Shown here: positions 1 through 64,000 of the stretch, in pieces
How positions within the stretch are numbered: position 1 is the first letter of the stretch
Layout of the letters: every line of letters starts with the position of its first letter
Notes under the pieces: generated by a model
Database searches by the model: none
Seen by the model: the letters and a program-made list of their open reading frames with translations, nothing else
Told to the model about the DNA's origin: nothing
Program-made: the position numbers and the translations under genes
NCBI GenBank assembly: GCA_028822935.1
Contig: JAPKCM010000015.1
Location: 1-64,000, forward strand
Source of the DNA: Akkermansiaceae bacterium
GTDB lineage: Bacteria > Verrucomicrobiota > Verrucomicrobiia > Verrucomicrobiales > Akkermansiaceae
Length of the DNA: 64,000 nt
Reading direction: 5' to 3'

Positions 1-583
1 TCGTGCTGAACGACGCGCCATTCACCGGATCCCAACTCATTGTCGCAACACCACTCACTTCCGTGCCGTCCAATAGGATCGGTCCGTTGGTAAAGCCAAG
101 ACCTAAATCGTTGCCGCCCGCTTTTTCGGCGATGTTGACACCCTGTTCGGCGTCAGTGTTCATCCAGGTATCGATTTCAAAGGACAAGTTTTCCGAGACT
201 GCAGCTTCACCAGCCATTCCTTCCTCGGCACTACCAAGGATAGAGGCGTCGAAGCCCCCGTAATTAAAAGAAAAACCGTCAGCTGGCACGTTGGCGCCAG
301 GACCATCGATGATGGTATAATCAAAGCTCGCAGCCCACCCGCCTGATGAACCGGCCAGAGCAGGAGCATTAAAACTAGCGAAACCGCCTGCGACACCATC
401 GCGGGTCAGTTCAAGTTGCCCGCCTTGGATCTGTGCGGTGCCATTGAATTGGGATCCGTCTCCTACGGTAGTATCTCCGTCGGTAAAACCGTTGAAGTCC
501 TGGAAGTAGGATGCTGCAGAAACTGAAGAGGCCAGTCCTATGGTAAGGGCGGCAACAGTTGGGTGATATAATTTAGATTTCAT
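1..583 (-). CDS. Secreted lectin-like beta-sandwich protein, truncated by window edge
   Basis: The frame runs off the left edge; 194 codons are visible from an ATG on the minus strand. The N-terminus (MKSKLYHPTVAAL, then a hydrophobic stretch ending in SVSAAS) reads as a Sec signal peptide. The mature part is rich in Gly, Asp and Asn and opens with SYFQDFNGFTDGDT, followed by alternating hydrophobic strands, as in L-type lectin or LamG-like extracellular domains of Verrucomicrobia. A TATAAA box (minus strand, 614-609) lies about 25 nt before the ATG and could be its -10 element. The ligand is unknown. A C-terminal anchor or PEP-CTERM motif, if present, lies outside the window. Confidence 0.7.
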   Translation of the reverse strand, partial: MKSKLYHPTVAALTIGLASSVSAASYFQDFNGFTDGDTTVGDGSQFNGTAQIQGGQLELTRDGVAGGFASFNAPALAGSSGGWAASFDYTIIDGPGANVPADGFSFNYGGFDASILGSAEEGMAGEAAVSENLSFEIDTWMNTDAEQGVNIAEKAGGNDLGLGFTNGPILLDGTEVSGVATMSWDPVNGASFST

Positions 584-1018
584 GGTTACTTGTTACTTGT
601 ATATGGATTTTATAGTCGCTGAAGAGTTACGGGCGTTCTGACAACGTAAGATAAAAAACTACAGCACGTGATTCAATAAAAGGCTTCACTAAAAGTCAAT
701 GAGAAAAGACGTAAATCACGCCTTCTAATTTTGGAATCACACCTGATTGAGCGGGAAAAAGTGATGACCGATTCTCTAAGGTTTGTTTTGAATGACTGCC
801 GTTGGCATCCATCAACCCCGACGGGCATACGTTTTTTAGCCCAAGGTCACTCTGGGTATGGGAACCAAAATGATTTTTTCAAGCAGAGGAGTCGTCAAAT
901 CTGGCTTAGATTTGCGCGTTAACCGGGCGGCAAAGCGGCGAGGTGAGCTATCCACTGTTGTAAGTGAGTGATTGCGAGGCAAGGAGCTCGAGTTGGGGCG
1001 TCCTTCGAAAGTAGTGGA
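584..1018. other. Intergenic stretch without a recognisable gene
   Basis: About 435 bases separate the secreted protein from the remnant to its right. A 63-codon plus-strand frame (731-922) exists, but its product resembles no family I know and it has no clear ribosome binding site. The part next to 584 presumably holds the promoter of the minus-strand secreted gene. Confidence 0.5.
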
Positions 1019-1445
1019 TCAGTCTTCGCGCTTCACGCGGAAGTAATTGGGGGTCGCGAAACTCTCGATGATGACGGTGGTCGTGCCGGCTACACCGGTG
1101 ATTCCGGAACGCTCGACCGTCCAGTCGATCAAGTTGGGGAGCGATTCGATTTCATACCCGGGATTCCGGGTGGGAGTCCAGGTGATGCTGACTTCTTAAA
1201 AAATCCGATCATAGGAGGAATTAGGTCATCGCGGCATCGTTTTGGAGAAGCCGAATCTCAAGGATGGTCCCGGCACTCACATCGAGGAATCCAGAACGGG
1301 TCATTTGAGGATCCGGAGCTGTCGTTTTATATTGTAAAATTCCGTCTAGAACCGTGCCACTTGCATTTGGAAAGCCCCACCTTTCGGGATTCCCGGCGGT
1401 GTTCCATTCGGCGAGACTGACGAAATCTCCAAGGGGTTCGAGGTT
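1019..1445 (-). pseudogene. Remnant of a secreted protein (two extracellular modules)
   Basis: Two minus-strand fragments read like the end of a verrucomicrobial secreted protein but are broken by stops. The first, right after the DUF1501 stop, contains GDFVSLAEWNTAGNPERWGF, later DPQMTRSGFLDV and a TILEIRL strand, typical of a beta-sandwich module. It ends at a stop at 1221-1223. After in-frame stops a second fragment (about 1195-1019) reads VSITWTPTRNPGYEIESLPN, then LIDWTVE, and ends NYFRVKRED-stop. That matches the terminal module of the intact LamG protein at 13997-14986 (SLTWNSRKGDVYAVKYSTDL ... VYFRVEKQ). No start codon or signal peptide remains. I infer gene decay, perhaps after rearrangement next to the DUF1501 locus. 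Confidence 0.6.
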
Positions 1446-1455
1446 GCGATGTTCA

Positions 1456-2844
1456 TTACGCGATGATGCCATGAACAACCTTCCCGGCGACGTCGGTGAG
1501 TCGGAAGTCCCGACCAGCGTAGCGGTGGGTGAATTCCTCGTGATTGATTCCCATGAGGTGGAGAATGGTGGCATGGAGGTCGTGGAAGTGAACGGGTTTG
1601 TCTTCAGCGTAGTAGCCGTAGTCGTCAGTCGATCCGTAAACTGTTCCCGCTTTGATTCCGCCACCGGCCATAAACATGGTGAAGCCGTGCGGATTGTGAT
1701 CGCGGCCGTCATTTCCCTGGGCGGTGGGGGTGCGTCCGAATTCGCCGCCCCAAAGGACGAGGGTTTCATCGAGGAGGCCCCGCTGTTTTAAATCTTTGAT
1801 GAGACCGGCGACGGGTTTGTCCATTTCCGCGCTGAGCTTTTCATGCTCCTTCTTGAGGTTGCCATGGGAATCCCAGTAACGGTGGGTGACTTGCACGAAG
1901 CGCACGCCGGCCTCGCTAAAGCGGCGGGCCATGAGACATTGTTCGCCGAAGGATTTGGTGGGGTCGGCGTCAGCGCCGTAGAGTTTTTTGATGTGCGCTG
2001 GCTCGCTGGAGATGTCTTGCACGCCGGGCACTTCCATCTGCATTTTGAAAGCGAGTTCGTAGGAGGCGATACGCGATTCCAGTTCGCTGTCCGCGCCTCT
2101 CTGGGTAAGGTGTTCTTTATTGAAGGATGCGAGGAGATCCAGTTCTTTGCGTTGTTTGGTTTGGTCGTGAAGAGGGTTGTCGATGAAGGGGACTTTCATT
2201 TCCGTCCCTTTTCCGCTGATGTGGGTACCGTTATATTTAGCAGGTAAAAATGCCGAGGACCAGGCGCCTGCGCCGCCGTGGCTGCCACTGGGATTGATTG
2301 TGATGAAGCCTGGGAGGTTTTCGTTTTCGCTGCCGAGGCCGTAGTTGATCCATGACCCCATTGACGGGCGGGTGAAGGTGTCGGATCCAGTGTGTAATTC
2401 CAGGAGCGCTCCTCCGTGTCGCGAGTTGGAACAATGCATCGATTTAACGAAGCACAGGTCATCCGTGATGGACGCGATATTTGGGAGCAAGTCGCAGACT
2501 TGGGCTCCGCTTTCGCCGTGTTGCTGACAGGACCAGGGAGATTTCAGGAGGAGGTTTTTCGACTTGTGGGAAGTGATGCGGGGAGCTTTGAGAGGGAAGG
2601 GCTTTCCGGTGTCGCGTGAGAGGAGTGGCTTTGGGTCAAATAAATCGACGGTTGACGGTCCACCATGCATGAAGAGAAAGATGACGCGCTTGGCGGTGCC
2701 GGGGAGCGGGGGAGCTTTGCTTTTGCCGGCAACTTCCCGGGCAAGCATCGCCTGAAGCGCGAGAGCGCCGAATCCGGTTCCAGATCGCAATAACATTTCC
2801 CGACGGGAAAGCGGGAGTCCCGCTTGATGACCAAATAAGCTCAC
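1456..2844 (-). CDS. DUF1501 family protein (Tat-exported, sulfatase/phosphatase-like fold)
   Basis: The 462-residue product starts at GTG, only 6 nt after the stop of the DUF1549/DUF1553 gene. The N-terminus carries a twin-arginine-like signal (SRREMLLRSGTGFGALALQA). Family features are visible: RVIFLFMHGGPSTVDLFDPK near residue 55, the QHGESGAQVCDLLP segment, and GGEFGRTPTAQGNDGRDHNP toward the C-terminus. DUF1501 proteins are thought to adopt an alkaline-phosphatase/sulfatase-like fold and in Planctomycetes and Verrucomicrobia are nearly always paired with DUF1549/DUF1553 proteins. The substrate is unknown; polysaccharide breakdown is a common guess. Export by Tat to the periplasm is inferred. 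Confidence 0.9.
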   Translation of the reverse strand: MSLFGHQAGLPLSRREMLLRSGTGFGALALQAMLAREVAGKSKAPPLPGTAKRVIFLFMHGGPSTVDLFDPKPLLSRDTGKPFPLKAPRITSHKSKNLLLKSPWSCQQHGESGAQVCDLLPNIASITDDLCFVKSMHCSNSRHGGALLELHTGSDTFTRPSMGSWINYGLGSENENLPGFITINPSGSHGGAGAWSSAFLPAKYNGTHISGKGTEMKVPFIDNPLHDQTKQRKELDLLASFNKEHLTQRGADSELESRIASYELAFKMQMEVPGVQDISSEPAHIKKLYGADADPTKSFGEQCLMARRFSEAGVRFVQVTHRYWDSHGNLKKEHEKLSAEMDKPVAGLIKDLKQRGLLDETLVLWGGEFGRTPTAQGNDGRDHNPHGFTMFMAGGGIKAGTVYGSTDDYGYYAEDKPVHFHDLHATILHLMGINHEEFTHRYAGRDFRLTDVAGKVVHGIIA

Positions 2845-2850
2845 AATAAT

Positions 2851-4782
2851 CTACTCCACATATAAAAATTCGTTGCTGGAAAATAGCACTCGCGCGAAGG
2901 CCGCCCAAGCTTCCTTTTCATCGCCGTAGTCATTCACAAACTTCTCGCCCTGAAGGCATTCCTTCTCAGTGGCTTCGCGGCCCAAGAGGTGCTTGATCAA
3001 CCAGGAAGTGGGGTTTGGTGAGTTTTGGTTGATCACGATGTCGGCCAGAGATTTTGACGACTCGTGCATCAACTCGCTGTTCATTAAATAGAGGGCTTGT
3101 CCGGCGACGGTGGAGCTGCGGCGGTTTCCGTCGGAGACGGCTGAGTCGGCGGAATCGAACGCTTTTTGCCCATCGTATCCCGAGCTTCGATAAACTGGAA
3201 GATAGACGGTTCGTCTCGGGACGAGGGAGTGGGCTTTGAGATGGCCGAGATCGGCATACTTTGAGGTTTGAACGACCAACATCGATCCCCCCATCGTGAG
3301 ATCGAGGCGATTTGATTTCATGAGAATGCTATCGCGGATGACTTCTGATTCCACCCGTCGACGTTGCCAGCGGGCGAAGAGTTTGTTTTCCGGATCATCC
3401 TCCGAGAGAGCGGGGTCTGCCTGAGTTGATTGGCGATAAGTCGCTGAGTTCATCATGAGACGATGCATCGCTTTGACCGACCAACCTGATTCCACGAATT
3501 TGTGCGCGAGATGATCGAGAAGTGCTGGATGGGTGGGGCGCTCGCCCAAGCCGCCAAAGTTATCCGGGGTGGGAACGATGCCTCGACCGAAGTGCCAGCG
3601 CCACAGTCGATTTACGATGACCCGGGAGGTGAGGGGGTTTTCAGCGGAAGCAATCCAGCGGGCTAGCTCAAGTCGGCCGCTTTGTTTTTCGGGCATGATA
3701 ATTTTTTTTCCATCGGTCCAAGCGGAGGGGACACCACGGGAAACTTCTTCGCCCAGCGTGAGGTAGTCGCCGCGTAGGTGGACTTTGACATTCTGAGTGG
3801 GATATTCGGTTACGCCCATGACCATGAAGGGCGCGGGGAGGTCTTTTTTGAGGGTTGCGATTTCTTTGCCGAGGCGTTCCTTCTCTTCCTTGGGTGTTTC
3901 CTTTTTCTTCCTCACGGCTTCGAGGCGATTCACTTTCTTCCACCTCTTTTTGTGGTGGTCCTCAGCGAGGTTATGCTCGTGGAATTCCGCCACAACGGAA
4001 TATTTTGTAAGCGTCTTGGTAGACATGAAGATCCCAGCGAGTCCGTAGTAGTCCTGGATTGAGATGGGATCGATCTTGTGGTCGTGGCAACGGGCACAGC
4101 CAATGGTCATGCCAAGGAAGGCTCGTCCCATCGTGTCCATTTGCTCATCGACGATGTCGCGCCGCATCTTGTCGGGATCGTCACAAGCCAACATCTTCGG
4201 GCCGACGGACAGGAAGCCCAAGCCAACGGTTCTGGCCCGTTTTTCTTCAAGGTCTTTTGCGGGGAGGAGATCGCCAGCCAGTTGTTCGATGATGAATTGA
4301 TCAAATGGTTTGTCTTCATTAAAGGCGTCGATGACATAATCTCGGTATCGCCAGGCCGAAGGGTGAGCGATATCCTCGTCCATGCCATTCGTGTCGGCAT
4401 ACCGAGCGACATCCAGCCAGTGGCGTCCCCACCGTTCGCCATAGCGGGGAGATTCCAGTAATTCGCCGATGAGTTTTTCCCAGGCATTCTCTCGTTCGTC
4501 CTGAAGAAAGGTCGTGATCTGCGCGGCGGTGGGAGGGAGGCCGTGGAGGTCGAGGTAAGCTCGTCTCACGAGGGTTCTCTTTTCGGCAGTTTTGGTGGGG
4601 AGGGAGCCTCCATTTTCAATTCCAGCCAAGACAAAGCGGTCCAGATCTTCGCGTGCCCAATTGCTGTTACCGACTGCGGGAGGCGTCGAATTGCTCACCG
4701 GAGCAAAGGCCCAGTAATCCTCGGCTCCCCAAAGGAACCCTGCTGCCAATCCCAGGCATCCGATGATCCGGCGTAACACCAT
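2851..4782 (-). CDS. DUF1549/DUF1553 domain protein (planctomycete-type cytochrome family)
   Basis: This 643-residue exported protein begins with a signal peptide (MVLRRIIGCLGLAAGFLWG). DUF1549 occupies roughly residues 40-240 (RRAYLDLHGLPPT, RYGERWGRHWLDVARYADTN, then the invariant CARCHDHKIDPIS with a CxxCH that could bind haem c). DUF1553 follows from about residue 375 (LELARWIASAENPLTSRVIV, GLGERPTHPALLDHLA). It lacks the extra N-terminal PSCyt1 cytochrome domain of many relatives. It is the upstream partner of the adjacent DUF1501 gene, in the usual gene order for these two-gene loci. Biochemical role unknown. Confidence 0.9.
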   Translation of the reverse strand: MVLRRIIGCLGLAAGFLWGAEDYWAFAPVSNSTPPAVGNSNWAREDLDRFVLAGIENGGSLPTKTAEKRTLVRRAYLDLHGLPPTAAQITTFLQDERENAWEKLIGELLESPRYGERWGRHWLDVARYADTNGMDEDIAHPSAWRYRDYVIDAFNEDKPFDQFIIEQLAGDLLPAKDLEEKRARTVGLGFLSVGPKMLACDDPDKMRRDIVDEQMDTMGRAFLGMTIGCARCHDHKIDPISIQDYYGLAGIFMSTKTLTKYSVVAEFHEHNLAEDHHKKRWKKVNRLEAVRKKKETPKEEKERLGKEIATLKKDLPAPFMVMGVTEYPTQNVKVHLRGDYLTLGEEVSRGVPSAWTDGKKIIMPEKQSGRLELARWIASAENPLTSRVIVNRLWRWHFGRGIVPTPDNFGGLGERPTHPALLDHLAHKFVESGWSVKAMHRLMMNSATYRQSTQADPALSEDDPENKLFARWQRRRVESEVIRDSILMKSNRLDLTMGGSMLVVQTSKYADLGHLKAHSLVPRRTVYLPVYRSSGYDGQKAFDSADSAVSDGNRRSSTVAGQALYLMNSELMHESSKSLADIVINQNSPNPTSWLIKHLLGREATEKECLQGEKFVNDYGDEKEAWAAFARVLFSSNEFLYVE

Positions 4783-5005
4783 TGGACTTACTACAGATCT
4801 GATTTTGGTGTTCTATCGCAGGAATGTGAACATCTGGAAAGGGCGACTGGATCTGAAAGTGTAGGTCATGGCTCAGACAAGCTGAGACAGCGACAAGGCG
4901 TGCCTCTTGATCGTCATCAAATTTTTTGGGGACTGTGGGAGAGGGTCGTATTTTGTCTTCCTAATTCTTTCTTTCCCAATCGGCCTTTGCCATTCTCTGT
5001 TTGTC

Positions 5006-5827
5006 ATGTTGCGACCTCGGAAAAAATACACAGTTTATGATCTGCAGAAGTTGAAGGGGAAGCGCTGCTTAACTCATATTCACGTAAAGTCTCCGGAAGA
5101 AGCTGCCGCAGCAGAGGAGGTTGGAATCGACATCATGAGTTGTAGCTTTGACTCGCCGGAGGCCCAGGCGCGATTGCCAAAGCTGGTGGAAGCTGCGCCG
5201 AGGAGTTTCTTTTCCTGTGCCACACCACATGGCTTAGCGACGCAGGAGGAGGCGATTCGAATCGGGTTCAAGGCTTTGGAAATGGGAGCGAGTTCAGTTT
5301 ATTGCTCTGCCAGTCCTTTCATCATCGAAGGAATGGCGCGGGAGCGGATTCCTGTGGTTGGCCACTTGGGGATGATTCCGCGGCATGTGACATGGACCAA
5401 TTATCGCGCGATTGGGAAGACCGCTGAAGAGGCGAGGGCACTTTGTCAGCAGATGAGAGACTTGGAGGCGGCAGGGGCCTATGCGGCAGAACTGGAATGC
5501 GTGCCGGAAAATCTTGCGAGCTTCATGGCATCGCAAACTCCCATGATTTTGATGTCCCTCGGTTCGGGGAAGGGATGTGATACCCAGTTCTTATTCTCGG
5601 ACGACATCCTGGGCGACTACGACGAACGATTGCCTCGTCATGCGAAGGCCTACCGGGACTTCGCCGCCGAGCATCGGCGGCTTCAGGAGGAACGAATTGC
5701 GGCCTTCGGTGAATACATCGCAGATGTGAAAGACGGGAGTTTTCCAAGTGAAGGAAATCTTCTTAAGATGGACGACGAACTCCTTCAGGAAGTAATTTTC
5801 AGTCTTAATGAGCAAGTCAAATCCTGA
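5006..5827 (+). CDS. PanB-like protein (ketopantoate hydroxymethyltransferase family) with altered metal site
   Basis: The fold family is recognisable: KGKRCLTHIHVKSPEEA near the N-terminus, IPVVGHLGMIPRHVTW (the conserved P-x-x-GHLG-x-x-P strand), LEAAGAYAAELECVPENLA (with the catalytic-base Glu) and the RHAKAYRDF segment matching PanB. The start is set at the internal ATG because this gives 273 residues, the usual PanB length; the frame itself opens at 4907. By hand alignment the Mg2+ ligands of PanB are missing: the GDSLG Asp position reads SCS (Cys46), the LADLP Asp position reads SCAT (Cys71) and the KIEGG segment reads YCSAS. Ketopantoate synthesis is therefore doubtful. The following DUF2293 gene overlaps it by 20 nt. 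Confidence 0.75.
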   Translation: MLRPRKKYTVYDLQKLKGKRCLTHIHVKSPEEAAAAEEVGIDIMSCSFDSPEAQARLPKLVEAAPRSFFSCATPHGLATQEEAIRIGFKALEMGASSVYCSASPFIIEGMARERIPVVGHLGMIPRHVTWTNYRAIGKTAEEARALCQQMRDLEAAGAYAAELECVPENLASFMASQTPMILMSLGSGKGCDTQFLFSDDILGDYDERLPRHAKAYRDFAAEHRRLQEERIAAFGEYIADVKDGSFPSEGNLLKMDDELLQEVIFSLNEQVKS

Positions 5828-6494
5828 AGCGATCGAGGTCCGCCTCGGCGAGAAAGAAGGCTACGTTTCCAGTCTCGCGGGGAAGCCCATGCAAATTCCA
5901 GCTGGATGGGAAGTGTTGCCTCCGGGGGATGCCGCCTTGAGTCGTCGGGTGAAACAAGAGGGCCCCAGTTGGACCGTCATCGAGATCAAGCGCCGGAAGC
6001 GATTCTCGCATGGAGTTCTCGCGCCTGCTGAGCGTATCGCGATGCTTAAAGCTGATCGGGTGGCGGAGAAAGATGATCCGAAATATCAAAAAAGGCTCGT
6101 GGCCGGACGCGCGCGTCGTGCGAAAGCAGAGCAAGCTTATGCCGAGGAGTTCGAGCAAGTGGTCTTTCAGTTTCTTGACCTCCATGAGGATCACATCAAC
6201 CTCGCGAATACGCTCGCCAAAGCCGTGACTGAGCACGCCATTCCAGTCGGAAGTGGAACAGTCGCCCGCACACAGAGAATCCCCATTGAGCGACGTGCTG
6301 AAGCTGCAGTCATTGCATGGATGCGCCATCAAACGACGGCCTATGATCATATGACGATCCCACGTGAAAAAGGGGCCCGTCGAGAGGTGAGGAGGATGCT
6401 GGCCGAGAGATCACGGAAACTTCTTGGACGTTACCGGGTCCGAAATAGAGAAGCCTCTCAAGCGTGTCCCTTAACGTCCGCCTTGCAGGGGTGA
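5808..6494 (+). CDS. DUF2293 domain-containing protein
   Basis: The 228-residue product has an unusual basic N-terminal half (SWTVIEIKRRKRFSHGVLAP, then a long charged helix at about residues 70-125). The DUF2293-like C-terminal segment follows: RRAEAAVIAWMRHQTTAYDH, MTIPREKGARREVRRML and ERSRKLLGRYR. That basic core is shared with bacterial and fungal DUF2293 proteins, whose function is not known; nucleic-acid binding is only a guess from the charge. The start lies inside the end of the PanB-like gene, so the two are probably co-translated. No signal peptide or membrane segment is seen. Confidence 0.75.
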   Translation: MSKSNPEAIEVRLGEKEGYVSSLAGKPMQIPAGWEVLPPGDAALSRRVKQEGPSWTVIEIKRRKRFSHGVLAPAERIAMLKADRVAEKDDPKYQKRLVAGRARRAKAEQAYAEEFEQVVFQFLDLHEDHINLANTLAKAVTEHAIPVGSGTVARTQRIPIERRAEAAVIAWMRHQTTAYDHMTIPREKGARREVRRMLAERSRKLLGRYRVRNREASQACPLTSALQG

Positions 6495-6741
6495 AAGGAG
6501 TTGCCGAACGGCTTGAGTTGCCAACGTCCCCCCGACAAACACCAAAAAGAGTCGTTTCTGCCCCAGACTCCTCAAGAGATAGTGGGGGGCGTAGTATGTT
6601 CGGCAGATTATTCCCTCATTCTGCTGAGCGATGATCTCGTGGCACCCATTGCTGAAGGCTCGGCCTAGAGAAAAATCTAGGAGACCTTGCAAAAAAGAGC
6701 GTGGCAGCAATCCTTGAGTTGAATTTTTTACATAACCGATC

Positions 6742-7788
6742 ATGGCAGAAATTAAAGCGCTTCCACCAAATACCTTCTACCTCGAAGTGACAGGATCCGG
6801 CATTCCCGAGGTCGATGGTCTTTTTGTTCCATCCACCGCGCCACCTGCCGAATCCGAGTCCGGGACCGTTTCCAGTTTGGGCTATTGGAATGGGAAGATG
6901 GCGTGGGATCGAGCGGATGGGAAGTCAGCTCGAAGCCCGGCTCTTTCCTATTCTAACAGCTACACGTCGTGGAGAATCTGCCGTCTCGATGGTCATCTTG
7001 CCTACGATGTCACCTCCGAGGATGATTTCCCACCCACGGACCGCGAATGGCACGTCTACAAAAAGGGCGTGACGCCCGCTCCTGAGGTCGTCCTTTATCA
7101 TTTTGATCCAAGAGAACCCTGCCCCAAGCCTAATGTTGTTTTTGTCCTGGGAGGCCCCGGAGCGGGAAAGGGGACGATGTGTGAGCTTGCCGAATGCCAA
7201 CTGGGTTGGACGCATTTATCGATGGGTGAACTTCTGCGCGCCGAACGGAAAGCGAGTGGATCTACCGCGGCAACGATTGAGGAGTTTATGAATGCAGGGA
7301 AATTGGTTCCCAATGCCATCATGGTGTCGCTTCTTGAAAACACGATGGAGGCCATGACACGAACCACCGGCAAGGTGAATTTTCTTCTGGATGGGTTCCC
7401 TCGCTCCATGGAGAACCTCGAAGGTTGGTGGAAAGTCTTCGGAGAGGAAGCTGACCTGCCCAAGATGTTATACTTCGAGTGTCCCTTCGAGGTGCTGGAA
7501 AAGCGAATTCTAGGACGGGCCAAATACTCCGGCAGAAGTGATGATAATGTGGAGAGCATCAAAAAGAGATTCGAAATATTTAAGGCGGAAACTCTTCCCA
7601 CCGTGGAATTCTTCAAGAGCAAGGACAAGTGCCTCGAGGTAGATACGAGTCACGATCGCCAGGCAGTTTACGATCTGGTGTCGCAGAACCTGGCCGCATA
7701 CACCGACGAAGAACTTGCGGCCAAGCCGCTCACCGAAAGGGCTGAGATACTCCTCGGGCTCCGACCCTATCCCAAGAAGAGTCAGTGA
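6742..7788 (+). CDS. UMP/CMP-kinase-like nucleoside monophosphate kinase with N-terminal extra domain
   Basis: The C-terminal ~215 residues are a nucleoside monophosphate kinase of eukaryotic UMP/CMP-kinase type. The Walker A loop GGPGAGKGT is at about 137-145, followed by THLSMGELLRAERK, GKLVPNAIMVSLLENTM, FLLDGFPRSMENLEGW (the NMP-binding DGFPR) and RAKYSGRSDDN with the short lid of UMP/CMP kinases. The first ~125 residues form a separate domain (FYLEVTGSGIPEVDG, YTSWRICRLDGHLAYDV, WHVYKKGVTPAP) that resembles small domains I associate with protist proteins. The enzyme should phosphorylate UMP/CMP or AMP with ATP. Bacterial Cmk and PyrH belong to different subfamilies, so transfer from a eukaryote is possible. 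Confidence 0.8.
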   Translation: MAEIKALPPNTFYLEVTGSGIPEVDGLFVPSTAPPAESESGTVSSLGYWNGKMAWDRADGKSARSPALSYSNSYTSWRICRLDGHLAYDVTSEDDFPPTDREWHVYKKGVTPAPEVVLYHFDPREPCPKPNVVFVLGGPGAGKGTMCELAECQLGWTHLSMGELLRAERKASGSTAATIEEFMNAGKLVPNAIMVSLLENTMEAMTRTTGKVNFLLDGFPRSMENLEGWWKVFGEEADLPKMLYFECPFEVLEKRILGRAKYSGRSDDNVESIKKRFEIFKAETLPTVEFFKSKDKCLEVDTSHDRQAVYDLVSQNLAAYTDEELAAKPLTERAEILLGLRPYPKKSQ

Positions 7789-7922
7789 TGCCGCTGCGCC
7801 TCCTGAGGCCAATCATGATAGGATGTGTGGTGGATTAGTCTGGATGTCGCAAAACACTTTTTGGGTGAACCCGCTCCGATCGTGAAAGTGGATCTGCCCG
7901 TTATCAAAACTCGACCAGCCCC

Positions 7923-8477
7923 ATGCCATCGTGTTCTGATGGAAGTATGACCGAGAGAGGAAATTCCATTCCAAAACCCACCATCAGGACTACCCCGCCT
8001 GTAAAACCTCCGGTGACTTCTGTCGACATCGAGAGACCTAAGGTTCCCGAGGTCAAAAAAGAGGAGTATCGAACATCAGCGCCTAAAGTCGTTGAAACCG
8101 ATCTGGTGAAACGTTTTCTTGGCGCACTCATTGATGCCCTCGTCGCCGGGACTGTCGCCTTCATCGTTGGGACCATTACTGGGTCAGCCTTTCTTCAGTA
8201 TCTTGCTTGGGGTCTGGTCATCCTCACCAGGGACAGCCTCCCTATCCTTGAGGGGCAAAGCATTGGAAAGAAGATCATGAAGACCAAAGCTGTGAAAGAA
8301 GACGGCACGTCCCTCTCCGAAGACTGGATCACTGGTGCGACTCGTAACATCTTATTGGCGATCCCATTGGCGGGCTTCGTCGAATGCTTCATCATTCTGA
8401 CACGTAGTGGTAAACGAGAAGCTGGGCTACGACTCGGAGACAATTGGTCCAAAACAAAAGTCATCTCCGTCGATTAA
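7923..8477 (+). CDS. RDD family membrane protein
   Basis: The 184-residue product has a proline-rich, charged N-terminal tail of about 55 residues, then an RDD domain: VETDLVKRFLGALIDALVAG (conserved Arg and Asp), a second hydrophobic segment (FLQYLAWGLVILTRDSLP, with the second Asp), the conserved EGQSIGKKIMKTKAV loop and a third membrane segment near residues 140-155. RDD proteins are small bacterial membrane proteins, some linked to Na+/H+ exchange or compatible-solute transport; no specific role can be assigned. A second ATG at 7947 could be the true start. It stands alone on the plus strand. Confidence 0.8.
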   Translation: MPSCSDGSMTERGNSIPKPTIRTTPPVKPPVTSVDIERPKVPEVKKEEYRTSAPKVVETDLVKRFLGALIDALVAGTVAFIVGTITGSAFLQYLAWGLVILTRDSLPILEGQSIGKKIMKTKAVKEDGTSLSEDWITGATRNILLAIPLAGFVECFIILTRSGKREAGLRLGDNWSKTKVISVD

Positions 8478-8536
8478 ACTCCTTAGCTATCTGATCTCAA
8501 AAAAACCAAAGTCCGCGGCGTGTCGATCATTGCGGT

Positions 8537-9472
8537 ATGCTAGGGCCAATTAATATGACAGAGCCGATTGCCACTGCTGCGGCGAGCCGCATGGAAAATT
8601 TTCCGACGGTCTTGAGCTGCCAGCGAATGTCTTCGGGGTTTTCTAATTCGAACTACCGGCTCGAGACCAGCAACGGGCTCTTTCTTCTGCGCGAATGCAC
8701 CGGCCGGGACCGTGCCGGAGTGGAGTATGAACTCAATGTGCTCGACTGGCTGTGCGCACACAATTTTCCGACCTCGGCTACCATCCGGTTTAGCGACGAT
8801 GAGCGTTGGATCTCGGGACCTGGAGGCTCGCTCCTGGTGCTCCTGGAGTGGTTGGATGGATCCGAGCCTTTATCGGGACAGGTGAGCGTAGGGACGATTG
8901 CCCGTGCGCTCGGCGATCTCCATCAGTTGCCACCCCCGTCCGGCGGATGGTGGCGGCGTGAGAACCCGAACGGTCGGAAAGCCGCCGCCCGATTGGTGAA
9001 AAGCATCACGCCCGATGATCCTGTTCACTTTCACTTTTTTCTCGAAGAGTTCGAACGATTGAGGCTCAGCTTGGGTGAGCCACTTCCTGGAGGCTTAATC
9101 CACGGTGATATTTTTACCGATAACACCCTTTTCCGGGACGGAGAGTTGGTTGCGATCCTGGATTTCGAAGATGCCTGCGAGGACGTTTTCCTTTTCGATG
9201 TCGCCATGACCATCCACGGATTCTGTTTTCCGGCGGAACATTGGAGGCCAGACCTGGCACAAGTATTTCTTGACGTTTACAATGAGAGTCGGCCTCTGAC
9301 TGATTCGGAGCGTGAGTTACTACCGACCTACCTCCGCTGGTGTCCGCTCGCTATGATGGGCTGGCATCTGAAGCAGTTGCACCGTAAGCCGGCCGGGGGG
9401 AACGAGAGGCGCGTGGCAGAACTCGCCCGGCGGATCGAGACACTGAGGAAAGCAAGTTGGCCGATCATGTAA
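8537..9472 (+). CDS. Homoserine kinase type II-like / APH-family phosphotransferase
   Basis: This is a 311-residue kinase of the aminoglycoside-phosphotransferase/choline-kinase superfamily. The catalytic loop GGLIHGDIFTDNTLF (HGD-x4-DN) is followed by the metal site VAILDFEDACEDVFLFDVAM and then the IHGFCF and LRWCPLAMMGWHLKQLHR segments. Those closely follow type II homoserine kinases (ThrB2, e.g. HADLFPDNVFF), so homoserine phosphorylation in threonine synthesis is the best guess. The N-terminal nucleotide lobe has SGFSNSNYRLETSNGLFLLR. The ATG at 8555, preceded by AGGG, is an alternative start. No threonine-pathway gene is adjacent, so another small-molecule substrate cannot be excluded. 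Confidence 0.7.
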   Translation: MLGPINMTEPIATAAASRMENFPTVLSCQRMSSGFSNSNYRLETSNGLFLLRECTGRDRAGVEYELNVLDWLCAHNFPTSATIRFSDDERWISGPGGSLLVLLEWLDGSEPLSGQVSVGTIARALGDLHQLPPPSGGWWRRENPNGRKAAARLVKSITPDDPVHFHFFLEEFERLRLSLGEPLPGGLIHGDIFTDNTLFRDGELVAILDFEDACEDVFLFDVAMTIHGFCFPAEHWRPDLAQVFLDVYNESRPLTDSERELLPTYLRWCPLAMMGWHLKQLHRKPAGGNERRVAELARRIETLRKASWPIM

Positions 9473-9542
9473 AACCTGCCGCCTACCACGGCCCACTGCA
9501 GTCTCTATCAGAAGGCCGCATCTTGCCGCAGGAGAGTCCCGG

Positions 9543-10952
9543 CTAGGCGATGATGCTGTTCAGCACCTCGCCGTGTATGTTGGTCAGGCGGCGTTGGATG
9601 CCGTTGTGGTAGTGAGTGAGTTTGGTGTGGTCGATCCCTAACAGGTGCAGGACGGTCGCGTGAAAATCGTGCCACGGTACCGGATTGAGGTCCGATTTGT
9701 AGCCGACCTCATCCGTCGTGCCGTAGCTCATGCCTCCCTTTACGCCTCCGCCGGCCATCCACACGCTGAAGCCGACATGGTTGTGGTCGCGACCGGTTCC
9801 GACCTGGTCGGCGCTGCTCTGGGTGAAGGGTGTCCGTCCGAACTCGGAGGTGAACAAGACCAGGGTGTCGTCGAGCATGCCGCGCTGGCGCAGGTCCTTG
9901 AGCAAGGCGGCGACCGGTTGGTCGATGCGCGCGGCCTCGCGGCCGTGGTTGCGCTTCATGTCCTCGTGGCCGTCCCAGTTGATACGCGGCGAGCCGAACG
10001 AGCCACCGGAGAAAAGTTGCACGTGTCGTACTCCGCGTTCGAGCATACGTCGTGCTAACAAGCAACTGCGCCCGAAGTCTTTGGTCTCCTTACCGTTCAG
10101 TCCGTAGAGCTCGCGCGTCGCCTCGGATTCCGCGTTTATGTCGGTGACCTCGGGAACCGCAAGCTGCATGCGCGCGGCGAGTTCGTAGCTGGAGATGCGG
10201 GCGGAGAAGGCGTCCTCGCTGCCGTTTTCTTCGATGTGCAGACGGTTGATTTTTTCCAAGAGGGTGCGGCTCTCTTTCTCGATGCGCGCGTCGATTTTTC
10301 GAGCGGGGAACAGGTTACTGATCGCATCGCCGTCGCCGCTGGTGCGAAACGGGACGCCCTGGTGGACGGCGGGGAGGAAACCGTTCGTCCAGTTGCTGGT
10401 CGAACCGGCGGGCAGGCCGCGCGCATCGGGAAGGACGACGTAGGTCGGCAGGTCGTCGGTCATGTTGCCGAGCCCGTAAGAGACCCACGAACCCATCACG
10501 GGAAATCCGTTGAGGCGGAAGCCGCTGCTCTCCTGGAAGGTCGCTGGCGTGTGGCTCGACGACTCGGCGACCATCGAGTTGATCACCGCGAGCTCGTCGG
10601 CGACGGTGGCAATATGAGGGAAAAGCTCGGAGATCCACAGCCCGCTCTGGCCGCGCTGTTTGAACTCCCAGTCGCTCTGCCGCAGTAAGCCGACTTTGCC
10701 GAAAAATACGTCGGGTTTCTCATCGGTGGTGAGAGATTTTCCGTGCAGCTCTTTGAGCTTCGGTTTGTAGTCGAAGGAATCGATCTGGCTCAAGCCTCCA
10801 CACAGGCAGATGTGGATGACGCGTTTCGCCTTTGGCGCGCGGTGTGACGGTGTCGGAGCGGCGGCGAAGCTATCGCGCAGCATGAGCGAGGAGACTGCGG
10901 CGGTGCCAAGTCCGGTGGAAGTCCAGTCGAGGAAGTTGCGTCGGGTGATCAT
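9543..10952 (-). CDS. DUF1501 family protein, second locus (Tat-exported)
   Basis: The 469-residue protein has a clear twin-arginine leader (MITRRNFLDWTSTGLGTAAV) with a cleavage region at DSFAAAP. DUF1501 hallmarks are RVIHICLCGGLSQIDSFDYK near residue 45, the QSGLWISELFPHIATVADEL segment, and FTSEFGRTPFTQSSADQVGT followed by GRDHNHVGF. It lies 40 nt downstream of the second DUF1549/DUF1553 gene. It is only distantly similar to the DUF1501 protein at 1456-2844, so the two loci are not a recent tandem duplication. Codon use is more GC-rich than in most of the window. Function unknown; periplasmic location inferred. Confidence 0.9.
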   Translation of the reverse strand: MITRRNFLDWTSTGLGTAAVSSLMLRDSFAAAPTPSHRAPKAKRVIHICLCGGLSQIDSFDYKPKLKELHGKSLTTDEKPDVFFGKVGLLRQSDWEFKQRGQSGLWISELFPHIATVADELAVINSMVAESSSHTPATFQESSGFRLNGFPVMGSWVSYGLGNMTDDLPTYVVLPDARGLPAGSTSNWTNGFLPAVHQGVPFRTSGDGDAISNLFPARKIDARIEKESRTLLEKINRLHIEENGSEDAFSARISSYELAARMQLAVPEVTDINAESEATRELYGLNGKETKDFGRSCLLARRMLERGVRHVQLFSGGSFGSPRINWDGHEDMKRNHGREAARIDQPVAALLKDLRQRGMLDDTLVLFTSEFGRTPFTQSSADQVGTGRDHNHVGFSVWMAGGGVKGGMSYGTTDEVGYKSDLNPVPWHDFHATVLHLLGIDHTKLTHYHNGIQRRLTNIHGEVLNSIIA

Positions 10953-10992
10953 GGGATTCGGGGAGGGGAGATTCTTGTCTGTCTACCGTGGG

Positions 10993-13626
10993 TCAGTTGA
11001 GATAGATAAATTCATTTGAATTAAAGAGCACGCGGCAGAAGGCGGGAAGGCCGTTTTTTTTGACAAACACGCTTGTTAGCACGAGCTCCGTCTCGCTCGG
11101 TTCGCGCGCGAAGGCCAGCAGGTAGGCGCGCTTGATTTGGGTGTGGATGCCGCCACTTGTTTCGGTTTTGAGGCGTTGCGCAAAAGTGTCGGCCATTCGC
11201 AAGGAGAACGAGGTGTTCATTAAAGCGAGTGCGCCCAGCGGGGTCGTCGTCACGCTGCGAACGGGTGTGGCGGCGCTCGGGTCGGGGCAATCCAGTGGTG
11301 CCAGCAAGGGGTGCACGTTGCCGCGCGCCCAGGTGCGGTAGATGCTGCGGCGGTTAAACTCGGCTCCCTCGGGATCGATCGGATCGTAGACCCACGAGCC
11401 CTTGTGCTGATACATTTTAAAATCGCGGTAGCCCGGACCGCTCATCTTCAGGTTGAGCTGGCCGGAAACTTTCAAGATGGAATCGCGGATCACTTCGGCC
11501 TCGAGTCGCGCCGGGGTATGCCGCCACAAAAGCACGTTGCCAGCGTCGATCTGTTGCGCTTGTGAATTTGCCTGCGACGATTGCCGGTAGGTCGCGGAAT
11601 CGCAGATCAGGCGGTGCATTTTTTTCAGGCTCCAGCCGCTGACGCGGAATTCCGCTGCGAGCCAGTCGAGCAGCTCGGGGTGCGATGCCTTACCGCCGCT
11701 CAAACCGAGATCGTTGGGCGTTTTTACCAACCCCTGGCCGAAGTGGTAGTGCCACAGACGGTTCATCATGACGCGCGCGAAGAGCGGGTTGTCCGGGTGC
11801 GTGATCCACTCGGCCAGTTTCGTGCGGCGCTGGTCATCCGGTGCATCCGGTTTGAGACCAAAGTCTGCCGATAGTGCGGAAGCGACTGAGGCGATCCCCC
11901 CGGGCGCGACTTCACCGGCTGGCTCGAACGGGCTGCCGCGCACCAGCAGTCGGGTGATGCCCGGATTTTTTGGGGTCACCGCGTAGACTTTTTTCTCTTT
12001 GATCTTCGAGAGCTCGCCGCCGAGTTGCGCGATCTCATTTTTCCAACTCTCACGGTCCGCCTTCTGTTTCTCGTTCAGTTTCGACACGATCTGCGCTTCG
12101 GTGACAATTCTAATATTTGCCGAAATGGCGATCTCGTCGGCGCTCAGGGCGCGATCGTAGAGCTGGGCGCGGTCGATCTTCCCGGCCAACATTCTCCCGT
12201 CACCCGCCGTGGTCCCGTGTCGCAATCCGAAGATCACCTGGTGGTTGTTGCTGAGGTATTTCGAGCTGCCGGTCTTGTAGGTTTTGCCATATGGAAGTCC
12301 GTTGCGGTAGGCGGTGATGGTGCCGTCTTCGGTGTAGGTGATCGCGACGTGCACAAATTTGCCAACTGCCTCGTTCTCTGGTTTCGCGTGGAAACTCTGC
12401 CAGCGCGCGTAGCCATTGCTGCCAGCCATCCAGTGGCCGGGGTCTTTTTCGCCGATGACGATCGCGTCAAATTGACCTGCGTCAAGGTTCTGCACGCTGA
12501 CCACGCCGCCGCCGCGCTGGCTGATGTTGTCGAGTTGAACCCAGGCTTCCAATGTCTTCGCTTTGAGATCGGATTGGCGTCTCGCGGTGGAGACAAAAGC
12601 GGTTTTTCCGTCGAGGACGAGCGCGCCATCGACGATTTTTGCGTCGCCTTTGGCTTCTCCGTGAGCCGTGCCGATCTGATCTCGCAAATCGCTGTCAAAG
12701 GTCCAACGCGAGACTGGTTTCGGTGGCGCGGCTGGCTTTGCCGACTCGTCGGGTTGCCTGGCGAGGATCGTGGTACGGATTCTTGCGTCTTGTTGATTGA
12801 GTTGTTTGGCCAGCGCCTCGATTTTCTTTTTCAATGCGCTTGGGTCGCCACCGGCGGGCACGTTTCGATCACCGCGGTGGACGCCGGCGAGGGAGGAGGC
12901 GATCTGAAAATATTCGATCTGGGTGATCGGATCGAATTTGTGATCGTGACAGCGAGCGCAATTGACGGTGAGCCCGAGAAAGGTCTGCGACACCGTGCCG
13001 ACGAGATCCTCCATTTCGTCCTGACGCATGATCTTGCGCTGCTTGTCGCCGTTGGGCTTGAGTCCGTCAAACGATCCACAGACCAGGAAACTGGTCGCGG
13101 TAATCGCGTCCGGGTTATTTGGTTCGATTCGATCGCCGGCGATCTGTAATCGCACGAAGCGATCGTAGGGCATGTCGTCGTTGAGAGCGTTGATCACCCA
13201 GTCGCGGAAAGGCCAGGCGTTTTCGCGCAGCTGGTCGTATTCGAATCCCTGACTCTCGCCAAAACGGGCCACATCCAGCCAATGCCGTGCCCAACGTTCA
13301 CCGTAATGCTGCGAAGCGAGCAGCGCGTCGATATCGCCCACTGCGCCTGGTTCAGGAGGCAGGCCGATGATGTCGAAGTGCAATCGTCTGCTCAGCGCGC
13401 GCGCATCGGCTTCTGGTGCGGGCTGGAGGTCGGATTTTTCGAGCTTTGCGAGGATGAAGTGGTCGATTGCATTACGGGGCCACTCCTTGGAGACGACCTC
13501 AGGAAGTTCCGGGCGTTCGACCTTTTGTAGTGACCACCAATTCTTATCCGCCTGAGAATAGACCTGCGAGGCAGCCGCCGCGAATACCAACGCGGCCAGC
13601 GGGAGAAACTTTTGCAGATTCGGCAT
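10993..13626 (-). CDS. DUF1549-LamG-DUF1553 fusion protein (exported)
   Basis: The 877-residue product begins with a Sec signal (KFLPLAALVFAAAASQVYSQ). DUF1549 spans about residues 40-270 and has RHWLDVARFGESQGFEYDQL and CARCHDHKFDPITQIEYFQI (a CxxCH). A concanavalin-like LamG domain is inserted at about 305-505 (SRWTFDSDLRDQIGTAHGEA, TLEAWVQL, AGKIDRAQLYDRALSADEI). DUF1553 follows (LAEWITHPDNPLFARVMMNR, SGGKASHPELLDWLAAEFRV, TPVRSVTTTPLGALALMNTS). LamG insertion between the two domains is common in this family and suggests carbohydrate binding. It pairs with the downstream DUF1501 gene. The coding sequence is rich in CGCG steps and looks more GC-rich than neighbours, possibly reflecting transfer. 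Confidence 0.9.
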   Translation of the reverse strand: MPNLQKFLPLAALVFAAAASQVYSQADKNWWSLQKVERPELPEVVSKEWPRNAIDHFILAKLEKSDLQPAPEADARALSRRLHFDIIGLPPEPGAVGDIDALLASQHYGERWARHWLDVARFGESQGFEYDQLRENAWPFRDWVINALNDDMPYDRFVRLQIAGDRIEPNNPDAITATSFLVCGSFDGLKPNGDKQRKIMRQDEMEDLVGTVSQTFLGLTVNCARCHDHKFDPITQIEYFQIASSLAGVHRGDRNVPAGGDPSALKKKIEALAKQLNQQDARIRTTILARQPDESAKPAAPPKPVSRWTFDSDLRDQIGTAHGEAKGDAKIVDGALVLDGKTAFVSTARRQSDLKAKTLEAWVQLDNISQRGGGVVSVQNLDAGQFDAIVIGEKDPGHWMAGSNGYARWQSFHAKPENEAVGKFVHVAITYTEDGTITAYRNGLPYGKTYKTGSSKYLSNNHQVIFGLRHGTTAGDGRMLAGKIDRAQLYDRALSADEIAISANIRIVTEAQIVSKLNEKQKADRESWKNEIAQLGGELSKIKEKKVYAVTPKNPGITRLLVRGSPFEPAGEVAPGGIASVASALSADFGLKPDAPDDQRRTKLAEWITHPDNPLFARVMMNRLWHYHFGQGLVKTPNDLGLSGGKASHPELLDWLAAEFRVSGWSLKKMHRLICDSATYRQSSQANSQAQQIDAGNVLLWRHTPARLEAEVIRDSILKVSGQLNLKMSGPGYRDFKMYQHKGSWVYDPIDPEGAEFNRRSIYRTWARGNVHPLLAPLDCPDPSAATPVRSVTTTPLGALALMNTSFSLRMADTFAQRLKTETSGGIHTQIKRAYLLAFAREPSETELVLTSVFVKKNGLPAFCRVLFNSNEFIYLN

Positions 13627-13996
13627 ATAAGTTTATTTCATGGTTGAGGCACTGATGGCAAGCTCCACCGTGTTATTCCACGTTCCGCTGGGGAGCGTCG
13701 CGTTCCTTCCACTGCCTACGCTGCCGCTGCGGTTGTTGAACTTCACTACGCTGCCGTTGTTCATGAGGACATCCTGCCCCGTGGGTAATCACCTTATCGC
13801 GATTGATCGTCTGGATGCCTTGTTAGGTCCTGGTCTAATAGTTTGTGTCAAATTATATGGGCGGCTCATGGAAAGAACCCAATCCTTAAGTGGTGTGGAT
13901 AACCGAACCGGAATTCCGGCATGAAGAATGCTAGCAATCGAGCTATAAATTTGCTGTAATTGCTCCCTCGAATTACTGTCGATCATTAATAAGACC
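13627..13996. other. Intergenic region with a 43-codon fragment on the minus strand
   Basis: 370 bases separate the divergent DUF1549 and LamG genes. On the minus strand, 13764-13633, a short frame reads MNNGSVVKFNNRSGSVGSGR and ends in WNNTVELAISASTMK. It looks like the C-terminal end of an extracellular protein rather than a free-standing gene: an in-frame TGA lies about nine codons before its ATG and no ribosome binding site is visible. The stop is 6 nt before the DUF1549 start. The rest should contain divergent promoters, but no convincing -35/-10 pair was found. Confidence 0.3.
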
Positions 13997-14986
13997 ATGA
14001 GAAAAAAACATTTTAATCCTACCAAAATTGCGCTCTCACTTTGTGCTTTTACTCCCGTCTGCAATGCAGATCTCATCGCCTACTGGCCATTTGACGAAGG
14101 TGTCGGCGACGTCGCCGAGGATGTTATTAGTGGCTTCGATGCCACAATCGGCGGGGGAACCTGGTCCACGCCTGGTAAAGTGGGGGTGGCGGCCTTTCAA
14201 GGAGCAGGTGCCGACGAGATCAACTGTGGGACTGAGGCCTCTCCTTCCACCGAGGACCTGACTTTGGCGTGGTGGATGATCGACAATAGCGGAAGCTACG
14301 GCACCATTATGGATAAATCCGTCACCGATAGCGGATTCGGATATGATATCCTCGTCCGACCTGATGCTGAGGACAGCCCGCTCCGCTTCCGTATTGGTGG
14401 CTGGCAGTCATACGGCGGGTGGGGCGCGGAGTGCCGTCTTCCTGCCGGAGCGTATAAAGATGGCGAATGGGTGCACATCGTCTGCACTTATGACAGCGCC
14501 ACGGATACCGCCAGCATTTATGTGAACGGAGAGCTCCCGGCCAATGGCGCACTAAATCCGAAGACCGGTATTGCCGGTGATGGCGGTTACTGCGATGGGG
14601 TGAACAATGTCGAAGCTCCCTTGTTCCTGCGCGGGGGCAGGGAGACCTTCGATGGTATCCTCGATGATGTCGCGATCTGGGATCAAGCGCTGACAGCCGA
14701 AGAGGTCATGAGCGTATATGCCGGAGGGCCGCTTGTCTTGGCACCAGGGCAGTCATTAGCCATCAACTCAATCGACTACAATCCGGGCGATGGCAAAATT
14801 AGCCTGACTTGGAACTCACGCAAGGGCGACGTCTATGCCGTCAAGTATTCGACTGACCTGATCAATTGGGACTCCGACATCGATGACGGGGTGGAGGCTG
14901 ACGAAGGTGAAAGCACCACGAGGATCTTTGATATCTCTGACCTTGGCCTACTGGAAAGTGTCTACTTCCGGGTGGAAAAGCAGTAA
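13997..14986 (+). CDS. Secreted LamG-domain protein with C-terminal fn3-like module
   Basis: The 329-residue protein has a signal peptide (MRKKHFNPTKIALSLCAFTP to CNA-DLI). A LamG/concanavalin-type domain covers roughly 25-245: LIAYWPFDEGVGDVAEDVIS, LTLAWWMIDNSGSYGTIMDK, WVHIVCTYDSATDTASIYVN, then FDGILDDVAIWDQALTAEEV, the standard LamG ending. The C-terminal ~65 residues are a small module (KISLTWNSRKGDVYAVKYST ... YFRVEKQ) frequent at the ends of verrucomicrobial exoproteins and also preserved in the remnant at 1019-1200. LamG domains bind glycans or act as spacers. It has no catalytic domain and no typical PEP-CTERM tail. Confidence 0.85.
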   Translation: MRKKHFNPTKIALSLCAFTPVCNADLIAYWPFDEGVGDVAEDVISGFDATIGGGTWSTPGKVGVAAFQGAGADEINCGTEASPSTEDLTLAWWMIDNSGSYGTIMDKSVTDSGFGYDILVRPDAEDSPLRFRIGGWQSYGGWGAECRLPAGAYKDGEWVHIVCTYDSATDTASIYVNGELPANGALNPKTGIAGDGGYCDGVNNVEAPLFLRGGRETFDGILDDVAIWDQALTAEEVMSVYAGGPLVLAPGQSLAINSIDYNPGDGKISLTWNSRKGDVYAVKYSTDLINWDSDIDDGVEADEGESTTRIFDISDLGLLESVYFRVEKQ

Positions 14987-15045
14987 GATTGGATTGCGTC
15001 TTGCTAAGAGGCACCGTCGTGAACGTAACCACTCTCTGAGTCCTC

Positions 15046-15777
15046 TCACCGCTCGAGGTGGCCTTCAGCTTGGAGGGCCTCCATGATCTTGAGGGCGGCG
15101 TAGGCGTCGTTGGCAGCGTAGAGCAATTGGCGTGGGGTGAGTTCGCGAAGTGCCCAATTGCTCGTGGTGGTTGATTTGGATTTCTTGAAGCACTGCATGA
15201 GGAGAACTCCCATGGCTCCACGGACGCCGATTTGTCCCGAGTATCCCAGTTTACGGAAAACTTGATCGAGATCGAGGACGTGGTTGAGCGAGATACCCAG
15301 TCGGGTCCGGATCTGTTTATGATCGTTCTTCAAGCCGAAGCCCACCTTGAGGACCTGCTTGGAGGCGATGAGATCGGCGGCAGCCTTCTGGCACTCACTC
15401 CGATGAAGCTGGAAGATAAAGGCTTTGTCGGTGAGGGCGAATTGCACGACGTGGGGGCCATCGCATTTCTGTCCCTTTCGGAAAGTTGGCTTGGCTTCGG
15501 TGTCAAATCCACTAGTCCTTGCGGCGAGAATTTCGTCGACCGCGTTCTGGCACTCGGCACGGGTCGTGGGTATGTGGATATGGTCGGGTGAAAGTCCGGG
15601 GAACGGGGGTAAGATTGACGTTTCAGCTTTCGTCGGTCCCATCAGCTTGGTTTGCTTCTTGGCATTCTTTTGGTCGCCTGACTCAGCGCTCCCGGCACTG
15701 GAGTCCGGTGACGACGAGGCCGGGCGGCGGCGGTGACGTCGGCGACGGGGGGTAGGAGGGAGTTCGGGTTCACTCAT
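15046..15777 (-). CDS. RNase D/WRN-type 3'-5' exonuclease domain protein
   Basis: The DEDDy exonuclease motifs are visible: Exo I in SGFDTEAKPTFRKGQ (D-x-E), Exo II in VLKVGFGLKNDHKQI (Asn/Asp) and Exo III in LLYAANDAYAALKIMEAL (Y-x3-D). These mark a Mg2+-dependent 3'-5' exonuclease domain as in RNase D or WRN, acting on RNA or DNA in the cytoplasm. There is no HRDC domain. The N-terminus is basic and disordered (PTPRRRRHRRRPASSSPDSS). I chose the ATG at 15777 because it overlaps the stop of a possible upstream frame (ATGA); an ATG at 15834, preceded by GGAG, gives 19 more residues and is a real alternative. Confidence 0.8.
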   Translation of the reverse strand: MSEPELPPTPRRRRHRRRPASSSPDSSAGSAESGDQKNAKKQTKLMGPTKAETSILPPFPGLSPDHIHIPTTRAECQNAVDEILAARTSGFDTEAKPTFRKGQKCDGPHVVQFALTDKAFIFQLHRSECQKAAADLIASKQVLKVGFGLKNDHKQIRTRLGISLNHVLDLDQVFRKLGYSGQIGVRGAMGVLLMQCFKKSKSTTTSNWALRELTPRQLLYAANDAYAALKIMEALQAEGHLER

Positions 15778-16110
15778 CTTGTGGCGTCTGCCTCGTATCT
15801 TGAGGTAAGTTCTCTCTCTCTGCAAACTCTCCATGTAATTCTAACTCCAGCCCCCTCAGTCCAATTTTGGCCAATCTCCAGCTGCACCCGCCGGATGAGG
15901 GAAGCTTCCAGGGATTTTGGATCGATAAAGAAGGTCGCCTGGGGCTGTCCGAAAAGCTGTTGAAGTTGGGAGGATGTAGCAAAGGTGCGTGGCCGCCGAT
16001 GAGTAAGAATACCGCGCTGAAGAAATACGGGTTGCGGGTTCCAAGCGATCTCGCGGAAGCGGTCGCTATAAAATAGGTGATTGAGAAGAAGCCGTGTTCA
16101 ACCACCGGAT
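15774..16110 (-). other. Possible small gene fragment without a normal start codon
   Basis: A minus-strand frame open from about 16110 to a TGA at 15774-15776 reads like protein: FYSDRFREIAWNPQPVFLQR, later RTFATSSQLQQLFGQPQATF and DPKSLEASLIRRVQLEIGQN. Its TGA overlaps the exonuclease ATG as ATGA. However, there is no ATG, GTG or TTG near its beginning; the first usable start is an internal GTG that would leave about 37 residues. A plus-strand 69-codon frame (15867-16076) covers the same DNA. It may be a decayed or frameshifted gene, or chance. No family recognised. Confidence 0.25.
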
Positions 16111-16145
16111 TGAATGAACGGGGCGGGACGCCTAGGTCCTTTTGC

Positions 16146-16775
16146 TTAGACTAGGTCTTCAATGAGTTCGATGAGATGGTAGGCAAGGTGCTCCTTGCTG
16201 TCCTTTGGGAGAGATTCGGTGCGGTCGGGGTAGACGAGGAGGACTTCGTTCTCGGAGGAATCAAAGCCGATGTCCTTTCGTGAAACATCATTTCCGATGA
16301 CGAGATCGCAGCTCTTTCGCTCCAGTTTTCCGCGCGCGTTTTCTTCGAGGTTTTCGGTCTCGGCAGCGAAGCCGACGAGGGCGCCTTTGAAGTTCATTTT
16401 GGAACGGGTTGAGCCGAGGATGTCCTTGGTTTTTTCGAGAGTGAGAACGAGTTGCTCGTCGTCTTTTTTGATCTTCTGATCGGAAACGTGGGCCGGGGTG
16501 TAGTCGGCGACGGCTGCGGCGAAGATCGCGATGTCTTGGTTTTCGATGTGAGATTCAACCGCGGAATACATGTCAGCGGCGGAAACGGCTGGCAGGTAGT
16601 CGACGCCTTCTGGAATATCGAGGGCGGTGGGTCCAGAGATGAGGAGGACGCGGTGGCCGCGCTTGGCGGCAGAGGCAGCGAGAGCGTAGCCCATTTTTCC
16701 CGACGAGCGATTCGTGAGGTAGCGCACGGGATCGATGGGCTCCTGGGTGGGGCCGGCGGTGATTAAGAGTTTCAA
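16146..16775 (-). CDS. coaB: Phosphopantothenate--cysteine ligase (CoaB)
   Basis: The protein matches the CoaB half of the usual CoaBC/Dfp protein: LLITAGPTQEPIDPVRYLTN followed by RSSGKMGYALAASAAKRGH, then FAAAVADYTPAHVSDQKIKK and LVGFAAETENLEENARGKL. These are the dinucleotide-fold, AAVADYxP and K-I-K-K motifs of the ligase that joins phosphopantothenate to cysteine in coenzyme A synthesis. I place the start at TTG 16775, 4 nt after the coaC stop, because the homologous region starts there (LKLLITAGPT). The frame is open to an ATG at 16898, but that extension reads as the coaC shadow. It forms an operon with coaC. Confidence 0.85.
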   Translation of the reverse strand: MKLLITAGPTQEPIDPVRYLTNRSSGKMGYALAASAAKRGHRVLLISGPTALDIPEGVDYLPAVSAADMYSAVESHIENQDIAIFAAAVADYTPAHVSDQKIKKDDEQLVLTLEKTKDILGSTRSKMNFKGALVGFAAETENLEENARGKLERKSCDLVIGNDVSRKDIGFDSSENEVLLVYPDRTESLPKDSKEHLAYHLIELIEDLV

Positions 16776-16779
16776 GTGT

Positions 16780-17334
16780 TCAGTTTGAAGTTTGAAGTTC
16801 TTGAGAGAGGGCTTTGACCGCATCAAGGATGTCGTCAATCTCGGCGAGCCTTCCGGTTCCCTGGTAGCCGCAGGCAAGGTCGCCTTCGGCGGGGTCAATG
16901 AATCGAACTCCGTCTTCCTTGAGTTGGGTCAGATTTCGCTGAGTGGCCGGATGGTGCCACATTTTGCCATTCATGGCAGGAGCGATAAGAGTGGGGGTTT
17001 CGCGGGGGAGGGCGAGGTAGATTGTTGAGAGTGGGTCGGGGGAGATGCCATTGGCAAACTGGCCGAGAGTGTCGGCGCAAGCGGGGGCGACGAGGAAGAG
17101 GTCGGCATTGTCGGCGAGCTCAATGTGGCCGGGCTTCCAGGAGTTCTTTTCGTCCTCGAGCGAGACGAGGACGGGATTGCGAGAGAGAACCTGAAGAGTC
17201 AGGTTCGTGATGAATTCGGTCGCGGCTTTGGTCATGACGCAGTGAACCTCATGACCCAGCTTGGTAAGCTGGCTGGTGAGATCGGCTGCCTTGTAAGCGG
17301 CAATGGAACCAGTGATGCCAAGAACGATATTCAT
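16780..17334 (-). CDS. coaC: Phosphopantothenoylcysteine decarboxylase (CoaC)
   Basis: A flavoprotein of the HFCD family. It begins MNIVLGITGSIAAYKAADLT (FMN-binding), has the catalytic His in WKPGHIELADNADLFLVAPA, the A-N-G-I segment (DTLGQFANGISPDPLST), the substrate-clamp PAMNGKMWHHPA and the active-site Cys region GDLACGYQGTGRL. It decarboxylates phosphopantothenoylcysteine to phosphopantetheine. The ATG at 17334 fits the family; eight further residues upstream are possible. In most bacteria this domain is fused to CoaB; here the two domains are separate adjacent genes. The SGNH-like gene ends 20 nt upstream. Confidence 0.9.
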   Translation of the reverse strand: MNIVLGITGSIAAYKAADLTSQLTKLGHEVHCVMTKAATEFITNLTLQVLSRNPVLVSLEDEKNSWKPGHIELADNADLFLVAPACADTLGQFANGISPDPLSTIYLALPRETPTLIAPAMNGKMWHHPATQRNLTQLKEDGVRFIDPAEGDLACGYQGTGRLAEIDDILDAVKALSQELQTSN

Positions 17335-17354
17335 CTTGTGGGGAGTGTCGGGTG

Positions 17355-18281
17355 TCACGGGGCCTGATGCGACTCGTTTTTTTCGAGAAGCTTTTGGTTA
17401 ATTTTTGAGGCGAGCCACAGCGTGAATTTTTCGGCGCCGGTTTCTCCAAGGTGGTAGCCATCGGAGAAGTCAGCGGGGGTTATTCCGGCAATGTTGCGAG
17501 CGTCGAGGAGGATGAGGTTTTCACGATCGATAAGCTTGATGAATTTGGGGTCCAATTCCCACATTTCTGGCTGAGGCATGGGCATGAGCCAGACCTGGAT
17601 ACCATCGCGCTGGCAGTCTTCGATGAAGCGAGAAAAACGTTGGAAGCTTTGGTCGGATGGAGGAGAAGGTTCTGGGGTGATGAAATCCTTATTGGTGCGA
17701 AGTCCGAGACGATACCAGTCGATGAAGTAGTCGAGGATACGTTCGCGGTGGGCGGGTTGATCTCCGATGAGGGCGGTGGAATGCGCGAGGATTGACTGGG
17801 TGCGTTGGTGGAAATTGAGGCCCTCGTTTTTCCAAAGGGTAGGGAGGGATTCGAGGGTGGCAAAGTGGCGCGCCAAGCGTCGGAGCTTGACCGGCTCGGA
17901 ATCATTGACGTGGTGCGCGACGAAGCCGAGGAAGAGATGGTCTGGTTTCTTCCGAGCAGGATGGAAGTAGCGCTCGTAAAGGTGCTCCCAATCGAGAATA
18001 GCGGTGGAGACGGGCGTGATTCTGATGAGCGGAAGAACGCTTTTTGATTGGAGGAGTTCTAGGTCGAGGCCGTCCATGAGAAGCGAGTTCCCGAGGATCA
18101 CTCCGGATTCTTTTTCCGGGAGCGAGGCGATGATGTTATCGAACTGCTTGATGTGATTTCGATCACGATCCAGATGAGGGGAGATGCTCCGGGCGAAGAG
18201 TTCGAGGCCCAGGAGAAAAAGGGCGAGAACAGCGAGAACTTTGAGCTCCTGCCGGAAGTTGGTCACGGAGGGAGGAGTCAT
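17355..18281 (-). CDS. SGNH/AlgX-like membrane-anchored protein, MBOAT partner
   Basis: The 308-residue protein has one N-terminal membrane segment (LKVLAVLALFLLGLELFARS) and an exported domain. SGVILGNSLLMDGLDL looks like block I of SGNH hydrolases (G-N-S), and a distal Asp/His pair appears in FSDGYHLGETGAEKF (D-x-x-H). That gives a plausible Ser-Asp-His acetyltransferase or esterase centre. The ATG overlaps the stop of the MBOAT gene by one base (TAATG), so the two are translationally coupled, as in polysaccharide O-acetylation systems such as AlgI/AlgJ/AlgX. Polymer substrate unknown; no polysaccharide synthase is adjacent. The reading frame extends further upstream but only as overlap with the MBOAT gene. 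Confidence 0.7.
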   Translation of the reverse strand: MTPPSVTNFRQELKVLAVLALFLLGLELFARSISPHLDRDRNHIKQFDNIIASLPEKESGVILGNSLLMDGLDLELLQSKSVLPLIRITPVSTAILDWEHLYERYFHPARKKPDHLFLGFVAHHVNDSEPVKLRRLARHFATLESLPTLWKNEGLNFHQRTQSILAHSTALIGDQPAHRERILDYFIDWYRLGLRTNKDFITPEPSPPSDQSFQRFSRFIEDCQRDGIQVWLMPMPQPEMWELDPKFIKLIDRENLILLDARNIAGITPADFSDGYHLGETGAEKFTLWLASKINQKLLEKNESHQAP

Positions 18282-19666
18282 TAGAATTGGAAGTAAATGA
18301 AGTCGCTGTGCACGGTGGGGGCACAGGAAATAATCATCCAGACGAGGTAGCAGTAAACAAGAGCACGCGCTTGCCAAGGAAGGTGGTGAAGGCGGCGCGT
18401 CTCGTGTTGATCGCTCCAAATTTCTGCGATGATGAGAGGAAGGCAGAAGAAGGCTAGGGAGCCAAAGGCATAGGAGGAAAAGGGAGTGAGTCCTTGTTCG
18501 AAGAGGATTTTGCTCAGGAGAGTGGTCGCTTGCTGTAGTGAGTCAGCCCGGAAGAAGAGCCAGGCGAGGCAGACGAGATGGAAGAAGAATATTGAGGCTA
18601 GAATGGGGTGACCTTTTACCCGCCCTGAGAAGACCCGATAGAGGCAAAGAACTAGGCCGTGGACGGCTCCCCAGATGACGAAGGTCCAAGCCGCTCCGTG
18701 CCAAAGCCCCCCGATGAGCATCGTAAGCATGAGATTTCGATAGGTTTTGCGAGTGCCTTGACGATTTCCTCCCAGGGGAATGTAGATGTAATCGCGGAGC
18801 CAGGAAGAAAGGGAGATGTGCCAGCGGTTCCAGAAGTCGGAGGGGTTCTGGGCGAGGTAAGGACGGCGGAAGTTCGTCATGAGACGAATGCCGAGCCATC
18901 GAGAGACGCCGCAGGCAATAAAGGAATAGCCCGCGAAATCGCCGTAGATTTGGAAGGCGAAGGCGTAGATCCCGGCAAGAGCATCGGTGCCGCTGATCTT
19001 TTCGAGAGGCGCGAGGAAGACGCCATTGGCGACAAAGGCGAGGTTGTCGGCGAGGGCGACTTTCAGAAATAATCCGACGAGGATGAGTGAGAGCCCGACA
19101 GTGAAGTCATCTGCGCTCCGGGAGCGAGGCTTGGTGATCTGAGGGAGGAGGTTTGAAGAGCGCTCGATGGGGCCCGCGACGAGTTGGGGGAAGTAGGCGA
19201 CGTAAAGGGCGAAGTCGAAGAAAGAGGAGGTGGGTTCGGTGTCTTTTCGTAGGACGTCGATGGTGTAGGAAAGCGTTTGGAAGGTGTAAAACGAGATGCC
19301 GACCGGAAGGATGATCGCGAGGGTTTCTGGATGAGCCTCAAAGCCCAGAGTGGTGAGAAGCTGAGTGGTGCTTTCGATGAAAAAATTGGCGTATTTAAAA
19401 AGGGCGAGGATTCCGAGAGTGGAAATTAGGCTCAGGGAGAGCCACCTTTTCTGCGAAGCGGGATCGGATTGGGAGATCTTGAGCGCTGCGACGAAGTTGA
19501 TCGCGGTCGTCAGAAGAATGAGTCCAAGGAAGCGCCAGTCCCAGCAGGCGTAGAAGAAGTAGCTCGCGAGGAGGAGAAAGAGGTTCTGGCTGCGATGACC
19601 GAGGAGTCGGTAGATCAGAATGACGAGCGCGAAAAAGGCCCAGAATTGGTAGCTATTGAAGAGCAC
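18281..19666 (-). CDS. MBOAT family O-acyltransferase (AlgI-like)
   Basis: The 461-residue polytopic membrane protein starts MLFNSYQFWAFFALVILIYR, the standard AlgI opening. It carries YFPQLVAGPIERSSNLLPQI, PSDFWNRWHISLSSWLRDYI, YIPLGGNRQGTRKTYRNLML and the catalytic-His motif LIGGLWHGAAWTFVIWGAVH. Such proteins move acyl (usually acetyl) groups across the inner membrane onto an extracytoplasmic acceptor such as alginate or other polysaccharides. The coupled SGNH-like protein downstream is the likely second transferase. It is preceded 18 nt upstream by a small unknown gene that follows gmk. Confidence 0.9.
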   Translation of the reverse strand: MLFNSYQFWAFFALVILIYRLLGHRSQNLFLLLASYFFYACWDWRFLGLILLTTAINFVAALKISQSDPASQKRWLSLSLISTLGILALFKYANFFIESTTQLLTTLGFEAHPETLAIILPVGISFYTFQTLSYTIDVLRKDTEPTSSFFDFALYVAYFPQLVAGPIERSSNLLPQITKPRSRSADDFTVGLSLILVGLFLKVALADNLAFVANGVFLAPLEKISGTDALAGIYAFAFQIYGDFAGYSFIACGVSRWLGIRLMTNFRRPYLAQNPSDFWNRWHISLSSWLRDYIYIPLGGNRQGTRKTYRNLMLTMLIGGLWHGAAWTFVIWGAVHGLVLCLYRVFSGRVKGHPILASIFFFHLVCLAWLFFRADSLQQATTLLSKILFEQGLTPFSSYAFGSLAFFCLPLIIAEIWSDQHETRRLHHLPWQARALVYCYLVWMIISCAPTVHSDFIYFQF

Positions 19667-19684
19667 GCGATTCGTTTTTTCCTA

Positions 19685-19894
19685 TTAGTTTGGACGGTGA
19701 AAGTGGTAGTAGGCCTGGGTATTCCCATATGTGGCGTCATGCGAGACCGGGACGATGTGCGTGAGGGTCCAGCCTTCGCTATGCTTGTCCGCCAATCGTT
19801 GGGTAATCCAATTTGCGATCTCAATGGACGGATGGACTGTTCCAAATTCCGAGTTCTTCTCAGCGAGGTTCCAAAGTTCGACAATAAATTCCAT
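19685..19894 (-). CDS. Small conserved-looking protein, DUF4177-like
   Basis: The 69-residue product opens MEFIVELWNLAEKNSEFGTV, contains WITQRLADKHSEGWTLTHIV and ends in YGNTQAYYHFHRP. The pattern beta strand - linker - helix - EGW-x-L-x-x-V strand - aromatic strand ending in basic residues is that of DUF4177-type small alpha/beta proteins, whose role is unknown. It starts 2 nt after the gmk stop and ends 18 nt before the MBOAT gene, so it sits in the middle of a minus-strand operon. No signal peptide or membrane segment. Confidence 0.6.
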   Translation of the reverse strand: MEFIVELWNLAEKNSEFGTVHPSIEIANWITQRLADKHSEGWTLTHIVPVSHDATYGNTQAYYHFHRPN

Positions 19895-19896
19895 AG

Positions 19897-20493
19897 CTAA
19901 GCAATGAGGCGGGAAATCCGGAGGCGCTCGGAGATGATGAGTGACTTGAAGCGAGTGTAATCTTCTTCGCGAGTCGCGGAGAGCAGGCGATAGGAATAGC
20001 TGGGCCAGTGTTCGATTTCCTCCAAGGCATTCTTCATGCGGAGGGCGATGACATCATCGGCATCGGTTCCCCGGCCGGTGAGGCGGGCGCGGAGTTCTTC
20101 TTTGCTGGGGGGCATGACGAAGAGATCGGTGAGGGCGGTCTGGATCTCAGGATCTTCACAGGCTCGCACGAGGATGGCTCCTTGCACGTCGATATCCATG
20201 ACGACATCGACTCCTTTTGAAATGTAGTTGAGCACTTCAGATTTTAGAGTGCCGTAGTGATTTCCGTGAACCTCAGCGTGCTCGAGAAAACTTCCGGTCT
20301 GAATGCGTTTGGTGAAGTCGTCCCGATCCAAGAAATGGTAGTCCTTGCCATTGACTTCTCCTTCGCGCGGTGCCCGGGTGGTGCAAGAGATAGAATAGTG
20401 GGCTTCCTCTTCATCGGCGAGCCGACGACAAAGGGTCGTTTTTCCCGAACCCGAGGGTCCGGAGACGAGGAGGAGAATTCCAGTACGACTCAC
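19897..20493 (-). CDS. gmk: Guanylate kinase
   Basis: Converts GMP to GDP with ATP in purine nucleotide synthesis. Visible motifs: P-loop LLLVSGPSGSGKTTLCRRLA, GMP-binding region SISCTTRAPREGEVNGKDYH with FLDRDDF, SFLEHAEVHGNHYGTLKSEV, and DVVMDIDVQGAILVR. Lid-like RARLTGRGTD and the terminal segment follow. I chose GTG at 20493 because the family normally begins a few residues before the P-loop strand (VSRTGILLLVSG). The frame remains open to 20595, but that 34-residue extension is Asn/Ser-rich and unlike Gmk. It is transcribed divergently from mutL, about 150 nt away. Confidence 0.9.
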   Translation of the reverse strand: MSRTGILLLVSGPSGSGKTTLCRRLADEEEAHYSISCTTRAPREGEVNGKDYHFLDRDDFTKRIQTGSFLEHAEVHGNHYGTLKSEVLNYISKGVDVVMDIDVQGAILVRACEDPEIQTALTDLFVMPPSKEELRARLTGRGTDADDVIALRMKNALEEIEHWPSYSYRLLSATREEDYTRFKSLIISERLRISRLIA

Positions 20494-20644
20494 GGGAGTG
20501 AGATTGGGAGAATTTCGCGAATTTGACCAGTTTGTAGTGTCGAGATTGACCGATTTGAGGAGATTTCGGATGTGCGGCTGTAGGCTACACGACAAACTGG
20601 CGGTTGAGAGTTGCCCCGGTTGAGGGGAACTCTATGTTGAATCC

Positions 20645-22381
20645 ATGCCGACTGTGGAGGTGATGCCTGATACTCTCGCCAGCCAAGTGGCTGCCGGGGA
20701 GGTGATCGAGCGTCCCGCCAGCGTGATTAAGGAATTGGTCGAAAATAGTGTGGACGCGGGAGCTCGAAAGATTGAGGTCGAGATTCAGCGTGGCGGAGTG
20801 GCTTTGATGCGGGTGAGGGACGATGGCTGTGGCATGAGTCCGAAAGATGCGGTGAAGTCGCTTGCGCGGCATGCCACGAGTAAGCTGCGGACCTCAGATG
20901 ATCTTGCGAGAATCTTGACGTTGGGATTTCGCGGAGAAGCGCTTCCAAGTATCGCGAGCGTCTCACGCTTCACGATGTCGACCCGGGAAGCCGACACGGT
21001 GGAAGGGACTGAGATTAGAGTCGATGGAGGGAATCTGCATGAGCCACGGGCGATTGGTTGCTCGGTGGGGACAAGCATCGAGGTGAGGGACCTTTTTTTT
21101 AATGTCCCGGCCCGGAAGAAATTTTTGCGAGCGGAGACGACCGAGGCGGCTCACGTTGATCATCAGATTCGTCTGCACGCACTCTGCACGCCTGATGTAG
21201 GCTGGGTGCTGAGGAAGGATGGTCGTGTGGTGTTTGATCTTCCTGCGACGAAGGATCGCCGCGTGCGCATCGAGGCGATGACGGGAACTGAGTCTGGAAG
21301 GGCACTCATCGAAGTGCCGAGATGGGAGGGACGGGGAATCGTGGTGGAAGGAGCTGTTCTTCCGGCTGAATTTGCGAGGAAGGGAAAGAAGCATCAATTT
21401 GTCTTTTTGAATGGTCGGCCCGTTGAGGATGCCGTTATTTCCCGAGCGCTCAAAGAGGCCTTTAAGGGTGCTTTGAGCGAAGGAATGCAGCCTGGTGCCT
21501 GGCTTTGGTTGAGCCTTGATCCCGGGGAAGTGGATGTGAACGTTCATCCGGCGAAGCGGGAGGTGCGTTTTAGCAACGCCGCCCAAGTTAGACTGGCGAT
21601 CATGGAAGCGGTCGAAATTGCGCTGAAGCCCAAAGAGCAGGCACGTCCGATCTTGATGCCGCCGACTTCATTTCCTGAGGTGACTGAGAAACACGTGCAG
21701 GAACAAAGTTCTCTTCTGGCTCCGGCACCCAAATCCGGTTCTTCGCCCCGCCCGGTGTGGCGGAATGAGCGTCAGGAGGAGCTGCCCGTTTCGGAACCGG
21801 AGGTCGATGAGGGGCCAAAGTTCCGCGTGATTGGATCGTTGGCAGATCGCTACGTTCTTTTGGAAGGGGAAGAGGGACTTGTTTTGTTAGAGCCCAAGGC
21901 GGCACAGGAGCGCATCATTTACGAGGAACTCTTGGATGGAAAAGAAGAAGTGGAATCCCAAGGGCTCCTTGTTCCCGAGTTGCTCGAGTTGGATGCGCGG
22001 GATGCTGATCTGTTGATGCGTCATCAAGAGCACTTTGAAGACGCGGGGTTTTCGCTGGAGTCCTTTGGCGGGCAGACGATTCAGATTTCGAGTGTTCCAG
22101 CATTTTTGAAGTTTCAGGAATCGAGGAAGTTTCTAAGAGAGTTGGTGGATTCGATCTTGGATCACGATGCGGGAGGGCGCGTCAAGCGATTGGCCTATGA
22201 AGGATTTTCGGCCAAGGTGGCGAAGGCTGGAGCTGCGCAAATGGGATGGTCTTCTGCTGAGATTGACGGGCTTTTGAAAACGCTCTTTCTTTGTCATCTT
22301 CCGTATTGTGATCCGGCAGGGCATCCCACTCTGGTGCAGATTTCGTTTCAAGAATTAGAACGTAAGTTTGGTCGTAAATAG
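20645..22381 (+). CDS. mutL: DNA mismatch repair protein MutL
   Basis: The 578-residue protein has the GHKL ATPase of MutL: ASQVAAGEVIERPASVIKEL, ELVENSVDAGA (catalytic Glu and Mg-binding Asn), RDDGCGM, ARHATSKLR and GFRGEALPSIASVSRF. It also has the transducer motif VNVHPAKREVRF. It couples MutS mismatch recognition to downstream nicking. In the C-terminal domain the endonuclease motif DQHA-x2-E-x4-E is replaced by EPKAAQERIIYE (residues 416-427), losing the Asp, Gln and His. This suggests a MutL without metal-dependent nicking, as in E. coli-type systems. It is divergent from gmk. Confidence 0.93.
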   Translation: MPTVEVMPDTLASQVAAGEVIERPASVIKELVENSVDAGARKIEVEIQRGGVALMRVRDDGCGMSPKDAVKSLARHATSKLRTSDDLARILTLGFRGEALPSIASVSRFTMSTREADTVEGTEIRVDGGNLHEPRAIGCSVGTSIEVRDLFFNVPARKKFLRAETTEAAHVDHQIRLHALCTPDVGWVLRKDGRVVFDLPATKDRRVRIEAMTGTESGRALIEVPRWEGRGIVVEGAVLPAEFARKGKKHQFVFLNGRPVEDAVISRALKEAFKGALSEGMQPGAWLWLSLDPGEVDVNVHPAKREVRFSNAAQVRLAIMEAVEIALKPKEQARPILMPPTSFPEVTEKHVQEQSSLLAPAPKSGSSPRPVWRNERQEELPVSEPEVDEGPKFRVIGSLADRYVLLEGEEGLVLLEPKAAQERIIYEELLDGKEEVESQGLLVPELLELDARDADLLMRHQEHFEDAGFSLESFGGQTIQISSVPAFLKFQESRKFLRELVDSILDHDAGGRVKRLAYEGFSAKVAKAGAAQMGWSSAEIDGLLKTLFLCHLPYCDPAGHPTLVQISFQELERKFGRK

Positions 22382-22402
22382 TGTCGCTCTGTCCTGTCAT
22401 TC

Positions 22403-22631
22403 GCGCTTCGCGCCAACGCCTTTAAAAAGCTCCGCTTTAGAAATTGCGATTCGCTCCGCCAAACGAAAGATTTTAAAGATGCCCTCCGGGCGGGGGCTGG
22501 GAGGAAAAGAAGGGGGCGCGTTCGGGGTCTCAGATGTGCTACGATGTAAGGAATCAAAGTAAGGAGCAAAACGCTCCATGAAAAACTTCATGAAGCGCTT
22601 TGGAAAAAGGAAACTCTCCGTCTGAAGACGG
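22403..22631. repeat. Cluster of small DNA hairpins downstream of mutL
   Basis: At least six separate short inverted repeats lie within 229 bases of non-coding DNA. They are GCGC-TTC-GCGC (22403-22413), AAAGC-TCC-GCTTT (22426-22438), GCG-ATT-CGC (22446-22454), GCCC-TCC-GGGC (22481-22491), GGAGC-AAAAC-GCTCC (22563-22577), ATGAA-AAAC-TTCAT (22578-22591) and CCGTC-TGAA-GACGG (22618-22631). Two of the loops are TCC and one is TTC. The stems differ in sequence but share size and spacing. The region separates the convergent mutL and DUF3500 genes. They may act as bidirectional terminators or be remnants of mobile palindromic elements. Confidence 0.6.
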
Positions 22632-22650
22632 TGCTCGTTGTAGAGTAAGT

Positions 22651-23658
22651 TTAGTGCTTTTTACTGTAGTGAGCCTTTAGGAGGTCACGCGCAAAGTCGT
22701 TCTTGAGATCGCGCCAGACAAGGTGGGCGTGGTTGGCATCGTTCTGCGTGTTGGCGTACTCGATGAGGAAGTCGGGTCCTTGAATGCGGAAGTAGTGTGC
22801 GCCATGACGCTCCAATGTTCCGGCCCAGGCGAAGCTGAGTTTCTTACGCTGCATGGTGTGGATTTTCTTAAGGGCATCGGCGCTGATGTCGTCCCGTTGA
22901 AAGCTGGCGACTAAATCGACGATGCTCAAAAGGGTGGTGACTTCATCCCCTGCGAGCTTACTGGAGAGGATGCCGAGATTCTCCTGAGCTTTAGCAGTGC
23001 GATCTTGAGCGGTGAGGATTTCCTTTGGGGGCTTCTCGGTGAACACGGGAGACTTGCCTTTGGCGTGGAGAGAGGATGCCAATGCGCGGGCCGCATCTTC
23101 CACTTCGCCGAGGGGACGTAAGCCTTTGAGCGGGCCTTTTTTGAGCTCCGCTGGATTCGTGCCGAAGAAGGCTGGGACTCCGATGACCCGATTTCCGATG
23201 ACGGAGAAATTGAGAGAAAGATGATGCCCTTCAAAACGCCATCCCCAAGGCTTTTCGTGGGAAGGTTCTCCGAAGATCGCAAAATAGTATTTTTCGGTAT
23301 TCCTTACTTCAGGATCTCCTCCCCGATCAGCGAGGACCTGTTCCAAGGTCATGATTTGAGTCGCGGTGAGGAGACCTTTTTGGCTCAGGCCAGTTCCAAG
23401 CAGTCCAAAAGCGAGGTGCTGCTGGTGGGGTTTGAGAGTGCTGAAGCGGACACCCTTACGATTGTCCATGGGAATGAAGTGCCAGTTCTCACGTTCGTCG
23501 GTCTTAAACTCGAACTTGGCGCTCTTGCTTTGAGTTTCATCGAGCGTCTTGAGGAACACCGAAGCGGCATTCGTCATTTCGGCGGTGGCCGGATGATGCG
23601 CACCTTCGTGAGCAAAAAGAGGGGATATCGAGAGCAGAAAGGTGGCTAGGTATTTCAC
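22651..23658 (-). CDS. DUF3500 family exported protein
   Basis: The 335-residue protein starts with a signal peptide (MKYLATFLLSISPLFA-HEG). The DUF3500 core is recognisable: NWHFIPMDNRKGVRFSTLKP, QQHLAFGLLGTGLSQKG, YYFAIFGEPSHEKPWGWRFE and GHHLSLNFSVIGNRVIGVPA with FFGTNPAE, followed by HYFRIQGPDFLIEYANTQND and ANHAHLVWRD. DUF3500 proteins occur in many bacteria; their biochemical function is unknown. Clustered His, Asp and Glu residues suggest metal binding, but that is only a guess. It ends 20 nt after the hairpin cluster and starts 9 nt after the mgtE stop, so the two form one transcription unit. Confidence 0.85.
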   Translation of the reverse strand: MKYLATFLLSISPLFAHEGAHHPATAEMTNAASVFLKTLDETQSKSAKFEFKTDERENWHFIPMDNRKGVRFSTLKPHQQHLAFGLLGTGLSQKGLLTATQIMTLEQVLADRGGDPEVRNTEKYYFAIFGEPSHEKPWGWRFEGHHLSLNFSVIGNRVIGVPAFFGTNPAELKKGPLKGLRPLGEVEDAARALASSLHAKGKSPVFTEKPPKEILTAQDRTAKAQENLGILSSKLAGDEVTTLLSIVDLVASFQRDDISADALKKIHTMQRKKLSFAWAGTLERHGAHYFRIQGPDFLIEYANTQNDANHAHLVWRDLKNDFARDLLKAHYSKKH

Positions 23659-23667
23659 GGCGCGATC

Positions 23668-25179
23668 CTAGAGGCCGAGCAAGGCGCGGGCCACTGTAAA
23701 ATAAATGACCATTCCGGAAGCGTCGACGATTGTGGTGATCGCAGGTGCCGCGACGACGGCTGGGTCCAGCTTGATGGACTTTGCTCCAATGGGTAGGAGC
23801 GCTCCGAGCACTGTGGAAGAGGCCACTTGCGCTAAAAGAGCGACTGCCACTGCGAGTCCAAATATACCAAAGGAGACACCTGCGGGAAGTTCGGGGCGGA
23901 AAAGGGGGAGAATGAAGATGGTGAAAATTGCGATGGCGATTCCGAGAACGCCGCCTGAGAGAAGTCCTAAACGAAGTTCTTTCCAGGCGACTCGTCTGGT
24001 GTCTTCGGGGTCAAGTTCCCCGAGGGCCATCGCACGAATGACCATCGTGGAAGCCTGACCTCCGGTGTTTCCTCCGGCAGCGACGACCATGGGGAGGAAG
24101 AGGGCAAGAAGGTAGGCCTCGTTGAGAACTGCTTCAAAGCGCAGCATCACGTAACCAGAAGCGATTGCCAGGAATGCGAGAACGAGGAGCCAGCCGAAGC
24201 GTCGTTTGAAGTGCACCATCACCTCGGTATTGAGATAGGTGACTTCGGACTGTTCGCCGGCAATACCGGCGCCTTTTTCGATATCCTCGGTGGATTCCTC
24301 TTCAAGAATCTCGATGGCGTCATCTGGCGTGATGACTCCAAGAAGATGGCCTGCTTCATCAACGACCGGAACGAGGGCCATGTCATAGCGGGCAAGGAGT
24401 TTGGCCGCTTCTTCCTGGTCCGCGGTCGCCAAAACAGTGTGTTTTTCTGGCGTAAGAATATCCCTTACCGGGGTATCCCAGGGATTGAAAGCGAGGTCTC
24501 GTAGCCGAATGAGGCCGATGAGTCGCTGCTCGACATCGATGACGAAAATGCGGGCCATCGTTTCCACCAGATCAAGATTAGGCCGGAGATGATCGATGGC
24601 TTCTTTCACCGTCATCGAGGCAAAAATCTTACCGATCTGGGTCGTCATCCGTCCCCCGGCAGTTTCCTCGCCATAGCGGAGAAGGGCCCGAGTTCGATCT
24701 CGATTTTCTTCCCCAAGAAGGTCGATGAAATCTCGTCGCTTCGATTCGCTGACGTCTTGCAGGATATCGACCCGGTCATCATCGGGAATCGATTCGAGGA
24801 TTTCGCGCTGCTCCTTCGGTTCGAAGTGATCAAGAGCTCCCTCGACCAAGGTGTCGGGAATCTCGGCAAGAACCTCGGAGAAGCCAGCGGCTCCCACCGT
24901 ATCGACGAGGAATTCGCGCGCTTCGCTATTGAGATCTTCGTAAATTGAAGCGAGGTCGGCAGGATGCAGCCCTTTACAGAGTGCAATTACCGAGGCCGCA
25001 TCGCGTTTCTCAACTGCCTCTTCAGTCTGATTCAGGATCTCTGCCAATTCCTCCGTCACAGGGAGAGAGTGTGAGAGGTTGATCGATTGGGAAAGCGAAA
25101 ATGCCTGTTGCTTTCGCCAGAATCCAGAGGCGACACTCCAAATATTTCCCCAATGAAGGTTAAAAGGTTTTACTCTCAA
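23668..25179 (-). CDS. mgtE: Magnesium transporter MgtE
   Basis: Domains in order: an N-terminal MgtE_N superhelical domain (about 45-170, ALDHFEPKEQREILESIPDD), two CBS domains (about 175-310, MTTQIGKIFASMTVKEAIDH and DMALVPVVDEAGHLLGVITP), a connecting helix and five membrane helices (about 335-503) with the pore signature VVAAGGNTGGQASTM. It takes up Mg2+ (or Co2+) through a channel gated by cytoplasmic Mg2+ bound to the N and CBS domains. The family is usually about 450 residues; the first ~40 residues here are atypical and a GTG at 25059 (VTEELAEIL) may be the real start. No M-box-like leader was recognised upstream. Confidence 0.93.
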   Translation of the reverse strand: MRVKPFNLHWGNIWSVASGFWRKQQAFSLSQSINLSHSLPVTEELAEILNQTEEAVEKRDAASVIALCKGLHPADLASIYEDLNSEAREFLVDTVGAAGFSEVLAEIPDTLVEGALDHFEPKEQREILESIPDDDRVDILQDVSESKRRDFIDLLGEENRDRTRALLRYGEETAGGRMTTQIGKIFASMTVKEAIDHLRPNLDLVETMARIFVIDVEQRLIGLIRLRDLAFNPWDTPVRDILTPEKHTVLATADQEEAAKLLARYDMALVPVVDEAGHLLGVITPDDAIEILEEESTEDIEKGAGIAGEQSEVTYLNTEVMVHFKRRFGWLLVLAFLAIASGYVMLRFEAVLNEAYLLALFLPMVVAAGGNTGGQASTMVIRAMALGELDPEDTRRVAWKELRLGLLSGGVLGIAIAIFTIFILPLFRPELPAGVSFGIFGLAVAVALLAQVASSTVLGALLPIGAKSIKLDPAVVAAPAITTIVDASGMVIYFTVARALLGL

Positions 25180-25516
25180 CGTTTTTTTCTCGCCCTTTCA
25201 GATCTTCAGGGCAGTCAAAAATGGCGATGATATCGTGATCACATTTTCTTCTGTTCCGTTAGTTGAAATCTACTGCTTGCCCGATTGTGCCTCTTTGTTT
25301 TATGGGCCGGAGTGAATTTCAAGCTCTGTGCCAGATAGAGGGTTACTAGAACGAATGACCGGCCAGTTGCTTCCGTCTCCCCATCATGTCCTGAAACTCT
25401 GCTTCGCGGTATCAAGAGCTGGCCGATTCAGGGAACCGGCCTCACCTGCGGAGTTCAGCATGCCCGTGAATCCTCCTTTTCCGAGGGTCTCCTCGCGCCC
25501 TGGGTCATCAAAAAAT
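25180..25516. other. Intergenic stretch, no gene recognised
   Basis: 337 bases lie between the start of mgtE and the stop of the Mrp gene, both on the minus strand. A plus-strand frame (25328-25678) runs through it, but its product has no recognisable domain and it overlaps the end of the Mrp gene. The mgtE promoter should lie in the left part; no clear promoter, riboswitch fold or terminator could be picked out by eye. Confidence 0.5.
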
Positions 25517-26566
25517 TTAGTTTCCGGTGACGTGCTTGATGAGCGCATCAGCAGTTTCATGGAAAGCGGCGGACGATTTCGACTCGCTGGGACTCAGGAT
25601 CGCGATGGGCTCGCCGCCATCGCAGCGCTGACCGATGATGGGCTCGAGCGGGATTCGACCGAGCAGAGGGACCTTTAAACGTTCGCATTCACGCTCTGCG
25701 CCGCCTTTTCCGAAAAGGTGGTAACGTTCACCGTGATCGCATTCGAAGTACGACATGTTCTCGATCAAGCCTAAAATAGGGACGTTGACCTTGGCAAACA
25801 TCGAGACGGCCTTGCGCGCATCGATCAAGGCGACCTCCTGTGGAGTCGTAACGATGACTGCGCCATCAAGGGCGACGGTCTGGACCAAGGTGAGTTGGAT
25901 GTCACCGGTGCCAGGGGGAAGATCGAGAATGAGGACGTCGAGCTCTCCCCAAGCGACTTGCTGGAGAAATTGCTGGGTGTAGCGGGTAGCCATCGGTCCA
26001 CGGACGATCACCGGGGAACTATCACTGAGAAGAAACCCCATCGACATGAGCTTCAAACCGTGGGCTTCGATGGGGACGATTTGATCCTGATCGTTGGCCT
26101 GTGGTTGGTGGTCTGGGACTCCCATCATGAGGGGGACCGAGGGGCCATAGAGGTCGCAATCCAGAAGACCAACCTTGAGGCCTTGCGCGGAAAGGGCGAT
26201 GGCGAGGTTTGAGGAAACGGTGGACTTGCCGACGCCTCCTTTTCCAGAGCCGACGGCGATGATGCGCTTCACGCCGGGGAGCTTTTGACTGCCGGTCGCG
26301 GCACTTCCCTGGGCTCCTTGTGGCTCTTGAACATCGATTTCGATACGCACTTTTTCGGGTCCGCCGAAAAGAGGATCGAGGATCTTGTGGCAATCTTGGA
26401 AAATGGTTTTGGGCACCTCTGCCTCGCGCGTCTGGATCTGGAGTTGGACCTGAGCAGTGCCATCCACGACCTCGGCGGATTTCAGCAAGCCGAAGGAGAC
26501 AATATCACGGGAGAACCCAGGGTAGCTTACTTTTGCGAGAGTAGCGCGTAATTCATCGTTCGTCAT
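25517..26566 (-). CDS. mrp: Mrp/ApbC-type P-loop ATPase, iron-sulfur cluster carrier
   Basis: An N-terminal DUF59/MIP18-like domain (about 1-80, LRATLAKVSYPGFSRDIVSF) precedes a Mrp/NBP35 ATPase. It shows deviant Walker A GSGKGGVGKSTVSSNLAIAL, LLDCDLYGPSVPLMMGVPD, ILDLPPGTGDIQLTLVQT and VTTPQEVALIDARKAVSMF. The family carries or assembles 4Fe-4S clusters for target apoproteins using ATP. The dimer-bridging CxxC that usually follows the NMS motif is incomplete here: NMSYFECDHGERYHLF has the first Cys but Gly in place of the second. Fe-S binding may therefore differ. Its start is 31 nt downstream of the rpoN stop on the same strand. Confidence 0.9.
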   Translation of the reverse strand: MTNDELRATLAKVSYPGFSRDIVSFGLLKSAEVVDGTAQVQLQIQTREAEVPKTIFQDCHKILDPLFGGPEKVRIEIDVQEPQGAQGSAATGSQKLPGVKRIIAVGSGKGGVGKSTVSSNLAIALSAQGLKVGLLDCDLYGPSVPLMMGVPDHQPQANDQDQIVPIEAHGLKLMSMGFLLSDSSPVIVRGPMATRYTQQFLQQVAWGELDVLILDLPPGTGDIQLTLVQTVALDGAVIVTTPQEVALIDARKAVSMFAKVNVPILGLIENMSYFECDHGERYHLFGKGGAERECERLKVPLLGRIPLEPIIGQRCDGGEPIAILSPSESKSSAAFHETADALIKHVTGN

Positions 26567-26597
26567 GGCGGCAAGTTAGCTAGGAAGAAGCAATGCG

Positions 26598-28004
26598 CTA
26601 GTATTTCTTGCGCAGATGAGAAGGAAGAATGCCAAGCTGCTCGCGATATTTGGCCACGGTGCGCCGGGCGACTGTGATTCCTTGCTCTAGGAGCATTTTT
26701 CCGAGTTTGAAATCGGAGAGTGGTCTGCTGCTGTCTTCATTCTCAATAAGATCCTGAAGGGCCTCCCGCACGCCTTCGTTTGAAATATCTGATCCATCGC
26801 TCGTCTGGTATCCCGTCGCGAAGAACTTGCGCATCTCCATCATGCCATGCGGTGTGTCGATATATTTTCCAGCGACGGCACGAGAGATTGTCGTGGGATG
26901 CACTCCGATGACCTCCGCGATATCATTCATGGTCAAGGGCTGTAAAAAGCGGGTTCCATTTTTCAGAAAGGGCCCTTGGCGATCAATGATCTCACGCGTG
27001 ATTGCGAGGATCGTTTCTTGCCGCTGATCGACGGCTCGAATGATCATGCGTCCGTCACGAATTTGATTCCGCAGGTAGTTCCGGGTTTTCTTGTCTCCTG
27101 TGGAGTTGGAGAGGATGTCTTTATATTGATCGTTGATGCGGAGACGGGGGAGGTAATTTCCCGTCAATTCAGCGTTCCATCCACCGTCTCCATCAATGAA
27201 GATACGGGAATCTGGCTGCACGTATGGATTTCCGCCAGAGAGGAAGCGGGAGCCAGGGGAGGGGTCCAGTGCCCGGATGTGCTCTACCGCTTTGGTGATT
27301 TGATCGATGTGGACATGGAGAGCTTTGGTAATCTGCGGGTAGTGATTTTTTCCAAGTTCAGCGAGGTGCTGGTCGACGATTTTTGCCTCCAGGCTGCCTG
27401 CAAGGCCAAGGCGCCATAGTTGCATGAGAAGACACTCCCTGAGATCTTCGGCCCCCACTCCCGGAGGGTCGAGAGTCTGGACGAGAGTTAGTCCTTTTTC
27501 GAGCCGCTTCAGGGGAATTTGAACGCCCAGTGAGAGGTCTTCCATCGAGCTATCGAGGAAGCCGTGGTCGGTGAGATTTCCTACGACGACAATGGCGTCG
27601 GCTTGCCGCTGCTCGGTGGCTCCGCTTTCTCGGATTTGTTCGGCAAGGTGCTCTTGGAGAGTGAGAGGAGCGACGATGGAGTTGTAGAAATGCTCCCGCC
27701 GTTCGGCGTCGTCGTGCTCGGTCGCTTGATTGCGTCTTTCGATGATCGAGAGCTCGCGGACATCGTCATCGTATGACTCCTGCCAGTCGTCAAAATTATC
27801 GGTATCGACCGCTTCCGTATCCGTGATTTCATCGAGTGATTCGTGGTCGATGAGATCCTCTAAGACGGGGTTGATCTCCAGTGCTTGGGTGATCAGCTGA
27901 CCCAATTCCAAAGTGTTGGCCTGAAGTATCTCAAGACTCTGGCGCATTTGAGGCGCGAGAGTTTGGCTCTGGGAGAGCGATTGGGAGAGTCCGACGTTGG
28001 CCAT
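26598..28004 (-). CDS. rpoN: RNA polymerase sigma-54 factor
   Basis: The 468-residue protein has all three regions of sigma-54. Region I is Gln/Leu-rich (QTLAPQMRQSLEILQANTLE), followed by an acidic region II (EDLIDHESLDEITDTEAVD). The core-binding region comes next, then the DNA-binding helix-turn-helix (ADVIGVHPTTISRAV style, here MNDIAEVIGVHPTTISRAV). The C-terminal RpoN box is ARRTVAKYREQLGILPSHLR. It directs RNA polymerase to -24/-12 promoters activated by AAA+ enhancer-binding proteins; none of those is encoded in this window. It is divergent from the UDP-glucose pyrophosphorylase gene. Confidence 0.95.
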   Translation of the reverse strand: MANVGLSQSLSQSQTLAPQMRQSLEILQANTLELGQLITQALEINPVLEDLIDHESLDEITDTEAVDTDNFDDWQESYDDDVRELSIIERRNQATEHDDAERREHFYNSIVAPLTLQEHLAEQIRESGATEQRQADAIVVVGNLTDHGFLDSSMEDLSLGVQIPLKRLEKGLTLVQTLDPPGVGAEDLRECLLMQLWRLGLAGSLEAKIVDQHLAELGKNHYPQITKALHVHIDQITKAVEHIRALDPSPGSRFLSGGNPYVQPDSRIFIDGDGGWNAELTGNYLPRLRINDQYKDILSNSTGDKKTRNYLRNQIRDGRMIIRAVDQRQETILAITREIIDRQGPFLKNGTRFLQPLTMNDIAEVIGVHPTTISRAVAGKYIDTPHGMMEMRKFFATGYQTSDGSDISNEGVREALQDLIENEDSSRPLSDFKLGKMLLEQGITVARRTVAKYREQLGILPSHLRKKY

Positions 28005-28172
28005 GGAATTACGGGCTTTTTAATAGACCATTTTTGACCAAATGCAACTAGTCCTAGCAGAAAACGTGCCATTCTCATTAGTGGGCTGTTTTGAGGTTGT
28101 TGAAGAGCAGTCGTTAAATGAGATTTTTGATTTTCTTAGAGCTTTTGCTCAGACTTTGCTAAATCTGCCCTC

Positions 28173-29564
28173 ATGCAGTCAGATTTCGACGGGATTCGTG
28201 CCAAGATGGAAAATAAGGGAGTGATTGATCTCGCGATCCGCTCATTCCAGAAATCGTTCGAAGCGGTGTCGAGCGGGGTGGCCTCCAATATTTCGGAGGC
28301 GCAGATTTCACCCGCTGAGGGAGTTTTGAGTTATGAAGAGCTCGATGAAAAGGCAGGGTTTGATTCTGAGCTTTTGGGTCAAACGGTCATCATAAAGCTC
28401 AATGGAGGTTTGGGAACGGGAATGGGGCTGGAGAAGGTAAAAAGCCTCTTGGAGGTGAGGCCTGGAGTAAACTTTCTCGATCTGATGGCGCGGCAAGTCC
28501 TATCGCTTCGGGCCCAATCCGGTCAAAATGTCCGCTTCATGCTCATGAATAGTCAGGCGACGAGCGATGACACGCTTGATCATCTCGCAAAAGCGGTTCC
28601 TGAGCTTGGCGGCGCCAGGGAATTGGAGTTGATGCAGAACTGGGCGCCCAAGCTTTACCGGAGTAATCTTGAGCCTGTCGATTATCCTGAAAACCAGGAG
28701 CTCGAATGGTGCCCTCCAGGGCACGCTGATATTTATCCCTCGCTTGCAGGGAGCGGGTGGCTTGATCGTCTTTTGCTTGAGGGGGTAAGGTATGCCTTTG
28801 TGTCCAATAGTGACAACCTTGGAGCGGTCCTCGACCCGACCTTGCTTTCCTATTTTTCGTCGAGCCGTGCGCCGTTTATGATGGAGGTGACTCGACGCAC
28901 GAATGCAGATCGGAAGGGGGGGCATTTGGCGAAAAGGGATCTCGATGGTCGCTTGATTCTTCGTGAAGTCGCGCAATGTGCCGAGGAGGATTTGCATCAA
29001 TTTCAGGATATCGATAAGCATCAGTTTTTTAACACCAATAACGTCTGGTTGAATCTTGAGGCTTTGCAGGACGCACTAGCCGCTTCGGATGGTGTCTTCT
29101 CACTGCCGGTTATTCAAAATGCAAAAACGGTCGATCCAAGAGATCCAGAGAGCACGCCCGTGTATCAGCTGGAGACGGCCATGGGGTCAGCGATTGAGTG
29201 TTTCGATGGATCAGTTGCGGTAAATGTTCCGCGCTCCCGCTTTGCGCCGGTGAAGTCGACGAGTGATCTGCTGGCGCTTCAATCTGATGCGTATGAGTTG
29301 AGCGAGGATGGGCGGATCAGCTTGGTGTCTTCCCGGAATGGGAAACCTCCGGTAGTGAATCTCTCTGCCGATTATCGCCTTGTTGACGCGATGGGCTCCC
29401 TGGGAGTGCCCTCGCTGCTTGGTGCGGAAGAGGTGACGATTAGTGGTCCTTTATCTTTCGCGGACACCGTTGAGATCATCGGTGAGGTCGAGTTCAAGAA
29501 TGAGGGAGAGGCGATTGTTGAAGTGCCAGCCGGGGTCTATAAAAATGAAATTTGGCATGGATAG
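28173..29564 (+). CDS. UTP--glucose-1-phosphate uridylyltransferase, eukaryotic UDPGP type
   Basis: The 463-residue enzyme belongs to the UDPGP family of plants, animals and some bacteria rather than the bacterial GalU family. Motifs: uridine-binding VIIKLNGGLGTGMGLEKVKS, FMLMNSQATSDDTLDHL, EWCPPGHADIYPSLAGSGWL, YAFVSNSDNLGAVLDPTLLS, VTRRTNADRKGGHLAKRDL and FFNTNNVWLNLEAL. The C-terminus has a partial left-handed beta-helix. It makes UDP-glucose from UTP and glucose-1-phosphate for glycogen, cell-envelope and nucleotide-sugar pathways. An ATG at 28206 inside the frame is an alternative start. A HAD phosphatase gene follows at 40 nt. Confidence 0.9.
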   Translation: MQSDFDGIRAKMENKGVIDLAIRSFQKSFEAVSSGVASNISEAQISPAEGVLSYEELDEKAGFDSELLGQTVIIKLNGGLGTGMGLEKVKSLLEVRPGVNFLDLMARQVLSLRAQSGQNVRFMLMNSQATSDDTLDHLAKAVPELGGARELELMQNWAPKLYRSNLEPVDYPENQELEWCPPGHADIYPSLAGSGWLDRLLLEGVRYAFVSNSDNLGAVLDPTLLSYFSSSRAPFMMEVTRRTNADRKGGHLAKRDLDGRLILREVAQCAEEDLHQFQDIDKHQFFNTNNVWLNLEALQDALAASDGVFSLPVIQNAKTVDPRDPESTPVYQLETAMGSAIECFDGSVAVNVPRSRFAPVKSTSDLLALQSDAYELSEDGRISLVSSRNGKPPVVNLSADYRLVDAMGSLGVPSLLGAEEVTISGPLSFADTVEIIGEVEFKNEGEAIVEVPAGVYKNEIWHG

Positions 29565-29603
29565 TGAAGTAGCAACGCAGCTTACGACTTTTAATTCTAG
29601 TAA

Positions 29604-30239
29604 ATGGAGCCTCCGCCAACCGTACCGATGACTCATTCTGAAATTTTGTTCCCAGAGCCCGGATTTGGAGCTCTCATCTTTGACCTCGATGGAACCTTGG
29701 TTGATTCGATGCCAGCGCATTTTCGCTGCTGGTGTCTCGCGCTAGCGGATCAAGGTGCTGAAAATGCCTTCTCCGAAGATGCTTTCTACGCAATGGGCGG
29801 GCGTCCAACTCGTGATATCGTGGAGATTCTAAATAAGGAGAAGGGTTTGCATCTCGATCCGGAGGCAGTCTCTTTTTCGAAAAAGAATCACTATTTAAAG
29901 TGCTTGGATCAGGTGAAGCTCGTCGCTGAGGTTGCTGATTTCGCGAAGGCGCATCGGGGGAAGGTTCCTTTGGCTGTTGCAAGCGGTGGTGGACGAATCG
30001 TGGTGGAGAAAACTCTGGAGACGCTGGGGATTTCAGCGCTCTTTGATGCGGTGGTCACCGCAAATGACGTGGTCAATGGGAAGCCTGCGCCGGATATTTT
30101 TCTCGAAACAGCAAGGCGTCTTGGGGTGGTGCCCGAGAAATGTGTGGTCTTCGAAGATGCGGTCCCGGGAGTTGATGGAGCTCGTGCAGCGGGGATGGAG
30201 GTTGTGCTCGTGCCCACGCGGAATCATTTGAGTTCCTAG
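29604..30239 (+). CDS. HAD-superfamily phosphatase / beta-phosphoglucomutase-like
   Basis: HAD subfamily I motifs are clear: motif I ALIFDLDGTLVDSMPAHFRC, motif II PLAVASGGGR, the Lys in VVNGKPAPDIFLETARRLG and motif IV CVVFEDAVPGVDGARAAGM. The cap region (MGGRPTRDIVEILNKE) places it with the beta-phosphoglucomutase/YqaB-type proteins that act on sugar phosphates. It lies 40 nt downstream of the UDP-glucose pyrophosphorylase gene, so a role in sugar-phosphate metabolism is plausible; the exact substrate cannot be told. The ATG at 29628 is an alternative start eight residues later. Confidence 0.8.
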   Translation: MEPPPTVPMTHSEILFPEPGFGALIFDLDGTLVDSMPAHFRCWCLALADQGAENAFSEDAFYAMGGRPTRDIVEILNKEKGLHLDPEAVSFSKKNHYLKCLDQVKLVAEVADFAKAHRGKVPLAVASGGGRIVVEKTLETLGISALFDAVVTANDVVNGKPAPDIFLETARRLGVVPEKCVVFEDAVPGVDGARAAGMEVVLVPTRNHLSS

Positions 30240-30415
30240 AAGAAGCCACTTGAATTTTTGCTGTTTTGACAGGGAGCCTTGATGGGAGTGAGGGCTCTCT
30301 TGAATTCTATTATTTCTGTCTCCTTAAGGAGTGGGCGCAAAAGGTGCTCAAGGAGGGTCCTGATTTTGGATCTTAGATGGGCTTGTAGGCTTTGATAAAT
30401 AGGGGTTTAGAGAGC

Positions 30416-30433
30416 TTGTGAAATTTTTCACAA
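30416..30433. promoter_or_regulatory. Rex- or CRP-type operator, copy 1, upstream of respiratory operon
   Basis: TTGTGAA-ATTT-TTCACAA: two perfect 7-base inverted arms. It fits the Rex redox-repressor operator form TTGTGAA-N4-TTCACAA and also contains the CRP-family form TGTGA-N6-TCACA. It lies 64 bases before the actA ATG, within a 23-base unit repeated exactly once more. Rex sensing NADH/NAD+ commonly controls respiratory oxidases, which suits the genes downstream. No regulator gene is in the window, so the identity of the protein is inferred. Confidence 0.65.
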
Positions 30434-30440
30434 ATAGAGC

Positions 30441-30458
30441 TTGTGAAATTTTTCACAA
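30441..30458. promoter_or_regulatory. Rex- or CRP-type operator, copy 2, upstream of respiratory operon
   Basis: Identical to copy 1 (TTGTGAA-ATTT-TTCACAA), with a centre-to-centre spacing of 25 bases. Flanking bases extend the inverted arms to 11 bases (GAGCTTGTGAA, 30437-30447, with TTCACAAGCTC, 30452-30462), so it could also form an RNA hairpin just before the actA start. The near 2.4-turn spacing does not place the sites exactly on one helix face. A possible -10 (GATAAAT, 30394-30400) would put both sites just downstream of the transcription start, a position suited to repression. Confidence 0.65.
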
Positions 30459-30479
30459 GCTCCTAAAACTCACTTGCTC

Positions 30480-31223
30480 ATGGCAAACATCTTTCCTCGT
30501 TGGGCTAATCTCCTTCCGTTAAAAATAGCGGTGTGTTTGGGGGCCGTCGGTGCCGGTTTGGTAGCGGGGTTCACCTATTATGGCACACCCAAGGCCCAGC
30601 GCGTCGGTTACCAACCAACGCAACCAATTCCTTACGATCACAATTTACATGTGAATCAACTAGGGATGGATTGCCGCTACTGCCATAGCTTTACTGAGCA
30701 TTCTAGTCATGCCAATGTTCCGACCGCGAACACTTGCTGGAACTGCCACCAGCACGTTCAAAAGGGCTCGCCCAAGCTTGCCGCTCTTCGTGATGCGATG
30801 GCTGTCGATGAAAACCATTTGCCGAAGAAAGATGTCGATGGAAATCCAGTAGAAGGGAAACCCATTCAGTGGGTTCGTATTCATAAGTCTCCCGACTACG
30901 TTTACTTTAATCACTCCGCTCACTTGAATCGCGGAATTTCCTGTCAGAGCTGCCATGGCGACGTGCACAAGATGGAAAAGGTCTACCAGGCCAAGTCCCA
31001 CTCGATGGGCTGGTGTCTTGAATGTCACCGGGCTCCTGAGAAGCATGTTCGCCCGCTCGAAGAAGTCTTTAATCTCGATTATGATGCCGAGAAGTATCTC
31101 AAGAAAAACGACGTTCGTGATGCAAAAGACAAGCGTATCACGGATCCTGAGGACTTTGGTAAGTTCCTCGTTGCCCACTGGGGCATCCGTCCAAAAGAGT
31201 CCTGCTCAACCTGTCACCGTTAA
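30480..31223 (+). CDS. actA: Alternative Complex III subunit ActA, pentahaem cytochrome c
   Basis: The 247-residue protein has an N-terminal membrane anchor (IAVCLGAVGAGLVAGFTYY) and five CxxCH haem c sites (CRYCH, CWNCH, CQSCH, CLECH and CSTCH), the number known for ActA of Alternative Complex III. Several extra His residues (HNLHVNQLG, YFNHSAHLNRG) are candidate distal ligands. It sits on the periplasmic side and passes electrons from the complex to a downstream acceptor. I use the ATG at 30480; an upstream in-frame TTG at 30474 is unlikely. It is the first gene of a 15-gene operon, just after two operator-like palindromes. Confidence 0.93.
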   Translation: MANIFPRWANLLPLKIAVCLGAVGAGLVAGFTYYGTPKAQRVGYQPTQPIPYDHNLHVNQLGMDCRYCHSFTEHSSHANVPTANTCWNCHQHVQKGSPKLAALRDAMAVDENHLPKKDVDGNPVEGKPIQWVRIHKSPDYVYFNHSAHLNRGISCQSCHGDVHKMEKVYQAKSHSMGWCLECHRAPEKHVRPLEEVFNLDYDAEKYLKKNDVRDAKDKRITDPEDFGKFLVAHWGIRPKESCSTCHR

Positions 31224-31241
31224 CTTTCGATCTTAGACTAA

Positions 31242-34200
31242 ATGAAGCGTGTCTTGAACCACCCACAGCCCCCGAAAGAGGGTGATGCCGTGACCACTTG
31301 GCGTAGTGTCGGCGAAAAGGAAGGCTCCCAGTCTTTCCGTAACGATCTCGATCGTGAGTTTCCAAATGGCGATACCCTTAACGAAGAAGAGCAGGAACTC
31401 TCTCGTCGGAGTTTCACTAAGCTCATGGGGGCATCGTCCGCTCTTGCTGGCTTGACGCTCGCTTCTTGTCGTCGCCCGGAGAGCTACATTGTCCCTTACA
31501 AGACGGCCCCTGAATGGGTCATCCCTGGTAAGCCACTTTTCTATGCTTCCACCATGCCGCGCGTGGGTGGAGCTGTTCCTCTTCTTGTGACGACTGTTGA
31601 AGGTCGTCCGCGGAAGCTTGAGCCGGCAACTGATCATCCGGATGCTTCCGGCACCGATGCGCTTGTTCAGGCTTCTATCCTAGATCTCTACTCACCGTCC
31701 CGCTCTCAGGATATCCTGAAGGATGGCAAGGTGAGTGATCAGGCCGCTCTTCTTGAGGGTCTTAAGTCGCTCGATCTTTCCAAGACGGCGCTTGTTTTTG
31801 GTTCCGATGATTCTCCTACCCGTAATCGCCTCGCTAAAGAGTTAGCAGGGAAGGGGGCCACATTGGTTTCCTACGAAGCACTTACTGGAGAAGGTCTTAG
31901 TGCTGGAGTTTCGACTGTCGTCGACTTCTCAAAGGCTTCTCGCATTCTTTCTCTCGACGCCGATTTCCTCGGTGCTGATCCAATCGGCAACAGTCGCGAA
32001 TTCTCGAAGGGCCGCATGGGTGGTGATTCGGAATACAATGCTGAGATTGTCGCTGATAAGATGAGCCGTCTCTACCAAGTGGAAACTCAGTTCAGCATCA
32101 CCGGTGGCATGGCTGATCACCGACTCCGCGTCGCTCCTAGTCGCGTGGCAATGGTTGCAGCAGAGATCGCTTCTGCGCTTGGAGCTTCGGTTCCTGCCAG
32201 CGGACTTGATGATGACGATAAAGCGGCTCTTTTCCCAGGTGGTTCTGCTGCTGAATTTGACCAGTGGGTTTCTGAGTGTGCGAAAGATCTCAAGGAAGCC
32301 GCTTCAAAGACGCTTGTTATTGTCGGTTCACGACAACCCAAAGCGGTTCACCAGATCGCAGTTGCGATCAATGCAGTTCTTAAGTCTCAAGCTGTTCGCA
32401 CCGTTTCTACTGATCTTGGTCAGTATGGCACGATGGCTGACCTTGGTGCTAAGGTTGCTTCTGGCGCGGTTGAAAATATCGTTTTTCTAACTCCGTCAGA
32501 TCCTGTTTACGACTTCGATGGTTTCGAGGCTCTTGCTGAGAAGGCAAAGGCGATCGTTCATCTCGGGATTCGCACGAATTTCACAGCATGGGCCGCTAAT
32601 TGGCATGTCCCAGCGCGCCACTTTCTCGAAAGCTGGGGCGATGCACGTTCTGCTTCCGGCGTTCTTTCGCTCATTCAGCCGATGATCTTCATGCCTTACG
32701 AGGCTGTATCAGAGCTGGAGCTACTTGTTGTCCTCAATGGCGGCGATTTTGCTCAAGGCGATTTCTCTCCTGCAATGGGGGAGGTGAAGAAGACCTTCGC
32801 TGCTCTTTCTGGTAAAGCGGGTGATGTCGCTTGGCGCGAAGGCCTCAAAAATGGCTTCGCCGCTGATACTGCTTACGCTGATGTTGCTGCTCCTGCAGGT
32901 CCAATCGAGGTTCCTAAATCTACCGCTCCGGGCACCGACAACATTGAAGTTGTCTTTTCAACCGATGCTTCCGTCCTCGACGGTCGTTTCATCGATAACG
33001 CGTGGCTTCAAGAAGCTCCCGACCCCGTCACTAAGTTGACTTGGGACAATGCCGCTCAAGTATCTCCACTGACAGCCAAAGCACTTGGGATTTATGACCA
33101 AGTGATCGCTTTAGAGCCAAAGGGTAAATTTGCTTTCAGTGATCCTTTCAAGCGTGCTGCAGAAGCTCACATCGGTGAGGGCGAGCACGCAAAAGCACCA
33201 TTTATTACCGTTTCTATTGGAGATCGTGAAATCACGGTCCCGGTTTTGATTGCCTTCGGTCACGCCGACTTTGCCATCACTATTCCTCTCGGATACGGTC
33301 AGGCTTCTGATGACGGGCGAAAGAGTGCGATCGCTCTCGACGCTGATCAGCCAGTTGTCGGTCACGTCGGACTCAATAGTGGATTCAATGCCTATCCACT
33401 TCGCTCAAGTGACACCCCTTACTTTGCCACTGGTGCGAAGATTGGCCTCACCGGGAATTCTTACAAAGTCGCTCTCACTCAGGAGCACAACTCGATGTAT
33501 GGCCGCGCGCTTGCTCGGGAAGTCTCCACGAATAGCCTTGAAGGAAAGGGCGACTTCAAAGAGCAGGTCAAAGAAGTGAAAAAGCAGGGGCTGGATGCCC
33601 ACGCTCCGGTAAACATCAGTCTTTACGATCCCAAAGGCGGAATTTGGTCGAAAGATGACGCCAAGAAAAAGTCACATATCTCCGATGACGTCCACCAGTG
33701 GGGGATGGCGATCGATCTGAACACTTGCACCGGTTGTAATGCCTGTCTTGTGGCGTGTCAGGCCGAGAACAACATCCCGATTGTCGGTAAAGATCAAGTC
33801 GCCATGGGGCGCGAGATGCACTGGATCCGCATGGACCGGTATTTCTCTGCAATGGAGACAGAAGTGCATGGTGGACATTCGAGCGATACACCAACCCCTG
33901 ATTGGGTTCAGCAGAATCCAGAAATGGTCCCTCAACCTGTCGCTTGTGTGCAGTGCGAAATGGCTCCTTGCGAGACAGTTTGCCCGGTGAATGCTACCGT
34001 TCACACCGAGGAAGGCCTCAACTCGATGGCTTATAACCGTTGTATCGGAACACGCTACTGCGCGAACAACTGCCCTTACAAGGCGCGTCGTTTCAATTTC
34101 TTCGATTACAATAAGCGCAACCCGCTCATCAAAGGAAACCTCTACAAAGGGCCTTTAGGTAAGAAGAAAGTGGGCGAAGCACCGCACCTTCAGCACAATC

Positions 34201-34676
34201 CAAATGTCACCGTTCGGATGCGCGGAGTCATGGAGAAATGCACTTACTGTGTCCAACGCCTCGAAGGAGCCAAGATCAAGCAGAAGCAGCAGCAGAAGCA
34301 AAAGACGCTCGCTGCAGGACTTCCATCCACCGCCGTCGGTGTCGATCGCGCTGTCGATCTCAGGGTTCCCACCAACAGTGTCAAAGTGGCCTGTCAAGAA
34401 GCCTGTCCAACCGCCGCAATTTCCTTCGGAAACCTCCTCGATCGCGAATCGAAGATTGTTAAAGCGAAAGGCAATCAACTCGACTCCATCGCTCGCATGT
34501 TCGATAGCGAAGAGGAGTGGAACAATTTCAAGGTTGAGGGAAGTGGTCGAAACTACGATCTCCTCAACTACGTCAATACCCGTCCTCGCACGAGCTACCT
34601 TGCTCGTGTGAAGAACCCGAATCCAAAAATGCCGGATTCAGCGTTCCTCGGACAAGCCACAATCAACACACACTAA
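31242..34676 (+). CDS. actB: Alternative Complex III subunit ActB, molybdopterin-like plus iron-sulfur fusion
   Basis: The 1144-residue protein starts with a twin-arginine signal (LSRRSFTKLMGASSALAGLT, about residues 53-72). A long molybdopterin-oxidoreductase-like domain follows (B1 part, to about residue 790); in ActB this has no Mo cofactor. The last ~350 residues are a ferredoxin-like domain (B2 part) with four Cys groups: CTGCNACLVACQ near 828, CVQCEMAPCETVCPV, CIGTRYCANNCPYKARRFNF and CTYCVQRL with CQEACPTAAI. They should bind three 4Fe-4S clusters and one 3Fe-4S cluster. It forms the periplasmic electron-transfer arm of quinol:cytochrome c oxidoreductase, between actA (18 nt) and actC (21 nt). 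Confidence 0.93.
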   Translation: MKRVLNHPQPPKEGDAVTTWRSVGEKEGSQSFRNDLDREFPNGDTLNEEEQELSRRSFTKLMGASSALAGLTLASCRRPESYIVPYKTAPEWVIPGKPLFYASTMPRVGGAVPLLVTTVEGRPRKLEPATDHPDASGTDALVQASILDLYSPSRSQDILKDGKVSDQAALLEGLKSLDLSKTALVFGSDDSPTRNRLAKELAGKGATLVSYEALTGEGLSAGVSTVVDFSKASRILSLDADFLGADPIGNSREFSKGRMGGDSEYNAEIVADKMSRLYQVETQFSITGGMADHRLRVAPSRVAMVAAEIASALGASVPASGLDDDDKAALFPGGSAAEFDQWVSECAKDLKEAASKTLVIVGSRQPKAVHQIAVAINAVLKSQAVRTVSTDLGQYGTMADLGAKVASGAVENIVFLTPSDPVYDFDGFEALAEKAKAIVHLGIRTNFTAWAANWHVPARHFLESWGDARSASGVLSLIQPMIFMPYEAVSELELLVVLNGGDFAQGDFSPAMGEVKKTFAALSGKAGDVAWREGLKNGFAADTAYADVAAPAGPIEVPKSTAPGTDNIEVVFSTDASVLDGRFIDNAWLQEAPDPVTKLTWDNAAQVSPLTAKALGIYDQVIALEPKGKFAFSDPFKRAAEAHIGEGEHAKAPFITVSIGDREITVPVLIAFGHADFAITIPLGYGQASDDGRKSAIALDADQPVVGHVGLNSGFNAYPLRSSDTPYFATGAKIGLTGNSYKVALTQEHNSMYGRALAREVSTNSLEGKGDFKEQVKEVKKQGLDAHAPVNISLYDPKGGIWSKDDAKKKSHISDDVHQWGMAIDLNTCTGCNACLVACQAENNIPIVGKDQVAMGREMHWIRMDRYFSAMETEVHGGHSSDTPTPDWVQQNPEMVPQPVACVQCEMAPCETVCPVNATVHTEEGLNSMAYNRCIGTRYCANNCPYKARRFNFFDYNKRNPLIKGNLYKGPLGKKKVGEAPHLQHNPNVTVRMRGVMEKCTYCVQRLEGAKIKQKQQQKQKTLAAGLPSTAVGVDRAVDLRVPTNSVKVACQEACPTAAISFGNLLDRESKIVKAKGNQLDSIARMFDSEEEWNNFKVEGSGRNYDLLNYVNTRPRTSYLARVKNPNPKMPDSAFLGQATINTH

Positions 34677-34697
34677 TTTCTGTAGAAACAATTTCTG

Positions 34698-36223
<1,526 letters not shown>

Positions 36224-36227
<4 letters not shown>

Positions 36228-36781
36228 GCACTCGAGTTTCCAGAGTCTACGGCTACTTAGCCGAGTTCAATAATGCTTCCCAGCTTTACAAGGCTGCGGA
36301 GAAGGTCCGCGACGCCGGGTTTAAGAAGTGGGATTGTTTCTCACCTTATCCGATCCATGGCTTGGACGATGCGATGGGCATCAAGCGCTCTATCCTACCC
36401 TACTTCGTTTTTTTAGGAGGACTTACCGGATTTTGCACCGCCTTCATCTTGGCCTACTCAACGCAAGTGGGACTCTATCCCACGATTGTCCACGGTAAGC
36501 CGGCGAACATTTTTACGACCGCCGCTTTTTTCCCGGTGATGTTTGAGCTGACGATTCTGTTCTCAGGCTTCACGACCCTCTTCGGATTGCTTGGTCTGAT
36601 GGGTTTGCCCCGTTGGAACCATCCGCTCTTTGCGAGCAAGCAGTTTTCGAGAGCGACTGACGACAAGTTTTTCATCGCGATCGAAGCGCGGGACGCCAAG
36701 TTTTCCGCTGAGGAAACGAAGGCACTTCTTGCTGAAATTGGTGGCGCAAACATCGAACTTGTGGAGGACGATTCCAAGTAG
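36224..36781 (+). CDS. actD: Alternative Complex III subunit ActD (DUF3341)
   Basis: The 185-residue protein has the DUF3341 pattern: an N-terminal cytoplasmic part ([40 protein letters not shown]) and then two membrane helices ([20 protein letters not shown] and [20 protein letters not shown]) joined by a short loop. A small C-terminal domain ([20 protein letters not shown]) follows. ActD is a structural subunit of Alternative Complex III with no known cofactor. It overlaps actC by 4 nt and is followed by actE after 3 nt. Confidence 0.92.
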
Positions 36782-36784
36782 ACC

Positions 36785-37405
36785 ATGAAATATTTCTTCC
36801 TTTCTTTTATTGCGATTTGCCTTCTCGTCGTGGGTGTCTTTGGATTCCGCGGAGATAAGTTTTCTCAGCCACCGATCCGCATTTTCCCGGACATGGATGA
36901 GCAGGATAAGATCAGGGCCCAGAAGCCAAGTGGCTTCTTCTCTGATGGCATGGGATCCCGTAAGCCGATTCCTGGAACCGTCCCAAATTCTGGTGACAAT
37001 GGCATTCTTCCTGTTGAGTTCTCTCAAGGCCGTGATGGTTATTACTATAGCGGTGCTCACGAAGGGACCTACGGAAACGGAATGCCCGAAGAACTGAAGC
37101 TCAGCGACGAATCAGCTTCAACCGCGCTGCTAGGGCGGGGGAAGGACATGTTTGGCGTTCATTGCGCGATTTGCCATGGGGATGCAGGCGACGGTAAAGG
37201 AGTCGTCGGCCATTATTTCAGCAAGGCAAACGTCGTCGTTGCCAGCCTCCACAATTTCCCTCAGTCATCACATCCTGATGGCTACATCTACCACGTAATT
37301 GCCAACGGCAAAGGAAACATGGGGGGCTACAAGCATAACCTCCCTGTGCGTGATCGTTGGGCTATCGTTGCTTACGTTCGAACCCTCCAGGCCGCGGCCA
37401 AATAA
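36785..37405 (+). CDS. actE: Alternative Complex III subunit ActE, monohaem cytochrome c
   Basis: The 206-residue protein begins with a membrane anchor or signal (MKYFFLSFIAICLLVVGVFG). In place of the lipobox Cys found in some ActE lipoproteins it has only the internal Cys12. The N-terminal half has the ActE feature MDEQDKIRAQKPSGFFSDGM. The single haem site is GRGKDMFGVHCAICHGDAGD (CAICH), with a distal Met likely in GKGNMGGYKHNLPVRDRWAI. It is the periplasmic cytochrome subunit of Alternative Complex III. Gaps to neighbours are 3 nt and 18 nt. Confidence 0.92.
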   Translation: MKYFFLSFIAICLLVVGVFGFRGDKFSQPPIRIFPDMDEQDKIRAQKPSGFFSDGMGSRKPIPGTVPNSGDNGILPVEFSQGRDGYYYSGAHEGTYGNGMPEELKLSDESASTALLGRGKDMFGVHCAICHGDAGDGKGVVGHYFSKANVVVASLHNFPQSSHPDGYIYHVIANGKGNMGGYKHNLPVRDRWAIVAYVRTLQAAAK

Positions 37406-37423
37406 TTTCTACTGTTTGATTTT

Positions 37424-38743
37424 ATGTCTCATTTCGTCACATCGAAAGACATCCCGACCAATGGGGAGCACCTTGACAAGGGGAAGCTCGCATTGCCCAA
37501 GATGGTTACGGGCGGCATCGCTGCAATCGGTCTCATTGGCAGTATCGCATTCTTCCTCTTTGGAAGTGGATCTGCGCATGGTTCCTACGCGTTCTCGTGG
37601 TTGTTTGCGCTCTTCTTCGTCCTGACAATTACTTTTGGGGGATGTTTCTTCACGCTCCTACACAACCTTTCTAATTCAGGGTGGGGGACTTCAGTCCGTC
37701 GCTTGATGGAGAATCTAGGCTTCGTATTTCCGTTTATGATTCTCTTCGCGATCCCACTTCTTTTCCATGATGTTCAGCAGTATCTTTGGGAATGGATGAC
37801 GATGTTCCGTGAGACGGTTGGTGATAGCAAGAATGCATCTGAGGCGCTGATGCATAGCGCTGATCCTCATAACCATCTCCTCGCCAAAAAGACCTTCTAT
37901 CTTAGTCCCGGTTTTTGGCATTTCCGCTTCTTCTTCTACTTTATCGGCCTTGGTGGAGTGATCTGGCTCCTTCGTAAGCTCTCGATCGCTCAGGATACTG
38001 AGAAAGATCCGGGTGTTGAAAACCTCTTCAAAGCACGTTCTTATTCTTCTTGGGGCATGATTATCTTCGGAGTTTCCATGACCTTCCTAGCTATCGATTG
38101 GGTGATGGCGCTCGATTTCTCATGGTTTTCCACGATGTTCGGAGTTTATGTCTTCGCAGGTTCGGCGCTGAGTTCGATGGCTGTCTTAATCCTGACTTCG
38201 GTGATTCTACAGAGAATGGGCTACCTCAAAAAGGTCGTTACCCCTGAACACCATCACATCATGGGCAAGCTCATGTTCGCCTTCACCGTCTTCTGGGCTT
38301 ACGTTTCCTTCTCGCAGTTTTTCCTCTACTGGTATGCCAATATTCCTGAGGAGACCCGCTACTTCATTCTCCGCAATACTGGAAATTGGAACGTGCTGAG
38401 TCTCTGTCTTGTCTTCCTTCACTTTGGATTGCCCTTCTTGTTGCTTCTTCGTTCCGACGTGAAAAAGAAGCCAGGCTTTCTCATCTTTATCAGCTGTTAC
38501 ATCTTGTTTGTGCACCTTGCGGATGTTTACCACATGATCATTCCTGAAAGGGGACCTTCGGTGGGTCTTGTTGTTGATCATCAAGCTCAACTATGGCTGA
38601 ACGGTTCTTTCTTCGGTGACATCATAGCCCTCGTGATCGTTGTCTCAGGTTTCCTTTTCTTCTATCTGCGTAACCTTGGTTCCGCTGCTCTTTATCCACA
38701 CCGCGATCCTCGTATCCTCGAGTCCGCAAATCTTACGAACTAA
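37424..38743 (+). CDS. actF: Alternative Complex III subunit ActF, NrfD-like membrane protein
   Basis: The 439-residue membrane protein has about ten predicted helices and is the shorter partner of ActC. Typical parts are FTLLHNLSNSGWGTSVRRLM, NLGFVFPFMILFAIPLLFHD, KTFYLSPGFWHFRFFFYFIG, GVSMTFLAIDWVMALDFSWF, FWAYVSFSQFFLYWYANIPE and LADVYHMIIPERGPSVGL. In known Alternative Complex III structures ActF resembles ActC but lacks a bound quinol; a role in proton translocation has been proposed. It ends 3 nt before a small unknown gene of the same operon. Confidence 0.92.
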   Translation: MSHFVTSKDIPTNGEHLDKGKLALPKMVTGGIAAIGLIGSIAFFLFGSGSAHGSYAFSWLFALFFVLTITFGGCFFTLLHNLSNSGWGTSVRRLMENLGFVFPFMILFAIPLLFHDVQQYLWEWMTMFRETVGDSKNASEALMHSADPHNHLLAKKTFYLSPGFWHFRFFFYFIGLGGVIWLLRKLSIAQDTEKDPGVENLFKARSYSSWGMIIFGVSMTFLAIDWVMALDFSWFSTMFGVYVFAGSALSSMAVLILTSVILQRMGYLKKVVTPEHHHIMGKLMFAFTVFWAYVSFSQFFLYWYANIPEETRYFILRNTGNWNVLSLCLVFLHFGLPFLLLLRSDVKKKPGFLIFISCYILFVHLADVYHMIIPERGPSVGLVVDHQAQLWLNGSFFGDIIALVIVVSGFLFFYLRNLGSAALYPHRDPRILESANLTN

Positions 38744-38746
38744 GTC

Positions 38747-39046
38747 ATGGATCACACCCGCGATAATCCGCTCAAACGCTTCACTGCATTTTGGATCGCC
38801 CTCCTTCTTGTCGGGTGCTTTGGCATCGCCTGCATTATTCTACGTCCATTGACGCACGGTCAGGTAGATACCGCCTATGAAATGGTGAGTGATACCCGGC
38901 TTGCGACAAAATCTGAGATCAAGAAAAGTCAGGCTGCAGCTCTCGATTTCGAAAAGCTTGAGAAAACTTTAAAGTCCGCTGCGCAAACTCTCAACCAAGC
39001 TCCTTCAAAAGGGGCAATGCCACTTCTGGGCGCTCCAACCAAATAA
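38747..39046 (+). CDS. Small single-pass membrane protein of the respiratory operon, unknown
   Basis: The 99-residue product has one membrane helix (FTAFWIALLLVGCFGIACII, about residues 13-32) followed by a charged helical tail (TKSEIKKSQAAALDFEKLEK) and ends PLLGAPTK. It contains no haem motif or lipobox. Gaps of 3 nt to actF and 6 nt to the CcoN-like gene place it firmly in the operon, exactly at the junction between the ACIII block and the cbb3-like block. A linker or assembly role is an inference. I do not recognise a family. Confidence 0.75.
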   Translation: MDHTRDNPLKRFTAFWIALLLVGCFGIACIILRPLTHGQVDTAYEMVSDTRLATKSEIKKSQAAALDFEKLEKTLKSAAQTLNQAPSKGAMPLLGAPTK

Positions 39047-39052
39047 TTTTCC

Positions 39053-40537
39053 ATGTCTGAGACTCCTTCCTCTGCCGATGCCAATGACATCGCCTTGCGG
39101 TCTTCGATTGACCGTTCGCTGCGTCACCCGGTGATGTTTTTCTTCACCAGTGGAGCCTTGTGGCTCGCGGTTTCTGCTGTTCTCGGTTTTATCGCCTCTG
39201 CGAAGAAGCACTTGCCTGAGTTCCTTGATGGCTGTTCTCTTTTCGATGCGGGTAAGATCGATGCTGCCCACATCAATGCTCTGATCTACGGATGGGGCTT
39301 CCAGGCCGCGTTCGGAATGATTATTTGGCTGATGGCCCGCCTTTCTCGCAAGGAATGCACTTCCTCAGGAATCGTCCTCGTAGCAGGACATCTCTGGAAC
39401 TTTGCGGTGTTATTCGGGGTTGTTGGAATCATGTTGGGAATGGGCACGGGCGTTCCTTGGATGGAATTCCCTAAGGCGGTTTGGCCTGTTCTGCTCTTGT
39501 GCTACATGCTGATTACAATCTGGTCGCTGATTCAGTTTCAGGTTCGCGACGCAGGACACGTTTATGTCAGCCAATGGTATCTCTTAGCGGCAATGCTCTG
39601 GTTCCCATGGATCTACATGACGGCGAACCTCTTTGTCTTTGTCTTCGATGGTAATCCACTCATGGCTGCCGGAATCGCCTCTTGGTTCAAAGGCACTCTC
39701 TTCCTTCTCTTCTTCCTACCCGTAGCGGTCGCAAGTGCTTACTTCCTTGCGCCAAAGGTGACCGGTCGTCCGGTTTACAGTTATAACATTGCTCTCTTCG
39801 GGTTCTGGACTCTTGCAGTGGTGGGACCATGGGCAGGAATGCAAAAGCTCACCGGAGCGCCGATTCCTCAGTTTCTCCCTTATGCCGGAGCGGCGGCAAT
39901 GGTGCTCATCTTGGTTCCTGCGATTGCAGTGGCGATCAACATTCTAAAGACAGTGAGTGGTCATGGGGAAACGGTTACGGCAAGCCCCGCCTTACGATTT
40001 ACCGCTGCAGGGGTGGTGGGTCTCCTGACCTATGGAATCCTATCAGCAACAACTCACGCTTTTGGCTTCAGCTTGGTCCAGTTTAGTTACACTGATTATG
40101 GATTCGATATTTTGGGTCTCTACGGAGTCTTTTCGCTATGTGCCTTCGGTGCGATCTACTTCATCGTTCCCCGGATCACTCGTAGGGAGTGGCTCTCACG
40201 TCGCTTCATCAGTTGGCACTTTTACCTCTCTCTCTACGGCGTGATTACGGTGGCGATCAGCGCCATCGTCGGTGGCATTTCCCAGGGAGAGGGCATCGAA
40301 GCTTGGAATCAGTCCTTCCTAGCCGGAGCCGGACGGGCCCAAAGCTACGGCTGGGGCGTCACGATCGCCTGGGGATTCCTTCTTCTCTCAAGTCTCTTCT
40401 TCAGTTTGCATCTCCTCCTGATGTGGGCTCGATTGGGCCGACGCTCTTCACACCCGACTCTTCTCACGGGCCCCCACGCGGATAGTCCGCATGGTCCCGA
40501 GGGAGAAGTTGACAACTACGGTTCTGCTACTGCTTAA
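39053..40537 (+). CDS. CcoN-like haem-copper oxidase subunit I homologue lacking the active-site ligands
   Basis: Length (494 residues) and several segments follow cbb3 oxidase subunit CcoN: AAHINALIYGWGFQAAFGMI (His73, equivalent to the low-spin haem b ligand), LAPKVTGRPVYSYNIALFGF and CAFGAIYFIVPRITRREWL. But the catalytic residues are gone. WYGHN (CuB His) reads WFKGT at 211-215; WAGPHHLHYT (two CuB His) reads WAGMQKLTGA at 260-269; and GHVHxG (haem b3 His and second haem b His) reads GFDILG at 350-355. It therefore cannot reduce oxygen in the usual way. A structural or electron-relay subunit is inferred. CcoO-like and cytochrome c genes follow at 3-nt gaps. Confidence 0.88.
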   Translation: MSETPSSADANDIALRSSIDRSLRHPVMFFFTSGALWLAVSAVLGFIASAKKHLPEFLDGCSLFDAGKIDAAHINALIYGWGFQAAFGMIIWLMARLSRKECTSSGIVLVAGHLWNFAVLFGVVGIMLGMGTGVPWMEFPKAVWPVLLLCYMLITIWSLIQFQVRDAGHVYVSQWYLLAAMLWFPWIYMTANLFVFVFDGNPLMAAGIASWFKGTLFLLFFLPVAVASAYFLAPKVTGRPVYSYNIALFGFWTLAVVGPWAGMQKLTGAPIPQFLPYAGAAAMVLILVPAIAVAINILKTVSGHGETVTASPALRFTAAGVVGLLTYGILSATTHAFGFSLVQFSYTDYGFDILGLYGVFSLCAFGAIYFIVPRITRREWLSRRFISWHFYLSLYGVITVAISAIVGGISQGEGIEAWNQSFLAGAGRAQSYGWGVTIAWGFLLLSSLFFSLHLLLMWARLGRRSSHPTLLTGPHADSPHGPEGEVDNYGSATA

Positions 40538-40540
40538 ACC

Positions 40541-41281
40541 ATGAAATTTAAAGCATTCATATTCGGGCTTCTTGTTAGCTTCGGCCTGCCTTGGCTCTTG
40601 GTAATTGTTGTTCCCTTCTCGGCGATGAGAAGTTTAGAGCCTGCCAAATATGCAGGGATGGAAATCGATGGCGGTGATGGCGTTTATATTCCAAAACGTG
40701 ATGGCCGGATTAAGGAAGGTTCTGAGGTTTATGGTCAAGAAGGCTGCTACTACTGTCACACGCAGCTGATTCGTCCTACCTATGCGGGAAGCGATGTGTG
40801 GCGCGCCGACTGGGCTGGTCTTAAGAAGTCAGCGGATAACCCTGATACCCGTCGCGAGACTCTCGCTACTGATTACGAGGGTGAGAAAATTGCCCATATC
40901 GGCGTGATGCGTGTGGGACACGATCTTTCCAATTTGGGTCGCCGTTTGGAGGCCAATCTAAAAGGGACGCAATTGTCGCCGGAAACATGGACGTTTTTAC
41001 ATCTCTACAATCCACGTGGAATCACCCCTTATCGAAAAGATTCACAGGATCGAGAGGAGCGTTCTGCTTGTCCTTCCAAGCCTAGTCTTTTTAAAGAGGT
41101 TTCAAAAAATATTGCAGGTTTTAATGCTCTTCCGGTTGCCTCACCTGAAGGCAAGGCTATTATCCCAAGTGATCGAGCAAGGGCTCTAGTGAGCTATCTC
41201 GTTTCTCTGAAAAAAGATACCTTGGAACAGCCCGTTCCACAGAATCTCAATTACAACCCTATCCAGCCAGCCGCTCAATAA
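40541..41281 (+). CDS. ccoO: CcoO-like membrane-anchored monohaem cytochrome c
   Basis: The 246-residue protein has an N-terminal membrane anchor (FKAFIFGLLVSFGLPWLLVI) and the CcoO-type haem site GSEVYGQEGCYYCHTQLIRP, with CYYCH. HDLSNLGRRLEANLKGT and THLYNPRG-like text (TFLHLYNPRGITPYRKDSQD) also follow CcoO. In cbb3 oxidases CcoO passes electrons into CcoN. Here its partner CcoN-like subunit lacks the reaction centre, so this cytochrome probably passes electrons elsewhere, perhaps between Alternative Complex III and the aa3 oxidase. That role is inferred. It lies 3 nt from both neighbours. Confidence 0.88.
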   Translation: MKFKAFIFGLLVSFGLPWLLVIVVPFSAMRSLEPAKYAGMEIDGGDGVYIPKRDGRIKEGSEVYGQEGCYYCHTQLIRPTYAGSDVWRADWAGLKKSADNPDTRRETLATDYEGEKIAHIGVMRVGHDLSNLGRRLEANLKGTQLSPETWTFLHLYNPRGITPYRKDSQDREERSACPSKPSLFKEVSKNIAGFNALPVASPEGKAIIPSDRARALVSYLVSLKKDTLEQPVPQNLNYNPIQPAAQ

Positions 41282-41284
41282 GTT

Positions 41285-42052
41285 ATGGCCAATCCCTCTT
41301 CCAATCGTCCTGATTTAGACGAAAACATCAACGTTCCCGAAGTGCATGCTGCACTGGGCGCCGACTCCGTTGCTGCCGGACGTGAAAAGTCGATTCGTGA
41401 GAATGGCATGGAGCCTGTGGGGCTCATCATGTTGATTCCATGTGCCTTCATTCTTTTATTGGGTGGATCTGTTCTTGGAAAAGGGGGAGGTCTGTTTGGT
41501 TACAACGAGCTTGTTAAAAATGGCTACATGCGTGCTCCCGCACCAGGCGGTGAGGAAAAAATTCTTCCTCCTGGTCCTGCAGGAGAGATTTTCGCCAAAA
41601 ATGGGGCAAAGCTCTATAGCAAGTGCATTGGGTGCCATGGCCCCAGTGGTGCTGGTGGAAATGGCTTCCCTCCTTTGGCCGGTTCAGAATGGGTCACGGG
41701 TAATACCGATCAGCTTTCCCAAATCATCATTCACGGTCTGAAAGGTCCAATTAGCGTCGCGGGCAATACCTACAATAACAACATGCCGGCGATGGGCGAC
41801 GGATTTGGTCCCAAGGAACTCGCATTTGTCATGACCTACATTCGGTCCGCGTGGGGGAATGACGCATCTCTAGTGACTCCTGAGATGGGACAAGCCGCTC
41901 TTGAAGTTGCTAAAAATCGACCTTCCGGGCAGGTCGACGTGAATGAGTTGAAAGCAAATCATGACAAGATGCTTCCTGGTGAGGCTCTTTCGCCCGATAC
42001 CCTTATTGATCCAGAAACTCTGGAGCCTGTTGAGCAGCCCGCTGCCGAATAA
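41285..42052 (+). CDS. Membrane-anchored monohaem cytochrome c (CcoP-like position)
   Basis: The 255-residue protein has a cytoplasmic N-terminal stretch of about 45 residues, one membrane helix (PVGLIMLIPCAFILLLGGSV) and a class I cytochrome c domain. The haem site is GAKLYSKCIGCHGPSGAGGN (CIGCH), with the axial Met probably in NTYNNNMPAMGDGF. It takes the position of CcoP, but CcoP usually has two haems; only one CxxCH is present here. An acidic, proline-rich tail (PDTLIDPETLEPVEQPAAE) follows. It may be the soluble-domain electron donor to the aa3 oxidase encoded next, since subunit II here has no fused cytochrome. Confidence 0.87.
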   Translation: MANPSSNRPDLDENINVPEVHAALGADSVAAGREKSIRENGMEPVGLIMLIPCAFILLLGGSVLGKGGGLFGYNELVKNGYMRAPAPGGEEKILPPGPAGEIFAKNGAKLYSKCIGCHGPSGAGGNGFPPLAGSEWVTGNTDQLSQIIIHGLKGPISVAGNTYNNNMPAMGDGFGPKELAFVMTYIRSAWGNDASLVTPEMGQAALEVAKNRPSGQVDVNELKANHDKMLPGEALSPDTLIDPETLEPVEQPAAE

Positions 42053-42079
42053 CCCCTTTTATCGCAAGACACCGCAATT

Positions 42080-43963
42080 ATGAGCGCTGAAGCACACGAC
42101 CATCACCACTTTGATCCTCCGTTCTGGAAAAAGTATATTTTTTCTACCGATCACAAGACGATCGGAATTCAGTATGGACTTACCGCCGGGCTCTTTTTGC
42201 TCTTCGGATTCTTTCTGATGATCGTCATGCGCTGGAGCATTGCCTACCCACACGAGCCTCTTCCCGAGTATCTTAGTTGGATGTTCTCGGATGGATGGAA
42301 AGCTCGCTGGTTGGAGGACGGAAAAGTCACGGGGGAGACCTATAATATGTTCGGTGCGATGCACGGGACGATCATGGTTTTCCTCGGCGTGGTGCCTCTT
42401 GGCTTTGCTGCCTTTGGTAACTACGTGACGCCCCTCCAGATCGGTGCTCCTGATATGGCTTTTCCGAAACTGAACATGGCAAGTTACTGGGTGTATCTTA
42501 TCGGTGGTCTCGTCATGTGCATGAGCTTTTTCATGGAGTCTGGTGCCGCGAAATCTGGTTGGACAAACTACTCCCCACTAGCAGGCTATGCCGACTCTCA
42601 GATCGTGAACCAGTTTCTCGCTGGGCAGACTCAGTGGTTGATTGGTTTAGTTTGTCTCATTACTTCCTCGCTTTTAGGTGCGGTGAACTTCATCACCACG
42701 ATTATCAACCTTCGTGCGAAGGGGCTTACTTGGATGCGTCTTCCGTTCTTTGTCTGGGCGATGCTTGTCACAGGTTTCCTTCTCCTCCTTGCGTTCCCAC
42801 CTCTTGAAGCGGCGGGTATCATGCAGCTCATGGATCGGGTTACGGGTTCTTCCTTCTTCTTGCCAACGGGTCTCTATTCGAAAGCTGATGGAGTAATGGA
42901 CATTTCCGGTTCCGGTAGTCCTCTCCTTTTCCAGCACCTCTTCTGGTTCTTGGGACACCCTGAGGTTTATGTTCTTCTCCTTCCTGCAATCGCCTGTGTC
43001 GCGGAAATCATTCCTGTCCACACGCGCCGTCCTCTCTGGGGATACAAGCCCATGGTTTGGGGCGTGATTTCGCTGGGATTCCTTTCCTTCATCGTTTGGG
43101 CCCACCACATGTATCTCACAGGAATGGGGCCGGTCATCTCGACCTTCTTCCAGACCACAACGGTGCTGATTTCGGTGCCCTCGGTGATTCTCCTGACGGC
43201 GATGTTGATGTCGCTCTGGGGCGGATCGATCCGCTTCACGATGCCCATGTTGTGGGCGGCTGCCTTCCTTCCGATGTTCGGAATTGGTGGTCTCACAGGC
43301 CTCCCTCTGGCGTTCAACCTTGCTGACCTCCACCTTCACGACACTTACTATGTCATCGGTCATTTCCACTACGTCGTGGCACCTGGAATTCTCTTTGGAC
43401 TCTTTGCGGGAGTTTATCACTGGTATCCTAAGATGACGGGTCGTTTCATGGACAACTTCCTGGGGCACCTCCACTTCTGGCCATCGCTCATCTGCATGAA
43501 TTTCTTGTTCTTCCCAATGATGACTCAAGGAATGGCTGGCTTCCACCGTCGTTGGTATAACGGAGGAGACGCTTATATTGAAAAACTCGGCGCAAATGAC
43601 GGGGTTAATGTCTTTGGTCTGACCGTCCTCGAAAAAATCTCTCTCAACGAGGTGATGACCGTTTCAGCGATCGCACTTGCTATCTTCCAGTTGCCCTTCC
43701 TCTTCAATATGTTCTTCAGTTACTTCTGGGGTAAGAAGATCAAGAACGACAATCCTTGGGATGCAACGACTCTTGAGTGGGCTACTCCAACGCCTCCGGG
43801 GCACGGAAATTTCACCTTCGAACCTTCGATCTATCGCGGACCCTACGAATATAGCCGTCCGGATCACGATGCTGACTTCTTCCCGCAGTGGGAGAAGCCA
43901 AAACGTGACACTAATCCATCAGAGCCTGATGAGGCTCCTGCCAAAGAAGAGACCCAAGCTTAA
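42080..43963 (+). CDS. ctaD: Cytochrome c oxidase subunit I, aa3 type
   Basis: The 627-residue, polytopic catalytic subunit starts with a His-rich cytoplasmic tail (AEAHDHHHFDPPFWKKYIFS then TDHKTIGIQY). The active site is intact: low-spin haem ligand in FGAMHGTIMVFLGVVPLGF, FWFLGHPEVYVLLLPA (CuB His and cross-linked Tyr), VWAHHMYLTGM (two CuB His), and LADLHLHDTYYVIGHFHYVV (haem a3 and haem a His). It reduces O2 to water and pumps protons. It follows the cbb3-like block by 27 nt, and subunit III follows by 20 nt. Subunit II is encoded four genes later, an unusual order. Confidence 0.95.
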   Translation: MSAEAHDHHHFDPPFWKKYIFSTDHKTIGIQYGLTAGLFLLFGFFLMIVMRWSIAYPHEPLPEYLSWMFSDGWKARWLEDGKVTGETYNMFGAMHGTIMVFLGVVPLGFAAFGNYVTPLQIGAPDMAFPKLNMASYWVYLIGGLVMCMSFFMESGAAKSGWTNYSPLAGYADSQIVNQFLAGQTQWLIGLVCLITSSLLGAVNFITTIINLRAKGLTWMRLPFFVWAMLVTGFLLLLAFPPLEAAGIMQLMDRVTGSSFFLPTGLYSKADGVMDISGSGSPLLFQHLFWFLGHPEVYVLLLPAIACVAEIIPVHTRRPLWGYKPMVWGVISLGFLSFIVWAHHMYLTGMGPVISTFFQTTTVLISVPSVILLTAMLMSLWGGSIRFTMPMLWAAAFLPMFGIGGLTGLPLAFNLADLHLHDTYYVIGHFHYVVAPGILFGLFAGVYHWYPKMTGRFMDNFLGHLHFWPSLICMNFLFFPMMTQGMAGFHRRWYNGGDAYIEKLGANDGVNVFGLTVLEKISLNEVMTVSAIALAIFQLPFLFNMFFSYFWGKKIKNDNPWDATTLEWATPTPPGHGNFTFEPSIYRGPYEYSRPDHDADFFPQWEKPKRDTNPSEPDEAPAKEETQA

Positions 43964-43983
43964 TCGCGCACCTTTTTCAATCC

Positions 43984-45672
43984 ATGGAAATCCCATTTGT
44001 CGTCAACGCCCGTAAGGACACCGGTCTCAACAACTCTAAGGTTGGTATTTGGCTTTTCCTTGCGTCAGAGGTTACTCTCTTCGGAGGTCTCTTTTCCGGT
44101 TATCTCTTTCTCCGTATCTATGCCGATTACCCTTGGCCTGAGCGGACGCTTCCGATCCTTCCCGGACTTCTGAACACCTTTATCCTGATTGGATCGTCGG
44201 TGACCGTGGTCTTTGCCTGGGCCGCATTGAAAATGCGTCAGTGGCGGAAGTTCCAAGTCTACATGTGGATTACCTTAATCTGCGCCCTGCTGTTCATGGT
44301 GCTCAAGGGATTCGAATATGATGCTAAGTTTAATCACCAGGCGGTCCGAATCCTCGATGATGGTCCAGTAAACGATTTCGCGATCGTTGAAGGCCACACA
44401 CACTACGCGAAGCTTGATCATGGTGAGATCCACCATGCTGATAAAAAAGATGAGGGTGCTTTCAAGCAAAACCGGATTGCGATCAAAGCGAGCGAATTGA
44501 CCTTTACGCTCACTCGTCCGGTTCACGATTCTTATGTCGCTGATCTCATTGAACAGGCTGGCGGTGAAGGTAACTTCAAACTCACTGCGAGTTACTCAGT
44601 AAAAGACGCTAAGACGGGTGAAGAAGTGGTAATTCTTGAGGAAGGTGCTCCGCTCAACACTGATAATCTTGACCTCGCTGAGGAAGGATTCATTGATGGA
44701 AAATCGCACGATGCAAATATTCGCACGGCCTTTTTGAAGGGTAACTGGGATACCATTCGTGAGTCTGGAAATCAAGATGCTGCTTGGAAGGTTGTCATGA
44801 CCGACGAGTGGAAAGAGATTCAGAAGGAATCATCGGAAAAGATGAAGGGGCACCTGATTGGGGCTGCCGGTTCGGTGACCTACAAGATTGATCCTCCTCT
44901 CTTATTCCACTTTGACCCTGACGCGGTCGTGAATCATTCAGCCGAGCAACTGAGGCTTCGTGACGATACCACAATAAGGGGTGTCTTTGATGTCGAAGGA
45001 AGTTCACTGCCGATGGCTGTTGATGGAATCGACTTCCGCTTCACCGCTCAACGGGCTGTCGAGGAAGGGATTGATCCTGCCGTGATGGTCGCCGGGAGTT
45101 GGATTCTCGAAGATCCTGATGTGAAGAAAGTTTGGGATGCACACCAGGAGTGGCTGCGGGCTCACATCGAGCGCCTTGATCAAAAGAGTAGGGATAAGGG
45201 TAAAGAAGGCGAAGACGCCTACGTGCCTACCGAGAGTGAGAGATACCGGGTGAACTGGGATCAGATGGTTTCCTATCAGCGTGCTGGATACACAGACATT
45301 TACGAAAAGGCCAAGAACGGCGAACTCAAGAAGCCCAATTGGATCGAGGGATTCACAGGACCGAATCACAACAACGAGGAGTTTGTGAAAGCCTTCCCTG
45401 AGATTGTTGTGCCTCGTGACAAGATTGGATTTGAGTCCTCCTTTACACCTAAGTGGAACACTTATTATGCGATCTATTTCACGATTACCGGACTCCACGG
45501 TCTTCACGTTATTGGCGGAATGATCGTTCTTGGATATTATCTCTTCTTCGGACGCAAAATGTATGAAAGCAACCCTGTGTGGCTTGCGAACCGAGTCGAA
45601 ATTGGTGGCCTTTTCTGGCACTTCGTTGACCTTGTGTGGATCTTCCTCTTCCCGATCCTCTACTTGATGTAA
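43984..45672 (+). CDS. ctaE: Cytochrome c oxidase subunit III with a very large insertion
   Basis: Both ends are normal subunit III. Residues 1-112 have KVGIWLFLASEVTLFGGLFS and FMVLKGFEYDAKF (with conserved K-G-x-E-Y). Residues 493-562 have TYYAIYFTITGLHGLHVIGG and IGGLFWHFVDLVWIFLFPIL. Between them lies an insertion of about 375 residues, where relatives have only a short loop, making the protein 562 instead of about 200 residues. It starts with a His-rich stretch (EGHTHYAKLDHGEIHHADKK, about 137-156) and continues hydrophilic and charged. Such a domain would be a large soluble attachment to the oxidase. Its fold and side of the membrane are not known to me. Confidence 0.92.
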   Translation: MEIPFVVNARKDTGLNNSKVGIWLFLASEVTLFGGLFSGYLFLRIYADYPWPERTLPILPGLLNTFILIGSSVTVVFAWAALKMRQWRKFQVYMWITLICALLFMVLKGFEYDAKFNHQAVRILDDGPVNDFAIVEGHTHYAKLDHGEIHHADKKDEGAFKQNRIAIKASELTFTLTRPVHDSYVADLIEQAGGEGNFKLTASYSVKDAKTGEEVVILEEGAPLNTDNLDLAEEGFIDGKSHDANIRTAFLKGNWDTIRESGNQDAAWKVVMTDEWKEIQKESSEKMKGHLIGAAGSVTYKIDPPLLFHFDPDAVVNHSAEQLRLRDDTTIRGVFDVEGSSLPMAVDGIDFRFTAQRAVEEGIDPAVMVAGSWILEDPDVKKVWDAHQEWLRAHIERLDQKSRDKGKEGEDAYVPTESERYRVNWDQMVSYQRAGYTDIYEKAKNGELKKPNWIEGFTGPNHNNEEFVKAFPEIVVPRDKIGFESSFTPKWNTYYAIYFTITGLHGLHVIGGMIVLGYYLFFGRKMYESNPVWLANRVEIGGLFWHFVDLVWIFLFPILYLM

Positions 45673-45711
45673 TTTTAATCTTCTTCTTTTTATTTAGAAC
45701 ACCTTTTAGCA

Positions 45712-46113
45712 ATGGCTGATACTCCAGAAGCAATTCAGAAAACGAAAAAGCTCTACGCTTTTATTGGGCTCATTCTCTTCTTTTTCACTGGTATTACCGT
45801 GGCTGTGGCCACGATTGAATCCTTGGATTTCGGCGGGCATGGCTTTGGTGCCGCTGATGCCATCATCGGTCTCGTGATAGCCGCTTTTAAGGCATCTCTG
45901 GTGATGATTATCTTCATGCACCTCAACCATGAGAAGCCTATGGTTTACTTCTTATTCGCGCTAGGCCTTGTGATGGCCTTCTTCTGTATGTGGCTCATTG
46001 GCTGGTCAAAGAGCGATCCGATCCAGTATGGAAATAGTACGAAGGCAGATGGATTTTACAATCCTGACAAGCCGGCCACCGACGTCCACTCGAAAACAGA
46101 ACCAAAGTACTAG
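45712..46113 (+). CDS. Cytochrome c oxidase subunit IV-like protein
   Basis: The 133-residue protein has three membrane helices (LYAFIGLILFFFTGITVAVA, AIIGLVIAAFKASLVMIIFM and MVYFLFALGLVMAFFCMWLI) and the hallmark KASLVMIIFMHLNHEKP of bacterial COX4/CtaF subunits. It is a small accessory subunit of the aa3 oxidase. The C-terminal ~35 residues are hydrophilic and outward facing. It lies 39 nt after subunit III and 2 nt before a small membrane protein gene. Confidence 0.88.
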   Translation: MADTPEAIQKTKKLYAFIGLILFFFTGITVAVATIESLDFGGHGFGAADAIIGLVIAAFKASLVMIIFMHLNHEKPMVYFLFALGLVMAFFCMWLIGWSKSDPIQYGNSTKADGFYNPDKPATDVHSKTEPKY

Positions 46114-46115
46114 TT

Positions 46116-46319
46116 ATGTCCCTCAAAGGCTTTCACCTCATCTTCATTTCGATTGCCGCGATCTTCTGCGCTAGCTTCGGTGCTTGGGCTCTCTTCTTTG
46201 ATAAGGGAGATTCCGGGAAGGAAGTGATCGCGATTGGCGTGGTGACGCTCGCTGCTGCGATCGGACTCGTATTCTACGCTAGGTATTTCTACCGGAAGTC
46301 AAAAAACATTGTCGTTTAA
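46116..46319 (+). CDS. Small two-helix membrane protein of the oxidase operon
   Basis: The 67-residue product has two membrane helices (FHLIFISIAAIFCASFGAWA and IAIGVVTLAAAIGLVFYARY) separated by a short charged turn (DKGDSGKE) and ends YFYRKSKNIVV. It carries no cofactor motif. The gap of 2 nt from the subunit IV gene and the conserved-looking position before subunit II suggest an accessory subunit or assembly factor of the oxidase. I do not recognise the family. It may correspond to small unannotated subunits seen in ACIII-oxidase operons. Confidence 0.72.
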   Translation: MSLKGFHLIFISIAAIFCASFGAWALFFDKGDSGKEVIAIGVVTLAAAIGLVFYARYFYRKSKNIVV

Positions 46320-46331
46320 CCTTTTTAATTC

Positions 46332-46553
46332 ATGATCTCTGATTTTTCTATCGTAGCTTGCTCTACCTGCGCAAGTGCTTTCAAGCATGCAGGAGGAGAC
46401 GCAGGAGGATGGGCCATTGCGGTGATGCTCTTTACCATTGTCCCGCTCGCGTCGGCTGTTCTCTTCTTCATGATCCGGCTCGCTCGTCGCGAAAGTGCGG
46501 GTCTCGATCCTAAATATCTGGATGACTACGTGCCATCTACTTTGAATTCCTAA
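46332..46553 (+). CDS. Small single-pass membrane protein with N-terminal CxxC
   Basis: The 73-residue product begins MISDFSIVACSTCASAFKHA, with a CSTC motif and a nearby His, followed by one membrane helix (WAIAVMLFTIVPLASAVLFF) and a short basic/acidic tail (ARRESAGLDPKYLDDYVPS). The CxxC and the His on the presumed periplasmic side could bind copper or form a disulphide, which would suit a role in oxidase assembly; that is inference. It lacks the CxxCH haem signature. It sits 11 nt before the subunit II gene. Confidence 0.7.
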   Translation: MISDFSIVACSTCASAFKHAGGDAGGWAIAVMLFTIVPLASAVLFFMIRLARRESAGLDPKYLDDYVPSTLNS

Positions 46554-46564
46554 TTATCACTCTC

Positions 46565-47371
46565 ATGTTCATTCCTCTTAACTGGTCAAAATGGCTCGGA
46601 ATTCCTGAAAATTTCTCCGAGCACGGTGGCAATGTCGATCACCTGATTGATATCGTTCACTGGTTCATGGCTGCACTCTTTATCGGTTGGACGCTTTTTT
46701 TCTTCGTTTGTTGCTGGAAATTTAGGGCGTCGAAGAATCCCAAAGCGAGCTACCATGGGGTCACAAGTCACGTCTCTTCTCACTTGGAAATCGGGGTTGT
46801 GGTTATCGAAGCCGTTCTCCTTCTCGGTTTTGCTTTCCCGCTTTGGTGGGAGCGGACCGATCAGTTTGACGAGGTCCAAAAGACCGATCCGGTGAGGGTA
46901 AGGGTCATTGGCTATCAGTTCGGCTTTCAGTATCACTATCCTGGCTCAGATGGTAAGTTTGGTCGCATTGACCGTCACTTAGTTAATGGGCTTGGTGATC
47001 CTTGTATCGATCCTCATGACCCCAACGGATGGGATGATTTTGTTGCACCAGTGCTTAAACTGCCTGTTGATCGGAATGCCATTCTTCAGATCACTTCGAC
47101 TGATGTGATTCATAATTACTCCATCATTCCGATGCGAATCCAGCAGGATGCGATGCCGGGAAGAGATATTCCGATGTGGTTTAAGCCGATCAAGAAGCTG
47201 GAAACCTACGTTGTTTGTGGCCAGCTCTGTGGAGAAGGCCATGCAAACATGAGAGGGCTCATGGAGGTGATCAGTAAGAAGGCCTACTCATCTTGGGCCA
47301 AAGAGCAGAGCAAAGCTGCCTTTGATAAGACAAAGGCTGCCCAAAATACGGATGCGGTCGCTCAGAACTAA
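46565..47371 (+). CDS. ctaC: Cytochrome c oxidase subunit II
   Basis: The 268-residue protein has two membrane helices (VHWFMAALFIGWTLFFFVCC and LEIGVVVIEAVLLLGFAFPL) and a periplasmic cupredoxin domain with a complete CuA site: His in DVIHNYSIIPMRIQQDAMPG and CGQLCGEGHANMRGLM (C-x3-C-x3-H-x2-M). It accepts electrons from cytochrome c and passes them to haem a in subunit I. There is no fused C-terminal cytochrome c domain, so the separate cytochromes of the operon must donate electrons. It is the last gene of the operon, followed 20 nt later by a strong terminator. Confidence 0.94.
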   Translation: MFIPLNWSKWLGIPENFSEHGGNVDHLIDIVHWFMAALFIGWTLFFFVCCWKFRASKNPKASYHGVTSHVSSHLEIGVVVIEAVLLLGFAFPLWWERTDQFDEVQKTDPVRVRVIGYQFGFQYHYPGSDGKFGRIDRHLVNGLGDPCIDPHDPNGWDDFVAPVLKLPVDRNAILQITSTDVIHNYSIIPMRIQQDAMPGRDIPMWFKPIKKLETYVVCGQLCGEGHANMRGLMEVISKKAYSSWAKEQSKAAFDKTKAAQNTDAVAQN

Positions 47372-47391
47372 AGAGCTCTAGTTTTTGAGAA

Positions 47392-47424
47392 CTGTCGATT
47401 CTTGGAGAATCGACAGCTTTTTTG
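47392..47424 (+). terminator. Intrinsic terminator of the respiratory operon
   Basis: A perfect 11-base-pair stem, CTGTCGATTCT (47392-47402) with AGAATCGACAG (47406-47416), has a TGG loop and is followed by CTTTTTT. It lies 20 nt after the stop of the subunit II gene. It should end the 17-kb respiratory transcript and separate it from the convergent unknown gene. Confidence 0.9.
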
Positions 47425-47451
47425 TATCTCCAGTTATCGCTTGCCCTTGTT

Positions 47452-48645
47452 TTAGCGTGGTGGAGCTGGAGATTGGATCAAGAGGCAGCTCTCAAGAATG
47501 GGTTGAAGGACGTGGATGAACTGGTGTCCTTCCGTATGGAGGCGCTTTTCGAAGCGCTGTTCGACCTGTTCTAGGCTGTAGTCTAGGTCAGCACGCACGA
47601 GTGCATTTGCCCGTCCACGGATAACGGCGACAAGAAAGCTATGTCTGCCACGGCGCACGAGGGCGGTCCTCTTTTCAGGCAGGTCGAATGCCTTCTTTAG
47701 CTTCCCTTCGGAATCTTTGAACTCAGCAATGAGGCGTCTGAGGTCGTAGCGGATTTTCTTCGCGTTCGCATGTCGAGAGGGATCATGACTGGCGTAGCTG
47801 ATTAAAGAGAAAGTGCCGTATCGCATCAGGAAGACTTCCTCGACCTGATAGCGATGGGTCCGATCAAAGACGATGTCGTCAAAGCTTTGACTGGTGAAGA
47901 GCGCTTTCATGCGCCACGTGAGACGATCTGTAGTGCTGATACTCCCGAAATGATGGGTCGTTTGCATTTGTTCTGCAATCGCCCCCCTGATAGTGCTTCG
48001 GAGCATCGGCTCCAAGTAAGTGTGTAAACCGGTCTGAGGGGCGAAGAGGGCTTTCTCGAGCGTCGATTCCACAAGGGGAAGAAGAGCTTCAATGAGATCT
48101 TCATCAGTTCCAGAGAAAGAAGAGATTTTTGTATGATCAGAGGGCGATGGCAGGGCTCCTATTTGCGCTGCTGAATCTTCATCAGGAAGTTCAAGATTTT
48201 CTTCCTTCGGTTCGAAGGGAGAAGGAATCGGATAGGACATCTCCGAAGAGGGAACAGGCTTGCTAGGCGATTGGATTGGAGAGTCGTCCTTCTTGGGTAA
48301 AGGTGGGAATCTTGGGACTTCTCTGGACCTTGTCTGCTGACTAGATTGAGCGGGCAACGGCGGCGCTGGAGTCGCGAAGCCTTCGTGCGAATCCTCCATG
48401 GTCCTCGCAATTCTGTCTGCAAGAGAGGCATCGGGAGGGATCGGAGTAAATTTGGTGATTTCTATTGGAAAGGGAGAAGCAGGGGAGACGTTTGGGAGGT
48501 GCGCAAAAAGCGGCATGAGATCCTTGAGGGGAGGAAGATCACTGGTGATCGCTGGTAGCGGTTTCTCCGAAAGTAGATCGCTGATAGTAGAAAGCGGTGC
48601 GTGCCGATCGGGGGGTTCCAGTCCAGTCATTGGTTGATTACTCAT
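47452..48645 (-). CDS. Unknown protein; C-terminal region resembles cytoplasmic part of some OmpA-family proteins
   Basis: The 397-residue protein has a low-complexity, proline-rich N-terminal half (residues 1-170, e.g. PLPAITSDLPPLKDLMPLF) and a folded C-terminal half. The latter contains LIEALLPLVESTLEKALFAP, LEPMLRSTIRGAIAEQM, DRLTWRMKALFTSQSFDDIV, YQVEEVFLMRYGTFSLISYA and RRGRHSFLVAVIRGRANALV. From memory this order (LP-E, GLKWRLEA, YRVEQVFLIHR-TGLLL, AVIRG) resembles the cytoplasmic part of a group of membrane OmpA-family proteins, but here there is no membrane helix or OmpA domain. It is co-directional with the 48659 gene (13 nt apart), which encodes a coiled-coil partner candidate. Function unknown. 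Confidence 0.75.
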   Translation of the reverse strand: MSNQPMTGLEPPDRHAPLSTISDLLSEKPLPAITSDLPPLKDLMPLFAHLPNVSPASPFPIEITKFTPIPPDASLADRIARTMEDSHEGFATPAPPLPAQSSQQTRSREVPRFPPLPKKDDSPIQSPSKPVPSSEMSYPIPSPFEPKEENLELPDEDSAAQIGALPSPSDHTKISSFSGTDEDLIEALLPLVESTLEKALFAPQTGLHTYLEPMLRSTIRGAIAEQMQTTHHFGSISTTDRLTWRMKALFTSQSFDDIVFDRTHRYQVEEVFLMRYGTFSLISYASHDPSRHANAKKIRYDLRRLIAEFKDSEGKLKKAFDLPEKRTALVRRGRHSFLVAVIRGRANALVRADLDYSLEQVEQRFEKRLHTEGHQFIHVLQPILESCLLIQSPAPPR

Positions 48646-48658
48646 GGTCTTGTCCGAG

Positions 48659-49201
48659 CTACAGAAGATAGCCGTCTTTGGGGTTGTTTTCGTCGTCTGC
48701 TATCGCGGCACTCGCGACCCTAGCAAAGCGATTTATCACGTCTTGGCGATCCACTTTGACGTCCCTGAGTGCTTGCACGTCTCGGTCAAGTTGGCCTTTC
48801 CACTGGAGGAGTTCAGTCTGAAGGTGGCTCATTATTTCTCGAAAACGGGCATCAATTCTCGCAGCCATTTTAGATGCGAGTTCGTCCGAATTCTTGATGG
48901 TTGTCACGACAACAGGTCGATGAGTCAGCTCGCGGAGCTGCTGATCAATTTGCGCAAGTTGTTGTTTGCGCATAATTTTCTCTTGATGAAGCTCTAATTT
49001 GAGGCGATGGCACTCCTCTTGAAGGCAAGAAAAAGACGTTTCAAGCTGCTGAACGAGGTGTGATTGAACCACAGGTGAACCGGTATTGAGATCGCTCTCA
49101 ATACGTTTCAGTCGGCCGTGAACTTGATTCAGGTCACGGCCCATGATGATCTCTCGAATCCGCTCGACGTGTTGAGCGGGATTCAGCTGAGGAGTTGACA
49201 T
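48659..49201 (-). CDS. Unknown coiled-coil protein
   Basis: The 180-residue soluble protein starts MSTPQLNPAQHVERIREIIM followed by GRDLNQVHGRLKRIESDLN. This pattern (R-E-I-hydrophobic-x-G-x-x-L then a heptad-repeat helix) also occurs in small proteins encoded beside OmpA-like or GTPase genes, as far as I recall. Residues 60-150 are a long coiled coil (LQEECHRLKLELHQEKIMRK). The C-terminus ends DDENNPKDGYLL. It lies 13 nt upstream of the 47452-48645 gene on the same strand and shares its promoter, so the two probably act together. Function unknown. Confidence 0.7.
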   Translation of the reverse strand: MSTPQLNPAQHVERIREIIMGRDLNQVHGRLKRIESDLNTGSPVVQSHLVQQLETSFSCLQEECHRLKLELHQEKIMRKQQLAQIDQQLRELTHRPVVVTTIKNSDELASKMAARIDARFREIMSHLQTELLQWKGQLDRDVQALRDVKVDRQDVINRFARVASAAIADDENNPKDGYLL

Positions 49202-49401
49202 AGTCGCAGCATCGCTTGGGCTTAATCTTTTTCAAAATCCGTAGGGGTGAGGGACTGTGTAAAAGGGGAAGGGTGATTGACCCCGGATCCTAGAGAGTGT
49301 TTACCGGGGTGGGAAACACAATCGTGTGTCCTTAATGATCCCAAGAATTCCCGAGTGTCTAATCTTTTCAATAGGTGACGAAAGACTTTTGGGGCTCCCT
49401 G

Positions 49402-49410
49402 TGGTATAAT
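49402..49410 (+). promoter_or_regulatory. Extended -10 promoter of the sigma-factor/kinase unit, near-leaderless
   Basis: TGGTATAAT is a perfect TATAAT -10 with the TG extension. The -35 region at the usual distance is weak (AAGACT). Transcription would start near 49417, only about four bases before the ATG at 49421, and there is no Shine-Dalgarno sequence. The mRNA is probably leaderless or nearly so. Confidence 0.6.
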
Positions 49411-49420
49411 CCCCTTAACA

Positions 49421-50104
49421 ATGGCAAAGAAAGCGGCAAAGAAATCGACCAAGAAGCTCAAGAAAGGCGAGGTAGACCTCTCGAGTGGCTATGCAAAGAC
49501 GCGTAAGAGTCTGATTGCGCGCTTGGAAAATTGGGAAGATCAGCGAACCTGGGAGGAATTTTATAAGACCTACTGGAAGCTTATTTACTCGGTCGGGATC
49601 AAGGCGGGACTCAGGCAGGACGAAGCGTTCGACACGGTGCAGGAGACCATTCTTTCGATTGCCAAGCAGAGTAAAAAGAATCTTTACGACCCCAATCAGG
49701 GCTCGTTTAAAACGTGGCTGATGAACATGACGCGTTGGAGAATTAATGATCAGTTCCGGAAGCGCAAAAAGGATACCGCGATGCCAGGTGGTGGATGGGA
49801 CGATGAACGCAAGACGGCGGTCATTGACCGATTTGAAGATCCCAAAGGGGATCTGTTGGGGCGGATGTGGGACGTCGAGTGGAAGAAGAATATCGCCGAT
49901 ATGGCTCTCACTAAGGTAAAGGGACAGGTGTCGCCAAAGCAGTATCAGATTTTTGACTACTACGTCGTTAAGCAGTGGGATGCCAAAAAAGTGCAAGAGC
50001 ATCTGGGCGTCAGCATGGCTCAAGTTTATCTAGCGAAGCATCGAGTTGGCTCGGTCTTGAAGAAGGAATTGGCGAAGTTCGACAAAGATAGTGAAGAAAG
50101 TTAG
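49421..50104 (+). CDS. RNA polymerase sigma factor, ECF-like, paired with a Ser/Thr kinase
   Basis: The 227-residue protein has a Lys-rich N-terminal tail (MAKKAAKKSTKKLKKGEVDL). Sigma region 2 follows (WEEFYKTYWKLIYSVGIKAG, DEAFDTVQETILSIAKQ, FKTWLMNMTRWRINDQFRKR), then an extended linker, and region 4 with a helix-turn-helix (VSPKQYQIFDYYVVKQWDAK, VQEHLGVSMAQVYLAKHRVG). It directs RNA polymerase to its own promoter set. No anti-sigma factor is adjacent; instead the next gene encodes a transmembrane Ser/Thr kinase and overlaps it by 14 nt. The same arrangement is seen in ECF-kinase pairs of Planctomycetes and Verrucomicrobia, so phosphorylation may control the sigma factor. Confidence 0.85.
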   Translation: MAKKAAKKSTKKLKKGEVDLSSGYAKTRKSLIARLENWEDQRTWEEFYKTYWKLIYSVGIKAGLRQDEAFDTVQETILSIAKQSKKNLYDPNQGSFKTWLMNMTRWRINDQFRKRKKDTAMPGGGWDDERKTAVIDRFEDPKGDLLGRMWDVEWKKNIADMALTKVKGQVSPKQYQIFDYYVVKQWDAKKVQEHLGVSMAQVYLAKHRVGSVLKKELAKFDKDSEES

Positions 50105-52730
50105 GCCGGATCCGATCATCCCTGACCACGAAGTTCTCCGGAAAATCGGAGGAGGTTCTTATGGTGAGGTGTGGTTGGCGCGTGGTGTTACGGGTGCGAT
50201 GCGGGCGGTTAAGATCGTCTATCGGGAGGACTTTAGTGACGAGCGGACTTTTGAACGAGAGTTTGAAGGGATTCTGAAATTTGAGCCGATCTCGCGGGGG
50301 CATCCTGGCCTTGTTCATGTCCTCCACGTGGGGAGGAGTGACCAAGAAGTGTCGCCATTTTACTACTATGTCATGGAGTTGGGGGATGACGCCTACTCTG
50401 ACGAGTTTAATCCGGTAGAGTATGAACCAAGGACTCTAAGAACCGACATGAAGCTGGCGAATGGCTCGCCACTTGATACCGATTTTTGTATTGAGAGCGG
50501 TCGTCTCCTTGCCGAAGCCTTACACCATTTGCATGAGAAAGGTCTGACTCACCGGGACGTGAAACCATCGAACGTCATTTTTGTAGATGGCGCAGCGAAG
50601 CTAGCCGATATTGGGCTTGTCGCGGCGGTCGATCAGCGGACTTTTGTGGGGACGGAGGGATTTGTGCCTCCTGAAGGACCAGGGTCGGTGAGTGCTGATC
50701 TGTATGGCCTGGGGAAGGTGTTATATGAAATGGGGACTGGAATGGACCGGCTTCAGTTCCCGGAATTGCCCGAGGATGGTCCTCCTGAGAAACAGCGCAA
50801 GAAGTGGATTTTACTCAACCGCATCATCTGTGATATCTGTGAACCTCGCATAGCGAAGCGGGAGATTCTCAACGCAGGGGAATTAGCGAATACTTTGCTT
50901 CGACTTGAGCAGGGGAAGCGGCAACGCAAAAAAGTAACTCCAGGCGTTGGGCTCAGCATGATGATCTGCTTGGTTCTGGCGGGCGCGATTGGCCAAGTCT
51001 TGTTTCAGCACACCTGGGGTGAAAAAGTCATTGAGGGGAGAAGGATCCCGCTTCCGATCCGATATGTGACGGCAAAAATCGCCACTATTTCTGATGAAAA
51101 GACGGTACTCGCTGGCGTGGACGCTTACGATACCGAAAATACGTGGCTGAGTTCGACTCCACTTCGATTGCGGAATTTGATCGTGGGTGAACGACTAAAA
51201 TTGATTCTCAAACGCAAAGGGTATCGGGATGAAACGATCGATGAAGAAATTACGGATGATGGCACTCAATCGATGTTTATACCCGTCACGATGAAGCGCT
51301 TTGCTCCGCCGATTGAGGGGGAGAGTTGGAAGGATGCCCTCGGCTTGGAGTATGCGGCACGGGGAGAGAGCCATTTATCGGATACCTATGTTACAGCTGA
51401 AACCTGGCAAAAATTTCTAAAGGCGGTGGGCGCGAGTGAATCACCGGTTGTCTTTGAATACAGTGAAGCGGGTGTTCCTCTGAAAGTGGTTGCGGTCCAA
51501 GAAGATCGCGCGAAACAGTATGCTGAATGGCTTACTGATAAATGTATCAAGGGTGGCTACCTTGCGGAACACTCGGTGAATTCTCTCTCAGACAGTCGGG
51601 AAATTAGGGTTCAGTTTGATCGTGATTTTTTCGGTGAGGGTCTTAGTCAGGATGCAAGGGATCGGGGGCTTCGACCCTTGCGACTTCTTCTTCAGGTGAT
51701 TCCTTACGCCAAACTATCGTTTACCACGACTCCGGAAGGGGCTTCCGTTTATATTCAGGGAGAGTGGATTGGAGAGACAAACATCACCAATTACGTGCTC
51801 CCTCCGGGATTAGTGAGCTACACGCTGGAATTGGAAGGATATAAGGCTGTCCAAGAATCCATCGCTCTCAATGACCAGGCTCATCAAGAAATCATAGTGA
51901 ATCTTGAAGCCAATCAAGGAGGGGTGGTTTTTGGAGAAGATGCGAAAGTTTGGAAGAATAGTTTAGGAATGCGCCTCGCACCCTTGGGTGATGATTTGAT
52001 GGTGAGTGCGTGGGAAACTCGAGTGAAAGATTATGAGGCTTTTTTGAATGCCAACCCTGAGATCGAACGTCCTGAGTTCCCCACTGATTCATCAGATCAC
52101 CCCGCTGTGGGAATGACCCGGAAGGAAGCTGAGGGATTTTGCGCGTGGATGACAAAGAAAGATCGGAAAGAGGAGTGGATTCAAACGCAACACCGCTATC
52201 GCCTTCTCACTGATTTGGAGTGGTCGCGGGCTGCAGGTCTTACCGAACGGTCCGACGAACTACAGCAGCGCGATAATGATGAACTCAATGGTGATATCTT
52301 TCCATGGGGCACCGATCTCTGGCCGCCTCCGGTCGGTGCAGGTAATTTTTCCGATCAAGCTGCTGCCGAGAGCGAAGACACCCCGGTAAGGAAGACTATT
52401 GAGGGCTATCTGGATAAGTTTCAAAAGGGGGCCCCAGTCGGCCAATTTCAGGCCAATAAGTTTGGCCTCTTCGATATGGGTGGAAACGTGAAAGAATGGG
52501 TGGATGACATCCTCAGATTGGGAACGAAAGATTGGGAGTATGGAGTCGTGAGAGATTGCGATTGGAGAGGCTTCAATCGGCAACACTTGGAAACGCGCCA
52601 TCGGGAATATATCGCTCCCGTGAGCAGGGTGGAGACTGTTGGTTTCAGAGTCGTGCTTGCAAAAGAGGACGAACAAGAGCTAAAAGAACCTATAGCCGAA
52701 AATCAGAAAGATGGTGGAGATACGAATTGA
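50091..52730 (+). CDS. Transmembrane Ser/Thr protein kinase with PEGA and FGE-like sulfatase-modifying domains
   Basis: The 879-residue protein has an N-terminal kinase domain (about 12-275): glycine loop KIGGGSYGEVWLARG, Lys41 in RAVKIVYR, catalytic loop LTHRDVKPSNVIFV (Asp156) and DIG in place of DFG (Asp173). One membrane helix follows (about 285-306). The outer part seems to contain two units, each a PEGA-like beta domain followed by an FGE-like domain. The first is degenerate (about 320-530). The second is clearer: PEGA at about 545-610 (TTPEGASVYIQGEWIGETNI) and FGE-like at about 615-865 (ALGDDLMVSAWETRVKDYEA-type text, FGLFDMGGNVKEWVDDIL). The outside domains may sense a ligand and signal to the sigma factor encoded by the overlapping upstream gene. 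Confidence 0.85.
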   Translation: MKKVRPDPIIPDHEVLRKIGGGSYGEVWLARGVTGAMRAVKIVYREDFSDERTFEREFEGILKFEPISRGHPGLVHVLHVGRSDQEVSPFYYYVMELGDDAYSDEFNPVEYEPRTLRTDMKLANGSPLDTDFCIESGRLLAEALHHLHEKGLTHRDVKPSNVIFVDGAAKLADIGLVAAVDQRTFVGTEGFVPPEGPGSVSADLYGLGKVLYEMGTGMDRLQFPELPEDGPPEKQRKKWILLNRIICDICEPRIAKREILNAGELANTLLRLEQGKRQRKKVTPGVGLSMMICLVLAGAIGQVLFQHTWGEKVIEGRRIPLPIRYVTAKIATISDEKTVLAGVDAYDTENTWLSSTPLRLRNLIVGERLKLILKRKGYRDETIDEEITDDGTQSMFIPVTMKRFAPPIEGESWKDALGLEYAARGESHLSDTYVTAETWQKFLKAVGASESPVVFEYSEAGVPLKVVAVQEDRAKQYAEWLTDKCIKGGYLAEHSVNSLSDSREIRVQFDRDFFGEGLSQDARDRGLRPLRLLLQVIPYAKLSFTTTPEGASVYIQGEWIGETNITNYVLPPGLVSYTLELEGYKAVQESIALNDQAHQEIIVNLEANQGGVVFGEDAKVWKNSLGMRLAPLGDDLMVSAWETRVKDYEAFLNANPEIERPEFPTDSSDHPAVGMTRKEAEGFCAWMTKKDRKEEWIQTQHRYRLLTDLEWSRAAGLTERSDELQQRDNDELNGDIFPWGTDLWPPPVGAGNFSDQAAAESEDTPVRKTIEGYLDKFQKGAPVGQFQANKFGLFDMGGNVKEWVDDILRLGTKDWEYGVVRDCDWRGFNRQHLETRHREYIAPVSRVETVGFRVVLAKEDEQELKEPIAENQKDGGDTN

Positions 52731-53220
52731 TTACGAAGGTCAGCTGCACTGCAGCGCCAAACACATGCCGTCCCTTACAATGATTGAGACGGACGCGCCG
52801 ATTGACAATAATGGACGTGGGGAATCTTATTCGCCGACCGATTTAATCGCAACGGCACTTGGGACATGCATGGCAACGGTGATGGGAATTGCCGGTAGAA
52901 ATAAGGGAGTTGACCTCATGGGGATGCGTGTCGTGGTTGGAAAGGAAATGTCCGAAGAACTGCCCCGCAAAATCGCCAAGCTCTTGGTGAAGGTTTACAT
53001 GCCAATTCCTGAAGATCATCCGGAACGCCGGATTCTTCAGAGTGCGGCGCTCAGTTGTCCAGTCCAATATAGTATTCATCCTGATATAGAGGTTCCCATC
53101 CAATGGCACTGGCAGGAAGCTGGAGCCCAGCGAGTCGAACAGGCGAGTTCGCCGGAAAATGCAATACCTGTTATTAATCAGTCACAGATTATTAGGACCA
53201 GTGGTAACGGACTTTCCTGA
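52711..53220 (+). CDS. OsmC/Ohr family thiol peroxidase-like protein
   Basis: The 169-residue product has the OsmC fold signature. The first Cys is in YSPTDLIATALGTCMATVMG (Cys at the helix start) and the second in RILQSAALSCPVQYSIHPDI (H-P-D-I ending). These two Cys reduce organic hydroperoxides in Ohr and OsmC proteins. It could equally be a YhfA-type member. The start overlaps the kinase gene end by 20 nt, so it is probably co-translated. Its 3' end overlaps the convergent lipB gene by 39 nt, so its last ~12 codons are read on both strands. Confidence 0.85.
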   Translation: MVEIRIDYEGQLHCSAKHMPSLTMIETDAPIDNNGRGESYSPTDLIATALGTCMATVMGIAGRNKGVDLMGMRVVVGKEMSEELPRKIAKLLVKVYMPIPEDHPERRILQSAALSCPVQYSIHPDIEVPIQWHWQEAGAQRVEQASSPENAIPVINQSQIIRTSGNGLS

Positions 53221-53850
53221 AATTTCCTGAGCGAGAATTTCTTTAAGATATTGGGAAAGCAAGTGTTTGACCTTAGATAAGGAGATTTTTGATCCTACTT
53301 CCTTTTCAAGGCAGGTCATGCGCACGCCATCGATGCCACAAGGAGTGATCCATTGAAAGGGTGGTAAACTCTCTTCGTTCACATTAAGGGCCAGCCCGTG
53401 AAGGGTTACCCAGGAACGAACCCCTACCCCCAAGGAAGCGATCTTGCGTTCTTCAATCCAGACTCCGGTGAGGCCTTCTCTACGTTGTGCTTCCACACCA
53501 AAGGTGGCAATGGTTCTGATGATGGCTTCCTCGAGATTTCGAAGATGACGGTGAAGATCTTTTTTATAGGTCGTAAGATCCAGAATGGCATAGCCGACGA
53601 GTTGGCCGGGACCGTGATACGTTCCTTCGCCTCCGCGATTGATCACGACGGCAGGGTGGGGAAGTTGAACTCTTCCTTCCAAGCTACTTTGATCTCGGGT
53701 GCGTCCGATTGTGTAAACGGGCGTATGCTCTAACAGAAGTAAGGTGTCTTCGATCTCCCCAGCTCGTCGTTGAGCAACGAGGTCTTCCTGAAGCTTCCAG
53801 GTATCTTGAAAATCGAGGCCAGACCCGAGATCTTGGATGTTGAGAATCAT
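53182..53850 (-). CDS. lipB: Octanoyltransferase LipB
   Basis: LipB moves octanoyl groups from acyl carrier protein to lipoyl domains of 2-oxoacid dehydrogenases. Motifs: LLLLEHTPVYTIGRTRDQSS, the core NRGGEGTYHGPGQLVGYAIL, the catalytic Lys in EERKIASLGVGVRSWVTLHG and the catalytic Cys in ITPCGIDGVRMTCLEKE. I chose the ATG at 53850, whose first bases overlap the polX stop (ATGA), which gives a product starting MILNIQDLGSGLDFQ, as in the family. The frame opens nine residues earlier. The 3' end overlaps the convergent OsmC gene. No lipA is adjacent. Confidence 0.93.
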   Translation of the reverse strand: MILNIQDLGSGLDFQDTWKLQEDLVAQRRAGEIEDTLLLLEHTPVYTIGRTRDQSSLEGRVQLPHPAVVINRGGEGTYHGPGQLVGYAILDLTTYKKDLHRHLRNLEEAIIRTIATFGVEAQRREGLTGVWIEERKIASLGVGVRSWVTLHGLALNVNEESLPPFQWITPCGIDGVRMTCLEKEVGSKISLSKVKHLLSQYLKEILAQEISGKSVTTGPNNL

Positions 53851-55580
53851 CGTTCGGATTTTGGGAGTGCAAGCCAAGCTTGGACCTCTTTCAAGGACTT
53901 GGTATTTAAAACGTCGTTACGTCGAAGCCATCCCTTGCGGGCGAGCCGAACACCGTAGGCTAGAGACTGTAATTGTTCGGTGCGATGGGCATCAGGGTTG
54001 ATGGAGCAGAGAACATTTTTTTCTCTCGCTTTTTTCCACCAACGCCAATCCATGTCTAGCCGATAGGGGCTACAATTGAGTTCGATGACAGTTCGTGTTT
54101 CGGATGCGCAAGCGATGATTTTTTCGATGTTTACGGCATAGGGATCTCGCTTGAGCAAGAGGCGGCCGGTGACGTGCCCCAACATCGTAACGTGCTCGTT
54201 TTCCATCGCACGAATGATTCGCTTGGTCATCGTGTCCTCATCCAATGTGAAAGAGTTGTGCACCGAGGCGACGCAATAGTCTAATTCCTGGAGAAGATCG
54301 TCATCGAAGTCCAGTGAGCCGTCTTTTAAGATATCCACTTCGCTTCCGGCGATCAGGGCAAAGTCATCGAATTGTTCATTGAGAGCTCTGATTTCTGAGA
54401 TCTGCTGACGCAAGCGGACTTCATTCAGTCCATTCGCTTGAAAGGAGGATTTCGAATGATCGGCAATTCCCAAGTATTCGAGACCGAGGTCATGCGCGGC
54501 CTCAGCCATTTCAAGGAGGGAGTTGTTCCCGTCCGATGCGGTGGTGTGGTTATGAAATGTGCCCCTGAGGTTTTCCTTTTTGATGAGGTTGGGGAGTTTT
54601 CCCTGATCAGATGCTTCGATTTCGCCCCGGTTTTCCCGTAGTTCAGGGGGGACAAAAAGGAGACCAAGAGCCCGGTAGATATCTCCTTCCTCGTGGACCT
54701 CGGGGATCTCTCCATCCCCGGTGAAGTCATATTCGTTTAAGGAGAGGCCCTGTTTGAGTGCGAGTGATCGCAAAGCGACGTTGTGCTCTTTGCTGCCCGT
54801 GAAATACTGCAAGGCAAAGGGAAAGTGCTCATTTGAAACAGCGCGGAGATCGCATTGGAGGCCATTCTCCAGCCTAATGGTGGTCTTAGTGGATCCTTGA
54901 ACGATGATTTCTTCGGTCTCTGGCATTTGGGCAAAGAATGAAGTGAGCTCCGATGGTTCGGTGGTGGCGACGAGGAAATCGAGATCGTGAAGGGTTTCCT
55001 TGGATCGGCGATAAGAGCCGGCGATCGCAGCACGGCTGACTTTGGGATGGTCCTTGAGTCTCTCCAAAAGTGTCTCAGCAAGTGGAGCGACGTCGCCGAG
55101 TCGAAAACGATCAGCAAACTTTTCTCGATTCGCAATCGCGCCGAGGATCTTCTCTGCCGTCTTTGCGCCGAAGCCTTTCAAGCTGGCGACTTTTCCATCT
55201 TCGCAGGCTTTCTTCAGTGATGCCACGGAATCGACTTCCAATTGGTCATAGACGGCTTTGATCTTCTTGGGGCCGAGCCCTTGAATCTCGAAGAGTTCGA
55301 AGAGCGTCTCAGGGAATTCTGCGCGGAGATTTTCATGATAAGCGAGCGAACCGGTGGATGCCAATTCATGGAGCTTTTGTTGAAGGGCGTCACCGATTCC
55401 CTTAATGCCCTTTAAGTCGCCCTCACTCGCTCGGGTAACAATGTCACCGTCGAAATTTTGAACAATCTCTGCTCCATTTCGATAGGCCCTTGTTTTGAAC
55501 GGGTTTTCTCCTTTGAGCTCAAGAAGCAGAGCAATATTCTCCAGCGTTTTTACGAGGTGTTCGCGAGTCACTTCTGACAT
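53847..55580 (-). CDS. polX: DNA polymerase/3'-5' exonuclease PolX
   Basis: The 577-residue protein has an N-terminal polymerase beta-type core with helix-hairpin-helix motifs (IKGIGDALQQKLHELASTGS, IQGLGPKKIKAVYDQLEVDS, LKGFGAKTAEKIL). A nucleotidyltransferase palm follows (AAIAGSYRRSKETLHDLDFL with two Asp). A C-terminal PHP domain comes last (from about 338): GTFHNHTTASDGNNSLLEMA, GIADHSKSSFQANGL, IAGSEVDILKDGSLDFDD, HVTGRLLLKRDPYAV. The PHP domain gives 3'-5' exonuclease or AP-endonuclease activity with metal ions. It works in base-excision and gap repair. lipB starts within its stop codon. Confidence 0.94.
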   Translation of the reverse strand: MSEVTREHLVKTLENIALLLELKGENPFKTRAYRNGAEIVQNFDGDIVTRASEGDLKGIKGIGDALQQKLHELASTGSLAYHENLRAEFPETLFELFEIQGLGPKKIKAVYDQLEVDSVASLKKACEDGKVASLKGFGAKTAEKILGAIANREKFADRFRLGDVAPLAETLLERLKDHPKVSRAAIAGSYRRSKETLHDLDFLVATTEPSELTSFFAQMPETEEIIVQGSTKTTIRLENGLQCDLRAVSNEHFPFALQYFTGSKEHNVALRSLALKQGLSLNEYDFTGDGEIPEVHEEGDIYRALGLLFVPPELRENRGEIEASDQGKLPNLIKKENLRGTFHNHTTASDGNNSLLEMAEAAHDLGLEYLGIADHSKSSFQANGLNEVRLRQQISEIRALNEQFDDFALIAGSEVDILKDGSLDFDDDLLQELDYCVASVHNSFTLDEDTMTKRIIRAMENEHVTMLGHVTGRLLLKRDPYAVNIEKIIACASETRTVIELNCSPYRLDMDWRWWKKAREKNVLCSINPDAHRTEQLQSLAYGVRLARKGWLRRNDVLNTKSLKEVQAWLALPKSER

Positions 55581-55599
55581 GAAGGAACGATGGGGTGAC

Positions 55600-57576
55600 T
55601 CACTTTTTTTGCAAGACCAAGGCGGTCCGCGAGGGGAGGTAAACTCGAACTTTTTGATTCCTTGCTAGGAGGGTCAGAGATTCGTCGATCCGATGTTGCC
55701 CTCCAAACTCTGCTTGATCGGTATCGAGGATGACTTGATATTCACCGCTTTCAGGGACTGGAAGTTCCAGATCAGGAAAAGATTGATAAGGGTTCAGATT
55801 GAAGGCGAAGAGGTATTCCCCTCTTCTCGCGAAGATGAGTTTCCAATCATTGTGAACGAAGAGGAGCTCTAAGTCAGGTGCGCTCAAGGTGTCATGTTTA
55901 ATTCCAAAGTCCTGCAAGGATCGATCGAATTCATTCATTTGAACAAAGCGGAGAGTGGGATCATCGACAAGAGACCATTGGCGACGACAGTAGTGGTAGG
56001 ACCAACTATTGCCTTCACGCGGGAAGTCTAACCATTCTGGGTGTCCAAATTCGTTTCCGATGAAATTGAGCCATCCTTCGCCCCCGAACGAGAAGGTGAG
56101 AAAGCGAATGAGCTTGTGAAGAGCAATGCCACGGTCGACTCCGCCGCTTTCGAATTCAACTCCCATGTGCCAATACATCTCCTGATCCATGAGTCGGAAA
56201 GCAAGGGTCTTATCCCCAACGAGGGCTTGGTCATGTGACTCGGCATAGGCGATATTCGCTTCGCCCGCTTTTCGCTTGGTGAGAACTTCCCAGAGCTCAT
56301 CCATATTCCAATTCTCGTCAGGAGTGTGCTTGAGAAGTTTAATCCAGTAGTCGGGAAGTCCCATTGAGAGACGATGGGTGAAACCTTGGCCACCTTCCTC
56401 AATAGGACGGCAAAGTCCGGGCATACCACTCATGTCCTCTGCAATCATCAGCGCGTCTGGACGGAGTTCGTGGACGAGCTTTGTTGCAAGCTTTAGGTAG
56501 AGGATGGCATCGTCATCGACGCTTGGCCCAAAATAGGCGTGATGGCTTCCGAACGCTTCCGTGCCACGGTGCCAGTAAAGCATCGAAGTGACGCCATCGA
56601 AACGAAAGCCATCGAAACGAAAATCTTCGATCCAGTATCGGAGATTCGACAAGAGAAACTGGCGGACTTCGGGCCTTCCGTAGTCGAAGCACTTAGAGTC
56701 CCATTGGGGGTGGTTAGCATGCGCGCCTTCGTGAAAATAGAGCCCATCGGAGCCGTCGAAGTTATTTAGACCCTCGTCGATGTTTTTGACTGAATGAGAG
56801 TGAACGATGTCGATGAGAACCGCGATTCCGAGGCCATGCGCAGTGTCGATGAGATATTTGAGGTCTTCAGGAGATCCGAAACGGGATGAGGGAGCAAAGA
56901 AATTGGCGACATGATACCCAAAGGACCCGTAATAGGGGTGCTCGGCAATCGCCATCAGCTGGATGACATTGTATCCCTGTCTCGAAATACGAGGGAGAAC
57001 GTCATCAGCAAATTCACGGTAGAGATGAACGCGTCCTTCCTCGCCTGCGAGTCCCACATGGGCCTCGTAGATCCGGGGGGCGGCACTGTCGTATCGGAAT
57101 TCATTTTTCCAGTGATAGCCCTCCTTAGGCTGCCATATCTGAGCACAAAAATCGTTAGTGTCAGGGTTCTGTTCAACACGAGTGACGTAGGCAGGAATGC
57201 GATAGCGGTAGGAGCCATCTGCACCGTGAACGAAGAGCTTATACCTTGTCTCGTGAGAAAGAGTTTTGACAGGTAGGGAGATCGTCCAGACACCATGTTC
57301 ATCCTTCGTGAAAGGGTGGCTGTCATCACTCCATGCGTTAAAATCTCCGACGAGGTAAATACTTTGAGCTCCCGGAGCCCATTCCCGAAGGGTCCATTCA
57401 TTGCCCTCTAGATGGGCACCAAAATATTGGTGGCCTGCTGCGTGTTCGACGAGAGATCCTGCGTTCTGCTCGATTTTTGCGAGGACATCGAGATAGCGCT
57501 GGTGGCGACCCTCGACAACCGGGGCAACTGGATCAAGCCAGGAGTCGTTAGCAATGAGGGGAAGTTGGTCCGGCAC
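55600..57576 (-). CDS. glgB: 1,4-alpha-glucan branching enzyme, eukaryotic (GH13_8) type
   Basis: The 658-residue enzyme has an N-terminal CBM48 domain (EWTLREWAPGAQSIYLVGDF, NAWSDDSHPF) and a GH13 catalytic barrel. It resembles the plant/animal GBE1 group rather than bacterial GlgB: IYEAHVGLAGEEGRVHLYRE, NVIQLMAIAEHPYYGSFGYH, WIEDFRFDGFRFDGVTSMLY (nucleophile Asp), DALMIAEDMSGMPG (acid/base Glu) and IAYAESHDQALVGDKTLAFR (stabilising Asp). It adds alpha-1,6 branches to glycogen. It ends 19 nt before polX, on the same strand. No other glycogen gene is adjacent, but the UDP-glucose enzyme at 28173 could supply a donor. Confidence 0.93.
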   Translation of the reverse strand: MPDQLPLIANDSWLDPVAPVVEGRHQRYLDVLAKIEQNAGSLVEHAAGHQYFGAHLEGNEWTLREWAPGAQSIYLVGDFNAWSDDSHPFTKDEHGVWTISLPVKTLSHETRYKLFVHGADGSYRYRIPAYVTRVEQNPDTNDFCAQIWQPKEGYHWKNEFRYDSAAPRIYEAHVGLAGEEGRVHLYREFADDVLPRISRQGYNVIQLMAIAEHPYYGSFGYHVANFFAPSSRFGSPEDLKYLIDTAHGLGIAVLIDIVHSHSVKNIDEGLNNFDGSDGLYFHEGAHANHPQWDSKCFDYGRPEVRQFLLSNLRYWIEDFRFDGFRFDGVTSMLYWHRGTEAFGSHHAYFGPSVDDDAILYLKLATKLVHELRPDALMIAEDMSGMPGLCRPIEEGGQGFTHRLSMGLPDYWIKLLKHTPDENWNMDELWEVLTKRKAGEANIAYAESHDQALVGDKTLAFRLMDQEMYWHMGVEFESGGVDRGIALHKLIRFLTFSFGGEGWLNFIGNEFGHPEWLDFPREGNSWSYHYCRRQWSLVDDPTLRFVQMNEFDRSLQDFGIKHDTLSAPDLELLFVHNDWKLIFARRGEYLFAFNLNPYQSFPDLELPVPESGEYQVILDTDQAEFGGQHRIDESLTLLARNQKVRVYLPSRTALVLQKK

Positions 57577-57799
57577 TTTTTGACTTTATTGAGTGTTCTG
57601 AAAAAATCACTTCTTATAGCACTTCCATTTGGCGCTTTTTCCGAGAAGGGAAATGCCAACGAAGCTGGGCCTCACGATTTTGTCGTTTACTTCGGTCCAA
57701 ATATTTGACTTGCAGGTCTTGCCCGAAGAGGAGAATGAATAACCTCATTGAAGTTGAGTCTGGCCCTCTTCAGTGAAGTTGGAAGGAAAAACAGCGGGT

Positions 57800-60499
57800 C
57801 TATCCCTCAAGTAAGGCGTTTAGCCCTCCCTCCAGTTTCTCCAAAGACGGCTGATCAGTAACCTTCTGCCCGTCATCGGTGCTGATGAAAATTGAATCTA
57901 GTGCGGCTCCTTTTTCAGTGCAGATTCGGCAATGGACCGTTTTGAATCCAAAAGCGTTTACTGTTTTGAAAATGTCGTGGAGAAGACCAATGCGGTCTAG
58001 GGCTTGAAGTTCAATCACCGTGAAATGAGGGTCCAGTTCATTACTGATCCAGGCACGGGTAGGGAACTTAATGACTTGTTCGGTCTCTGGATTGAGGTAA
58101 TTGACCTTTTTCTTGAGATAGATACTTGAGTCGTAGTTGTCCGTTTCATTAATGCCGTAAAGAGTTTTCACCATTGCTTTTTGGCGCGAACGGTTCTCCT
58201 CGGCCTTGAATTCTTTCGTGCAGACGCGGAAAAGGTCGAGGACGATGCCATCGGGACGGGTGTAAATATCGGCTGAAAGAATGTTCATTTCGTGCACGGC
58301 CAGGGAGCAACAGGTTTTCTCGAGGAGGAGCGGTGTTTCTCGGGCCGCGATAATCAACTCGGTGTATCCAAATTTGGGTCGCTCCAACCATTGGACGGCA
58401 CATTCAAAGGGAGTATCGGGCCGTCGCGCCCTGCGGTCGATAAATTGCCAAAGGGCGACGATATGTTTGCGGATGCTGCGCTTGCTTCGGAAGCGGAAGT
58501 AGCGGCGCGGCATCAATTTAAAATGTTCTTCAAAGATTTCGTGATGCTTCTCGTTGAGGCTACTTTTTACTTCAGTCCGAATCTCTTCAAACTCGGTGGC
58601 AAGTTCTTCTTTGCCCGCATTCGGGGATTCAGAAAGATAATCTCTCGTATTTCGATAAAGCTGAAGAATGAGGGTTTCCTTCCAAGGAGACCAAGCTTCC
58701 TCGTTAGTGCCGTTTGAATCGGCAAAGGTAAACAAAAGAAGGGTGTCGAGGCGATGGCGGTCGCGCATCAGGCCGGCAAACTCAGCAATGACTTCGGGGT
58801 CATCGATGTTCTTCTTTGTCGCAAAGCGCCACAAGGTAAGATGGTGATCCACTAGGAACATAATGAGGGATCGCCGGCCTCCGGTGATCTGAAGGCGTTT
58901 GCAGAGCCTTACTGCGAGCATGGACGAACCGTCGGTGTGCTCTCGGACATTTTCGGCCCGTCCGGTGTCATGGAGGATCAGTGCGGTATATAGCGCGTAG
59001 GAATCCTGATGCTTTAAAAAGAGATCACGATAGAGCGCGCGATCCTGAGAATCGTTGTCGATGAGAGAATCCAATTGATCGATGCATCTCAGGGTGTGCT
59101 CATCGGCGGTATAGCGATGGAAAAATTCGTGTTGAACGAGGCAATCAAGCGCGCCGAATTCGGGAAGGTAGCGACCCAAGACTCCCGTGCGATGCATCAG
59201 GCGCAGAGTAGTGGCGACTTTCCCTTTATGCTGGAGGAGTTCTCGAAAAGATTCCCGGTTCTCTTTTCGGTTACAAAAGGATTTATTGATGAGGTTCCAA
59301 CTTGCCCTGATGAGTTTGCGAAGTGCAGGGGAGGGGCTTACCTGATGCTGCTGGCAATAAACAAAGAGTCTAATAAGTCGATTGGGATTCTCCTCAAAGA
59401 TCTCTTTACGTTTCGCGAAAAGGCGACCTTGGCGAATCGTGTAGTCATCAAGTTGAATCGTTTTCGATTTCTTGCGCGTAAAGGGAAGAAATCGAAACCC
59501 GGAAGTTTCCTCGCCGTGTTGAAGCTCAAAGATTTCGAAGATGGACTTGGTGTGATTATGGATGTTTCTCGCATGCCTGTAGTAATCTCGCATGAAGGCT
59601 TCGATTCGACGCAGGATACTGGAAGACTGGTATTCAAACTCGTCGGCAATAACCCCTTGAAAGCGGAGGGTAAGGATGTCGTTTCCTTTATCGTGATATT
59701 GCAGCGCGTTACGAACGCGGTGCATAAAATAAAAGGCATCCTTGAGTTCGCGTCGGGCCATTTTGGTGAGGATGCGTTTGGAAACGAGTTCCGTCATAGA
59801 GCGTGTTCCTGCTTCTGCATCAATGATCCAGTCGAGGTTCTGGTAGTCGCGTAAAGTCCCTGGACTTTCTTTGATATTTGGTTCCTGAAGAAAGACGGTA
59901 TGGGAATATTTGGCGTGTCGATTTCTGATGTCCTGACTCCGTTCCTCAAAGAAAGCGGCTTTGTCTTTGGTGATGCATTCCTTTCGGAAACGAGTTGAGA
60001 ATTGCTCGAAGAGTTCTTCATTGCCGATGATGAAGCGAGAATCGAGAAGGGTTGTTCGCGAGATCGGTTCTTGTTTTGCTTCGGTGATGGATTCCTGAAT
60101 CGAGCGGGTAGCAGGGAGGAACTTGAAGCCAAGATCCCAGATGAGCATTTGAATCGACTGGATGAGCGAGGCATCGACTTTTGAGATCTTCTGAGAAGAC
60201 GTTGGGGTCAGGAAAAGGAGGTCAATATCCGAACCGGGATTCATGATGCCTCGCCCGAAGCCGCCATTCGCGACAATCGCCAGACCGGATTCATTTTCAG
60301 GGTCGAAAGCCTGATGTAAGCCGATGATCAGTTGGTCGATGCAGCGCGACCTACTCTGGGCGTTTTTTAAGCCCGATTCGCCATCGAGATGACGCTTATG
60401 GAGCTGCTTTTCGGCTGAGTTGATCTTCTCCTTTAAGTAGGAGATTTTTTCTTCAGGAGGGAGTTCCTGCAGGGTGTCAGGATCTATTTCAAGGAGCAC
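57800..60499 (-). CDS. glnD: PII uridylyltransferase/uridylyl-removing enzyme GlnD
   Basis: The 899-residue protein has the full GlnD layout. It begins with a nucleotidyltransferase domain with ANGGFGRGIMNPGSDIDLLF (two catalytic Asp), then SPGTLRDYQNLDWIIDAE and an HD phosphohydrolase domain (ALYTALILHDTGRAENVREH with His-Asp, and MFLVDHHLTL). Two C-terminal ACT domains (GYTELIIAARETPLLLEKTC and HFTVIELQALDRIGLLHDIF) bind glutamine. It attaches and removes UMP from PII signal proteins, linking nitrogen status to glutamine synthetase and gene control. No glnB gene is in the window. The minus-strand region upstream of its ATG is short before the L,D-transpeptidase end. Confidence 0.94.
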   Translation of the reverse strand: MLLEIDPDTLQELPPEEKISYLKEKINSAEKQLHKRHLDGESGLKNAQSRSRCIDQLIIGLHQAFDPENESGLAIVANGGFGRGIMNPGSDIDLLFLTPTSSQKISKVDASLIQSIQMLIWDLGFKFLPATRSIQESITEAKQEPISRTTLLDSRFIIGNEELFEQFSTRFRKECITKDKAAFFEERSQDIRNRHAKYSHTVFLQEPNIKESPGTLRDYQNLDWIIDAEAGTRSMTELVSKRILTKMARRELKDAFYFMHRVRNALQYHDKGNDILTLRFQGVIADEFEYQSSSILRRIEAFMRDYYRHARNIHNHTKSIFEIFELQHGEETSGFRFLPFTRKKSKTIQLDDYTIRQGRLFAKRKEIFEENPNRLIRLFVYCQQHQVSPSPALRKLIRASWNLINKSFCNRKENRESFRELLQHKGKVATTLRLMHRTGVLGRYLPEFGALDCLVQHEFFHRYTADEHTLRCIDQLDSLIDNDSQDRALYRDLFLKHQDSYALYTALILHDTGRAENVREHTDGSSMLAVRLCKRLQITGGRRSLIMFLVDHHLTLWRFATKKNIDDPEVIAEFAGLMRDRHRLDTLLLFTFADSNGTNEEAWSPWKETLILQLYRNTRDYLSESPNAGKEELATEFEEIRTEVKSSLNEKHHEIFEEHFKLMPRRYFRFRSKRSIRKHIVALWQFIDRRARRPDTPFECAVQWLERPKFGYTELIIAARETPLLLEKTCCSLAVHEMNILSADIYTRPDGIVLDLFRVCTKEFKAEENRSRQKAMVKTLYGINETDNYDSSIYLKKKVNYLNPETEQVIKFPTRAWISNELDPHFTVIELQALDRIGLLHDIFKTVNAFGFKTVHCRICTEKGAALDSIFISTDDGQKVTDQPSLEKLEGGLNALLEG

Positions 60500-60533
60500 G
60501 CCGAGAGGGAATCAAACTCTGCGGGGAAGTCGA

Positions 60534-61154
60534 TCACCAACGTGTTGCAGTGGCACGAGGACGTCCACCATGGCGTGCATAGTAGAAACGCCCGGGGCGG
60601 GTGGTATCAAGTGATCCTCGGATGATTTGGACGTCTGTGCCAACACCAACCCGACGATAGAGATCAATAACATGTTTTGATTTCATGCGAATACAGCCGT
60701 AAGACACTGGACGTCCAATATTACGTTCTTCAGGAGTTCCGTGAATGTAAATGCAGCGGGCCATCGTGTTGCGATTGTGCTGCTCTATTCCGCGGAGCCA
60801 AAGAATGCGTGTGACAATTGGGTCACGTCCGGGAGCATCAGGGCGAATCACTTCACCCGTGCGGCGTCTGCTCTTGAAGACAGCGCCTACAGGTGCGTTC
60901 CCTCCAATTTTCTTAGCAATTTCCAATCTGCCGAGAGGGGTCCTATTCGTTCTGTTCCCGCTTCCGAGACCGAACTTGGATGTGGAGACTGGGTAGGCCT
61001 TCACGGGCTTGCCGTCCTGCACCAAAAGCATCTTTTGGTCGCGAACACTCACCAGCATTTTATTCCGGTCATCGTATTTTGAAGCGCTGCAAGAGGCAGC
61101 GATCAATACGAGGGGAGCTAAAAGAGCTAGGAGAATTAAGCGGGATGAAGGCAT
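60534..61154 (-). CDS. L,D-transpeptidase (YkuD family) lipoprotein
   Basis: The 206-residue protein has a lipoprotein signal ending in LLAPLVLIAASC (lipobox), giving a membrane-anchored periplasmic enzyme. The YkuD domain has VSVRDQKMLLVQDGKPVKAY and YPVSTSKFGLGSGNRTNRTP, and the catalytic site ARCIYIHGTPEERNIGRPVS with YGCIRM (active-site Cys in S-Y-G-C-I-R-M). It probably makes 3-3 peptidoglycan cross-links or attaches lipoproteins. I chose the ATG at 61154; an upstream TTG would add five residues. It is 35 nt upstream of glnD and 20 nt downstream of the glycosyltransferase stop. Confidence 0.88.
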   Translation of the reverse strand: MPSSRLILLALLAPLVLIAASCSASKYDDRNKMLVSVRDQKMLLVQDGKPVKAYPVSTSKFGLGSGNRTNRTPLGRLEIAKKIGGNAPVGAVFKSRRRTGEVIRPDAPGRDPIVTRILWLRGIEQHNRNTMARCIYIHGTPEERNIGRPVSYGCIRMKSKHVIDLYRRVGVGTDVQIIRGSLDTTRPGRFYYARHGGRPRATATRW

Positions 61155-61174
61155 GGTATTTAGAATCAAGAATA

Positions 61175-62677
61175 TCAGCGGCGCGATAAGAACGCGGGGA
61201 CAAACTGGCCAAAGCTAACCATCTGTTTTAGCGAGGACACGGAAGTGTAGAAAAACCCAACAGGGAAGGGGAGAAGCAAGATTGCTGAAGGCCAGTTTCC
61301 GCTAGAGGCGGCGTCGAGCACGACATAGGCGAAGAATATTCCGAACATCAGTTCGAAAACAGGAGTGAGGCTCTTGAGCGCCTTGTAGCGACTCTTGCGA
61401 ATTTGAACTTTTTGCTGTCCTTCAATTCCGTATTTCGGAGTGCGGACAAATCCGGTCTCGTGACCGACGATGGCTTCGAGGACGGCTTTGGCGTTGTTGA
61501 CTGCCATGCCGATTCCAAGGGCAAGAAGAAGGGGGAGATAGAGAATCTCTTTCAGCCATGTCTTTGGGTGGAGGGCTTTCTGAGCAACGGTGTAGAAAAT
61601 AACGACCGAGCAGGAGGCGAAGAAGAAGATAGGAAGGTCGATCATGACGCGTTCCCAGAAGTCTAGTTGAGGCCCCCAAGTATTCTTCGGGAAGATGAGG
61701 AAGCAGAGAGCGATCAGGAGGAGGTAAGCAAAGTTCGAGGTGAGGTGAGCGGTCGCTTCCAGCTTAATGCTGAGCGAGTATTTGCTTTTCCAGATTGATC
61801 CAAGGCACTTCTTGCAGCACTGAATTGATCCTTTGGTCCAGCGATGCTGTTGATTTTTGAATCCGGCCATGTCGACAGGAAGTTCAGCGGGCGTCTCAAC
61901 TTCGCGAAGGAAGATGAACTTCCATCCCTTGAGCTGGGCGCGGTAGCTCAGGTCCATGTCTTCCGTCAAGGTGTCGTGCTCCCAGCCGCCGGCATCTTCG
62001 ATCGCTGACTTACGCCAGATTCCGCCAGTGCCATTGAAGGTGAAGAAACGTCCGGAACGATTACGAGCGGTCTGCTCAATCTCTAGGTGTCCGTCGAGGA
62101 AGAGGGCCTGGATGCGGGTGAGCGCGTTGTAGTTTCGGTTCAGGTGACCCCAACGAGTCTGCACGAGGGCAATCTTCTCGTTGGTGAAATGATGCATCGT
62201 CTTTTGAAGAAGATCGGGGTTGGGGACGAAGTCGGCGTCGAGAATCAAGATGTATTCACCCTTGGATGAACTCATCCCGTTTTCGAGGGCACCTGCTTTA
62301 TAGCCCGTCCGGTCAGTGCGGTGGATACACTCTGCGTCAAATCCTTGCTGACGAAGGCGCTCCGCTCCAGCCATCGAAATCTCGACGGTTTCGTCCGTTG
62401 AATCGTCGAGAATCTGAATCTGAAGCTTGTCCTGAGGATAGTCGAGTGCGGCGACAGCATCGAGCAAGCGATCGACAACATGCATCTCGTTGAAGACGGG
62501 GAGTTGAACGGTGACAAGAGGCATCTCTTGAAATTCCTTCTCGGGTACTGGCATATCATTCCGATACTTGAAGTATAAGAAGAGTGTCGTGAGACGGTGG
62601 AAGCCATACCCTGCAAGTCCAAGAAGGACGAGGGTGTAGAGGCTAAAGTAAACCCAAGAGGCGGTGTCGCTTGTCAT
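61175..62677 (-). CDS. Processive family 2 glycosyltransferase (CslA/BcsA-like membrane protein)
   Basis: The 500-residue membrane protein has an N-terminal helix, a cytoplasmic GT2 domain and four or five C-terminal helices. Motifs: LVTVQLPVFNEMHVVDRLLD, QIQILDDSTDETVEIS, LILDADFVPNPDLL (D-x-D), TLTEDMDLSYRAQLKGW (E-D base) and AGFKNQQHRWTKGSIQCCKK (Q-x-x-R-W). These place it with cellulose/mannan synthase-like polymerases, closest in my reading to the CslA/CslC type. It should polymerise hexoses from nucleotide-sugar donors across the inner membrane; the polymer is unknown. The ATG at 62677 is better than the TTG at 62704. It lies 20 nt before the transpeptidase gene. Confidence 0.88.
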   Translation of the reverse strand: MTSDTASWVYFSLYTLVLLGLAGYGFHRLTTLFLYFKYRNDMPVPEKEFQEMPLVTVQLPVFNEMHVVDRLLDAVAALDYPQDKLQIQILDDSTDETVEISMAGAERLRQQGFDAECIHRTDRTGYKAGALENGMSSSKGEYILILDADFVPNPDLLQKTMHHFTNEKIALVQTRWGHLNRNYNALTRIQALFLDGHLEIEQTARNRSGRFFTFNGTGGIWRKSAIEDAGGWEHDTLTEDMDLSYRAQLKGWKFIFLREVETPAELPVDMAGFKNQQHRWTKGSIQCCKKCLGSIWKSKYSLSIKLEATAHLTSNFAYLLLIALCFLIFPKNTWGPQLDFWERVMIDLPIFFFASCSVVIFYTVAQKALHPKTWLKEILYLPLLLALGIGMAVNNAKAVLEAIVGHETGFVRTPKYGIEGQQKVQIRKSRYKALKSLTPVFELMFGIFFAYVVLDAASSGNWPSAILLLPFPVGFFYTSVSSLKQMVSFGQFVPAFLSRR

Positions 62678-62874
62678 ACTAAATAGTGGTTTGGCAGGAT
62701 GCAAAGGTCACGAAATGTGAATAACGCGATGTCTGGGTGCCAGTATTGAAAGTACAAGTCAAGATCAGGGTGCCGAAACTATACAGGAAATCTTAAGTAT
62801 AGGCGATCATTGAATTTCAATATTTTTAACACTGCAAACTGGACATGGTGGACGGACTTCGGTTCATTCCCTGT

Positions 62875-63723
62875 ATGAAAATCGATCTCATAGGGAAATA
62901 CCGCGCGCAGTGGGGAGAGGGACCTATTTGGTGGGAAGGATGTCTCGTCTACGTCGATATTGAGGAGCATCGTGTGATTTCAGTGAATCCCGATAGTGGA
63001 GAAGAGGAGGTTTTCAACGTAGGTGAACGGGTAGGAGCGGTTGTTCCGCGGGAAAAGGGAGGCTTTGTGATCGCTGGTGATAGTGGATTTCACTTCCTGG
63101 ATCCAAAATCGGGGGAGACGACCGCCATCTCCGATCCTGAACCGGAGAAAGAGAATAATCGCTTTAATGACGGGAAATGCTCTCCCGATGGCCACTTTTT
63201 CGCGGGAACGATTAGCTTGGTTAAAAGGAAGGGTGATGCTGATCTCTATCGTCTGTCTCCCAATCTTGAAGTGAGCAAGTCCTTTGGGCCCGTCACGAAC
63301 TCGAATGGTATTGTTTGGTCAAAGGACGGAGCGTCACTTTACTACATCGACACTCCCCGTAAATCTGTCCTGCGTTTTGATTATGCAGATGGTGAGCTTA
63401 AAAATCCTGAAGAAGTGGTTTCAACGAAGGAACTGGAATCATCTCCGGATGGGATGGCGATTGATGAGGATGGCAATCTCTGGGTCGCTTTTTGCCATGG
63501 CGCGTGTGTGATCTGCTATGATCCCACGTCAGGTGAGAAGGTTCAACAGATTGATCTGCCCTGTTTGGAGACCACCGCAGTTGCCTTTGGCGGTGAAGAT
63601 CTGGACGAACTTTATGTCACGACTGGAATTCACAAGAGTGAGATCGAGGAGGATGCCGGAAGGTTATTTCGGATTTCGGGTTTGGGTGTCAAGGGGCTAC
63701 CGGCGCATGCTTTTGCAGGTTAG
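62875..63723 (+). CDS. SMP-30/gluconolactonase/LRE family protein
   Basis: The 282-residue protein is a six-bladed beta-propeller of the SMP-30 (regucalcin) family. It opens IGKYRAQWGEGPIWWEGCLV (metal-ligand Glu), then NNRFNDGKCSPDGHFFAGTI (with Asn/Asp ligands), FGPVTNSNGIVWSKDG and SPDGMAIDEDGNLWVAF. It should hydrolyse sugar lactones with a divalent metal, or act in Ca2+ binding as in regucalcin. I chose the internal ATG because the family begins with M-K-x-x-L; the frame opens ten residues earlier. The upstream region is AT-rich. It is followed by the smc gene. Confidence 0.85.
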   Translation: MKIDLIGKYRAQWGEGPIWWEGCLVYVDIEEHRVISVNPDSGEEEVFNVGERVGAVVPREKGGFVIAGDSGFHFLDPKSGETTAISDPEPEKENNRFNDGKCSPDGHFFAGTISLVKRKGDADLYRLSPNLEVSKSFGPVTNSNGIVWSKDGASLYYIDTPRKSVLRFDYADGELKNPEEVVSTKELESSPDGMAIDEDGNLWVAFCHGACVICYDPTSGEKVQQIDLPCLETTAVAFGGEDLDELYVTTGIHKSEIEEDAGRLFRISGLGVKGLPAHAFAG

Positions 63724-63749
63724 TTTGCTTTGCTGAAACGACCTGAGGC

Positions 63750-63770
63750 ACAATATGTTGTATTGTTTTT
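63750..63770 (+). terminator. Weak possible terminator after the SMP-30 gene
   Basis: ACAATA (63750-63755) pairs with TATTGT (63761-63766), loop TGTTG, then four more T. The stem is only six A/T-rich pairs. It lies 27 nt after the SMP-30 stop and before smc, so it is well placed but may be too weak to terminate. Confidence 0.35.
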
Positions 63771-63895
63771 GTGTAAGGGCACTAAATAAGGTATTTATTT
63801 CTCTGTTCACTTGAGAGGAGGGCATCCGGGTTCTAGTGTGATGCCGTTCGGAGTGAAGCGTGTTTCATTCCACTCACTCACTGCCTTTCTAGAAC

Positions 63896-64000
63896 ATGTA
63901 TTTAAAATCCCTTCACATCCATGGCTTCAAGTCTTTCGCCGATAAGACCTATCTTGAATTTGCCAAAGGAGTCACCGGTATCGTTGGGCCCAATGGTTGT
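63896..64000 (+). CDS. smc: Chromosome segregation protein SMC, N-terminal fragment cut by window end
   Basis: Only 35 codons are visible. They read [20 protein letters not shown] then [15 protein letters not shown], the standard SMC opening, and the Walker A loop (GPNGCGKSN in the family) begins at the last codons. SMC proteins are long coiled-coil ATPases that compact and segregate chromosomes with ScpA and ScpB. The rest, normally about 1100-1200 residues, lies beyond the window. It starts 172 nt after the SMP-30 gene on the same strand. Confidence 0.92.

Follow-up and report, generated by a model that had tools for sequence, protein, structure and literature searches.

A CcoN-like protein without the oxygen-reducing centre in ACIII operons of Verrucomicrobiota

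The gene cluster and its CcoN-like protein

The window analyzed here, a stretch of 64,000 nucleotides from an Akkermansiaceae bacterium (contig JAPKCM010000015.1), carries on its forward strand a series of genes for ACIII, a CcoN-like protein with two cytochrome c partners, and an A-type oxidase. The series starts with ActA (30474 to 31223), which has five CxxCH motifs and no sixth haem motif, and ActB (31242 to 34676), an iron-sulphur/molybdopterin-like subunit; both were named from gene order and from what we take to be the anatomy of ACIII. They are followed by ActC of the NrfD family (34698 to 36227; PF03916, 81 bits), ActD (36224 to 36781; named from gene order), ActE, a monohaem cytochrome c by profile search and CxxCH count (36785 to 37405), and ActF (37424 to 38743), which was also named from gene order and matched no Pfam family at an E value of 0.001 and no NCBIfam family at 0.01. 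The adjoining five-haem ActA, NrfD-type ActC, and monohaem ActE mark this as an ACIII operon. A small ORF of 99 aa without a haem motif (38747 to 39046) lies between ActF and the CcoN-like gene. Its family profile also matches haem-c ORFs that lie immediately before the CcoN-like gene in relatives (46 have one CxxCH and 2 have two), and it may be a cytochrome subunit whose haem domain was lost in the window's genus.

Downstream of the CcoN-like gene (39053 to 40537) lies a CcoO/FixO-like membrane cytochrome c (40541 to 41281) with one CxxCH, in the motif CYYCHTQLIRP. The term "CcoO-like" used for it in the original prediction is fair, although the FixO score (28.1 bits) falls just under the Pfam cut-off of 29.6. 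The third gene (41285 to 42052) codes for a weakly CcoP-like membrane cytochrome c, which with its single CxxCH and a TIGR00782 score of 46.6 bits (cut-off, 180) is not a two-haem CcoP. The aa3-type genes comprise CoxA, the A-type subunit I (42080 to 43963); CoxC, subunit III by profile matches (43984 to 45672); a small membrane subunit called subunit IV-like by position alone (45712 to 46113); and CoxB, subunit II, with a CuA motif and no haem c motif (46565 to 47371). In CoxC (562 aa), the subunit III profiles match an N-terminal stretch and residues 484 to 562, with a long insert between them. In the genome (4.59 Mb, 156 contigs, 96% complete), PF00115 is matched by two genes, the CcoN-like one and the adjoining CoxA.

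The CcoN-like gene is an uninterrupted reading frame in the ORF list, without stop or frameshift, and its 494-aa product is, judging from alignment, profiles, and a predicted model, a probable pseudo-oxidase of the CcoN fold. It belongs to the PF00115 family (117.8 bits; cut-off, 34.8) and stays below the cut-off of the CcoN equivalog TIGR00780 (104 bits versus 583), as do the intact relatives tried, those of genomes G058 (253.5 bits) and G201 (245.1 bits). Its top relatives in the PDB by sequence are CcoN chains (E = 5.8e-24). An AlphaFold2 model built with 61 sequences (alignment A3) has a mean pLDDT of 86 and a pTM of 0.88. In Foldseek searches of the PDB, the top matches of this model were again CcoN (3mk7; E = 1.6e-18; TM, 0.81 to 0.86), and VIA-align comparison with CcoN 3mk7 gave a Z score of 42.2 (2.4 A over 442 residues), with lower values for NorB (37.8) and A-type oxidases (about 31). 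The model thus has the 12-helix subunit I fold of the PDB chains, and since CcoN is the best structural match, the model shows the complete body of a C-type oxidase subunit, which appears to have been retained.

For the alignment with CcoN and intact relatives, we take the assignment of ligands to motifs from established knowledge of the superfamily. In this alignment the CuB His of WYGHN is replaced by G214, the cross-linking Tyr of helix VII by G258, the CuB His pair by Q264-K265, and the haem b3 His by F351. All three motif replacements named in the original prediction (WYGHN by WFKGT, WAGPHHLH by WAGMQKLT, and GHVHxG by GFDILG) are right, no His is placed at any CuB or haem b3 position, and PF00115 membership, predicted fold, and alignment together bear out its claim of a haem-copper oxidase homologue without the O2-reducing centre. 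His73 in TM2, at a low-spin haem b position (codon 39269 to 39271, computed from the ORF start), is retained as had been stated; overlooked, however, was the loss of the second haem b His in TM10. This residue, the second His of GHxHxG and an established low-spin haem b ligand of haem-copper oxidases, is I353 here (F351-D352-I353 codons, 40103 to 40111, computed likewise), and the haem b pair is therefore broken too. His73 is the only one of the six haem-copper His ligands kept. The FeB and haem His ligands of NorB-type NO reductases, whose positions we take to coincide with those of CuB and b3, are also absent. Compared with CcoN of the cbb3 oxidase (PDB 3mk7), the window protein shares the 12-helix fold, the N-O-then-cytochrome c gene order, and a CcoO-like partner, but it is only ~20% identical, lacks the CuB, Tyr, haem b3, and second haem b ligands, and is encoded at a locus without the two-haem CcoP.

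Pairwise comparison with the closest relative, at 87% identity, gave dN/dS values of 0.053 (CcoN-like gene), 0.069 (ActF), 0.087 (CcoO-like gene), 0.052 (cytochrome c gene), and 0.030 (CoxA), of which the order of magnitude alone is meaningful, as dS is near saturation (0.8 to 3.5). By this sequence measure, the CcoN-like gene is under strong purifying selection.

Ligand states and operon contexts among relatives

Among 58 genomes searched, the window's own included, 55 had a match to the CcoN-like protein; in two of these (G010 and G039) the best match has a low score and a long open frame and is apparently a separate CcoN-type gene, so that 53 genomes have an orthologue. In named genomes, 424 stretches encode a relative, of which the best 80 were retained, a set biased toward near kin of the window; by record title these 80 are all Verrucomicrobiota, bar one titled only "Bacterium". 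Haloferula, Luteolibacter, and Roseibacillus, which include cultured organisms, are among the named carriers of the ligand-less gene. A family profile matched 81 of 240 sampled genomes of the phylum, separate CcoN genes included. For ligand counts we used 146 members remaining after removal of identical cores (25 rows) and outgroups (15 rows). Also left out were ORFs of <330 aa (including L050), a chance match (L181), a sequence fetched by mistake (L201), and L001, L002, and L133 to L162 (second copies). Near-copies remain among the 146, and the counts are of sequences, not events.

Eighteen of the 146 are intact, with all six His and the Tyr. The other 128 are ligand-less, keeping none (n = 15), one (n = 100), or two (n = 13) of the six His; no member among the 146 has three to five, and neither the Tyr nor all three CuB His occur in any of the 128. 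The metal-site residues left in the ligand-less members are Y258 in 0, H351 in 1, H353 in 4, H264 in 5, H214 in 7, and H265 in 10, and His73 is kept in 99, being elsewhere mostly F, A, Q, or S. The replacements vary among lineages, with no common substitute. It is exceedingly improbable that the protein is still an oxidase or NO reductase working with different ligands: its fold and operon context are of the oxidase type, but every catalytic position is lost, and the lineages share no replacement.

Both low-spin His are kept in 3 of the 128 (L183, L184, and L048), which retain the haem b pair alone, the CuB, Tyr, and haem b3 ligands being gone; judged by these residues, the three could possibly act as haem b relays. 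They are what favours the more general suggestion, made in the original prediction, of a relay in which the low-spin haem alone is retained and passes electrons. Because the TM10 His is I353 in the window protein and His73 is dispensable in relatives, we regard such a relay as very unlikely overall, and on account of the lost TM10 ligand it was rejected for the window protein itself.

A further possibility is that the protein binds another cofactor: His73 could hold a haem, by itself or together with a partner other than His, or a ligand could sit at the conserved Q264-K265 pair. All 61 sequences of alignment A3 have His73, Q264 (93 of 128) and K265 (76 of 128) are the most frequent residues where the CuB pair used to be, and Q stands in place of His at position 343 in 111 of 128. 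We nevertheless consider it improbable: the second axial His is absent from all but 4 of the 128, related families have F, A, Q, or S in place of His73, and the helix boundaries of the model suggest that the remaining His conserved in A3 lie away from the site.

Outside the metal sites, residues common to all 18 intact members are widely kept in the 128 ligand-less ones, namely, D20 (126), R96 (122), Y176 (112), Y230 (109), K235 (123), R315 (118), Y369 (123), R374 (123), and H389 (121). Several of these conserved residues are polar, as might be expected of a proton- or quinol-handling subunit in which a water/ion path or quinol pocket couples ACIII turnover to transport without redox centres, in the manner of NrfD-like subunits; a quinol-binding subunit was among the roles suggested in the original prediction. 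Cofactor-free membrane subunits that meet quinone do occur in such complexes, as a passage of PMC8076601 says of NrfD-like subunits. No specific quinol or channel motif was identified in the CcoN-like protein, however, and the conserved polar residues are equally explicable as structural; this role is unlikely, in our estimate.

Where loci are long enough, intact and ligand-less members have the same gene order: Act genes, the family member, the CcoO-like gene, and the cytochrome c gene. An ActB, ActC, or ActF gene is present at 137 of 146 loci. At ligand-less loci reaching 2.2 kb downstream, CxxCH is found in the CcoO-like gene in 91 of 91 and in the cytochrome c gene in 91 of 91; at intact loci the figures are 18 of 18 and 16 of 18, the cytochrome c gene not having been found in two. 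When all 142 ligand-less loci with ACIII genes are taken, with copies kept and no demand on length, 3 loci yielded no CcoO-like gene and 3 no cytochrome c gene, and in one the cytochrome c gene lacks CxxCH. The original prediction was right to place the homologue, kept by selection, alongside haem-c partner genes in one operon.

A decaying relic or a sequencing error, to which the loss of ligands as such might point, can be given almost no credence in view of 128 different ligand-less members, a dN/dS of 0.05, a window copy without stop or frameshift, and the haem motifs kept by the partner cytochromes. Because the same loss is present in many independently assembled genomes, it is no artefact. 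Sequencing error, which had been named as a possible objection, is rejected, as are a frameshift and a pseudogene.

The two forms differ in what lies downstream: CoxA occurs within 6.5 kb at none of 18 intact loci versus 61 of the 86 ligand-less loci with room for it, a link that rests on few independent lineages. A strict rule by which lost ligands imply an adjoining aa3 was rejected, since 25 of these 86 loci have no CoxA just downstream. In two genomes, G058 (99% complete) and G201 (98% complete), the intact form is the sole PF00115 match, and together with the absence of CoxA nearby this gene content makes it likely that the intact form works as a terminal oxidase. Each genome with the ligand-less form in the PF00115 search also has another high-scoring PF00115 match; by gene content, the lost form is confined, among the genomes searched, to those with another oxidase. 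Maturation genes were uninformative as a test of oxidase function: ccoG scored above its cut-off in only 4 of 17 genomes, all of which have a separate CcoN-type gene with a high score; the two genomes with the intact form as sole oxidase gene are not among them, and ccoS had no match above cut-off in any of the 17.

Two further groups of intact proteins were noted. L163 to L168, from phylum members outside the window's class, combine a CcoO-like gene with an intact CcoN-like protein of ~460 aa, close to an ORF of 590 to 614 aa with seven CxxCH; a seven-haem cytochrome may here feed an oxidase or NO reductase. L178 and L180 are deep-branching intact C-type-like proteins (frames of 550 and 634 aa) with no ACIII genes within about 7 kb.

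History of the loss and the methanotroph "cbb3"

A quick tree of 93 proteins was made with ligand columns removed, and separate CcoN-type genes served as its root. If three states are distinguished (intact, lost, and haem b pair only), it requires four changes, and when intact is set against the rest, its starred branches force two. In a more careful tree of 50 proteins with long branches excluded, the ligand-less L192 is nested in the intact clade, with bootstrap values of 97 to 100 around it. A single clade of all lost proteins, and with it a single loss of ligands, is rejected moderately (p-AU = 0.018, for a group defined after the quick tree had been seen and with L192 on a rather long branch of 0.57). 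Counts alone do not separate loss from gain; regain of seven positions is not plausible, and as all outgroups are intact, there were at least two losses. Families f7 and f9 each have intact and lost members, which, assuming vertical descent, suggests three or more losses (in the window's order, in part of f9, and in part of f7); gene transfer could also be the source of these mixed states. Although more than two losses are likely, the gene tree does not force them, since its root could be put at different places with respect to the intact clade, the f9 group, and the order of the window. Families f8 and f15 and the proteins L175, L176, L210, and L049, whose long branches make their places unsure, were omitted from the careful tree.

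Family f8 connects these proteins with published accounts of verrucomicrobial methanotrophs. In a review (PMC8498564), these organisms, one exception aside, are assigned cbb3, aa3, and ba3 oxidases, with ACIII genes directly adjoining the cbb3 genes, and a C-type oxidase with ACIII is said, after Refojo 2010, to be known only from verrucomicrobial methanotrophs and Opitutaceae. In part of a genome paper (PMC6688271), the methanotroph "cbb3" is tied to high oxygen affinity and growth at low oxygen; the relevant part of PMC11102522 describes, for Methylacidiphilum caldifontis, a nos operon within the ACIII cluster, with aa3 and cbb3 genes adjoining; and a passage of PMC8170126 reports one verrucomicrobial methanotroph without cbb3. 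Four f8 genomes (L173, L174, L220, and L221) have 3 to 4 pMMO subunit genes each, and in each a ligand-less CcoN-like protein precedes CoxA. Act genes lie upstream in three of them; in the fourth, L173, the upstream genes are instead those of a nos operon (nos propeller and NosD proteins), which matches the arrangement published for Methylacidiphilum caldifontis. TIGR00780 found no other CcoN in these four genomes, only weak matches inside CoxA-type genes. As the ligand-less protein is their only CcoN relative, we infer that the published "cbb3 oxidase" of such methanotrophs is probably a ligand-less pseudo-oxidase. A fifth f8 genome (G064), with one pMMO gene, has no match to the family profile, which fits the cbb3-free methanotroph mentioned in the cited passage of PMC8170126.

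The ACIII-linked "C-type oxidase" of verrucomicrobial methanotrophs and Opitutaceae has the same operon place as the window protein, and the four methanotroph-like genomes have the ligand-less kind, but it is printed as a cbb3 oxidase in the passages of PMC8498564 concerned, which mention no active-site loss. Although the association of ACIII with a C-type-like oxidase is already known, we found no description of repeated loss of its centre with the body retained in the open-access literature searched.

A possible frame between ACIII and aa3

Two ACIII-oxidase supercomplexes offer a comparison. Those of Flavobacterium johnsoniae and Rhodothermus marinus resemble the window locus in combining ActABCDEF with an aa3-type oxidase of the (c)aa3 group. 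In Flavobacterium the two are joined by a sixth ActA haem, in an extra haem-c domain thought, according to part of PMC8552683, to carry electrons to the oxidase, ActE being dispensable for this transfer in the same account; in Rhodothermus the link is a haem-c domain on subunit II, to which PMC5928083, in the passage concerned, attributes the same role. Both bridging domains are absent from the window and its near kin, where a CcoNO-like module is encoded between ACIII and aa3. All 55 ActA ORFs counted (one from an outgroup locus, the other 54 from the window's near kin) have five CxxCH and no more, and all 71 CoxB have CuA but lack CxxCH (copies kept in both counts). Thus, with a five-haem ActA and a haem-c-free CoxB, the two cytochromes of the module supply all the further haem c that the window encodes between ActE and CuA.

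We think it rather probable that the role of the pseudo-oxidase is that of a frame in the membrane, supporting a haem-c bridge between ACIII and aa3. The membrane scaffold of the original prediction is hence favoured as the best reading, though we infer the physical complex, the electron route, and the function as a frame from sequence and gene order. The ancestor would have been a working C-type-like oxygen reductase encoded in the ACIII operon of Verrucomicrobiota. The ligands of haem b3, of copper, and nearly always of haem b were lost in more than one lineage, the 12-helix body being retained. The dead subunit would bind ACIII, and aa3 where this is co-encoded, and would hold the CcoO-like protein and the single-haem cytochrome c in fixed places, so that their haems link ActE/ActA to the CuA site of aa3. 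At the 25 of 86 ligand-less loci without CoxA downstream, a bridge to aa3 is not readable from gene order. ActE alone might also pass electrons to CuA, and soluble carriers could do so as well.

A bolder version of the membrane-frame reading, which we put forward only tentatively, is that a redox-inert oxidase core may be the obligate chassis of a quinol-to-oxygen megacomplex of ACIII, dead CcoN with two cytochromes c, and aa3. This would be a third ACIII-oxidase wiring, reached more than once by active-site loss, and would include the methanotroph "cbb3". A parallel exists in cytochrome bd, where CydB is a haem-less homologue of the catalytic subunit and a structural partner of its active paralogue CydA; the CcoN-like protein would be alike as a haem-less structural homologue, although the protein families are unrelated.

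A core family of respiratory enzymes, defined by its metal centre, would have a widespread branch in which this centre was dropped more than once and the place in a respiratory operon was kept. Ligand-less genes of this kind are easily miscounted as high-affinity oxidases. The relatives available for comparison range from intact through half-lost (haem b only) to fully lost, and the handover of electrons from ACIII to aa3 is made testable in a setting where both known haem-c links are missing.
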